In this document: piece by piece, positions 1-32,223 of the stretch
Numbering within the stretch: the first letter of the stretch is position 1
Layout: each line of letters begins with the position of its first letter
NCBI GenBank assembly: GCA_021847435.1
Contig: JAJZRC010000007.1
Span: 1-32,223 of the forward strand
Origin: a bacterium
GTDB lineage: Bacteria; Patescibacteriota; Doudnabacteria; UBA920
Direction: 5' to 3'
DNA length: 32,223 bases
Program-made: the position numbers and the translations under genes
The notes under the pieces: model-generated
The model's input: only the letters and a program-made list of their open reading frames with translations
Database searches by the model: none
Told to the model about the DNA's origin: nothing

Positions 1-86
1 CGGGATTGTACAAATCCAATGAAGAAATAGAATTAATATTAAATTTTATATTTATACCTACCAAATCCATTTTTATTAAATTTATT
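1..86. other. AT-rich edge, no gene seen
   Basis: This stretch is AT-rich and downstream of the first minus-strand gene. I see no coding frame, no convincing terminator and no RNA structure in it. Confidence 0.5.
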
Positions 87-410
87 TTATTGATGGGCCA
101 AAAAATCGCCCGATTCAAAATGATAAAATTGAGCCAAAATAGCATCAATGTCCAATTTTTGATACAACTTTGAGTCGCCGAAATATTGGGCCGCATCCTT
201 AACACTGCTGACGATGTCGCTTTTGGCTACCTGGTTCCATGATTCAAAATTCCTAGACAAATCAACTCCTCGCTGCTCTAAATTCAACAGAGATTGAAAT
301 ACAACCTCAGCCAAACGTGTCAGTTCTTGGGGGGCCAATTTCAAAACCATTGCCGAATCTCCTGGAACTATCAACAATAAATTCTCAATGTCGTCTTTTT
401 CAATGTTCAT
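87..410 (-). CDS. Hypothetical 107-aa protein
   Basis: A small acidic, soluble-looking protein of 107 residues that I do not recognise. It has no signal peptide or membrane segment; leucine-rich stretches around residues 8-48 look helical. It starts 8 bases after the stop of the large VirB6-like gene and reads the same way, so it is probably the last gene of that transcript. No clear Shine-Dalgarno sequence sits at the usual distance; the nearest purine run (AGGGGG) is about 20 bases upstream, inside the previous gene. It could be a small cytoplasmic partner of the membrane protein, but only gene order supports this. Confidence 0.6.
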   Translation of the reverse strand: MNIEKDDIENLLLIVPGDSAMVLKLAPQELTRLAEVVFQSLLNLEQRGVDLSRNFESWNQVAKSDIVSSVKDAAQYFGDSKLYQKLDIDAILAQFYHFESGDFLAHQ

Positions 411-418
411 ATCAACTA

Positions 419-3400
419 TTATGAATTGCCCCCTGTAGGCGGTTTTCCGCCCGACTCTCGCAGGGCTTCTTTAATTGCTTCTTTCATGGCCGCTGCCAAA
501 GCTGCTGTTTGTTTATTACTCTTAGACTCTGACTCGGCTTTAGCCTCTGCCTCTTTATTGGCTGCTTTTTCTGCAGCTACTTTAGCAATTCTTCCCGCTT
601 GTTTGAATTCCAATGGTGGCTTACCCTTTATTTTTATCCCCCCTGCCTTAAACAAGCGGTCAGAAACACCTTTTGTATCGTTCATAAATCTACCAATAAC
701 CGCTGCAGTCGCAGCTTCATCTACCTCCATCATTTCTTCCAACCTTTTCATTGAAGTTTCGTCTATATCTAACTCACCAGTTTCTCTAAAATTATCTTGT
801 ATATATTTTAATCTGTCTGAATCTAAAGTACCGGCAACAAGCATGTTGGCAGTGCGCTCCTGCATAAAACCAGTATTTTCAACGAAAGCTTTTGCAACCT
901 TTTGATAAATCTTGCCGCTAAAATCTTTTCCGTCTGAACTCATCAGAGCATGCCATGCAATTTTAGCCTGGGTACGGGAATCTCTCTTAGCAATTTCTGC
1001 TGCTGCCATTCTTTCATCGCCCTTACTCACCCATTCGCCCTTATCATTTTTTGATAGCTCATAGAACTCAAAGTGGCCTGTTTTTTCATTAAACCGCATA
1101 TCTGTCATATATTCCAAGTGGCCAGTATCCATACCTTCCTTTTCTCCTTCTTGGGTTATCACACGCATTGCGGCATGATCTTTTAAAGTTTCATGACCAT
1201 GGCTATCTGTCACCACCCCAAACATCGCCTTATACATTGCCCGCCTGGTATTGTGATTGTACTTCAAACCAGAACTTCTGATATTATTTCCATTCGCATC
1301 TTTCTTTATTTTTTTCTCTCCGTTTTCATCATAAATTACCTTTCCATTTGTATCAGTTTCATATTCCCAGTCAAAATCATCCTCCGAAACCCATCCGTTA
1401 TCGACCATTGTCTTAATCATTTTCCTACCTTCCTCAGTTTTATGTGCTTCCTGAACAATATCATCTATATACCCTTTGCTCATGGCAAGCTTTATTACCC
1501 CTCTCTTATAGGCCAAGTCCTCTTCGGAATCGCCCATCATAAAAATTTGGGCAGCGCGGCGCGCAACTTCTTCACGCGACAAATTTTGCAGCTTCTTTGC
1601 TTGTTCATCTTCCTCTTCTTTTTCATGCTGTAATACATGAGGATTTATTTTATAACTGCCTTTAAAAAAGGCTTTGGGGCTGGAAAATCTTTGCTCCGCC
1701 ACTTCAAGCCCCACGGACTCTGCTTTGGCCTGAGCTCTATGGGAGCGCTCTTCTGATTGTTTTTTCAAGCCCTTAACAAATGCGACCGGGTTTGTAACAG
1801 CAAAAGCAGCTGCCCTTCCAAAAGATACTTTTTCTTCGTGTCCACGTATCTTACTGGTTATTTCATTATGCTTCCTTGCGAGATACCCACCAAACAATTT
1901 TGCACCTCCTCCCGCAGCCGCAAACGGCGCGAAGATACCCTTTTGGGCCACGCTGGTTATGGCGCTGGCACCGTAGATCCCGGCCATATCCGCCACTTTT
2001 AGCGATGCGATCAAGAACACCAGCAGCAAAATATTGCTGGCCACTTTAAAAACAAAGGCAGCAATATTGCTTCCGCCCAAATCATTCACCAAATTGCCGC
2101 TGGTCACTTCCTGCAAAACAGGATTGGTCTTGTACGTGTTGGCGATTACCGCGGTAAGGTTTAAGAAAAATGCCATAATCGGGGTAAAGAACGCATATTT
2201 CAAAAAGTTGTCCCACCACTGTTTGCGCAAGGAACTTGTGGCCGGCAAGGCCCCCGCGGCATAAGCGGCCGGCGAAACCAAAAGCAGCAGCCATAACGCC
2301 ACCACCCTAATAACCAAAAATACGCCAATAGCGCAAAATACCGCAAAACTCCCTAATGCCAAAGCCAAAAAGAACAAAGGTTTTACTATGCCGGAGAACG
2401 AAGCGTCGCTGAACGGGTTGTTTAAATAAACGTCCCGGTAAGTATTCACCATTAAATCCTTGGCCAATGAACGGATCACCTCCACATTACTGGGCAAAAA
2501 TTGCGCTTGGATGGTATCTGCCAGGCCCAAAATTGCCTGGGCAATCACCAGGCTGAAGTTTACCAAAAGCGCGGCCAAAATCAGCTGAACAATCAAGTGC
2601 CTGAACTGATAGCTTTCCACCCGGAATAAAGTAGCCAGGGCAATAACAATCAGCGCGACAATAAAAAAGATGTTGCAAATATTCCTGATAACTTCCCAGC
2701 CGGGATAAATAACCGCGGCAAAAGTGTCGGTATAGACGCGGATGGACAACATAGCCTGGATTAACGGAGCAATCAAATAGAAAAATATTGCGTAAATAAG
2801 CTCCTGAATAAAGCCGATTAGCGTGCCGATAATTTGATTGATCAGGGCAGCAAGCGCTCCGCTGTTATTTTGTGTGTAAGTCTGCTGGCCCTCATTAGCT
2901 TCATTTCCAGTAATCTGCAAAATTTGTTCCGCCCGCGCGATCGTTTTATTATCGTTTCCAACAGCTTTTAGAAATATTCGATAATCTTTTTTGGTGGTTT
3001 GGTATGCGCAATTGAAACTAGAACTTCCTGAAGATACAGCTTTCCAACCAACCGCCTCGTCACCTTGGAAATCACAATAATACAATAATGCCTTGGCTTG
3101 AATATTATCTCCTCCGCCTGAATAATTAAAACTAAAGCTCGCGGTCACAAGCTCAGGATTAGCGGGAGAAATACCTTTGCTGTCCAATTTAAGAGTCAAT
3201 TTCGGTACGCCCGAACTCAAGGCCTCGCCAACAGTAACTTTTACCGGTTGCCCGACTAAACCGTAAGTCGAGTTTCCTTGGTCTGCTGTAAGAACACTTG
3301 AATATATTACACTGGGAGTTAAATTATACGTTCCTGCTGTAGGAAAAGCTGTAGACGTAATAATTTCCGTAGTGTTAAATACACCTCCTGCACCATCGGA

Positions 3401-3775
3401 AACTCCTTTGCTGAAAACGATTTTCCCATTCGATCCAAGTTGGAATGTTTTTCTGTCTTTAACGGGATCGAACGGAAACTGACTTGAGTTAAGACCTAAA
3501 TTATTATTTACTGTAATTGTAAATGTTACAGAATCTCCGATTTTAAAAGTGTTTGACGATACTTTAAGTTCAACGCTGTTTATATCACAATTGTAAAAAG
3601 TAGGGGTAAGCAAACTTCCCGTACTACATGCGGCGTGTGTAATATCCGGACCTGCAAAAAAACCACCAAACAATACAATACCGACTAATATTAACCAGTA
3701 TGAATTATAGATTAAGTGGTGATCGTTGGGCTTTTTGCTTAAAAAAAACAGATTTTGTTTTAGTTTCTCAAACAA
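419..3775 (-). CDS. Large polytopic membrane protein, VirB6/TrbL-like layout
   Basis: A 1118-residue protein. Residues 24-42 form a hydrophobic export signal or anchor, followed by a cysteine-containing extracytoplasmic beta-rich region (about 50-290, Ig-like in texture). Hydrophobic segments follow near 311-340, 366-384, 392-416, 465-500, 523-545 and 571-592. Beyond about residue 630 is a long charged, Ala/Glu/Lys-rich, probably cytoplasmic helical tail. A clustered membrane core with a long soluble tail resembles VirB6/TrbL channel proteins of type IV secretion systems; this rests on layout, not on a recognised motif. The start is a TTG, since no ATG occurs in the N-terminal region. A promoter with extended -10 lies about 50 bases upstream. 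It probably belongs with the exported proteins at 4738-7741, from which a regulator cassette separates it. Confidence 0.75.
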   Translation of the reverse strand: MFEKLKQNLFFLSKKPNDHHLIYNSYWLILVGIVLFGGFFAGPDITHAACSTGSLLTPTFYNCDINSVELKVSSNTFKIGDSVTFTITVNNNLGLNSSQFPFDPVKDRKTFQLGSNGKIVFSKGVSDGAGGVFNTTEIITSTAFPTAGTYNLTPSVIYSSVLTADQGNSTYGLVGQPVKVTVGEALSSGVPKLTLKLDSKGISPANPELVTASFSFNYSGGGDNIQAKALLYYCDFQGDEAVGWKAVSSGSSSFNCAYQTTKKDYRIFLKAVGNDNKTIARAEQILQITGNEANEGQQTYTQNNSGALAALINQIIGTLIGFIQELIYAIFFYLIAPLIQAMLSIRVYTDTFAAVIYPGWEVIRNICNIFFIVALIVIALATLFRVESYQFRHLIVQLILAALLVNFSLVIAQAILGLADTIQAQFLPSNVEVIRSLAKDLMVNTYRDVYLNNPFSDASFSGIVKPLFFLALALGSFAVFCAIGVFLVIRVVALWLLLLVSPAAYAAGALPATSSLRKQWWDNFLKYAFFTPIMAFFLNLTAVIANTYKTNPVLQEVTSGNLVNDLGGSNIAAFVFKVASNILLLVFLIASLKVADMAGIYGASAITSVAQKGIFAPFAAAGGGAKLFGGYLARKHNEITSKIRGHEEKVSFGRAAAFAVTNPVAFVKGLKKQSEERSHRAQAKAESVGLEVAEQRFSSPKAFFKGSYKINPHVLQHEKEEEDEQAKKLQNLSREEVARRAAQIFMMGDSEEDLAYKRGVIKLAMSKGYIDDIVQEAHKTEEGRKMIKTMVDNGWVSEDDFDWEYETDTNGKVIYDENGEKKIKKDANGNNIRSSGLKYNHNTRRAMYKAMFGVVTDSHGHETLKDHAAMRVITQEGEKEGMDTGHLEYMTDMRFNEKTGHFEFYELSKNDKGEWVSKGDERMAAAEIAKRDSRTQAKIAWHALMSSDGKDFSGKIYQKVAKAFVENTGFMQERTANMLVAGTLDSDRLKYIQDNFRETGELDIDETSMKRLEEMMEVDEAATAAVIGRFMNDTKGVSDRLFKAGGIKIKGKPPLEFKQAGRIAKVAAEKAANKEAEAKAESESKSNKQTAALAAAMKEAIKEALRESGGKPPTGGNS

Positions 3776-3824
3776 GGTAGCAAAGTTTAATAAACTCGCC
3801 GAATGACTGCCTAATTTCCTTAAA

Positions 3825-3833
3825 ATTATACCA
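3825..3833 (-). promoter_or_regulatory. Extended -10 promoter for the VirB6-like gene
   Basis: On the minus strand this reads TGGTATAAT, an extended -10 (TGn plus TATAAT). Transcription would start near 3818, giving a leader of about 43 bases before the TTG start. No good -35 was found, as is common for extended -10 promoters. Confidence 0.6.
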
Positions 3834-3994
3834 CAAATTTTTTAAAAACACAAAAATTTCAAAAACCGGTAATCGCGGCGGATTTTTACGGAAAACCAGC
3901 CGCTTTTTGGCAATTTTCAGGCTTAATTTTTAAAATTGCTGTTTATCCACACCCAACATCACTATTCTAAATTATATTTTCTCTAGCTGCTGCA

Positions 3995-4030
3995 TGTTGA
4001 CATAACACGCGGCCGCAAGTTATGTCAACA
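3995..4030. repeat. 36-bp palindromic operator/promoter-like repeat, copy 1
   Basis: A nearly perfect 36-bp palindrome. The 12-base arms TGTTGACATAAC and GTTATGTCAACA surround GCGGCCGC, itself a palindrome; only the two bases on each side of that core fail to pair. Each arm contains a TTGACA (-35-like) hexamer, one facing each way. Bases 4009-4030 recur exactly at 4647-4668, on the other side of the PaaX-like gene. It is either an operator-promoter bound by that regulator or the edge of a mobile cassette. Confidence 0.75.
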
Positions 4031-4064
4031 TTTCTATTATTTACGCGCGAGGAAGAAACAAACT

Positions 4065-4604
4065 TTATCTTAAATTAAACCGCTTTTTCAAATCTCTATC
4101 ATCATCTATTTCCTCGGCTTTCATAATCCTTATAAATCTGCTTAATCCTGTCTGGCGCAAATACGCCAGCGCTTCCTTGTTCAAGGGATAAGGGCTGATA
4201 TATACGCTGGCTTGAAACTTGACAAAATGGTTTGCCTGGAGCAGGCACCGAAATTGGTTTCTCCGCGGTTTTGCATTTTCGGGAATATCAAAAGTGATTA
4301 CCCTCCATTTCTCGTCCCACTTCTGCACCGCCGGCACTCTGGCTTTTGCCATTAAAATTTTTAGTTCGCCCTTTCTTGTCAATTTTAAAAACTTTTTGCC
4401 GTTTTTTTTGGCAATGCTTATCATGCCATTCTTTTTTAGATAATTTACGGAGTTTCTATAACTCACATAACTCATGCCAGAGGCCGCGTACATCCTTTTT
4501 CTCCATTCGTGTTTGGACGCAATAAACACGGACAACACCTCGCCTGCCGCACACAGCGCGTCAAGTAACGTGAAGCTGCTGGAATTTTTTTGAAAATATT
4601 TCAT
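4065..4604 (-). CDS. PaaX-like / Cas2-fold transcriptional regulator
   Basis: A 179-residue protein. The N-terminal half looks like a winged helix (about residues 10-85, with S-Y-R-N-S-V-N-Y-L-K-K-N-G-M in the recognition-helix region). The second half begins WDEKWRVITFDIPE and continues with the arrangement typical of PaaX C-terminal domains, which share the ferredoxin-like Cas2 fold. PaaX proteins are repressors; nuclease activity is not expected from the family name alone. The gene is bracketed by 22-base identical repeats (4009-4030, 4647-4668), the upstream one carrying its -35 box, which suggests autoregulation. It splits the secretion-like cluster and has its own promoter, so it may be a transposed regulatory cassette. 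Confidence 0.8.
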   Translation of the reverse strand: MKYFQKNSSSFTLLDALCAAGEVLSVFIASKHEWRKRMYAASGMSYVSYRNSVNYLKKNGMISIAKKNGKKFLKLTRKGELKILMAKARVPAVQKWDEKWRVITFDIPENAKPRRNQFRCLLQANHFVKFQASVYISPYPLNKEALAYLRQTGLSRFIRIMKAEEIDDDRDLKKRFNLR

Positions 4605-4636
4605 ATAACGAATACGATTAAGTTTTTCTCATTGTT

Positions 4637-4668
4637 AGTATAAAATGCGGCCGCAAGTTATGTCAACA
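4637..4668 (-). promoter_or_regulatory. Promoter of the PaaX-like gene within repeat copy 2
   Basis: On the minus strand TTGACA (4661-4666) and TATACT (4637-4642) are 18 bases apart, predicting a start near 4630, about 26 bases before the gene. The -35 lies in bases 4647-4668, an exact 22-base copy of half of the palindrome at 3995-4030. The other arm here is degenerate. Binding of a dimer to this repeat would block RNA polymerase directly. Confidence 0.7.
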
Positions 4669-4684
4669 CGATAAATTTGCCAAA

Positions 4685-4721
4685 ACAAAAGCCTGCCTTT
4701 GGCGGATCCAAAGACAGGCTT
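4685..4721 (-). terminator. Intrinsic terminator after the 624-aa exported protein
   Basis: On the minus strand a stem begins AAGCCTGTCTTTGG, has a short loop, and returns as CCAAAGGCAGGCTT, followed by a T-rich tract (positions 4690 down to 4682). It separates the 4738-6612 gene from the PaaX promoter. Confidence 0.8.
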
Positions 4722-4737
4722 AGTAAAAAACGCGGTT

Positions 4738-6612
4738 TTATTGCGCCGGACCGCGCGGCTGAATAGCTGCCAATCCGCCCCTGATTTGCAGCGGCGGCAG
4801 TTCGGTATAGGCTCCCAGCACCGCTGTGGCCGCGCGGTAATCGGAATTCTGCGCCATGGGCTGGTTCTGCAGCGCCACATTCATGGTAACTGCTGTCAGC
4901 GCCCGGCCGTTCTTATCAAATACCGTTAAAATATACGGGCCGGCTTTAATGGTCTGTATCGACGCGCTGCCGGACAACGGAAGTTTGTTGGGCGCCTGTT
5001 GGCCAGCCTTGTTTATAATCATTGTGGAAAATCCGTCCCCTGAAATAGTTACAAAATTCGCATTCTCTGCCAGCGGTGTTGAAGGAATAATGTCCCAATA
5101 AAAATCGTAACCGCCATTTACATTTTTGTAAGCTTGAAAGTCTATGCCTTTGGCCAAATTTTCCGAGGCGTTGCTGTATAAAGCTTCCGTACCCGCCTGG
5201 ACTGCGCCAGACACCACGCGCTGCTCATTTATCAGCGCCGCGCTCTTAGCACCGGACAACCCGCCGAAGATCAGGCTGGAGCCGATCTGCGAAGCAGCAT
5301 CCGCGATCAACTTCATAAATGATGGCAAATTATTGTCATTATACTGCTGCATGTCCACGCCAATGGCCTTGAACGCCTCATTAATGCCTTTATCTATCAT
5401 GCTGGCCGGCGAAACAATGCTCTCGCAAATAATGGAAGCAGCGCTGGAAGTGCCAATCATGGTCGGCAGCGCCTGTTCAGCCTGCAGGGCGGAATCGTAA
5501 TCGCTCTGGGCCTTTTGCAAATCGCTGTCTTTCACCGCCATGCCCAAGGATTTGGCCTGCTGCAAATTATTCAATAATTTTTGCCGGTCTTCCAGCCTCC
5601 GTTCCACTGAAGACCACTGCGCGTCCAAAGAACGCTGCTGTGCCAAGCTGCCAGCACAGGTCACCGGCGTCTTAAGGCCGCTGCTTTGCGACACAAGCGA
5701 CTGGGCATACGCCAAAGACTGCGCCCGGGCCTGGTCCACGCCGCCGACGTTGGCGTTATGGATGAAATACGGGTTGGAAATCGCGCTGCCCACATTGGCC
5801 ATTTTGGTATAGAACAGCGGATCATTCACATCCACTAGTTTTGGGTTAAAGCCCAAAGCGCCATCCGCGGCAATAAAAACGGAAGCCGGAACTTTAGAGC
5901 GCACCTGGGGGTTTTCCAAAATCGCCCTGGCCATAAGCTGCCCCTGAGCCTCTGGAAAATTCTGGCGGATAAATTGGTTGTCGTACATTAAGGTGGCCAC
6001 CGAATCCGTATACTGCATTACGTTGCGGATTTTATAGTTGCTAACCAGCTTGCTTACCAACGACTTGGCCATGGCCTTGCTGGTTTTAATCAAAATATTA
6101 AACACCAAAGTCTTCCAAAAACCTTGCTTGGCGTTGTTAAAACGCGCCTGCACGTTTTCAAGCTTAGTCTTGTATGCCTGAATCGCGGCTGTGACCTGGT
6201 TGGAAAAAGTCTGCTTTTGCGTCCATGTATAAGAATTCGGCGCGGGAATCGCTTCCAAAGAAATAAGAACCCCATTGGCACATGATATAAAAACCTGATA
6301 CAGGGTCATCTTGGCTCCCAGTTTGGCCACAAGCACGGCGTCACCGCCGATGAGCGACATGCCGCTAAAACCAAGCTGTGACGCGTTATCGGCGGCATCC
6401 CCTGCGTTAACTGCCGCCAAACAACCATTATAGGTCGTTTTTACCGGAGCGATTGCCGCGGAAAAAATGGCATTCTGCGCCGTGCTTCCGGCATCGTTAA
6501 TCGGCACCGGGTTCAAATTGCCCAGCTGCGCCAGAGCCGGCATTGGCAAAACCGCCAGCTCAACAAGCAGCAGCACTAAAGCAATATATTTTTTAAAACT
6601 ATTATTGGGCAT
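4738..6612 (-). CDS. Exported 624-aa protein of unknown function
   Basis: The protein starts with a classic Sec signal peptide (basic start, hydrophobic residues 9-22, A-L-A cleavage near residue 28). The mature part is mainly helical, with a probable coiled coil near residues 325-385 (rich in Q, L, K, D), a few cysteines (in N-G-C-L, S-C-A-N, T-C-A-G and I-I-C-E), and a C-terminal beta-rich, Ig-like region around 500-580. Its ATG overlaps the last 11 bases of the upstream membrane-protein gene in another frame, which points to translational coupling. I do not recognise the family. Its place between a single-pass membrane protein and a VirB6-like protein suggests an envelope-spanning assembly. 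Confidence 0.75.
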   Translation of the reverse strand: MPNNSFKKYIALVLLLVELAVLPMPALAQLGNLNPVPINDAGSTAQNAIFSAAIAPVKTTYNGCLAAVNAGDAADNASQLGFSGMSLIGGDAVLVAKLGAKMTLYQVFISCANGVLISLEAIPAPNSYTWTQKQTFSNQVTAAIQAYKTKLENVQARFNNAKQGFWKTLVFNILIKTSKAMAKSLVSKLVSNYKIRNVMQYTDSVATLMYDNQFIRQNFPEAQGQLMARAILENPQVRSKVPASVFIAADGALGFNPKLVDVNDPLFYTKMANVGSAISNPYFIHNANVGGVDQARAQSLAYAQSLVSQSSGLKTPVTCAGSLAQQRSLDAQWSSVERRLEDRQKLLNNLQQAKSLGMAVKDSDLQKAQSDYDSALQAEQALPTMIGTSSAASIICESIVSPASMIDKGINEAFKAIGVDMQQYNDNNLPSFMKLIADAASQIGSSLIFGGLSGAKSAALINEQRVVSGAVQAGTEALYSNASENLAKGIDFQAYKNVNGGYDFYWDIIPSTPLAENANFVTISGDGFSTMIINKAGQQAPNKLPLSGSASIQTIKAGPYILTVFDKNGRALTAVTMNVALQNQPMAQNSDYRAATAVLGAYTELPPLQIRGGLAAIQPRGPAQ

Positions 6613-7357
6613 TGTAAATTGACAGCTCGCTTAGGTTAAATTTTTGGGCCAGCGCCGCATTCTCGCTGTCGAGGTCCTGCTGGCTTTTTAAAAACTGCTG
6701 CAAATAATTTCCTACCAATTCCGGGTTGTCGTCCGCCTTGGTAAAATTTTGCAGCACGCCGATTGCCGCGTTATACTGGATGATTTTTAACTTGTGCGAT
6801 TTTTCAAAACTTTTCGGCGCCGCAAGCTGCTGCAGCTGGTCGCGGATGGCGGCAAGAGCCTGGGCCTGCCGGTCAATCCGCTGCTGGTCGCCGGAAGACA
6901 GCGCGGCTTCGAATTCCCCGTTCTCAATCGGGCCGGCTTCTATGCTCTGAGCAGCCGAAAGATATTTTTTCATTTCTTCCGGAGAATCCAAAATTGTCTT
7001 TACCTTAATGCCATCAAGCGACAGCTGCACTCCTTCGGTGCTCGCTCCCAAAACTTCTCCCATGCTCACCGGAACCACGCTGCCGTCTTCGTTAATAATT
7101 CCCACCGCATCTTCCGTGCTGGCTCCGGCAACCAACGGCTCCACCGGGGCCGCGTCTTCGTAAGCGTAATAGCGGGGGGCGCCGGCTGAATCCGCCTGTG
7201 TTGTTTCGGATTTATTCCAAGAAAACAGCTGCGGTTGTTTTATCCAAGCCGCGCCGAGCAGCAGCAAAATTGCAACAAAAATGGCAGAAAAATTTCCCCA
7301 CGTGATTCCGCTTTCCGGCGCCTGCTGATGAGTATTAAAAAAATTTTGGTTTTCCAT
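6602..7357 (-). CDS. Single-pass membrane protein, 251 aa
   Basis: A short cytoplasmic N-terminus (about 20 residues) precedes one membrane segment (residues 21-41). A Ser/Ala/Glu-rich linker leads into a helical extracytoplasmic region (about 120-251) with coiled-coil character. No catalytic motif is visible. It starts 21 bases after the stop of the 120-aa secreted protein and overlaps the start of the exported 624-aa protein by 11 bases, so the three are almost certainly one operon. The N-terminal M-E-N-Q resembles the starts of two other envelope proteins here. Function unknown. Confidence 0.75.
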   Translation of the reverse strand: MENQNFFNTHQQAPESGITWGNFSAIFVAILLLLGAAWIKQPQLFSWNKSETTQADSAGAPRYYAYEDAAPVEPLVAGASTEDAVGIINEDGSVVPVSMGEVLGASTEGVQLSLDGIKVKTILDSPEEMKKYLSAAQSIEAGPIENGEFEAALSSGDQQRIDRQAQALAAIRDQLQQLAAPKSFEKSHKLKIIQYNAAIGVLQNFTKADDNPELVGNYLQQFLKSQQDLDSENAALAQKFNLSELSIYNAQ

Positions 7358-7378
7358 ATTTTTTATTTCATTTTCAAA

Positions 7379-7741
7379 CTAAGGGGCAATGCTCGAACCT
7401 AGCATGTATAAAACCGGCGGACATAATCCTGCGGGAGCATCGCTCGCCTGCCCGAGCATGCTGTTCCCGACATGGTAGGGAGTGAATAAAAAATAATCAT
7501 ATATTGCCGTTGGAAGCCAGGTGTAAATTCCGATTGTACCGTTCGTCTTCATCACGGAAACCTGCAGGCCGCAAGTTAAAGTCGGAGTAAAAATATCAAA
7601 CAATCCCGGCAGAAATCTGCCTCCTACGGCAGCGGCAGCGGCTCTTTGCGGAACAAGCCATGGCATAACCAGCGCCATTGCGAGCGCCGCCAGCAAACCG
7701 GCTGCAAATTTTCTTTTTTTGATTTTTCTTTGGTTTTCCAT
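7379..7741 (-). CDS. Small secreted or membrane protein, 120 aa
   Basis: I place the start at the ATG at 7741 (M-E-N-Q-R-K), because the longer frame from 7795 needs a TTG and would put 18 residues before a normal signal peptide. The signal is basic (K-I-K-K-R-K), hydrophobic (A-G-L-L-A-A-L-A) and ends in an alanine run near residue 39. The mature part is about 80 residues, aromatic and proline-rich, with two cysteines (T-C-G-L and L-C-P-P) that may form a disulphide. It is the first gene of the minus-strand secretion-like operon. A pilin-like or structural role is a guess. Confidence 0.65.
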   Translation of the reverse strand: MENQRKIKKRKFAAGLLAALAMALVMPWLVPQRAAAAAVGGRFLPGLFDIFTPTLTCGLQVSVMKTNGTIGIYTWLPTAIYDYFLFTPYHVGNSMLGQASDAPAGLCPPVLYMLGSSIAP

Positions 7742-7863
7742 AAGCCCAAAAGCCTGCAACTCAACAAAAAACAAGCCTTTTGTAAAAAGGACCAAACTAA
7801 ATGCCTTCTATTTATTTGTGTTTTTCTTTTGGTTTCTTGCTATTTTCTTACTTCACTGTAAAT

Positions 7864-7892
7864 ATTATAGCACACTTGAAAAAATTTTGCAA
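7864..7892 (-). promoter_or_regulatory. Promoter of the secretion-like operon
   Basis: On the minus strand TTGCAA (7887-7892) and TATAAT (7864-7869) are 17 bases apart, and TGC before TATAAT makes it also an extended -10. The start would be near 7857, giving a leader of about 115 bases before the ATG at 7741. The region is shared with the divergent DUF192 gene. Confidence 0.7.
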
Positions 7893-7924
7893 TAGTGAAA
7901 ATATAAGGTAGGATTAAAGCACTT

Positions 7925-8422
7925 ATGAAAAATTTTTATAAATTCATTTTCGTTTTTATCATGCTGCTGGTTGCCGGCTCCTGCGGCAACAAGACCTCAT
8001 TCTCCCCCGCCAGTAAGGGCAGTGCCGGAAACTATTCCACTGTTTTAAAAATTAAAGATAAAATTTTAAACGTGGAAGTCGCCAGCAGTTCGCAGGCCAT
8101 GGCGCTGGGCTTGGGCGGCAGAAAAAGCATGAAGGAAAACGAAGGCATGCTGTTTGTATTCCGCGCTCCTGCCAAGCCGGACTTTTGGATGAAGGACATG
8201 CATTTTGACTTAGACCTTATTTGGGTCGCGAATAAAAAAATAGTTGGCATTGATGCCGGCGTTAAAGCGCCCGCCTCCGAATGCTTGGGGCCGGGAGCGG
8301 ACTGCGGACTGCGGCTCTACTCCCCCTTGCAGCCTGTAGACCAAGTACTGGAAGTGAATGCCGGCTGGGCGCAAAAAAACCTCGTCCATGCGGGTGACGG
8401 GGTCTATTTGCCCAACGAATGA
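7925..8422 (+). CDS. DUF192 family exported protein
   Basis: A 165-residue protein with a hydrophobic signal (residues 8-19) ending in A-G-S-C, so it may be a lipoprotein, although the lipobox is imperfect. The DUF192 signature is clear: E-G-M-L-F-V-F, then F-W-M-K-D-M, then D-L-I-W-V, and Y-S-P-L-Q-P-V-D-Q-V-L-E-V near the end. This is a small beta-barrel family of unknown biochemical role that is usually exported. A cysteine pair (S-E-C-L and A-D-C-G) could form a disulphide. A purine run AGGTAGGA lies upstream but rather far from the ATG (13 bases). It is convergent with rsmA, 24 bases away. Confidence 0.85.
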   Translation: MKNFYKFIFVFIMLLVAGSCGNKTSFSPASKGSAGNYSTVLKIKDKILNVEVASSSQAMALGLGGRKSMKENEGMLFVFRAPAKPDFWMKDMHFDLDLIWVANKKIVGIDAGVKAPASECLGPGADCGLRLYSPLQPVDQVLEVNAGWAQKNLVHAGDGVYLPNE

Positions 8423-8446
8423 CCGCACTTCTGAATCAGAAAAAAA

Positions 8447-9292
8447 TTATTTATTTATCCGTTCAACATTTTCCGCGAGCATGATCCATTGTTCAATGGT
8501 GAGCTCCTGCGGTCGCGCCTGCGGCGCGATTTTTGTTTGTTCCAAAACTCGCTGAGCCAAATTTTTATCAAGCCCCAAATTCCCGGACAAGGTATTGTGA
8601 ATCTGTTTGCGCTTGCCGGCAAAGCAAGCCTTAAGCAGCCGGAAAAACTTTTTTTCATCCTCAAGCTTGTAGCGCGGAGTCTCATACGGCGCAATTTGCA
8701 GAACCGCGCTGTCCACTTTGGGAGCCGGATAAAAACTTCTGGCCGGTACGATTTGAAGAATTTTTGGTTCGGCAAAAAGCTGGACGGAAATTGCCAGCAC
8801 GGACAAGTCCCCTGCCTTGGCGCAGACATTCCCAGCCACCTCTTTCTGGGTAAGCAAAGTAATCATCTGCGGTTTGAAGCGGGCGGCCATCAGCATCTTT
8901 AAAATTTTGCCCGTAATATAGTACGGTATGTTGGCGGCCACGGAATAGGACTCAAAGCCTTTTTCCTGAAAAAATTTCTGGAAGTCGTATTCCAAAATAT
9001 CGGCAATTTCAAAATAAAACTTTTTTGGGAAGTCTTTTCTTATGGCCTTTAGGATGGGCAGAAACTTCGGATCCTTTTCCACGGCCAGCACGAAACCGGC
9101 CCGCTGCAAAAGCAGCCGCGTCAGGTTGCCGATGCCGGGGCCTATTTCCAGCACTGCGCCGCCCGGCGAAAGCGCCGCGGCATCGGCCATGTCGGTAAGG
9201 ACAATCTCGTCCAATAAAAAATTTTGCCCATAGGTAAAGTTGGGTTTCAACCGGTAGCGCCTGAGCAAATCTTTAAGCTGGTCGGTGTTCAT
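8447..9292 (-). CDS. rsmA: 16S rRNA dimethyladenosine transferase RsmA/KsgA
   Basis: A 281-residue SAM-dependent methyltransferase that dimethylates two adjacent adenines in helix 45 of 16S rRNA during late small-subunit assembly. The N-terminal G-Q-N-F-L motif (22-26), the SAM-binding E-I-G-P-G-I-G-N (49-56), the catalytic N-I-P-Y-Y-I-T (121-127) and the late P-K-V-D-S-A-V and R-P-Q-E-L-T motifs are all present and in order. The length is normal for the family. The start is the ATG at 9292. A MITE-like element separates it from the upstream helicase gene, so it may need its own promoter, for which I found no good match. Confidence 0.95.
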   Translation of the reverse strand: MNTDQLKDLLRRYRLKPNFTYGQNFLLDEIVLTDMADAAALSPGGAVLEIGPGIGNLTRLLLQRAGFVLAVEKDPKFLPILKAIRKDFPKKFYFEIADILEYDFQKFFQEKGFESYSVAANIPYYITGKILKMLMAARFKPQMITLLTQKEVAGNVCAKAGDLSVLAISVQLFAEPKILQIVPARSFYPAPKVDSAVLQIAPYETPRYKLEDEKKFFRLLKACFAGKRKQIHNTLSGNLGLDKNLAQRVLEQTKIAPQARPQELTIEQWIMLAENVERINK

Positions 9293-9320
9293 GTTAACGG
9301 GTTAATTTTTTAAAGTTTAT

Positions 9321-9570
9321 GTATTTAGGGCTTACGCACTGAGCCAAGTTCGACCCGCTTCGCCGGAGCTTCAGCGAGGCGAGGGCATTTTCCGAGGATT
9401 TTTGGAGGCGTAGCCGGGTTACGCCGATAAAAACCGAAAGACAAAATAACGAATCGGGGTTCCCGAAAATCTGAAAGATTTTTGGGGTGATCAAGAAATT
9501 GGCCGGAGCCGCTTTTTGGGCGGGCAGAGCCCGTCCCGTAAAAAGCGGCGGTGCGTAAGTCCTAGTATTT
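9321..9570. mobile_element. MITE-like element, copy 1, with target duplication
   Basis: The element body is about 9326-9564. It begins TAGGGCTTACGC and ends GCGTAAGTCCTA: 12-base terminal inverted repeats with one mismatch. It is flanked by GTATTT on both sides (9321-9326, 9565-9570), a probable 5-6 bp target duplication. The interior is GC-richer, contains GGCGTAGCC-type hairpins and matches copy 2 at 22251-22413, but carries an extra insertion near 9350-9383. It codes for nothing convincing; the open frame across it is incidental. Confidence 0.8.
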
Positions 9571-9614
9571 TCAAAATTCGAAAAATTAGGCACGCTCGCC
9601 AATCCTGGTTAATT

Positions 9615-11759
9615 CTAGAACTCCATTGGCTCCACGGTCAACTCGCCGCCTTCATCTTTGAGAAAGTGGTCTTTGGCCAGCTTCTTGTATTCCAAATTTT
9701 CCGGAGGCAGGGCTTTTAAAATCCTGGAGGGCTGGCTGATTTGCACGTTGCCGAACACCCGCCGGGACTGGGTATAAACCAAATACAGGCGCTTGCGGGC
9801 CCGGGTCAGGCCCACATAGGCCAGGCGCACCTCTTCGGAAAGCTCGTCCGGGTTGATCAGGCTGCGGGAATGGGGCAAAATCCCCTCTTCCAGGCCGACA
9901 AAAAATACGTTGTCGAACTCCAGGCCTTTGGCCGAATGCAAAGTCATAAGCGTAACCGCGTCGCGCTCCTCGTCTTTCTGGTCGATTTCGGCAAGCAAAG
10001 CAACTTCTTCCAGCATTTCCTGCAGCCCCTGGCGCCAGGGCAGGCGGCCGAATTTATGTGCGACATTAATAAGTTCTTTTACGTTCTCCCAGCGCGACTC
10101 GCCTTTTTCGCTGCCATCCCGGATATATTTTTCATAGCCGGTTTTGCGCGGCAGCAGCTGTATCAGTTCCGGCAGAGGACGGTCGTCGCCAAGTCCGCCG
10201 ATCTCGTCCAAAACGGCAAAAAAATCCTGGGCCGACCGCCACTGTTTGGCAGGCAGGCCCACTTCCTTGAAAGCAGCGCGGAACTCGGCAAGGCTTAAGG
10301 TTTTTTCGCCGGGCGTAAGGTTCAAAATAAAATCGCGGATTACGGCATAAGACTTGTCCCCCAGCCCTTTAGGCGGCTCGTTGATGACGCGGCGCAAAGA
10401 CACCAAATCCCGAAAATTCACCACCAGGCGCAAAAAACCGAGCATGTCTTTAATTTCTTTGCGCTCGTAAAATTTCAACCCGCCGACAATTTGGTAAGGG
10501 ATGGATGATTCGATCAGCGCTTCTTCCAAAGCGCGGCTCTGGGCGTGGGTGCGGTACAAAACGCAGTATTCTTTGAGCGGCTCGTGGGACTTGGGCAGCT
10601 GGGGCAGCGGGCCGCCGCTGAACAGCTGCGAATAGCGAGCCTGCATTTTTTTTGCTTTTATGAAACGTTCCAAAATGGAATAGCTCGGCTTGTCTTCCTG
10701 GCTGTCCGCTTCGTATTCCAGCTCCGTTTCCCGGCCGGACGCCAGTTTGATTATGGTTTTGGCCACGAATTCCGCTTCCGCCCGCTCATCCTGCTCGCAG
10801 GTTAAAATTATTTTTTCGCCTTGGGGGTTTTCGGTCCAAAGGGTTTTAGGTTTCTGTTCAGGGTTCAACTCGATGACTTTTTGCGCAGCCTCCAAAATAT
10901 TTTTGGTGCTGCGGTAGTTCTGCTCCAGCTTAATCACCCGGCTTTCGGGGTAATCCTTCTCAAAATTCAGAATATTGGCAATGTCGCTGCCGCGGAACTT
11001 ATAAATGCTCTGCGCGTCGTCCCCCACCACGAACAAATTGCGGGACACAGCCAGCATGCTCAAAAGCAAATACTGGGCGGGGTTGGTATCCTGGTATTCG
11101 TCCACCAGCACATAGGTGAACTTTTTCTGGTATTTTTTCAGAATTTTCGGGAAACTTTCAAACAGTTTGACCGTCAGCATCAGCAGGTCGTCAAAATCCA
11201 GGCCATTTTGCCGCATGAGCGAATCCTGGTAGCGGCCGTAGACTTCGGCCAGTTTTTCGCGCATCGGCGGCTCCAAGCCCAAATTCAGATCCCCGGGCAG
11301 CTGCAGCAAATTCTTGGCCCTGGAGATTAAGGCGCCAAACATGGCCGGGGGCATTTTCTTGCTGTCTATCCTCAAATCCTCCAAAATTTCCCGCAACAAT
11401 TTTTGCTGGTCATCCGTATCGAAAATGACAAAGTCATTGCCATAGCCAAGTGCCGAAATCTCATGGCGGAGTATCCTGGCGCACACGGCATGAAAAGTTC
11501 CCATAGTCAGCGCCTCAGCCGCGCCTTTGCTTTTTGCCAAAAGCTTGCCAACCCGCTCCCGCATCTCCTTGGCCGCTTTGTTGGTAAAAGTCAGGGCCAA
11601 AATATTTTCCGGAGCCACCAGGCGCTTCTCTATAATGTAGGCAATCCGGTGGGTTAAGGTCTTGGTCTTGCCGCTGCCCGGACCTGCCAGAAGAAGCACC
11701 GGTCCTAAAGGCGCGGTAACCGCTTCTTTTTGTTTTGGGTTTAAACCTGATAAATCCAT
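9615..11759 (-). CDS. UvrD/PcrA-type superfamily 1 DNA helicase
   Basis: A 714-residue 3'-5' helicase. Walker A is A-G-P-G-S-G-K-T (residues 25-32), Walker B V-D-E-Y-Q-D-T is near 219, the Q-S-I-Y-K-F-R-G motif near 249, L-H-S-A-K-G-L-E-F near 603 and Y-V-G-L-T-R-A-R-K near 647. These mark the UvrD/PcrA/Rep group, which unwinds DNA in excision repair and removes recombinase filaments or replication blocks. The length fits UvrD or PcrA; which of the two cannot be decided here. An extended -10 ends 6 bases before the ATG, so the mRNA may be leaderless. Confidence 0.95.
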   Translation of the reverse strand: MDLSGLNPKQKEAVTAPLGPVLLLAGPGSGKTKTLTHRIAYIIEKRLVAPENILALTFTNKAAKEMRERVGKLLAKSKGAAEALTMGTFHAVCARILRHEISALGYGNDFVIFDTDDQQKLLREILEDLRIDSKKMPPAMFGALISRAKNLLQLPGDLNLGLEPPMREKLAEVYGRYQDSLMRQNGLDFDDLLMLTVKLFESFPKILKKYQKKFTYVLVDEYQDTNPAQYLLLSMLAVSRNLFVVGDDAQSIYKFRGSDIANILNFEKDYPESRVIKLEQNYRSTKNILEAAQKVIELNPEQKPKTLWTENPQGEKIILTCEQDERAEAEFVAKTIIKLASGRETELEYEADSQEDKPSYSILERFIKAKKMQARYSQLFSGGPLPQLPKSHEPLKEYCVLYRTHAQSRALEEALIESSIPYQIVGGLKFYERKEIKDMLGFLRLVVNFRDLVSLRRVINEPPKGLGDKSYAVIRDFILNLTPGEKTLSLAEFRAAFKEVGLPAKQWRSAQDFFAVLDEIGGLGDDRPLPELIQLLPRKTGYEKYIRDGSEKGESRWENVKELINVAHKFGRLPWRQGLQEMLEEVALLAEIDQKDEERDAVTLMTLHSAKGLEFDNVFFVGLEEGILPHSRSLINPDELSEEVRLAYVGLTRARKRLYLVYTQSRRVFGNVQISQPSRILKALPPENLEYKKLAKDHFLKDEGGELTVEPMEF

Positions 11760-11765
11760 TGGTTA

Positions 11766-11774
11766 ATTCTACCA
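11766..11774 (-). promoter_or_regulatory. Extended -10 of the helicase gene, leaderless start
   Basis: On the minus strand this reads TGGTAGAAT. The usual 6-7 base offset puts the transcript start at about 11759, the A of the ATG, so translation could begin on a leaderless mRNA. Confidence 0.55.
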
Positions 11775-12226
11775 TAAATTATTCGCTAAAACATCTTGGT
11801 AATTTTGTCCATATTTAAAGATGAAATTATATATTTTTTGTTAAATAAGGCGTTTTTCGGCATATTGTGGATTAAAATCTTGCTCCGAAAGATTGCTGGT
11901 GGTAAACTTTAAGTTAGGAATTTTTAATATAAGACAATTAAAAATATTTATAGCAATTTATTTAGCCGCTGTTGTTTGCCCTTTTCCAGGCTAAATTGCC
12001 AAAAGCCCTTATAATTGCGTAAATATTTCTTATTATTTCCGGGCTCCGTTACCAATTTTCCCATTATTTTCCGGACATAATAAAGGACTCTGCCATTAAA
12101 GATTGCAAAACCTGGCTGCTTAGCATAAAAAACTTTTACTCAAAAGCAGCATTTGTCGCCCAATACTATACCAAGAAACTCATTTTTCAGGTAAGGCGGA
12201 GGGCTCCTTCCCTGAAAAAAATCCAT
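11775..12226. other. 450-bp intergenic region before the LysM-CHAP gene
   Basis: AT-rich spacer between divergent genes. No RNA gene or repeat is evident. The frame of the LysM-CHAP gene stays open on the plus strand from 12023 to its assigned start, and its conceptual translation looks protein-like (basic, aromatic), but it has no ATG, GTG or TTG start. A purine-rich GGCGGAGGG lies at 12195-12203. Confidence 0.5.
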
Positions 12227-13408
12227 TTGGATAGTTTTCCGGCCATGCATATAAAGCGCATGGATTGGATGGATTTCACTGTAAAATTTTCCAGTGAACT
12301 TTTTGTTGTCATGTTAAGCATCTTTGTTGCCGGGCTTAACTGGTTTTTCTTTTCCGGCAATGCCGCTTCCGGCTACCAGGACCAGAGTCTGGCCGGAAAT
12401 TTTATTAATAAGCACGCGTCCTTAAACCAAAAACTTTATGCAAAAAACAATAGCATAGTTACGGTAATGGCAAAAAACGGATTTATCCCCCAGGCCCAGG
12501 CCGAAGATTTTGCCGGCTTGGACAGCCAAGGCCTGGCTGGCATGCAAAACAGCTCCAATGAGACTCCGGATATTGTCATGGGCAATGAATCTACAATCAT
12601 TTCCCCCAACCCTGACAGCATCCAAAGCCTGATTGCCAAACAAATCAAAATTTACCAGACTCAAAAAGGCGACACTTTAAAATCAGTGGCTGCCAAATTC
12701 GGCATTTCCACGCAGACCATAATTTGGGCCAATAAACTGGCCGGAGCGGAAATTAAGCCGGGATGGCAGCTGATTATACTGCCCATTGACGGCACATTCG
12801 CCGTGGCCGACTCCAACACCACTCTTCCCGATTTGGCGGCCCGCTACAACCCGGAAAAATATAATAAGGACAAAAATCTCCGCGACCGGACGGCCGATGA
12901 GCTGCTTAATAAAATCATTGCCTACAACGGACTGGCGGGACCGGAAGACATTGACGCCGGGCAATACATTATTATTCCCGGGGGCAAAATTACCGAAGCG
13001 CCCAAGCCGCCGCAACCCAAAACAACTCCCAAAAAGTCACAGCCCCGGCGCGACGATTCCAACGACATTACCAGCTTAGGTTCGGGCTATGACGGAGTCG
13101 GCCACATCTTCCCCAAAGGCTACTGCACCTGGTATGTGGCAACACGCACTAAAATCGCTTTTGGGGGCAATGCCAAGAACTGGCTGGCAAACGCCAAAGC
13201 TTCGGGCTATGTTACCGGCAAAGAACCCGCGCCGAACTCCGTTGTTGTCACCACGGATAATCGCCGCTATGGCCACGTGGCTTTTGTTGAAAAGATAGAA
13301 GACGGCAAAATCCTGGTTTCGGAAATGAACTACGTAAAATTCAACAGAGTCAACCAGCGCTGGATTCCGATTAACAGTTCAACGATTAGGGGTTATATTT
13401 ATCCGTAA
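12227..13408 (+). CDS. LysM-CHAP cell wall hydrolase, membrane anchored
   Basis: A 393-residue protein. One membrane segment (about residues 27-47) is followed by a low-complexity region, then two LysM peptidoglycan-binding repeats (about 140-187, beginning I-Y-Q-T-Q-K-G-D-T-L, and a more divergent one at 195-255 ending I-I-I-P-G-G). A Pro/Lys linker leads to a C-terminal CHAP domain (about 285-393). The CHAP catalytic cysteine is in G-Y-C-T-W-Y (near 299) and the histidine in Y-G-H-V-A-F (near 348). CHAP enzymes cut peptide cross-links or the amide bond of peptidoglycan, here at the outer face of the membrane. The start is uncertain: the TTG at 12227 or ATGs at 12245, 12260 or 12269, with the frame open far upstream. 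Confidence 0.88.
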   Translation: MDSFPAMHIKRMDWMDFTVKFSSELFVVMLSIFVAGLNWFFFSGNAASGYQDQSLAGNFINKHASLNQKLYAKNNSIVTVMAKNGFIPQAQAEDFAGLDSQGLAGMQNSSNETPDIVMGNESTIISPNPDSIQSLIAKQIKIYQTQKGDTLKSVAAKFGISTQTIIWANKLAGAEIKPGWQLIILPIDGTFAVADSNTTLPDLAARYNPEKYNKDKNLRDRTADELLNKIIAYNGLAGPEDIDAGQYIIIPGGKITEAPKPPQPKTTPKKSQPRRDDSNDITSLGSGYDGVGHIFPKGYCTWYVATRTKIAFGGNAKNWLANAKASGYVTGKEPAPNSVVVTTDNRRYGHVAFVEKIEDGKILVSEMNYVKFNRVNQRWIPINSSTIRGYIYP

Positions 13409-13430
13409 AGTTAGACACAAGCATTGATAG

Positions 13431-13493
13431 AAAAAACCGCCCTGATCCGGCCTTCGTCAATTGACGGATGGCGGACGAAGGGCGGGTTTTTGT
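13431..13493. terminator. Terminator hairpin made of a dispersed repeat
   Basis: A long hairpin (CCGCCCT and CCTTCGTC pairing with GACGAAGG and GCGGG) with an A-run on the left and a T-run on the right, so it can stop transcription from both sides. It follows the CHAP gene and faces the end of the DUF11-like gene. The CTTCGTC-type arms look like a dispersed repeat used as a terminator. Confidence 0.75.
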
Positions 13494-13571
13494 TAATTAA
13501 AAACTTTTTGGTTGCTCGGGATTTATAGGACTCTAATCACAACGCATAATACTTGCTGATTAACACTTCCC

Positions 13572-15425
13572 CTACGGCTGGACCGTTCCATTACCGTAGC
13601 CTGACCCGGTAAGATCATTGGTGGTAATATTATCAGCTAAAATGTTTATATCCTGCCCGGTAAAAACATCCTTGGCGGAAAAATTTATTTGCCTTGCCAA
13701 TACCGGCAAAGAATAGGCCTGCGAAGCGGAAGGGTTCAATTTAATTTGAAACTCCAGGCTCCTTGGCCGTGAAAAGCGGCCCGTATTGGCCGGCACGCTG
13801 CCCACATTCCAGCTCAGCTTGCCTGTGGAAGAATCAAACTGCACATTTGCGGCTTCAGCCACGGACACGCTGCCTGACACCAGCGCGCCGCCGCTAATCG
13901 GCAAAAAGGCGGTCAGCATTCCGTCGCTGTAATCATTAGTGGCATTAATCAGCGACAGTTTGACCTTATAGATGCTGCTTTTTCCTACCTGGGGCGGCAG
14001 CTGTCCGGACACGAAATTCAAATCCGTGGAAATGCTGGAAGGGCTGGAAACTTTCAGGCTCAGCGTATTGCCGGGGAAATAGGTTTGCGTTTCGTTAGAG
14101 CGGATTTTGATGCTGGAAACCAGGGTCAGATTTTTTGAGGAATCTTTTACTGCCGGGTTGTTGATTTGCAAAGAAAAACCCAGCTGCCCGGATTCATTAG
14201 GAGCCAGGCTTTCCAAATTTGAGACCAGCGAAGCATTCCACAGTATGGTATTATTGTTAACCTGCCCGCCCTCGGCACGGATGGCGGACCAGTTCACCGC
14301 GCGAGAGTCCAAAGTTACCATAATGTTCACTCCCGTGGCCGCCACGCTGGAATTGTTTTGATAGCGGATTTTAAAATTTAAATTTTCGCCGGGCTTAATC
14401 ACGTTATTGTCGCGGCCGGGCTCCAAACTCTGCTCGGCCAAAAGCGGCGAGCTGTTAATGGCTGTGGTGAAGCTTGAGGAGTTTTGCACCTGCGCCTGCC
14501 CGCCGGCATCCAGCACCACAAAATCAGCTGCCGCGGTCTTGCTCTCCCCGGGGTTCGCGGCGCTGAAGCTGCCCTGAATCTGAATCTGCCCCGAGCCGGA
14601 TTTGGCCAGCGTTCCCAAATTCCAGGTATCGTTGCCTACGTCCGGGGCGGGACTGGCCGACGCATACACGAACCCTTCGGGGTAATTCATTTTAATCCGC
14701 GCGTTTTTGACGTCTTCATCGGAATTATTCTGGTACCGCACCGTGTAAACCGCGATCTGGGCATTATTGACGTTATCAGGCCCCTGCAGTTCCACCAAGA
14801 CATCCGCCGCCACCAGCCTGATGCTGGCATACTGCTCTTTTATGAACTCCGAATTGAAATTTCCGAAACGGTAGTGGAATTTCACTCCCAGTCTTTTCTC
14901 GTCGTTTACATTGCCATTGACCCTGGTTTTGACAATGACGCTGGCATTTTGGCCGGATGCCAAATCCGGCACGGCAAACTTGCTGCCCGAAAGATTCTCA
15001 GCCTGCGGCACGCTGTTCAAATACACAATCCCTTCGGGATAAACCAGTTCCAACTCCCCGCTGACCAGCTTCTGGCTGTCATTATTTTTCAAATTAATTT
15101 TATACACCGCTTCGCCGCCGCTTGCCGCGGTTTGGGGCACATCCACGGAAATATCTACGTTCGCCTCCTTGGGCGCCGTGGCAGCGGGCTTTTTAAAAGC
15201 AAGGTAGGAAAGCACGGCGATGAGCGCCGCGCCGATGAAAAAGGCATAAAAATATAACTTGTTCGCTCTGTAAAAATCCTTAAATCCGCCGGAACCGCCT
15301 GATGAGGCAGCCCCTCTGATCTGCTGCCTGAGTCCGGAGTCCAAAATAGGCATTTCCACAGGTTTCTTTACAAATTCCCCGGCAGCGGAATTCGGCTGTT
15401 GGCCGGGAAGCTGATTATTTTCCAT
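13572..15425 (-). CDS. DUF11-like repeat surface protein
   Basis: A 617-residue protein with a cytoplasmic N-terminus (about 55 residues), one membrane segment (about 57-77) and a long extracytoplasmic part of repeated beta-sandwich domains. Phrases such as Y-K-I-N-L-K-N-N, Y-T-V-R-Y-Q-N-N-S and F-K-I-R-Y-Q-N-N-S recur roughly every 130 residues, followed by Y-P-E-G-type segments; this is the DUF11 (conserved repeat) style found in prokaryotic cell-surface proteins. No cell-wall sorting motif is visible. It lies 42 bases after recO but has its own extended -10 overlapping the recO stop. Likely a structural surface protein or adhesin anchored in the membrane. Confidence 0.8.
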   Translation of the reverse strand: MENNQLPGQQPNSAAGEFVKKPVEMPILDSGLRQQIRGAASSGGSGGFKDFYRANKLYFYAFFIGAALIAVLSYLAFKKPAATAPKEANVDISVDVPQTAASGGEAVYKINLKNNDSQKLVSGELELVYPEGIVYLNSVPQAENLSGSKFAVPDLASGQNASVIVKTRVNGNVNDEKRLGVKFHYRFGNFNSEFIKEQYASIRLVAADVLVELQGPDNVNNAQIAVYTVRYQNNSDEDVKNARIKMNYPEGFVYASASPAPDVGNDTWNLGTLAKSGSGQIQIQGSFSAANPGESKTAAADFVVLDAGGQAQVQNSSSFTTAINSSPLLAEQSLEPGRDNNVIKPGENLNFKIRYQNNSSVAATGVNIMVTLDSRAVNWSAIRAEGGQVNNNTILWNASLVSNLESLAPNESGQLGFSLQINNPAVKDSSKNLTLVSSIKIRSNETQTYFPGNTLSLKVSSPSSISTDLNFVSGQLPPQVGKSSIYKVKLSLINATNDYSDGMLTAFLPISGGALVSGSVSVAEAANVQFDSSTGKLSWNVGSVPANTGRFSRPRSLEFQIKLNPSASQAYSLPVLARQINFSAKDVFTGQDINILADNITTNDLTGSGYGNGTVQP

Positions 15426-15461
15426 AATATTAGTTTAATAATTGAAAAAAGCGTTTTTTAT

Positions 15462-15470
15462 ATTATATCA
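15462..15470 (-). promoter_or_regulatory. Extended -10 of the DUF11-like gene
   Basis: On the minus strand this reads TGATATAAT, and the TGA is also the stop codon of recO. The start would be near 15455, giving a leader of about 30 bases. Confidence 0.6.
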
Positions 15471-16181
15471 CGTTCGCAAAAAATGCTCGGCTTTTAGCTT
15501 CCTCTCCAACTGGTATTCAATAAATGCCGTGAGCAGACTCTGCAGCTCCCTGAGCGAATTTTCAGACGGGCGGCCCGGAGCAGGCAGGTCCGCCAGCCGG
15601 CAGCGCAGCAGGGACAAAAATAATTTATAAGCGCCGCTGCTCACGCCGACACTGCCGGCAGCATCCGCTACGAAACCGCCCAAAGCGCTGTTAAAATAAA
15701 CCGCGCTGTTTTCGGCGGGCATAACCCTGATCCCGAAACCGCTGGCTTCCAATACGGCCAATTTAAACCTGGCCAGCGCCATATCCAAAAGCAGCGGTTC
15801 GGAATTGCGGGACAAAAATTCAAAAAATACCCGCAGGATGTTGAACAGCTTTTCGTTTTTTTGTTCTTCCGCGGTAAATTTTAAAATAAGCTCCGCCGCC
15901 AAAAAAGCAATCTTCGCCGCCAGCAGATTTTCCCGAATCCCTAAGTAAACATCAGCGGTTTCCGCGCCGATAATTTTAGGGATTTTACTGCCCGCAACAA
16001 CAGCTTCTATCCGGAACAGCACCTGCAGCTTCTGCTGCAGTTTGGACTTTGGAGATTTAATGGCTTTGGCCAAGACGCGGATTTTCCCCCGGTCCTTTGC
16101 GAACAAAGTCAAAAGCTCATCCCCTTCGCCCAGGGGCTGCTTTTTTAAGATAATCGCGGATAATTTCTGCTCCCTGCCCAT
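15468..16181 (-). CDS. recO: DNA repair protein RecO
   Basis: A 237-residue protein of the usual RecO length. An N-terminal OB fold (about 1-80, with L-G-E-G-D-E-L-L-T-L-F and G-K-I-R-V-L-A-K-A) precedes a helical domain and a late Y-F-N-S-A-L-G-G-F segment. RecO anneals SSB-coated DNA and helps RecR load RecA at gaps. The zinc-binding cysteines found in many RecO proteins before the Y-F-x-x-x-x-G-G segment are absent here. A good ribosome site (AAGGAGAGG) precedes the ATG. It follows ileS by 34 bases in the same transcript. Confidence 0.88.
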   Translation of the reverse strand: MGREQKLSAIILKKQPLGEGDELLTLFAKDRGKIRVLAKAIKSPKSKLQQKLQVLFRIEAVVAGSKIPKIIGAETADVYLGIRENLLAAKIAFLAAELILKFTAEEQKNEKLFNILRVFFEFLSRNSEPLLLDMALARFKLAVLEASGFGIRVMPAENSAVYFNSALGGFVADAAGSVGVSSGAYKLFLSLLRCRLADLPAPGRPSENSLRELQSLLTAFIEYQLERKLKAEHFLRT

Positions 16182-16215
16182 TTTGGCCTCTCCTTGCGAT
16201 ACCGCAGCCGTAATT

Positions 16216-19200
16216 CTAGGTTTTTATCATACCCAGCCAAACCGGCTTGCCGCCCACTTCGGCCTGAGTTTCAAAGTCGGCTTCAATTTCGTAGCTCTTG
16301 GATATTTGGCTGACGAAAGTTTTTTTGCGGTCAAGCAAGTTCAGCAGCGCGTCTTCCAATTTGTCATCCTGGGTGTTGTAATACAAATCCACCAATTCAC
16401 CCACTTTAAGCCCGCTTTTCTTGCGCAAATCCTGAATCTGGCGTTCCAGCTCCCTGGCCAGGCCTTCCAGCTTCAATTCCTCCGTCAAATTAGTGTCCAA
16501 ATAAAGCTGCTGAACCAGGCCTAAACCGGCCGCTTCCACTGTGCCGGCGGGGCGCGTATCCTTGTCCAAAAGCTCGCTGTCTATAGCTTTTAAATTCAAT
16601 TCGTCCAGAATCAGGCGGTTAAATTCTTCGGAAAGCCGCAAAGCCTCTTCTTTCAACCGGAAGGCGGCGGCGCGCAAAGGCTGGCGCACGGGCAGCGCCT
16701 TGTCTTTTCTTAAAGCAAGGCCCATGGCAACCGCTTCGCGCACCACTTCCATTTTTTTCAAGTTGTCCTGGTCAACGCCAAACCGCACCAAGTCGGGCCA
16801 GGACTCTAAATGGACTGATTCCTTGCCTGTTAAGTCTTTATAGATGAAGTCAGCCAAAAAGGGCATGAACGGAGCCAGTATTTTGGAAAGCTCGGCTAGG
16901 ACAAAACCCAAAACTTCAGCCGCGGCCCGGCCTTGGGCGTCTTCCTGCTTAATCCGTTCGCGGCTGCGGCGCACGTACCAGGTAGAAAGCAAGTTCACAA
17001 ACTCGGCAATCTCCTTGCCGGCCTTAACGGTATTGTAAGAATCCAAATGCGCGGTAACTTTTCCGTTCAATTCAAAAAGCTTTCCCAAAATCCACCGGTC
17101 CAGCACGTGTTCCGAAGCGGGCAAGGCTTCGCTTGCGCGGCCCTTAAAATACATGCGCAGGAAACTCCAGACGTTGTAAACCAGCATGTTGATTTTTCTG
17201 CTGACTTCCTGCACGCCTTTTTCGCTGAAGTTAAAATCATCGCCGCTCATCACCGGGGCGGTCAGCAGATAAAACCGGATCGCGTCGATGCCGAATTTCT
17301 CGATCAGCAGCCACGGATCGGGATAGTTGTTCTTGGACTTGGACATTTTACTGCCGTCTTCGGCTAAAATGTTTCCGGTAGTAACCACGTGCTTAAACGG
17401 CGCCCGGCCGAACAGGGTGCCGGAAACCGCGTGCATCACGTAGAACCAGGCCCTGGTCTGGGCGATATATTCGGCGACAAAATCCGCGGGGAACCTGGCT
17501 GCAAACAGCTCCTGGTTTTCAAACGGGTAGTGCAATTCCGCAAACGGCATGGAGGCCGACTCCACCCAGCAGTCAATTACCTCCGGCGCGCGCTTCATGT
17601 CCTGTCCGCACTTCTCGCAGCGCAAAACTACCCGGTCAATATATGGCCGGTGCAGGTCCAGCTTCTGCAAATCCGCTTCGGGGAACAGCTGGTTTTGGCC
17701 CAGCTGCGCACCGGCGGCGATTTCAATCCCTGCGGGACGAAATTCCGGGTAAACTTCAGTGAAATTAGTTGAGCGGGAAATTAATTCCCCGACCGAACCC
17801 ACGCAAACCGTATGGCGGCAATCGGGGCTCTGGCAGCGCCAAAACGGCAGGGCCGTGGCCCAAAAACGGTTGCGGGAAATATTCCAGTCCGGCGCCTGTT
17901 CCATGCTTTTGCCGAAGCGCCCATGTTTTAAATGCTCCGGATACCAGTTAATAGACTCATTGTTCTTAAGCAGGTCGGTTTTGACTTTTTGGATATTAAT
18001 AAACCAGGCCGGCAGGGCGTTGTAAAACAAAGGCGTGCCGCAGCGGTAACAGTGAGGGTAGGAATGCATATAGCTTTGGGTTTTGTAGACCAGGTCCTTG
18101 CCTGAAAGCTCCTTCAGGATAATTTTGTCCGCGTCCTTGAAAAACACCCCGCGCAAATGCTCGGGGGCCATGGGCAAATAACTGCCCTTGTGGTCCAGCA
18201 TATCCGCGCGCGGCAGATCTTTCTTCCGGGCCAGCTCGTAGTCCTCTTCCCCGTACATGGCCGCGTTATGAACAATGCCGGTGCCGTCCGTGGTCGTGAC
18301 GAAATCAGCCGCATAAATCTTGTGCAGGCGCGCGGCCTGGGCCGGGGTTACGCCGGGCGCGGCGGACAGCGCTTGGGCCATTTCCGGATACAGCGGCTGG
18401 TACGACAAGCCCTCAAGCGCCCGGGCCGGGAACTCGGCCACTACTTCGTATTCGCCATCCAAAACAGCCAGACGGTCTTTGGCCAAAATGTAACGCTGTT
18501 TGTCTTCGGCCGGGTTGTCCGAAGACATTTCTACCATCACGTATTTTATTTCCGGACCGACATTTAAAGAAGTATTGCCGGGCAGAGTCCAGGGCGTGGT
18601 GGTCCAGGCCAGGGCATAAGTCTTGTCGTTAGTCAGGTCATTGACTATCCTCTGCCTCGGCAGCATTTTGAATTTTACGTATGCCGACTCCTCGGTCACG
18701 TCGCGGTAGCTATTGTCCATGGCCACTTCAAAATTGGAGATCGGGGTTTCGCAGCGCGAGCAATACAGCAAAACTTTGCGGTCCTCGTAGACCAGGCCCT
18801 TGTCCCAGAACTGCTTTAAGGCCCACCACACGGACTCCATGTAGCTGGTGTCCATGGTCTTGTAGGAATTGTCAAAATCCACCCAGCGGCCCATGCGGCG
18901 CACGGTCTTGCCCCACTCTTCGGCGAATTTCAGCACGTTGTCGCGGCAAACCTTGTTAAAGCGCTCCACGCCCATTTCCTCAATCTGTTTTTTGCCGGAA
19001 ATCTTCAAGTTCTGCTCGACGATGTTCTCAATGGGCAGGCCGTGGCAGTCCCAGCCCCAGCGGCGGCGCACAAAATGCCCTTTCATGGTCTGGTAGCGCG
19101 GAATGGCGTCTTTGATGGCGGAAGCAAGAATGTGGCCGTAGTGCGGCAGGCCGGTGGCAAACGGCGGCCCGTCATAAAAAATATACGGTTCCCGGCCCTG

Positions 19201-19329
19201 GGACTGTTCCAAGGACTTTTCAAAAATCTTGTTGTCTTCCCAGAACTTTAGAATCCCTTTTTCCAGCTCGTTGAAATTCGGGGCGCCTCCCGCTGTCTGA
19301 TTATTTTCTGCCTGTGATTTGTCACTCAT
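16216..19329 (-). CDS. ileS: Isoleucyl-tRNA synthetase, type 2
   Basis: A 1037-residue class I synthetase that charges tRNA-Ile and edits valine. The HIGH box is H-Y-G-H (about 63-66), K-M-S-K-S is near 661, and D-G-P-P-F-A-T-G, G-W-D-C-H-G-L-P and W-T-T-T-P-W-T are all present. Cysteine clusters (C-Q-S-P-D-C and C-E-K-C) suggest zinc sites in the catalytic half. The length and motif spellings match the eukaryote-like type 2 form, which is typically resistant to mupirocin (family knowledge, not tested). AGAGGAA lies upstream of the ATG. The gene starts 9 bases after the HD-domain gene in an argS-HD-ileS-recO run. Confidence 0.96.
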   Translation of the reverse strand: MSDKSQAENNQTAGGAPNFNELEKGILKFWEDNKIFEKSLEQSQGREPYIFYDGPPFATGLPHYGHILASAIKDAIPRYQTMKGHFVRRRWGWDCHGLPIENIVEQNLKISGKKQIEEMGVERFNKVCRDNVLKFAEEWGKTVRRMGRWVDFDNSYKTMDTSYMESVWWALKQFWDKGLVYEDRKVLLYCSRCETPISNFEVAMDNSYRDVTEESAYVKFKMLPRQRIVNDLTNDKTYALAWTTTPWTLPGNTSLNVGPEIKYVMVEMSSDNPAEDKQRYILAKDRLAVLDGEYEVVAEFPARALEGLSYQPLYPEMAQALSAAPGVTPAQAARLHKIYAADFVTTTDGTGIVHNAAMYGEEDYELARKKDLPRADMLDHKGSYLPMAPEHLRGVFFKDADKIILKELSGKDLVYKTQSYMHSYPHCYRCGTPLFYNALPAWFINIQKVKTDLLKNNESINWYPEHLKHGRFGKSMEQAPDWNISRNRFWATALPFWRCQSPDCRHTVCVGSVGELISRSTNFTEVYPEFRPAGIEIAAGAQLGQNQLFPEADLQKLDLHRPYIDRVVLRCEKCGQDMKRAPEVIDCWVESASMPFAELHYPFENQELFAARFPADFVAEYIAQTRAWFYVMHAVSGTLFGRAPFKHVVTTGNILAEDGSKMSKSKNNYPDPWLLIEKFGIDAIRFYLLTAPVMSGDDFNFSEKGVQEVSRKINMLVYNVWSFLRMYFKGRASEALPASEHVLDRWILGKLFELNGKVTAHLDSYNTVKAGKEIAEFVNLLSTWYVRRSRERIKQEDAQGRAAAEVLGFVLAELSKILAPFMPFLADFIYKDLTGKESVHLESWPDLVRFGVDQDNLKKMEVVREAVAMGLALRKDKALPVRQPLRAAAFRLKEEALRLSEEFNRLILDELNLKAIDSELLDKDTRPAGTVEAAGLGLVQQLYLDTNLTEELKLEGLARELERQIQDLRKKSGLKVGELVDLYYNTQDDKLEDALLNLLDRKKTFVSQISKSYEIEADFETQAEVGGKPVWLGMIKT

Positions 19330-19338
19330 ATTATTCCT

Positions 19339-19908
19339 CTAATCTATTAATTGCTTTTGGTACATTGGTTCTGCTATTTCCCGAGCAACCGGCGAGGTAA
19401 TCCTTTCAAACATCCAGTCAAATTTTTTCTGTACCTTTTCTTTTCCTACTTCCTGCAGTTTGTTATTAATAAAATGGCCTATCTGATTTTCAAAATAACT
19501 AATGCTGTCAGCGTCTTTCAAAAAATTTTCTTCGTCTGTGCCGCCGATTTCATGTCTAGAAATCAGTTTAGTGGATTTCTCAACCAATTCCTCTGGGGCT
19601 CCTACTCCCCGTAAAAAATCACTGATTATTTCGGCACCGGTTTCCTGGTGACGCTTTAGACGATCCTCATCAATGAAGCCTTTTGGGGAACTGCTTATTT
19701 TTTCACTGCCAACCTTACCATGAAACGCCCTCTCAACATCATGAGCAATGGCCGCGATGCACATTGCTTCATCTAATTCCGGCTTTAAAACTTTGAGCCA
19801 ATAAACCGTTCTTTTAAGGTGTTTAACATCGCCTGGATTTCCTGACTTAATAAAAGCTTCCGAAACAAATTTTTCCACTTTTGAAAAATAATTCATTCCA
19901 ACCTGCAT
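19339..19908 (-). CDS. HD-domain phosphohydrolase-like protein
   Basis: A 189-residue protein with an HD-type metal site: H30 in V-K-H-L-K-R-T, H56-D57 in A-H-D-V-E-R-A, H87 in K-R-H-Q-E-T, H119 in S-R-H-E-I-G-G, and aspartates near 132-134 in K-D-A-D-S-I-S. The A-H-D-V-E-R-A spelling is reminiscent of small stand-alone HD proteins of unknown substrate. HD enzymes hydrolyse phosphate esters of nucleotides. It sits between argS and ileS, 41 and 9 bases away, so it is co-expressed with translation genes; whether it acts on a nucleotide linked to aminoacylation is speculation. The start may instead be the second ATG at 19896. Confidence 0.75.
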   Translation of the reverse strand: MQVGMNYFSKVEKFVSEAFIKSGNPGDVKHLKRTVYWLKVLKPELDEAMCIAAIAHDVERAFHGKVGSEKISSSPKGFIDEDRLKRHQETGAEIISDFLRGVGAPEELVEKSTKLISRHEIGGTDEENFLKDADSISYFENQIGHFINNKLQEVGKEKVQKKFDWMFERITSPVAREIAEPMYQKQLID

Positions 19909-19949
19909 ATATTGAATCCTTACCGCTTAATACTATTACTAAATACTGG

Positions 19950-21695
19950 CTACATCTCCTCCGGAGCTTCAATCCCCAAAAGATACAGCCCGTTTTGAAT
20001 AACTTGCGCTGTGGCGGTTATTAATTGCAGACGGAAAGATTTTAATTGTTCATCCGGCTCTTGAAGCACGGGCATTTCCTGATAAAAACTGTTAAAAGCC
20101 TGCGAAAGTTCAAACAAGTAATTACACAAGGCATTGGGCAGATAATCCTCCGCCACCTGGGAAACCGCTTCGGGGTATTGGACCAGCTTGCGCAAAACCA
20201 GCAATTCTTCGGCCTTGAAATTTATATTTTGGATTTTGGAATTTATTTGGGATTTGGAATTTGATATTTGGAATTTTCTAAGTATCCCATATATCCTCGC
20301 ATGCGTGTACTGCAAATACGGCCCGGTGTTGCCTTCAAAAGACAGCGCCTTATCCCAGGCAAACACGATTTCCGTCTTGCGGTTATGGGAAAGGTCAAAG
20401 TACTTAATTGCCGCCACGGCCACCTGCGCCGCCACCGCGTCTTTGCTCTGCAGCTGCGGATTTTTCTCCTCTATAATCCTCAGCGCCCGGGCTTGCGCCT
20501 CTTCAAGCAGGTTCTTTAAAGAAATAGTGGTGCCCTTGCGCGTGGAAATGGCGCCTTCCGGCAGGGACATAAAACCAAGATCCACATGCCGGGAATCTGC
20601 ACCTGCTGGGTACCCGGCAAGTTCCAAAACTTTGAACAGCTGCCGAAAATGGTGGGACTGGCGGTTGTCCACCACATAAAGGTTTTTATAAAAATTAAAT
20701 TCTTTTCTGCGGTATATATAGCAAGCAAAATCGCGCGTATGATAGGTTGTCCCTCCATCTGATTTTACAATAATACAACGACCTAAACCATAGCTTTCCA
20801 AATCCACATATTCCTCTCCTGTTTCCCCTCTTACCGCTAAACCCTTAGCTCTTAGCTCTTGCATTACCGCGGGCATTTTGTCTTCATAAAAACTTTCGCC
20901 CAAATTATGGTCAAAAGGTAATAGCTTGAGCCACTTGCGATACCTTTCAAAATCTTCCAAAGACTCATTAACAAACCACTGCCAAAGCTGCCTGTTTTCC
21001 GCATCCCCTTTTTCCAACTTCACAAATTCTTCCTTGCCTTTTTCGCGCAAGGTTTCATCAGCTTCTATTTTGGAAGACATCTCCACATAAAGCTTATTTA
21101 ATTCGTTTATGGGATCCTTTTCTATTTGTTCCTTTTTGCCCCCTGCCTTCAAATATTCTTTATAAGCGAAAAGTAAAATGCCGAACTGTACGCCCCAGTC
21201 GCCAATGTGCGTATCGCTCACCGCCTTATACCCCTGCGACTTCAAAACGCGCAAAAGGCAATCGCCGATCACGGCGCTGCGCAAGTGCCCTACGTGCGGC
21301 GGCTTGGCCACGTTGTTTTGGAAGTATTCCACCACTACGGTCCTGCCCTGTCCTGCCATGCTGCAGCCGTACAAATCGCCATGCTCAAGAATTTCGTAAA
21401 GGTTTGCCAAAAGGCGCTGCTGAGAAATTTTCGCGTTTACAAAACCGCTTGCGGCAACAACTTCCGAAAAGGCCCCCTTGCTGTCCAGGGCTTTGATTTT
21501 TTCCGCAAGTTCGACAGCCAAATCTTTTGGATTTTTTTTAAGCTGTTTGGCCAGAAGCATGGCCGCATTGGTGGCGTAATCCCCAAAAGCCGCCTCAGGC
21601 ACGGTTACTGACGCAGCCGCAGCGCCAGGCGCCATTTCCAAAACCGCTTGCTGCACCAGATTGGCAAAATAATTTTTGATTGTTTCACTTTGCAT
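19950..21695 (-). CDS. argS: Arginyl-tRNA synthetase with a repeat-derived insert
   Basis: A 581-residue class I synthetase charging tRNA-Arg. The HIGH box is H-V-G-H (134-137) after V-E-Y-F-Q-N-N-V-A-K-P; D-T-H-I-G-D-W-G-V-Q-F-G follows, then S-T-R-K-G in place of KMSKS, as usual in ArgS. The DALR anticodon-binding domain forms the C-terminus. Between about residues 473 and 493 lies an Asn/Ser/Lys/Ile-rich stretch encoded by a low-complexity DNA repeat (20218-20277), in frame at the start of the anticodon-binding domain. An extended -10 lies 13 bases upstream, so the leader is very short. It is the first gene of the argS-HD-ileS-recO unit. Confidence 0.95.
   Translation of the reverse strand: MQSETIKNYFANLVQQAVLEMAPGAAAASVTVPEAAFGDYATNAAMLLAKQLKKNPKDLAVELAEKIKALDSKGAFSEVVAASGFVNAKISQQRLLANLYEILEHGDLYGCSMAGQGRTVVVEYFQNNVAKPPHVGHLRSAVIGDCLLRVLKSQGYKAVSDTHIGDWGVQFGILLFAYKEYLKAGGKKEQIEKDPINELNKLYVEMSSKIEADETLREKGKEEFVKLEKGDAENRQLWQWFVNESLEDFERYRKWLKLLPFDHNLGESFYEDKMPAVMQELRAKGLAVRGETGEEYVDLESYGLGRCIIVKSDGGTTYHTRDFACYIYRRKEFNFYKNLYVVDNRQSHHFRQLFKVLELAGYPAGADSRHVDLGFMSLPEGAISTRKGTTISLKNLLEEAQARALRIIEEKNPQLQSKDAVAAQVAVAAIKYFDLSHNRKTEIVFAWDKALSFEGNTGPYLQYTHARIYGILRKFQISNSKSQINSKIQNINFKAEELLVLRKLVQYPEAVSQVAEDYLPNALCNYLFELSQAFNSFYQEMPVLQEPDEQLKSFRLQLITATAQVIQNGLYLLGIEAPEEM
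20218..20277. repeat. In-frame low-complexity repeat inside argS
   Basis: About 60 bases built from variations of TTTGGAATTT and ATTTGGGATT. The minus strand reads as an N-S-K and Q-I-N-S-K-type peptide inside ArgS. Similar TTGGATATTGGAAATT sequence recurs in the spacer at 22444-22460, so the unit appears to be dispersed. Confidence 0.6.
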
Positions 21696-21707
21696 AATAA
21701 CTCTATT

Positions 21708-21716
21708 ATTATAGCA
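21708..21716 (-). promoter_or_regulatory. Extended -10 of the argS operon
   Basis: On the minus strand this reads TGCTATAAT, ending 13 bases before the argS ATG, so the predicted leader is only about 6 bases. Confidence 0.6.
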
Positions 21717-21800
21717 TAAATTGCGGATGTTTCATCAACGGGCCAGGCCGCCTGTCCGAAAGGCTATTTATCCGACAAATTACAGCTTTTTTGCAAAAAA

Positions 21801-21809
21801 TGTTAAAAT
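21801..21809 (+). promoter_or_regulatory. Extended -10 of smpB, leaderless start
   Basis: TGTTAAAAT ends 7 bases before the smpB ATG, so the mRNA would start at or next to the start codon. The same nine bases form the -10 of ssrA (26684-26692), and the upstream bases AAAA also match. Confidence 0.55.
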
Positions 21810-21816
21810 AAAACAT

Positions 21817-22248
21817 ATGAAAATCTTTGCTGACAACAAGCGAGCGCGCTTTGACTATGAGCTTACAGACGTCTTTACGGCCGGACTGGTCCTTTCAGGT
21901 CCTGAAGTCAAGGCAATAAAACAAGGGAACGTGTCCTTAACCGGAGCTTACGTTGCGGTCTCGGCCGCAGGCGCCAGCCTCATCAACTGCCACATTGGAC
22001 CCTACAAGTACGCTTCCCAGCCAGGCTACCAGCCCACCCAAACCCGGCAACTGCTTTTGAATAAGGCTGAAATCAACAGGCTGCTCGGCAAAGAAAAAGG
22101 CCTGACCGTTGTGCCGGTGGAAATTTTCCAAGGCACGCGCGGCTTGATCAAAATAAAAATCGCCCTGGCCAAACCCCGCAAAAAAACCGACAAGCGGGAG
22201 TACATTAAAAAGCGGGAGGCGCAAAAAGAGATAAGAGAATTAACCTAA
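21817..22248 (+). CDS. smpB: SsrA-binding protein SmpB
   Basis: A 143-residue beta-barrel protein that binds the tRNA-like end of tmRNA and takes it to stalled ribosomes. The N-terminus K-I-F-A-D-N-K-R-A-R-F-D-Y, the core G-x-V-L-S-G-P-E-V-K-A-I-K-Q-G-N-V-S-L and the basic tail K-P-R-K-K-T-D-K-R are all characteristic. The ATG at 21817 gives the normal length; the frame is open upstream to 21721, but that part is not SmpB-like. Its RNA partner ssrA lies at 26708-27105 and has the same -10 motif. Followed by MITE-like copy 2. Confidence 0.96.
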   Translation: MKIFADNKRARFDYELTDVFTAGLVLSGPEVKAIKQGNVSLTGAYVAVSAAGASLINCHIGPYKYASQPGYQPTQTRQLLLNKAEINRLLGKEKGLTVVPVEIFQGTRGLIKIKIALAKPRKKTDKREYIKKREAQKEIRELT

Positions 22249-22419
22249 ATAGGACTTACGCTTTTGAGCCAAGTTTGAGGCATTTTCCGAGGATTTTTGG
22301 AGGCGTAGCCAGGCTACGCCGATAAAAACCGCAGGAAAATAACGAAAAAATTGGCCAAAGCCGCTTGCTGACCCGGCTTTGCCGGGTCTAAAGCGGCAAG
22401 AGCGTAAGTCCTACTAAAT
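22245..22419. mobile_element. MITE-like element, copy 2, with target duplication
   Basis: The body is about 22250-22413. It starts TAGGACTTACGC and ends GCGTAAGTCCTA, perfect 12-base inverted ends. CTAAAT occurs on both sides (22245-22250, 22414-22419), a 5-6 bp target duplication. It shares its core with copy 1, including GAGCCAAGTT, GCATTTTCCGAGGATTTTTG, the GGCGTAGCC hairpin, GATAAAAACCG and AGCCGCTT. Near the right end a GACCCGGC/GCCGGGTC hairpin is nested in GCCGCTT/AAGCGGC. No coding capacity. Confidence 0.85.
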
Positions 22420-22456
22420 AAATCCCAAAAACCCAATTCTGACATTGGATATTGGA

Positions 22457-22472
22457 AATTATTTAAATAATT
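22457..22472. repeat. 16-bp perfect AT palindrome before the PLD gene
   Basis: AATTATTTAAATAATT is a perfect palindrome 30 bases before the PLD gene ATG, nested inside a wider CCCAATT/AATTGGG inverted repeat. It could be an operator or simply AT-rich repeat sequence. Confidence 0.4.
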
Positions 22473-22502
22473 GGGGCAATTGGGTAAATTAGAAATTTAA
22501 AT

Positions 22503-23045
22503 ATGCAAAACAAAAAAGAGTTCTTTTACATAGTAACGGTTGCCGCGCTTATCGCCCTTTGCGGACAGTTTTACTATTCCTACCGCTATTTGCCCGCGCG
22601 GGAAATCCGCGTCTACTATAACCAGGAGCGCGAACTCAACCGGGAAATCATCCGGGAAATCCGCGAAGCCGACCGTTTCGCGTACTTTGCGGTTTACACT
22701 TTTACCCGGGCGGACATCAAAGACGCCCTGCTGGCCGCCAAGTACCGCGGCGTGGACGTCAAAGGCATTACCGACCGCGAGCAGTACGCCAAGCTGGAAT
22801 CGCAGCAAAAAATAATCGATGAGCTTAAAAGCAAAAATATTCCCGTATACTTCCAGGACCATTCGGGCATTATGCACTTAAAAGTCCTCGTGACGGACAA
22901 AGCGTACGCCTCAGGCAGCTACAATTGGACAGCCGCGGCTACCAACTTGAACGACGAGGTCTTGGAAGTCGGCCGCGGCCAAGACCTGCGTCGGGCTTTT
23001 CTGGAAATCCTGGAAAAAATGTTCGCAAAGTATCAAAACAGCTGA
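22503..23045 (+). CDS. Membrane-anchored phospholipase D family protein
   Basis: A 180-residue protein with one membrane segment (about 8-28) and a single PLD domain. The HKD motif is H125-L-K127 with D132, followed by G-S-Y-N-W-T (138-143), as in the small Nuc-like nucleases that act as dimers. Such enzymes cut phosphodiester bonds in DNA or phospholipids. Anchoring outside the membrane suggests degradation of external DNA, useful for a nucleotide-dependent lifestyle, but that is inference. Sits between the MITE-like element and small membrane protein genes. Confidence 0.88.
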   Translation: MQNKKEFFYIVTVAALIALCGQFYYSYRYLPAREIRVYYNQERELNREIIREIREADRFAYFAVYTFTRADIKDALLAAKYRGVDVKGITDREQYAKLESQQKIIDELKSKNIPVYFQDHSGIMHLKVLVTDKAYASGSYNWTAAATNLNDEVLEVGRGQDLRRAFLEILEKMFAKYQNS

Positions 23046-23063
23046 CACGCGCCCAAAAAAGTA

Positions 23064-23072
23064 TGTTATAAT
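23064..23072 (+). promoter_or_regulatory. Extended -10 promoter
   Basis: TGTTATAAT, with a predicted start near 23079, about 20 bases before the 95-aa membrane protein gene. Confidence 0.55.
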
Positions 23073-23098
23073 TATAGGGTAATTATTCTTCCAAACCT

Positions 23099-23386
23099 AT
23101 GGCCGAATTCGCCAAAATGGACATTTTTTTCTTTATTACCTCTCTGGCCGTGGTGCTGCTCGGCGCTCTGGCCGTGGTGCTGCTGGTTTACCTGATCAAA
23201 ATTTCCCGCGACATCCGCTATATCTCCAAAAAAGCCAAATCCGAAGCGGACCTGATTTCCCAGGATCTATCCGATCTGCGCCAAAACCTTAAAACCAAGG
23301 GCGCGGGGCTCAAGCATTTTTGGAGCTTTTTCAGTGCCATAGGCAAAAAAAAGCCCGCAACAGACAAACAGAACAAGAGTAAATAA
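23099..23386 (+). CDS. Small single-pass membrane protein, 95 aa
   Basis: A hydrophobic segment (about 11-33) is followed by a charged helical region with coiled-coil character (I-S-K-K-A-K-S-E-A-D-L-I-S-Q-D-L) and a lysine-rich end. Function unknown; the shape resembles DUF948/YtxH-type small envelope proteins. It has its own extended -10 and is followed by a long hairpin. Confidence 0.65.
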   Translation: MAEFAKMDIFFFITSLAVVLLGALAVVLLVYLIKISRDIRYISKKAKSEADLISQDLSDLRQNLKTKGAGLKHFWSFFSAIGKKKPATDKQNKSK

Positions 23387-23400
23387 ATACAGAACTTGCG

Positions 23401-23456
23401 TGCTTGCGGTTTTTTCAGGAATGCGGCTTTGCCGGTCCTTAAAAAACCGCAAGCGT
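23401..23456. terminator. Long hairpin between two small membrane protein genes
   Basis: CTTGCGGTTTTTT pairs with AAAAAACCGCAAG across about 30 bases that can themselves fold (GGC/GCC). It follows the 95-aa gene by about 20 bases and probably acts as a terminator or RNA stability element. The T-run is inside the stem, which is unusual for an intrinsic terminator. Confidence 0.45.
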
Positions 23457-23486
23457 TCAAATTATAGAATAATTAAAACCACGATT

Positions 23487-23882
23487 ATGAACAACAAACA
23501 TTCCTCTGCCGGCAAGCGGGCGGCCAAAGGCCTGGGAGGGCTTGCGGCCATTGCCGCAGCAGCTGCCGCTGCCTATTATTTCTATGGCAAAGATGGCAAA
23601 AAACACCGCCGCCAGGCAGCTGGCGCTGCGGCCAAGGCCAAGGCCGAAATGGTCAATAAAATCAAATCCATGAAAAAATTTAGCCGCGAGGCTTACGACC
23701 GGGCGGCCAAGGAAGTCTTGGCCAAATACCGCCAAGCCAAAAACATCGATCCCCGGGAGCTCAAAGACCTGGGCCGGGAGCTTAAAGCCCACTGGACCGG
23801 CATTGCCAAAGAAATAAAGGCTCTTGGCAAACCCGCGCCCGCGCCCAAAAAGAAGCCGGCCGCCAAAAAAGACAAAAAATAA
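23487..23882 (+). CDS. Ala/Lys-rich small membrane protein, 131 aa
   Basis: I use the ATG at 23487 (M-N-N-K-H-S-S), which puts a glycine/alanine-rich hydrophobic segment at residues 14-32, as in YtxH-like proteins. The rest is a highly basic helix ending in a Pro/Lys tail (A-P-K-K-K-P-A-A-K-K-D-K-K). The basic tail might bind nucleic acid or acidic lipid; there is no catalytic motif. Its stop directly precedes the ATG of the histidine phosphatase gene, so the two are cotranscribed. Confidence 0.65.
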   Translation: MNNKHSSAGKRAAKGLGGLAAIAAAAAAAYYFYGKDGKKHRRQAAGAAAKAKAEMVNKIKSMKKFSREAYDRAAKEVLAKYRQAKNIDPRELKDLGRELKAHWTGIAKEIKALGKPAPAPKKKPAAKKDKK

Positions 23883-24518
23883 ATGCAAGTCCGCATCCGC
23901 AACCACACCACAATTTTTCTCATCCGCCACGGTGAGACAATCAAAAACAAGGAACATATACGGCAAGGCTCAAAAATAGACGACTACCTGGACACCCAGG
24001 GCATTTTGCAGATTCAGCAGTTGGCCAAAATTGTCCAGTACCTGGATTTGGACGTCCTCTTCACCTCCTACCTGCGCCGCGCGGAAGAAACCACGGTAAT
24101 GATCAACCATTTTTTGAAGGAACCCATCAAAATCTTCCACGACTTCCGCCTGCGCGAACGCGACTTCGGCAGCCTCACGGGCAAGAAACTGGAAGAATGG
24201 GACCGGGCGCTGCCCAACCACAAAGAACTGGAACTAAACCAGGCCTATGACTACCGTCCATTTGGGGGCGAAAGCGTGGAAGACGTGCGGCAAAGGTCTT
24301 TAAGCGCTATTTTAGACATTGCCGAAAATTTTGACCACCAAAACACTGGAATTGTTTCGCACAACGGGGTCATTCGCCTGCTGCTGTTCCACTTCCCCGG
24401 CATTGTCCGCATTTACCGCGGCAAGGACAACACTACCAAGGACATTGCCAATGCCGACATTTATGAATGGGAAATAACAGACGGCGTAATTGCCAACATT
24501 AAAAGTTTGCTAAAATAA
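23883..24518 (+). CDS. Histidine phosphatase (phosphoglycerate mutase-like) protein
   Basis: A 211-residue protein with the L-I-R-H-G-E-T motif (residues 13-19, phosphorylated H16), an E-R-D-F-G-S-L-T-G segment near 93-101 and the second histidine in V-S-H-N-G-V (H160). The superfamily includes cofactor-dependent phosphoglycerate mutases and broad phosphatases; the GpmB/CobC-like spelling favours a phosphatase, but the substrate cannot be read from sequence. It begins directly after the stop of the preceding gene. Confidence 0.88.
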   Translation: MQVRIRNHTTIFLIRHGETIKNKEHIRQGSKIDDYLDTQGILQIQQLAKIVQYLDLDVLFTSYLRRAEETTVMINHFLKEPIKIFHDFRLRERDFGSLTGKKLEEWDRALPNHKELELNQAYDYRPFGGESVEDVRQRSLSAILDIAENFDHQNTGIVSHNGVIRLLLFHFPGIVRIYRGKDNTTKDIANADIYEWEITDGVIANIKSLLK

Positions 24519-24536
24519 TCTATTTCAGAAAATCAA

Positions 24537-24570
24537 CCCCGCCCTTCGACAAGCTCAGGGCGGGGTTTTG
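24537..24570 (+). terminator. Terminator built from a CCCTTCGACA-type repeat
   Basis: CCCCGCCCT pairs with AGGGCGGGG (9 bp) around a TCGACAAGCTC loop and is followed by TTTTG. The CCTTCGACAAGCTCAGG core is a dispersed repeat, with a variant at 27198-27216. Confidence 0.85.
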
Positions 24571-24607
24571 AATTACCTTTCCAATGCCAGGCGTGACGCC
24601 GGCAGGC

Positions 24608-24636
24608 TTGACTCCCTGGCACACAAGGTGTAAAAT
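24608..24636 (+). promoter_or_regulatory. Strong promoter of the secreted 211-aa protein
   Basis: TTGACT (24608-24613), 17-base spacer, TAAAAT (24631-24636). The -35 lies between inverted TGCCAGG (about 24584-24590) and CCTGGCA (24615-24621) arms, a possible operator. Start near 24643. Confidence 0.75.
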
Positions 24637-24645
24637 CTACAAATA

Positions 24646-24665
24646 TCCGCGCGCAAAAGCGCGGA
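24646..24665 (+). promoter_or_regulatory. 5' leader hairpin and strong ribosome site
   Basis: TCCGCGC and GCGCGGA form a stable 7-bp stem almost at the transcript 5' end, a typical RNA-stabilising hairpin. The AAGGAGG ribosome site (24678-24684), 8 bases from the ATG, is the best in the window; it sits in a small TAAGG/CCTTA stem. Confidence 0.65.
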
Positions 24666-24692
24666 CACAACAAGGCTAAGGAGGCCTTACTC

Positions 24693-25328
24693 ATGAACAT
24701 GAAAAGGTTTGTGATGTTGATTGTGATGCTTTCGATCATCCTGTCCCCCCCCAGCATGCTGGCTCAGCAGGCCTGCGCCACCATCCAGAGCGGCACGATC
24801 CTCGGCAGCGACGGCGCGGTTCTGGACACCGGCTTCGACAAGTGGGGATACAACTACCAGGCACACGTCTTCAACGGCAAGTACTGCGACGCGTACAAAA
24901 ACGCGGCGTGGTGCCAGCCCTACGCAAACGACGATTTGCTGATGCAGTGGAACGGTGCCTGGCTGTCCAACCAGGACTGCGACGGCGACGGCCAGATGGA
25001 CCGGCACCTCGGCTATGCCAGCTACAAGGGCTCCGGGGCCTGGCTGACCAACCACCAAAAGGGCGTCTACATCGACGCCAACGGGAAAAAACAGCGCTGG
25101 AACTACTTCGTGAAGATCGTGGCGGCGCCGGCTGACGCGGTTCTGGCCAACGGCACCTGGTACGTCTACGACGCCCAGGCCAGGGAAATGGTAGCAATAG
25201 GCTATGCCATCTGGAATGATTTTGCGGTGGTGCTGGAAACCTACAGCGACACGGGTACCGGCGACCACGGCATCCTCTACCATGGCGTGCGCAGCAGCGG
25301 CTTCGGCTTCTACGGCCCGCATCCCTAA
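24693..25328 (+). CDS. Secreted 211-aa protein with an EF-hand-like loop
   Basis: A signal peptide (residues 1-25, ending M-L-A-Q-Q) leads to a mature protein of about 186 residues rich in Trp, Tyr, Gly and Asp, with several cysteines (A-C-A-T, Y-C-D-A-Y, W-C-Q-P-Y, D-C-D-G-D-G). D-C-D-G-D-G-Q-M-D (95-103) has calcium-binding loop spacing. I recall similar secreted proteins in other uncultured bacteria but know no function for them. It has a near-consensus promoter, a stabilising leader hairpin, a strong ribosome site and a strong terminator, so it is probably highly expressed. It is also more GC-rich than its neighbours. Confidence 0.78.
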   Translation: MNMKRFVMLIVMLSIILSPPSMLAQQACATIQSGTILGSDGAVLDTGFDKWGYNYQAHVFNGKYCDAYKNAAWCQPYANDDLLMQWNGAWLSNQDCDGDGQMDRHLGYASYKGSGAWLTNHQKGVYIDANGKKQRWNYFVKIVAAPADAVLANGTWYVYDAQAREMVAIGYAIWNDFAVVLETYSDTGTGDHGILYHGVRSSGFGFYGPHP

Positions 25329-25361
25329 ACCTTCAACAGCCGCCCCGCGCGGCAAAATGCA

Positions 25362-25402
25362 AAAACAGGCGGCTTCCCGAAAAGGAGCCGCCTGTTTTCT
25401 TT
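25362..25402. terminator. Bidirectional terminator between convergent genes
   Basis: AAAACAGGCGGCT pairs perfectly with AGCCGCCTGTTTT (13 bp) with an 11-base loop, then CTTTT. A-rich on one side and T-rich on the other, so it serves both convergent secreted-protein genes. Confidence 0.9.
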
Positions 25403-25409
25403 TGCCTTA

Positions 25410-26348
25410 CTAAAGAATATTTCCGAAGGTACCGTCGCTGGAATTCATCCAGCTGCCGTGGCCCTCAGCGTCATAAAACCAGCCCCACCAATCCTGGTTA
25501 AGTCCGCCATGTGTCGGAAAATAAATATTCAGCCAGCTGGGAATTTGTCCGCAGTTCCCGTCAAGGTCGCAGCCATAGTCCGCTGAGCCCACCGAGCCCC
25601 TGGTCTGCCAATCGCCGGTCGGTGCGAAAGTGCCGGTAAACGTGGCCCGGTAACCGCCTTCCATCTCCGCCGATACCCCGGCCCCGATAATGCCGCTGCC
25701 GCCTGGCCCTGTTTTGCCTTCGGCCGCATTGGCGGTCCCTTCATAAGCCACCAGCGCGCAGTAAGTATTGCTGTCAGCGGAACCGGTCCGCCAAACCTGG
25801 ATATGGCGGACGTAATTATCCATGGCCCAGTAGCCGGCAAGGCCGGAATCCGCGTCGTTTGTAACTTTTTGAGCCACGTTCACGACCGGCTTGCCTATTT
25901 TGCCAGTACAAGCAGACGCGCTTAGCTGGCCGTCCCAGTCGGGTTCGCCTGCCAAATGAGCGCTGCCTTTGGTCATTGACCAGGGCCAGGGCGTTGTACC
26001 GCTGATAGTTCCGTCGTTAGCAATCGTTCCGGACACGGTCACCGCATATCCGGTATTATAAGGGCCGGAGTAAAGGGTGGTGAACGTGATGCCGCTGCCG
26101 GTTACGGAACCGGTAATGGTTTCCGTGGTTAAATACGGACCGCCCGCGGGATACCCGCCGGTCCCGGTGAAAGTCCCGTCCGAATTTTGGGTTAAAGTCA
26201 AGTCATGATTATAGGCGCCCAGAACCGTCCACACATAGGACCCGGTCACGTCCCACGCTGGGACAACCGCTGCCTTCGCCGCCGGAGGCATCAGCCCGGG
26301 CGCAAGCAATAGAACAGCAAGGAAAATCTTGGCAATTATTTTTTTCAT
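25410..26348 (-). CDS. Secreted beta-rich 312-aa protein
   Basis: A signal peptide (1-26, ending A-K-A-A) is followed by a region rich in Gly, Thr and Ser with alternating beta pattern (T-G-S-Y-V-W-T, T-I-T-G-S-V-T-G-S-G-I-T-F) to about residue 130. The second part is Trp/Asp-rich with a few cysteines (S-A-C-T-G-K, Y-C-A-L, Y-G-C-D-L-D-G-N-C-G). No known catalytic motif. It is convergent with the 211-aa secreted protein and shares its terminator; the two may be co-regulated surface products, but nothing shows they interact. Confidence 0.72.
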   Translation of the reverse strand: MKKIIAKIFLAVLLLAPGLMPPAAKAAVVPAWDVTGSYVWTVLGAYNHDLTLTQNSDGTFTGTGGYPAGGPYLTTETITGSVTGSGITFTTLYSGPYNTGYAVTVSGTIANDGTISGTTPWPWSMTKGSAHLAGEPDWDGQLSASACTGKIGKPVVNVAQKVTNDADSGLAGYWAMDNYVRHIQVWRTGSADSNTYCALVAYEGTANAAEGKTGPGGSGIIGAGVSAEMEGGYRATFTGTFAPTGDWQTRGSVGSADYGCDLDGNCGQIPSWLNIYFPTHGGLNQDWWGWFYDAEGHGSWMNSSDGTFGNIL

Positions 26349-26416
26349 AAAATAAGCGATTAATGATATTATTTTTAATTGTTTTTACGGTCTTTGTTTT
26401 TCGACCTTTATAATAT

Positions 26417-26435
26417 GCGGCGAAAACCCCGCCGC
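26417..26435 (-). other. Hairpin after the 56-aa membrane protein gene
   Basis: On the minus strand GCGGCG and CGCCGC form a 6-bp stem with a GGGTTTT loop immediately after the stop codon. No T-run follows, so it may be a weak terminator or an RNA 3' structure. Confidence 0.4.
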
Positions 26436-26606
26436 TTACATCTGCAAAAAGCCCAGCAGCTTGTACACCACTAAGGCCGGCCAGACTATGGCCTTTAAAA
26501 TCCCCAAAACTCCAATCCAGAAAGTGGCGGCATGCTGGATATAATATACAGCAGCGCCGATCATTCCCAGGCCGTAAACAGCCCCGCCCGCTCCTTTATT
26601 TGACAT
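26436..26606 (-). CDS. 56-aa two-segment membrane protein
   Basis: A small frame starting M-S-N-K-G-A-G-G-A-V-Y-G-L-G and ending L-L-G-F-L-Q-M. Two hydrophobic segments (about 9-22 and 29-52, with W-P-A-L-V-V-Y-K) suggest a small membrane protein with G-x-x-x-G packing. An extended -10 (TGCTATAAT, 26635-26643) lies about 29 bases upstream of the ATG. I do not know its function; the regular hydrophobic pattern and the promoter support its being real. Confidence 0.7.
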   Translation of the reverse strand: MSNKGAGGAVYGLGMIGAAVYYIQHAATFWIGVLGILKAIVWPALVVYKLLGFLQM

Positions 26607-26634
26607 AGTATTTAAGTTAATGTTCGCTACCTAT

Positions 26635-26643
26635 ATTATAGCA
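26635..26643 (-). promoter_or_regulatory. Extended -10 of the 56-aa membrane protein
   Basis: TGCTATAAT on the minus strand, diverging from the ssrA promoter 20 bases away. Confidence 0.55.
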
Positions 26644-26663
26644 AACCCCAGCTCCCCAGCCCC

Positions 26664-26692
26664 TTGATACTATCTAGTTAAAATGTTAAAAT
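26664..26692 (+). promoter_or_regulatory. Promoter of ssrA
   Basis: TTGATA (26664-26669), 17-base spacer, TAAAAT (26687-26692), with TGT before it making an extended -10. Start near 26699, 9 bases before the mature 5' end. Confidence 0.75.
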
Positions 26693-26707
26693 GCTTTATG
26701 GTTTTAC

Positions 26708-27105
26708 GGGGATGACGGATTTTGACAGGACTTTGACATTTTCCAATACGCAAGACGAGCCAGCCTATAGACTCGATAATCCTTCAGGCACTCGATAAAT
26801 GCTATCGAAAACTCTTGGAACAAAGTAGTAGCCGCGTTTTCTAACGCCTACGCCTTCGCTCCTGTTGCGGCCTAATAAGGAAGCAACACTTGCCCCTAAG
26901 CGCTCCCTCGCTTAGGATAAGCAAGCTTATTTAGGGATGCGGCACAGCGTTTAATTTAGGCGCTGCGGCCAAAGGCTTTCTAAATTAACTTTAGCGATAC
27001 AGGCGCCTGTTACTGTCGCTGATTTTACTAAAATAGGCTAATCTTGTGAACAATTGGGAAGTTGAAAAGTTTTGGACCCGGGTTTAACTCCCGGCATCTC
27101 CACCA
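26708..27105 (+). ncRNA. ssrA: Transfer-messenger RNA (tmRNA)
   Basis: About 398 nt. The 5' end GGGGATG pairs with CATCTCC before A-CCA at 27102-27105, forming the alanyl acceptor stem. A T-arm (GGGTTTAACTCCC-type) lies just before it. GACGGATTTTGACAGG near the 5' end is typical of tmRNA. The tag frame begins at GCC (26831), after TAGTA, and reads AAFSNAYAFAPVAA, then TAA TAA (26873-26878). The P-V-A-A ending fits the protease-recognised tag ends. Pseudoknot arms such as CGCTCCCTCGC follow. It rescues stalled ribosomes with SmpB, encoded at 21817-22248. Confidence 0.96.
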
Positions 27106-27196
27106 TTCGACTCGTTTTGATAAATCAAAACTCGCTCATGGTCTTCGACCACCACAAAACACAAAACGTAAAATTTAAATATCAGAGAGTCGAATG
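27104..27196. repeat. Inverted repeat flanking the tmRNA 3' end
   Basis: CATTCGACTC (27104-27113) starts inside the CCA of tmRNA and pairs with GAGTCGAATG (27187-27196). A GTTTTGAT/ATCAAAAC hairpin (27115-27132) lies inside. It may serve as the tmRNA 3' processing or termination structure. Confidence 0.5.
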
Positions 27197-27470
27197 CCCT
27201 GAGCCTGTCGAAGGGCAATATTATTTCTATATTTTAGAATGTTGCGATAATTCTTTATACTGTGGTTCTTCTTCAATTCTTTCGGGGCGCATTAAGGAGC
27301 ATAATACAGGTAAAGCCGCCAAATGGACTCGGGAACGAAGGCCTGTTCAGTTAGTTTATTTTGAAATTTATGATACTCATTTGGCGGCACAACAGAGAGA
27401 GCTGCAGGTCAAAGGCTGGACGAGAGCAAAGAAAGAAAATTTAATATTTGGCAAATGGAATAAACAATAA
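27138..27470 (+). CDS. GIY-YIG domain endonuclease-like protein
   Basis: About 110 residues if it starts at the ATG at 27138. The GIY-YIG signature reads Y-Y-F-Y-I-L, then S-L-Y-C-G-S-S, followed by G-R-I-K-E-H-N-T-G-K, R-R-P-V-Q-L-V-Y-F-E and a late R-E-L-Q-V-K-G-W-T-R-A-K-K-E-N-L-I, as in the YhbQ/UPF0213 single-domain group. These are small putative nucleases of unclear role. A CCCTGAGCCTGTCGAAGGG repeat (27198-27216) encodes C-P-E-P-V-E-G just before the domain, so the natural N-terminus may have been altered by a repeat insertion. No ribosome site is visible, and the start is uncertain. Confidence 0.8.
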   Translation: MVFDHHKTQNVKFKYQRVECPEPVEGQYYFYILECCDNSLYCGSSSILSGRIKEHNTGKAAKWTRERRPVQLVYFEIYDTHLAAQQRELQVKGWTRAKKENLIFGKWNKQ

Positions 27471-27472
27471 CC

Positions 27473-27497
27473 ACCGCTCTCCTAGGCGGTTTTTTTA
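27473..27497 (+). terminator. Terminator after the GIY-YIG gene
   Basis: ACCGC and GCGGT form a short stem with an 8-base loop, followed by eight T. Confidence 0.7.
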
Positions 27498-27633
27498 TTT
27501 TAAAAAGGTACCTGACACCTTTTCTCCGACAAAAGTATGGCTTGCAGCATACGGTAAGACCTGAAGGTAGACCGAGAAAATAACGGGTTATGTCCCCGTT
27601 TCTCCTCTCAATAAAAAATACAACCATATAGTA
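27498..27633. other. Structured noncoding stretch with several small hairpins
   Basis: Consecutive short stems are visible: AAAAGGT/ACCTTTT (around 27503-27520), GTATG/CATAC (27535-27552), CGGT/ACCG, and AACGGG/CCCGTT (around 27578-27596). GGTACCTGACACC and a GGGGACATAACCC-type motif (minus strand) resemble flanks I associate with REP-type tyrosine transposases, from memory only. No coding frame is convincing. Confidence 0.4.
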
Positions 27634-27678
27634 GCTACAAGGGTCATCCTTGTTCAGAACAAGGATGACCCTTGTAGC
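27634..27678. repeat. 45-nt near-perfect palindrome
   Basis: Arms of 22 bases, starting GCTACAAGGG and ending CCCTTGTAGC, are perfect reverse complements around a single central A. It would form a very stable hairpin as RNA or a cruciform as DNA. It lies at the downstream edge of the transposase relic. No T-run follows, so it is not a standard terminator. Confidence 0.85.
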
Positions 27679-27944
27679 CTATGACTGCCCGTTGCCGCGC
27701 GCTGCTATTTTTTGCAGCCATTTTCGGTAAAACAAAAAATGACTGGCAGCCTAATAACAATACGGCGCAATAAAAGCAAAAATTGCAAGCTCTGATTTTC
27801 ACCGTTGGCTCGATGCCAATCAATTATCCGTAAACGATATTTAGCCTTAGCGCTTAAACCTGCCGCTAGTCTTAAAAGCAACCCTGCTTTAGGAAGAACA
27901 TAACCATAAGCAGCCATAGTCCTTCCAGCATACCCGCCCTTCAT
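27679..27944 (-). pseudogene. Transposase N-terminal relic (IS3/IS481-like)
   Basis: A 79-codon frame contains L-S-A-K-A-K-Y-R-L-R-I-I-D-W and N-G-E-N-Q-S-L, which look like the N-terminal helix-turn-helix of integrase-type (rve) transposases. After that the normal H-F-x-x-x-R-x-x-F-x-x-W helix seems to continue in another frame (A-A-S-H-F-L-F-Y-R-K-W), so there is a frameshift, and the catalytic domain is missing. The 45-nt palindrome follows. Family assignment is by pattern memory. Confidence 0.45.
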
Positions 27945-27992
27945 TTGATTGTCATCCTAACTGGAGGGTATCATATGGACCAGGACAAACTA

Positions 27993-28021
27993 TTGACGAA
28001 AGCCGAAAAATCTGCTAAGAT
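27993..28021 (+). promoter_or_regulatory. Promoter of the HTH / surface fibre operon
   Basis: TTGACG (27993-27998), 17-base spacer, TAAGAT (28016-28021). Start near 28028, giving a leader of about 107 bases. Confidence 0.7.
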
Positions 28022-28044
28022 ATGAGTAGTAAAGTATCGGATAG

Positions 28045-28097
28045 GCTGAAAGAGTTCGGGAATCCCACAAAATAAGGGATTGGCGAACCGTGTCGGC
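28045..28097 (+). promoter_or_regulatory. Structured 5' leader element
   Basis: Nested stems: GCTGA (28045-28049) with TCGGC (28093-28097); GTTCG (28054-28058) with CGAAC (28084-28088); a GG/GG internal loop; then AATCCC (28061-28066) with GGGATT (28076-28081) and a 9-base A-rich loop. It lies between promoter and HTH gene, so it may be a riboswitch, protein-binding leader or stability element. It matches no riboswitch class that I recognise. Confidence 0.5.
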
Positions 28098-28134
28098 ATT
28101 CGTGAAACAAAAATAAAAAAAACAATCGAATATT

Positions 28135-28386
28135 ATGTCAGAACAGGAACGGCTTGCTTTCCTGTCTTCCACAGACTTGCTTTCCATTGTCGAGGCGGCA
28201 AAATTAACGCCTTACTCGGCTGATTATTTAAGTCTTTTGGCTAGGCAAGGCAGACTTCCGGCAATTAAAATCGCGCGTAACTGGCTTACTACCCGTAAGG
28301 CGATTTTTTCATATTTGCAGGAGCAGCAAGTTAATCACCAGCGCATTACAACAGAGTTGCGACAAATGCAGAAAGGAGTTATGTGA
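28135..28386 (+). CDS. Helix-turn-helix (excisionase/MerR-like) DNA-binding protein
   Basis: An 83-residue protein. The central part, L-S-I-V-E-A-A-K-L-T-P-Y-S-A-D-Y-L then G-R-L-P-A-I-K-I-A-R-N-W, is the winged HTH pattern of excisionase/MerR-like proteins, followed by T-T-R-K-A-I-F-S-Y-L-Q-E. It ends in a Gln-rich helix. Its TGA stop overlaps the GTG start of the giant fibre gene (GTGA), so the two are translationally coupled. It probably regulates its own operon or the surface fibre, with the structured leader upstream. Alternatively it was left behind by a mobile element. Confidence 0.8.
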   Translation: MSEQERLAFLSSTDLLSIVEAAKLTPYSADYLSLLARQGRLPAIKIARNWLTTRKAIFSYLQEQQVNHQRITTELRQMQKGVM

Positions 28387-31300
28387 AAATAAAGCTCCTG
28401 CTTAAAGTCCTTGCCATTGCCATAATCGCTACGGAAGGAATATTAATTTCTAACTTTGTCCATTTACAGCCAAAGGAATTTTTGGCCAATGCCGCAAGTA
28501 AAGTCCGCTTGCCTAAAGCCGCCTTCTCCGCCTTTGGCGAAACTAAAGATTATTTTTCCCGCTTCTCTTCCCAAACCAACCGGGCTATTTTACAATTGGG
28601 GCTGGATATTCAAAACGACGTTCAAGCAATAAAAGACTTCGCCTCGCATTTCGAATCGGAGACCGGTAAGATTTACGCTAAAACCAAGGCAGGCATAAGC
28701 CGAGACGCTCAAGCAGTGGCCTCGCTTGCCAAAGGTATTGGAGGCCAAATAAAACATTTTGCCATAAATTTTTGGACAGATGTAAAAGCTCCTTACCTCG
28801 CGGCGGCGGATGTTGCGGGGCCGGAGTTAACCAGGCAAAAAAATCAGTTGGCGTGGGCGGCCGGCAGTGCCGGTAATGAATGGAAAAATTTTGTCGTGTT
28901 CTACAAATCCGGCTTGGGGAATTTTACAAAGATACAAAAAAATTCTTTAGCGGAACAAGTTAGTCTTTCAAAACAGCTCGCGTCCAACGCGTGGAATGGT
29001 TTAGAGTCTAATGTCGGCTTACTGGATAAATTGGCAAGGAATGATTTTGACAATAAAAAAGCCGCCTCTTTCGAGGCGGCTTTGGGATCTCAGTCGGTGA
29101 CTGAAAGCTCCGCTTTGACATCTAATAAAAGTATATCAGATGCCAGAAATTTGTCAAGTGGTGGACCTGAGGGGAATCGAACCCCCGAGACTCCGATGTC
29201 AAAGCGGAGCTCGCCACCTGACCAGGCCCACCAGGCTTCATTATATCACAACGAGCCGCGTGTCTTAGGCGAAACCATTTCAGCTGTCGATCCAAATTAT
29301 ATAAACCAACTTATTGACTCAAGGCTCAATCAGTATTTAACTGAAGGAAAATTTAAAGGACAAAAAGGCGACAAGGGAGAAAGCGGATTTTTCCCCGGTT
29401 TTAGCGGCCCCAACGGCATGGTCAATAATGACTACGGCAAGACAACAAGTGTAATTGGCGGCACGCCAATTACCAGCTACATCCCTTCCACTCAGTCCAA
29501 TGGTAATTCCGGCGGCTCCCTTGCGGGAGTTACCTATTTGTCTTCTAAGGGTTTTACTGCCGACACCGCCAAAGTAAACGAAACCCTTAATGTCACTGGC
29601 GCCGCTACTTTAGCATCTGCATTATCTGTAAGCGGCAACACAACCATCTCCGGCACGTTCTCGGCCGCTACATCCACGCTATCATCGCTTACTGTTTCCG
29701 GCTCTGTAAATTTAACCGGTTCCACCACCATCGCCGGCTTAACCGTTACCGGCCTTAACCCGGGCCTAACAGCGGGCAGCGTGGTTTTCCAAGGCGCGAG
29801 CGGTTTGGCTGAAGATAACAGTAATTTTTATTGGGATGATACAAACAACCGTTTAGGATTAGGCACAACCACGCCGGCACAATTATTAACCGTTGTCGGA
29901 AACGCGTTTATTACGGGCAATGTTAACCTCGCTACTCTCACATCTTCTTCTTTGATTATGTCAGATAGCGGTAAAAATCTTTCCTCTGTAATATTAGGTT
30001 CCGGACTTTCCTTTAATGGCAATACTTTAAATACCACCCAAACCATGGGAGCGTGGACAGTTGGCAATGGCCTTATTTATAACGCTACTTCCACAGACTT
30101 AATTGGCATCGGCACAACTTCTCCTTCTGCCACCCTGTTTGTTCAAGGCAAAGGTGGGGTTAATCCTTTTGCCATAGCTTCTTCTAGTGGTTCGACGTTG
30201 CTCACACTTACTCAAGCGGGCAACGTCGGCATCGGGACGACGAGTCCAAATAACCTAATTCAAGTTTATGATTTAGTATCTTTCTCAAATGTTGATTCGA
30301 AAACTCTCGTTGGTTATCAGGCTGGTAAGTATGATTTAGGTCAACTTAATACATACATAGGTTATCAAGCGGGTTCCGCCAATAACTCTACCGGTAAGAC
30401 TGCTACCGCTGATTCTAATACTGGTGTAGGCTGGCGTTCTCTATACTCAAATACTACTGGATACTTTAATACTGCTGTAGGCTACGGTTCACTTTCTAAT
30501 AATACTTCTGGTTATGAGAATACGGCTTTAGGTCTTTATACTCTTTATTCTAACAGCGATGGTTTTAGAAATTCCGCCACAGGTTATGGAGCTCTTTATT
30601 ACAATACTTCTGGAGACGATAATACCGCTGTTGGTCATGAGGCAGGAAGATTTCTTGCAAACGGTGCATCTCCCAATCAAACCAGTGGAACCAGTGTGTA
30701 CCTAGGCAGATCTACCAAAGCTTATGCTGACGGGGGCGCTAATGAAATTGTTATTGGATATAATGCCATTGGTGCAGGTTCAAACACTGTAGTATTGGGA
30801 AATGATAGTATTGATAAAACGATACTAAAGGGCAGCGTCGGCATTGGGACGAGTACGGTGGCTGCGAGATTAGTCGTGCAAGGTTCGGGGTCTGATATTT
30901 TCTCCGCGTTTGATTCAACGGGAAATGGAAAAATGGTAATTACAAATCAAGGCAACGTCGGGATTGGGACGACGAGTCCCGCTTACACTTTGGACGTCAA
31001 TGGCAATTTAAGAGCCGGCACTTCGCTGAGTGTTGGGATAAATATAGAAACGTTGTCTGCCAACAAAACTCTGACTTCAGGTGTTGATAAAATGTATCAG
31101 TGGCTAAGCGGACTAGCGTACAGAACAATTACTTTAGCCACATCCACAGCCAGGAGCGGAGACAGGTTTGTAATTAGATACAACGATGTTTCTGGTAGTG
31201 CCTTTTATCTTCAAATTTATCAAGGAACAACCGTGTTGGATTATATTTACAGTCAATCAACGCGCGAATATATTTTTGATGGAACGAACTGGGTATCTGG

Positions 31301-32223
31301 AAATGTTGGTACAAGTATAAGTACTGATCGGAATGTGTCCATGGGTTACTCTGCTAATAGTTATAACAGTGGAACCGCGATAGGATATAACGCCAACGCG
31401 TATGACTATGGAACCGCGATAGGATACTCTGCATGGGGTCCTAGTAGTGGAGTTGCCGTCGGAAGTAGCGCGAATGGCAACACTTCCGGAGCGGCTGTAG
31501 GCTATTCTGCTTCCGGTTATAATTATGGCACCGCAGTTGGATATGGTACAAATGGTGTTTCTTACGGAGCGGCTGTTGGATCCTATACAAATGGCAGTTC
31601 TTACGGAGCGGCTGTGGGCTTTTCTGCTTCTGGTTATAATTATGGCGCAGCTGTGGGAAATTATGCTAAGGGCATGAGATATGGTGCGGCACTCGGATAT
31701 TATGCGGGGAATAGTATTGATACCGGTGCGGATAGATATAATACGGTAATAGGCGCTTATTCGGGGTATAGAATAAATACAGGTCTCGGTAATACTATGC
31801 TGGGTTATGGTTCCGGTTATGATGCAACCTATTCCCCCACAACCGGCTCTTACAACATTCTGCTTGGCTACAACGCTTGGACGCCGGCTACTACCACATC
31901 CAATTTTTTGAATATCGGCGGTTTAATTTTTGGCACTAACTTATCCACTACTACCAATGCGATTTCTTCTGGCAACGTCGGCATCGGGACGACGGGGCCA
32001 GTAAATAGATTACATATTGTGGCTGAGGCGAATGGAGGGGGGGTGTCGCTCCAAGGAAATACAAATGTCGCCCCCGCTTATAATTTGCGCAATACTGCGG
32101 GAGATATGAAGGGTTTGTTTGGTATGTCAACGAATGCTGGTGATTGGGTATCGGGGGCTATTGCTGACGATATTGTTGTTCGTTCTAATGGCGGCAATAT
32201 TTTGTTTAGTGCTGACAGAGATC
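28383..32223 (+). CDS. Giant fibre-like surface protein (partial, runs off the window)
   Basis: A GTG-start frame open for at least 1280 codons; AGAAAGGAG lies just upstream. Residues 5-26 are a membrane segment or signal anchor. Residues 30-235 form a helical stalk. A short collagen-like G-Q-K-G-D-K-G-E-S-G segment lies near 325. From about 390 there are beta-helical or trimeric-fibre repeats: V-G-I-G-T-T-S-P-like motifs near 491, 574, 614, 819, 857 and 1197; N-T-A-V-G-Y-G repeats near 640-765; and YadA-head-like G-T-A-I-G-Y-N-A-N repeats near 980-1105. This combination occurs in phage tail fibres with S74 chaperone ends and in trimeric adhesins. Residues about 219-286 are encoded over an antisense tRNA-like gene and sRNA locus. 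Role: probable host or surface attachment. Confidence 0.85.
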   Translation, partial: MKIKLLLKVLAIAIIATEGILISNFVHLQPKEFLANAASKVRLPKAAFSAFGETKDYFSRFSSQTNRAILQLGLDIQNDVQAIKDFASHFESETGKIYAKTKAGISRDAQAVASLAKGIGGQIKHFAINFWTDVKAPYLAAADVAGPELTRQKNQLAWAAGSAGNEWKNFVVFYKSGLGNFTKIQKNSLAEQVSLSKQLASNAWNGLESNVGLLDKLARNDFDNKKAASFEAALGSQSVTESSALTSNKSISDARNLSSGGPEGNRTPETPMSKRSSPPDQAHQASLYHNEPRVLGETISAVDPNYINQLIDSRLNQYLTEGKFKGQKGDKGESGFFPGFSGPNGMVNNDYGKTTSVIGGTPITSYIPSTQSNGNSGGSLAGVTYLSSKGFTADTAKVNETLNVTGAATLASALSVSGNTTISGTFSAATSTLSSLTVSGSVNLTGSTTIAGLTVTGLNPGLTAGSVVFQGASGLAEDNSNFYWDDTNNRLGLGTTTPAQLLTVVGNAFITGNVNLATLTSSSLIMSDSGKNLSSVILGSGLSFNGNTLNTTQTMGAWTVGNGLIYNATSTDLIGIGTTSPSATLFVQGKGGVNPFAIASSSGSTLLTLTQAGNVGIGTTSPNNLIQVYDLVSFSNVDSKTLVGYQAGKYDLGQLNTYIGYQAGSANNSTGKTATADSNTGVGWRSLYSNTTGYFNTAVGYGSLSNNTSGYENTALGLYTLYSNSDGFRNSATGYGALYYNTSGDDNTAVGHEAGRFLANGASPNQTSGTSVYLGRSTKAYADGGANEIVIGYNAIGAGSNTVVLGNDSIDKTILKGSVGIGTSTVAARLVVQGSGSDIFSAFDSTGNGKMVITNQGNVGIGTTSPAYTLDVNGNLRAGTSLSVGINIETLSANKTLTSGVDKMYQWLSGLAYRTITLATSTARSGDRFVIRYNDVSGSAFYLQIYQGTTVLDYIYSQSTREYIFDGTNWVSGNVGTSISTDRNVSMGYSANSYNSGTAIGYNANAYDYGTAIGYSAWGPSSGVAVGSSANGNTSGAAVGYSASGYNYGTAVGYGTNGVSYGAAVGSYTNGSSYGAAVGFSASGYNYGAAVGNYAKGMRYGAALGYYAGNSIDTGADRYNTVIGAYSGYRINTGLGNTMLGYGSGYDATYSPTTGSYNILLGYNAWTPATTTSNFLNIGGLIFGTNLSTTTNAISSGNVGIGTTGPVNRLHIVAEANGGGVSLQGNTNVAPAYNLRNTAGDMKGLFGMSTNAGDWVSGAIADDIVVRSNGGNILFSADRD
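29051..29123 (-). ncRNA. Candidate antisense small RNA to the tRNA-like anticodon arm
   Basis: A minus-strand transcript predicted from about 29122 to 29051, roughly 72 nt. Its first 17 nt (29122 down to 29106) are the exact reverse complement of 29195-29211, the anticodon arm of the tRNA-like gene. Next come a small TCAGTC/GACTGA hairpin with an ACC loop and a strong terminator. It has its own near-consensus promoter. No expression evidence is available. Confidence 0.55.
29054..29083 (-). terminator. Intrinsic terminator of the tRNA-like/sRNA locus
   Basis: On the minus strand AAAGCCGCCTC and GAGGCGGCTTT form an 11-bp stem with a 4-base loop followed by a T-run. On the plus strand only three T follow, so it would not stop the fibre gene. 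Confidence 0.85.
29130..29157 (-). promoter_or_regulatory. Near-consensus promoter for the candidate sRNA
   Basis: On the minus strand TTGACA (29152-29157), 16-base spacer and TATACT (29130-29135). The predicted start, 29122-29123, coincides with the first base of the 17-nt antisense segment. It begins only 2 bases after the encoded CCA of the tRNA-like gene. Confidence 0.7.
29159..29229 (-). tRNA. tRNA-like gene antisense within the fibre gene
   Basis: On the minus strand GGGCCTG pairs with CAGGTCC over 7 bp, followed by A and an encoded CCA. The T-arm is canonical (GGGGG, TTCGATT, CCCCT). The anticodon arm is TCCGC-TTTGACA-TCGGA with one C-T mismatch at the top, or CTCCG/CGGAG with a 9-base loop. 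The D region is 3-5 bases short, and the D stem is poor. The anticodon is ambiguous: GAC (Val, with U33 and A37), UUG (Gln) or UGA (Ser, unlikely with a short variable loop). At 68 nt plus CCA it is short. It is either a divergent tRNA, a pseudo-tRNA or a tRNA-like regulator. The fibre protein frame is open through it. Confidence 0.65.
29240..29248 (-). promoter_or_regulatory. Extended -10 promoter of the tRNA-like gene
   Basis: TGATATAAT on the minus strand, ending 11 bases before the first tRNA base; the predicted start is 29232-29234, just before the mature 5' end. Confidence 0.65.

Follow-up and report, generated by a model that had tools for sequence, protein, structure and literature searches.

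What could a small RNA gene be doing next to a tRNA-like gene when its predicted transcript begins with a perfect antisense copy of that gene's anticodon arm? The locus lies in a stretch of 32,223 nucleotides (the window) taken from a genome of Patescibacteria type, 1.0 Mb in size and 97% complete. We found positions 29106-29122 (AGCTCCGCTTTGACATC) and 29195-29211 (GATGTCAAAGCGGAGCT) to be 17-base reverse complements with no mismatch, as the original prediction had said; by our rough estimate the chance of a perfect 17-mer inverted repeat inside ~100 bases is ~1e-7. The same prediction had placed on the minus strand a TTGACA-N16-TATACT promoter with its start at the first base of the 17-mer, and an 11-bp stem with a T run at the end of the small RNA (sRNA). 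A promoter scan with shuffles gave a predicted +1 at G29122, and the terminator scan returned an 11-pair terminator at 29083-29058; between 29000 and 29300 these were the sole promoter-like and terminator-like sites, while shuffled sequences averaged 0.2 of each. The 17-mer spans the anticodon loop of the upstream tRNA-like gene, as claimed, and also the arm's 5' strand, and every coordinate of the prediction was right. It had overlooked that the complementarity extends past the 17-mer into a mini D arm, and that the module lies antisense inside a plus-strand ORF running from 28383 to beyond 32222. On the minus strand the module reads tRNA-like gene (29229-29159), promoter P2, 17 nt of antisense, a small hairpin and the 11-pair terminator:

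29240-29245, minus strand: -10 element TATAAT of P1, the presumed promoter of the tRNA-like gene, preceded by TGTGA and 10 nt before G1
29159-29229, minus strand: tRNA-like RNA, 71 nt (covariance models R1/R2, constrained fold, likeness to tRNA-Ala(CGC))
29213-29222, minus strand: mini D arm GTC-AGGT-GGC, 3 bp with loop AGGT (constrained folds), GGT being conserved in the loop
29187-29212, minus strand: anticodon-like arm GAG-CTCCG-[CTTTGACAT]-CGGAG-T-CTC (folds and comparison of members)
29130-29157, minus strand: promoter P2, TTGACA-16-TATACT, beginning 1 nt past CCA, 11/12 matches, TG ahead of the second hexamer
29053-29122, minus strand: antisense sRNA, ~70 nt, predicted +1 G29122 (first base of the 17-mer), approximate 3' end in the T run
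29106-29122, minus strand: segment a' (the 17-mer), reverse complement of the anticodon loop plus the arm's 5' strand
29092-29101, minus strand: segment d', GTCACCGACT, pairing with the mini D arm in the predicted duplex with one bulge
29085-29091, minus strand: segment b', GAGATCC, a partial complement of the arm's 3' strand, weak in the window and strong in L157, L092 and L044
29058-29083, minus strand: intrinsic terminator of 11 pairs, end of the sRNA (promoter/terminator scan)
28383-32222 (beyond 32222), plus strand: large surface-type protein ORF, open through the module on the opposite strand

The covariance models R1 and R2 matched 29229-29159 with 95.3 and 79.8 bits, the window sequence being included in both models. 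The 7-bp acceptor (GGGCCTG/CAGGTCC) includes G3:U70; A73 and an encoded CCA come after it, and the T arm is normal. The anticodon-like arm consists of helices of 3 and 5 bp (8 bp in all) separated by a bulged U, and has a 9-nt loop; the canonical 4-bp D stem, 5-bp anticodon stem and 7-nt loop are not found in this RNA. With acceptor and T arm constrained, the predicted fold had an energy of -31.4 kcal/mol. ARAGORN did not call the tRNA-like gene, which was also without a match when Rfam was run on the whole window at the gathering threshold; the only hit was an ordinary tmRNA gene about 2 kb off (26708-27105, plus strand, 114.8 bits), for which ARAGORN likewise made no call. Compared with the tRNA-Ala(CGC) of the same genus, the first 7 nt were identical and 27 of the last 28 nt agreed, so that acceptor and T arm are almost the same, while the D and anticodon arms differ. 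From this near-identity of its ends, the tRNA-like RNA looks like a tRNA-Ala in which the D and anticodon arms have been replaced. The TATAAT of P1 recurs unchanged, also at 10 nt, in loci L021 and L026.

A blastn search of 60 relatives yielded three more cases with the same layout. The two covariance models, run on the family, the order and a sample of the phylum at E <= 1e-7, scored 17 of 380 genomes positive, including two ordinary tRNA-Ala and one doubtful case; given the strict threshold, the prevalence figures are lower bounds. Further members, in Uhrbacteria, WWE3, Parcubacteria and other groups, came from a pattern scan across all GTDB genomes; among the named carriers are Uhrbacteria, Jacksonbacteria, WWE3 and additional Patescibacteria. 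In that single scan, which covered the tandem layout only, no member was found beyond the Patescibacteria, the other matches being ordinary tRNAs or chance. Altogether we gathered 36 tRNA-like/sRNA pairs from distant Patescibacteria, some from fragmented metagenome bins, arranged either in tandem, as in the window, or convergently. The convergent form prevails in the G122 family (12/30 genomes positive), where the sRNA lies on the opposite strand past a bidirectional terminator; most of L299-L308 as well as L159-L161 and L165 are of this form, and in both layouts the cognate antisense sits at the 5' end of the sRNA. A tRNA-like gene without convincing antisense (L015/L162, genome G052) was left out of the counts, as were L309 (no clear antisense word) and L301 (8 nt only) from the pair statistics; the loci L163 and L164 proved to be ordinary tRNA-Ala and were rejected as members. 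Several copies with differing pairings can occur in one genome (three in G013, more than one in G035/L149), and both copies on the L149 contig match their own sRNA best. Second tRNA-like copies on one contig form small arrays (1612-1977 at L149; 582-653 and 1229-1300 at L092). At L068 of the Doudnabacteria, around 1629 on the minus strand, the T-arm/3' half, the promoter and the sRNA are kept while the 5' half of the tRNA-like gene is replaced; this is a probable relic of the module.

The tRNA-type fold was retained across the members. In a covariance-model alignment of 39 tRNA-like sequences, which have a 7/5 acceptor/T-arm architecture, pairing was 99.6% in the acceptor and 100% in the T stem, with numerous two-sided changes, and the covariation score was 0.518 against 0.159 for shuffled sequences. 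The anticodon-arm columns were 53% paired because the position of the bulge differs between members; folded singly, most of these arms (8-10 bp, bulged) close. The stem of the mini D arm varied in sequence with pairing mostly kept. Of the first set, 25/26 members carried the loop motif UYRHCA (TTGACA in the window), and the remaining one had C in first place. The fourth base of this hexamer was A, T or C about equally and never G (0/26), so that in one frame the anticodon cannot be that for alanine.

The identity set of bacterial alanyl-tRNA synthetase (AlaRS) comprises A73, G2-C71, G3.U70, G4-C69 and G20 (PMC9976931). In the alignment, G3:U70 was present in 38/39 and G2-C71 in 39/39, with G4-C69 in only 22/39; in the pair set, A73 occurred in 36/36 and CCA in 35/36. 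The elements of an AlaRS substrate (G3:U70, A73, G2-C71 and CCA) are thus found in the tRNA-like set, and their retention argues for charging of the RNA with alanine. A few members of the G122 family were called as tRNAs with odd anticodons.

If the two RNAs pair, the antisense should change with the arm. The original prediction had set in advance that an arm changing without its antisense would speak against pairing; in the relatives that we compared, the antisense followed wherever the arm changed, and although the arm sequences are widely different between members, each sRNA still fits its own tRNA-like RNA. When predicted duplex energies were calculated among the 36 members, the cognate sRNA ranked first by both row and column in 32/36, whereas the cognates of L159 and L160 came 2nd by row and only 5th by column. 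The summed cognate energy was -1289 kcal/mol, as compared to -592 +/- 30 when permuted (minimum -737 in 20000 permutations); members of one family are not independent, and the cognate effect is still far beyond the permuted range. Over a 15-nt stretch made up of the loop and the arm's 5' strand, in-register pairing in 26 members gave 357/390 pairs, against a mean of 239 (sd 8, maximum 271) for swapped partners. Shared words were mostly 9-19 nt in members, compared with 4-10 nt in control ordinary tRNAs with promoters and at most 9 nt in ordinary tRNAs of other phyla. Among 120 listed phage-contig stretches with a tRNA-like end and a promoter the words were at most 10 nt and nearly all 4-7; these stretches held no member, and we rejected a phage origin. 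A P2-like promoter ended 3-8 nt ahead of the antisense in 26 members, with a comparable P2 in all 26; the sRNA 5' ends are predicted, having been set by eye from the start of complementarity and the promoter, and this placement makes the regularity of the spacing partly circular.

Co-folding, which the original prediction had proposed, gave a predicted window duplex of -46.5 kcal/mol with about 27 pairs, a net gain of -23.8 kcal/mol over the two free structures. The same sRNA reached only -15.5 kcal/mol with the real tRNA-Ala, i.e. no recognition. In most members the sRNA is complementary to the D arm too, and often to the 3' strand of the anticodon-like arm. The complementary segments follow the order a'-d'-(often) b', a permuted rather than plain antisense of the gene, and all three are clear in L157 and L092. 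L159 and L160 (G122, G109) depart from this: their convergent sRNA is complementary to the loop and, in a later stretch, to the 3' end of the acceptor, of which TGGTGGAGCCG in the sRNA is an exact antisense, CCA included. The sRNAs showed no conserved reading frame, and we saw no conservation in them apart from complementarity and the terminator. On this sequence evidence, pairing of the sRNA with the tRNA-like RNA is strongly supported, and it is virtually certain that the two are a covarying RNA pair. The original prediction had also allowed pairing through read-through from the tRNA-like gene; this would be possible in cis for the tandem form only, and from the convergent form it follows that the sRNA has to act as a molecule of its own too.

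The surroundings of the pair were found to be variable. In the window, the module occupies a variable linker of the surface-protein gene, whose ORF encodes repeats and a collagen-like GQKGDKGE stretch; homologs in G002, G004 and G016 keep the flanks and have no module. At the module site, the linker of these homologs is different and shorter. L021 and L026 also lie within ORFs, and most others are intergenic amid unrelated genes. We found no common neighbor genes, and four proteins tested had no Pfam match; the 36 predicted pairs of adjacent RNAs, tandem or convergent, are without a conserved protein neighbor. Absence of tRNA-Ala(CGC) was rejected as a link to the module, as it occurs in module-free genomes too.

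Our best explanation of the whole, to which we give a probability of about 0.5, is silencing by strand invasion: the sRNA would open and inactivate a tRNA mimic able to accept alanine, most probably as an RNA-only toxin-antitoxin-like or self-regulating unit. The first gene would be transcribed into a compact tRNA mimic that keeps what AlaRS and the elbow need (G3:U70, A73, CCA, the T arm and the D-loop GG), its anticodon arm being free to vary, and the second, driven by a strong promoter of its own, would give a short RNA. Contact would begin between the unpaired 5' end of this sRNA and the anticodon-like loop; invasion of the arm's 5' strand and of the mini D arm would follow, with the 3' strand paired as well in many members. 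In the complex, only the acceptor and T arms would stay folded; with the D-loop/T-loop elbow and the anticodon arm lost, the mimic would be switched off and should no longer function as a tRNA. A negative effect of the sRNA on the mimic is probable, and among the blocking, sponging and processing offered by the original prediction we favor blocking; sequence does not separate the three. The effector may act by mistranslation, by sequestration of AlaRS or EF-Tu, or through something beneficial. Since the modules are sporadic, movable and multi-copy with private pairings and no protein partner, a self-limiting or RNA-only toxin-antitoxin-like unit would be the likeliest role; a toxin-antitoxin-like role taken by itself, with a putatively toxic mimic, we propose tentatively and at somewhat under even odds.

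Several other readings were weighed against silencing of a tRNA mimic. The original prediction had named a recent inverted duplication without function as its main alternative, and the exact 17-nt inverted copy in the window sRNA would fit it; covarying copies in distant Patescibacteria and in both layouts exclude it for practical purposes. The mimic might instead be a decoy that titrates an sRNA whose true targets are mRNAs. It is a stable-looking RNA with a perfect target site and adjoins the sRNA gene, but that site stretches over two arms and covaries freely between species and between copies in the same genome, so that any fixed mRNA target would be uncoupled; moreover G3:U70, CCA and the T arm are unneeded for a sponge and yet nearly invariant, and we consider this very improbable. 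It is also rather improbable that the sRNA and the mimic assemble into a two-piece tmRNA-like particle, with the sRNA as a bridge between the two opened arm strands. The alanine identity would be that of tmRNA, and the a'-d'-b' order (L157, L092, L044) would give a four-way junction keeping the acceptor and T arms. Against this, the elbow would vanish, the sRNA lacks both conserved sequence beyond complementarity and terminator and a conserved reading frame, the window genome already has an ordinary tmRNA, and b' is explicable by the sRNA folding as a mirror image. The b' segment could serve complex building instead of destruction of the mimic.

A special form of silencing would be a mistranslating tRNA. 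Because AlaRS ignores the anticodon, a mimic with a loop for another codon would still be charged with alanine, and it would misinsert alanine unless the antisense covered its arm. G3:U70 and A73 throughout agree with this, as do the total arm length of 8-10 bp (about a D stem plus an anticodon stem), the first-set loop UYRHCA, whose fourth base in one frame leaves no alanine anticodon, and L302, L303, L304, L307 and L308, which have canonical 7-nt loops with U33 and A37 for Arg, Ile or Leu codons. However, loops of 8-9 nt or a C at position 33 are found in many members, including the window, the anticodon reading frame is ambiguous, L300 and L309 give AGC (Ala) in that frame, and the loop is equally explicable as a U-turn recognition loop for the antisense; we regard this form as unlikely. 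Similarly doubtful is a phylum-wide RNA-only toxin-antitoxin family in which an Ala-charged mimic with an arbitrary, mostly non-Ala anticodon would corrupt translation, an antisense antitoxin would unfold the D and anticodon arms, and private pairs would diverge fast. The U-turn was rejected as the sole explanation of the loop, fitting most of the first set and failing several members of the G122 family. The loop is conserved more than pairing requires, which may hint at another contact, e.g. with the ribosome.

Silencing of a tRNA mimic raises a testable question: are such mimics safe only while an antisense RNA keeps them open? The module is small, has no protein of its own and occurs in 12/30 genomes of one family, and its window copy was missed by both the tRNA finder and Rfam. 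Such modules supply naturally occurring RNA pairs, each RNA specific to its partner, and offer a molecular handle on hardly culturable organisms. We searched openly licensed papers on tRNA-like RNAs with antisense partners, on RNAs of Patescibacteria and on type VIII systems and found none of this kind, in keeping with the original prediction, which knew of no described family. To our knowledge, there is no RNA dedicated to pairing with a tRNA-type molecule and co-evolving with it. As its antisense target is a tRNA-type molecule, which the described kinds do not cover, the module looks like an RNA pair of a previously undescribed kind.

Among known systems, the tRNA-like domain of tmRNA has alanine identity, a reduced D arm, a T arm, CCA and an extended second helix. 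The mRNA-like domain with its tag frame is missing from the 71-nt RNA; a genuine or permuted tmRNA was rejected, as the Rfam tmRNA model matched only below threshold (13.2 bits vs 47). Pairs of the hok/Sok type resemble the module in having a promoter-driven small antisense RNA and a loop contact followed by extended pairing, the U-turn-like recognition loop being YUNR (PMC6562991), but they target an mRNA, which the module does not. Allo-tRNAs (Mukai et al. 2017) are bacterial tRNAs of odd shape; G3:U70 and anticodons that disagree with the amino acid occur in some of them, and toxin-antitoxin links are suspected for one group (PMC7609411). Their acceptor/T arms are 8/4 or 9/3 and their variable arm is long, whereas the module's tRNA-like RNA is 7/5, lacks a variable arm and has a mini D arm; antisense is not mentioned in that review (PMC7609411). 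The nearest class appears to be type VIII toxin-antitoxin, in which an RNA toxin and an RNA antitoxin are encoded on the same or opposite strands (PMC10767807), and the module would count within it if shown to be a toxin-antitoxin pair. SdsR/RyeA and CreT/CreA are two adjacent small RNAs acting RNA against RNA, as the two predicted RNAs of the module would be, and cognate recognition of the SdsR/RyeA kind was found computationally for 32/36 members both ways. CreT toxins act on the translation system by tRNA sequestration, and CreA represses CreT by guiding Cascade, the CRISPR effector (PMC9458426). SdsR and RyeA differ from the module in overlapping on opposite strands, and what sets the module apart from type VIII systems is that its presumed effector is itself of tRNA type with alanine identity.
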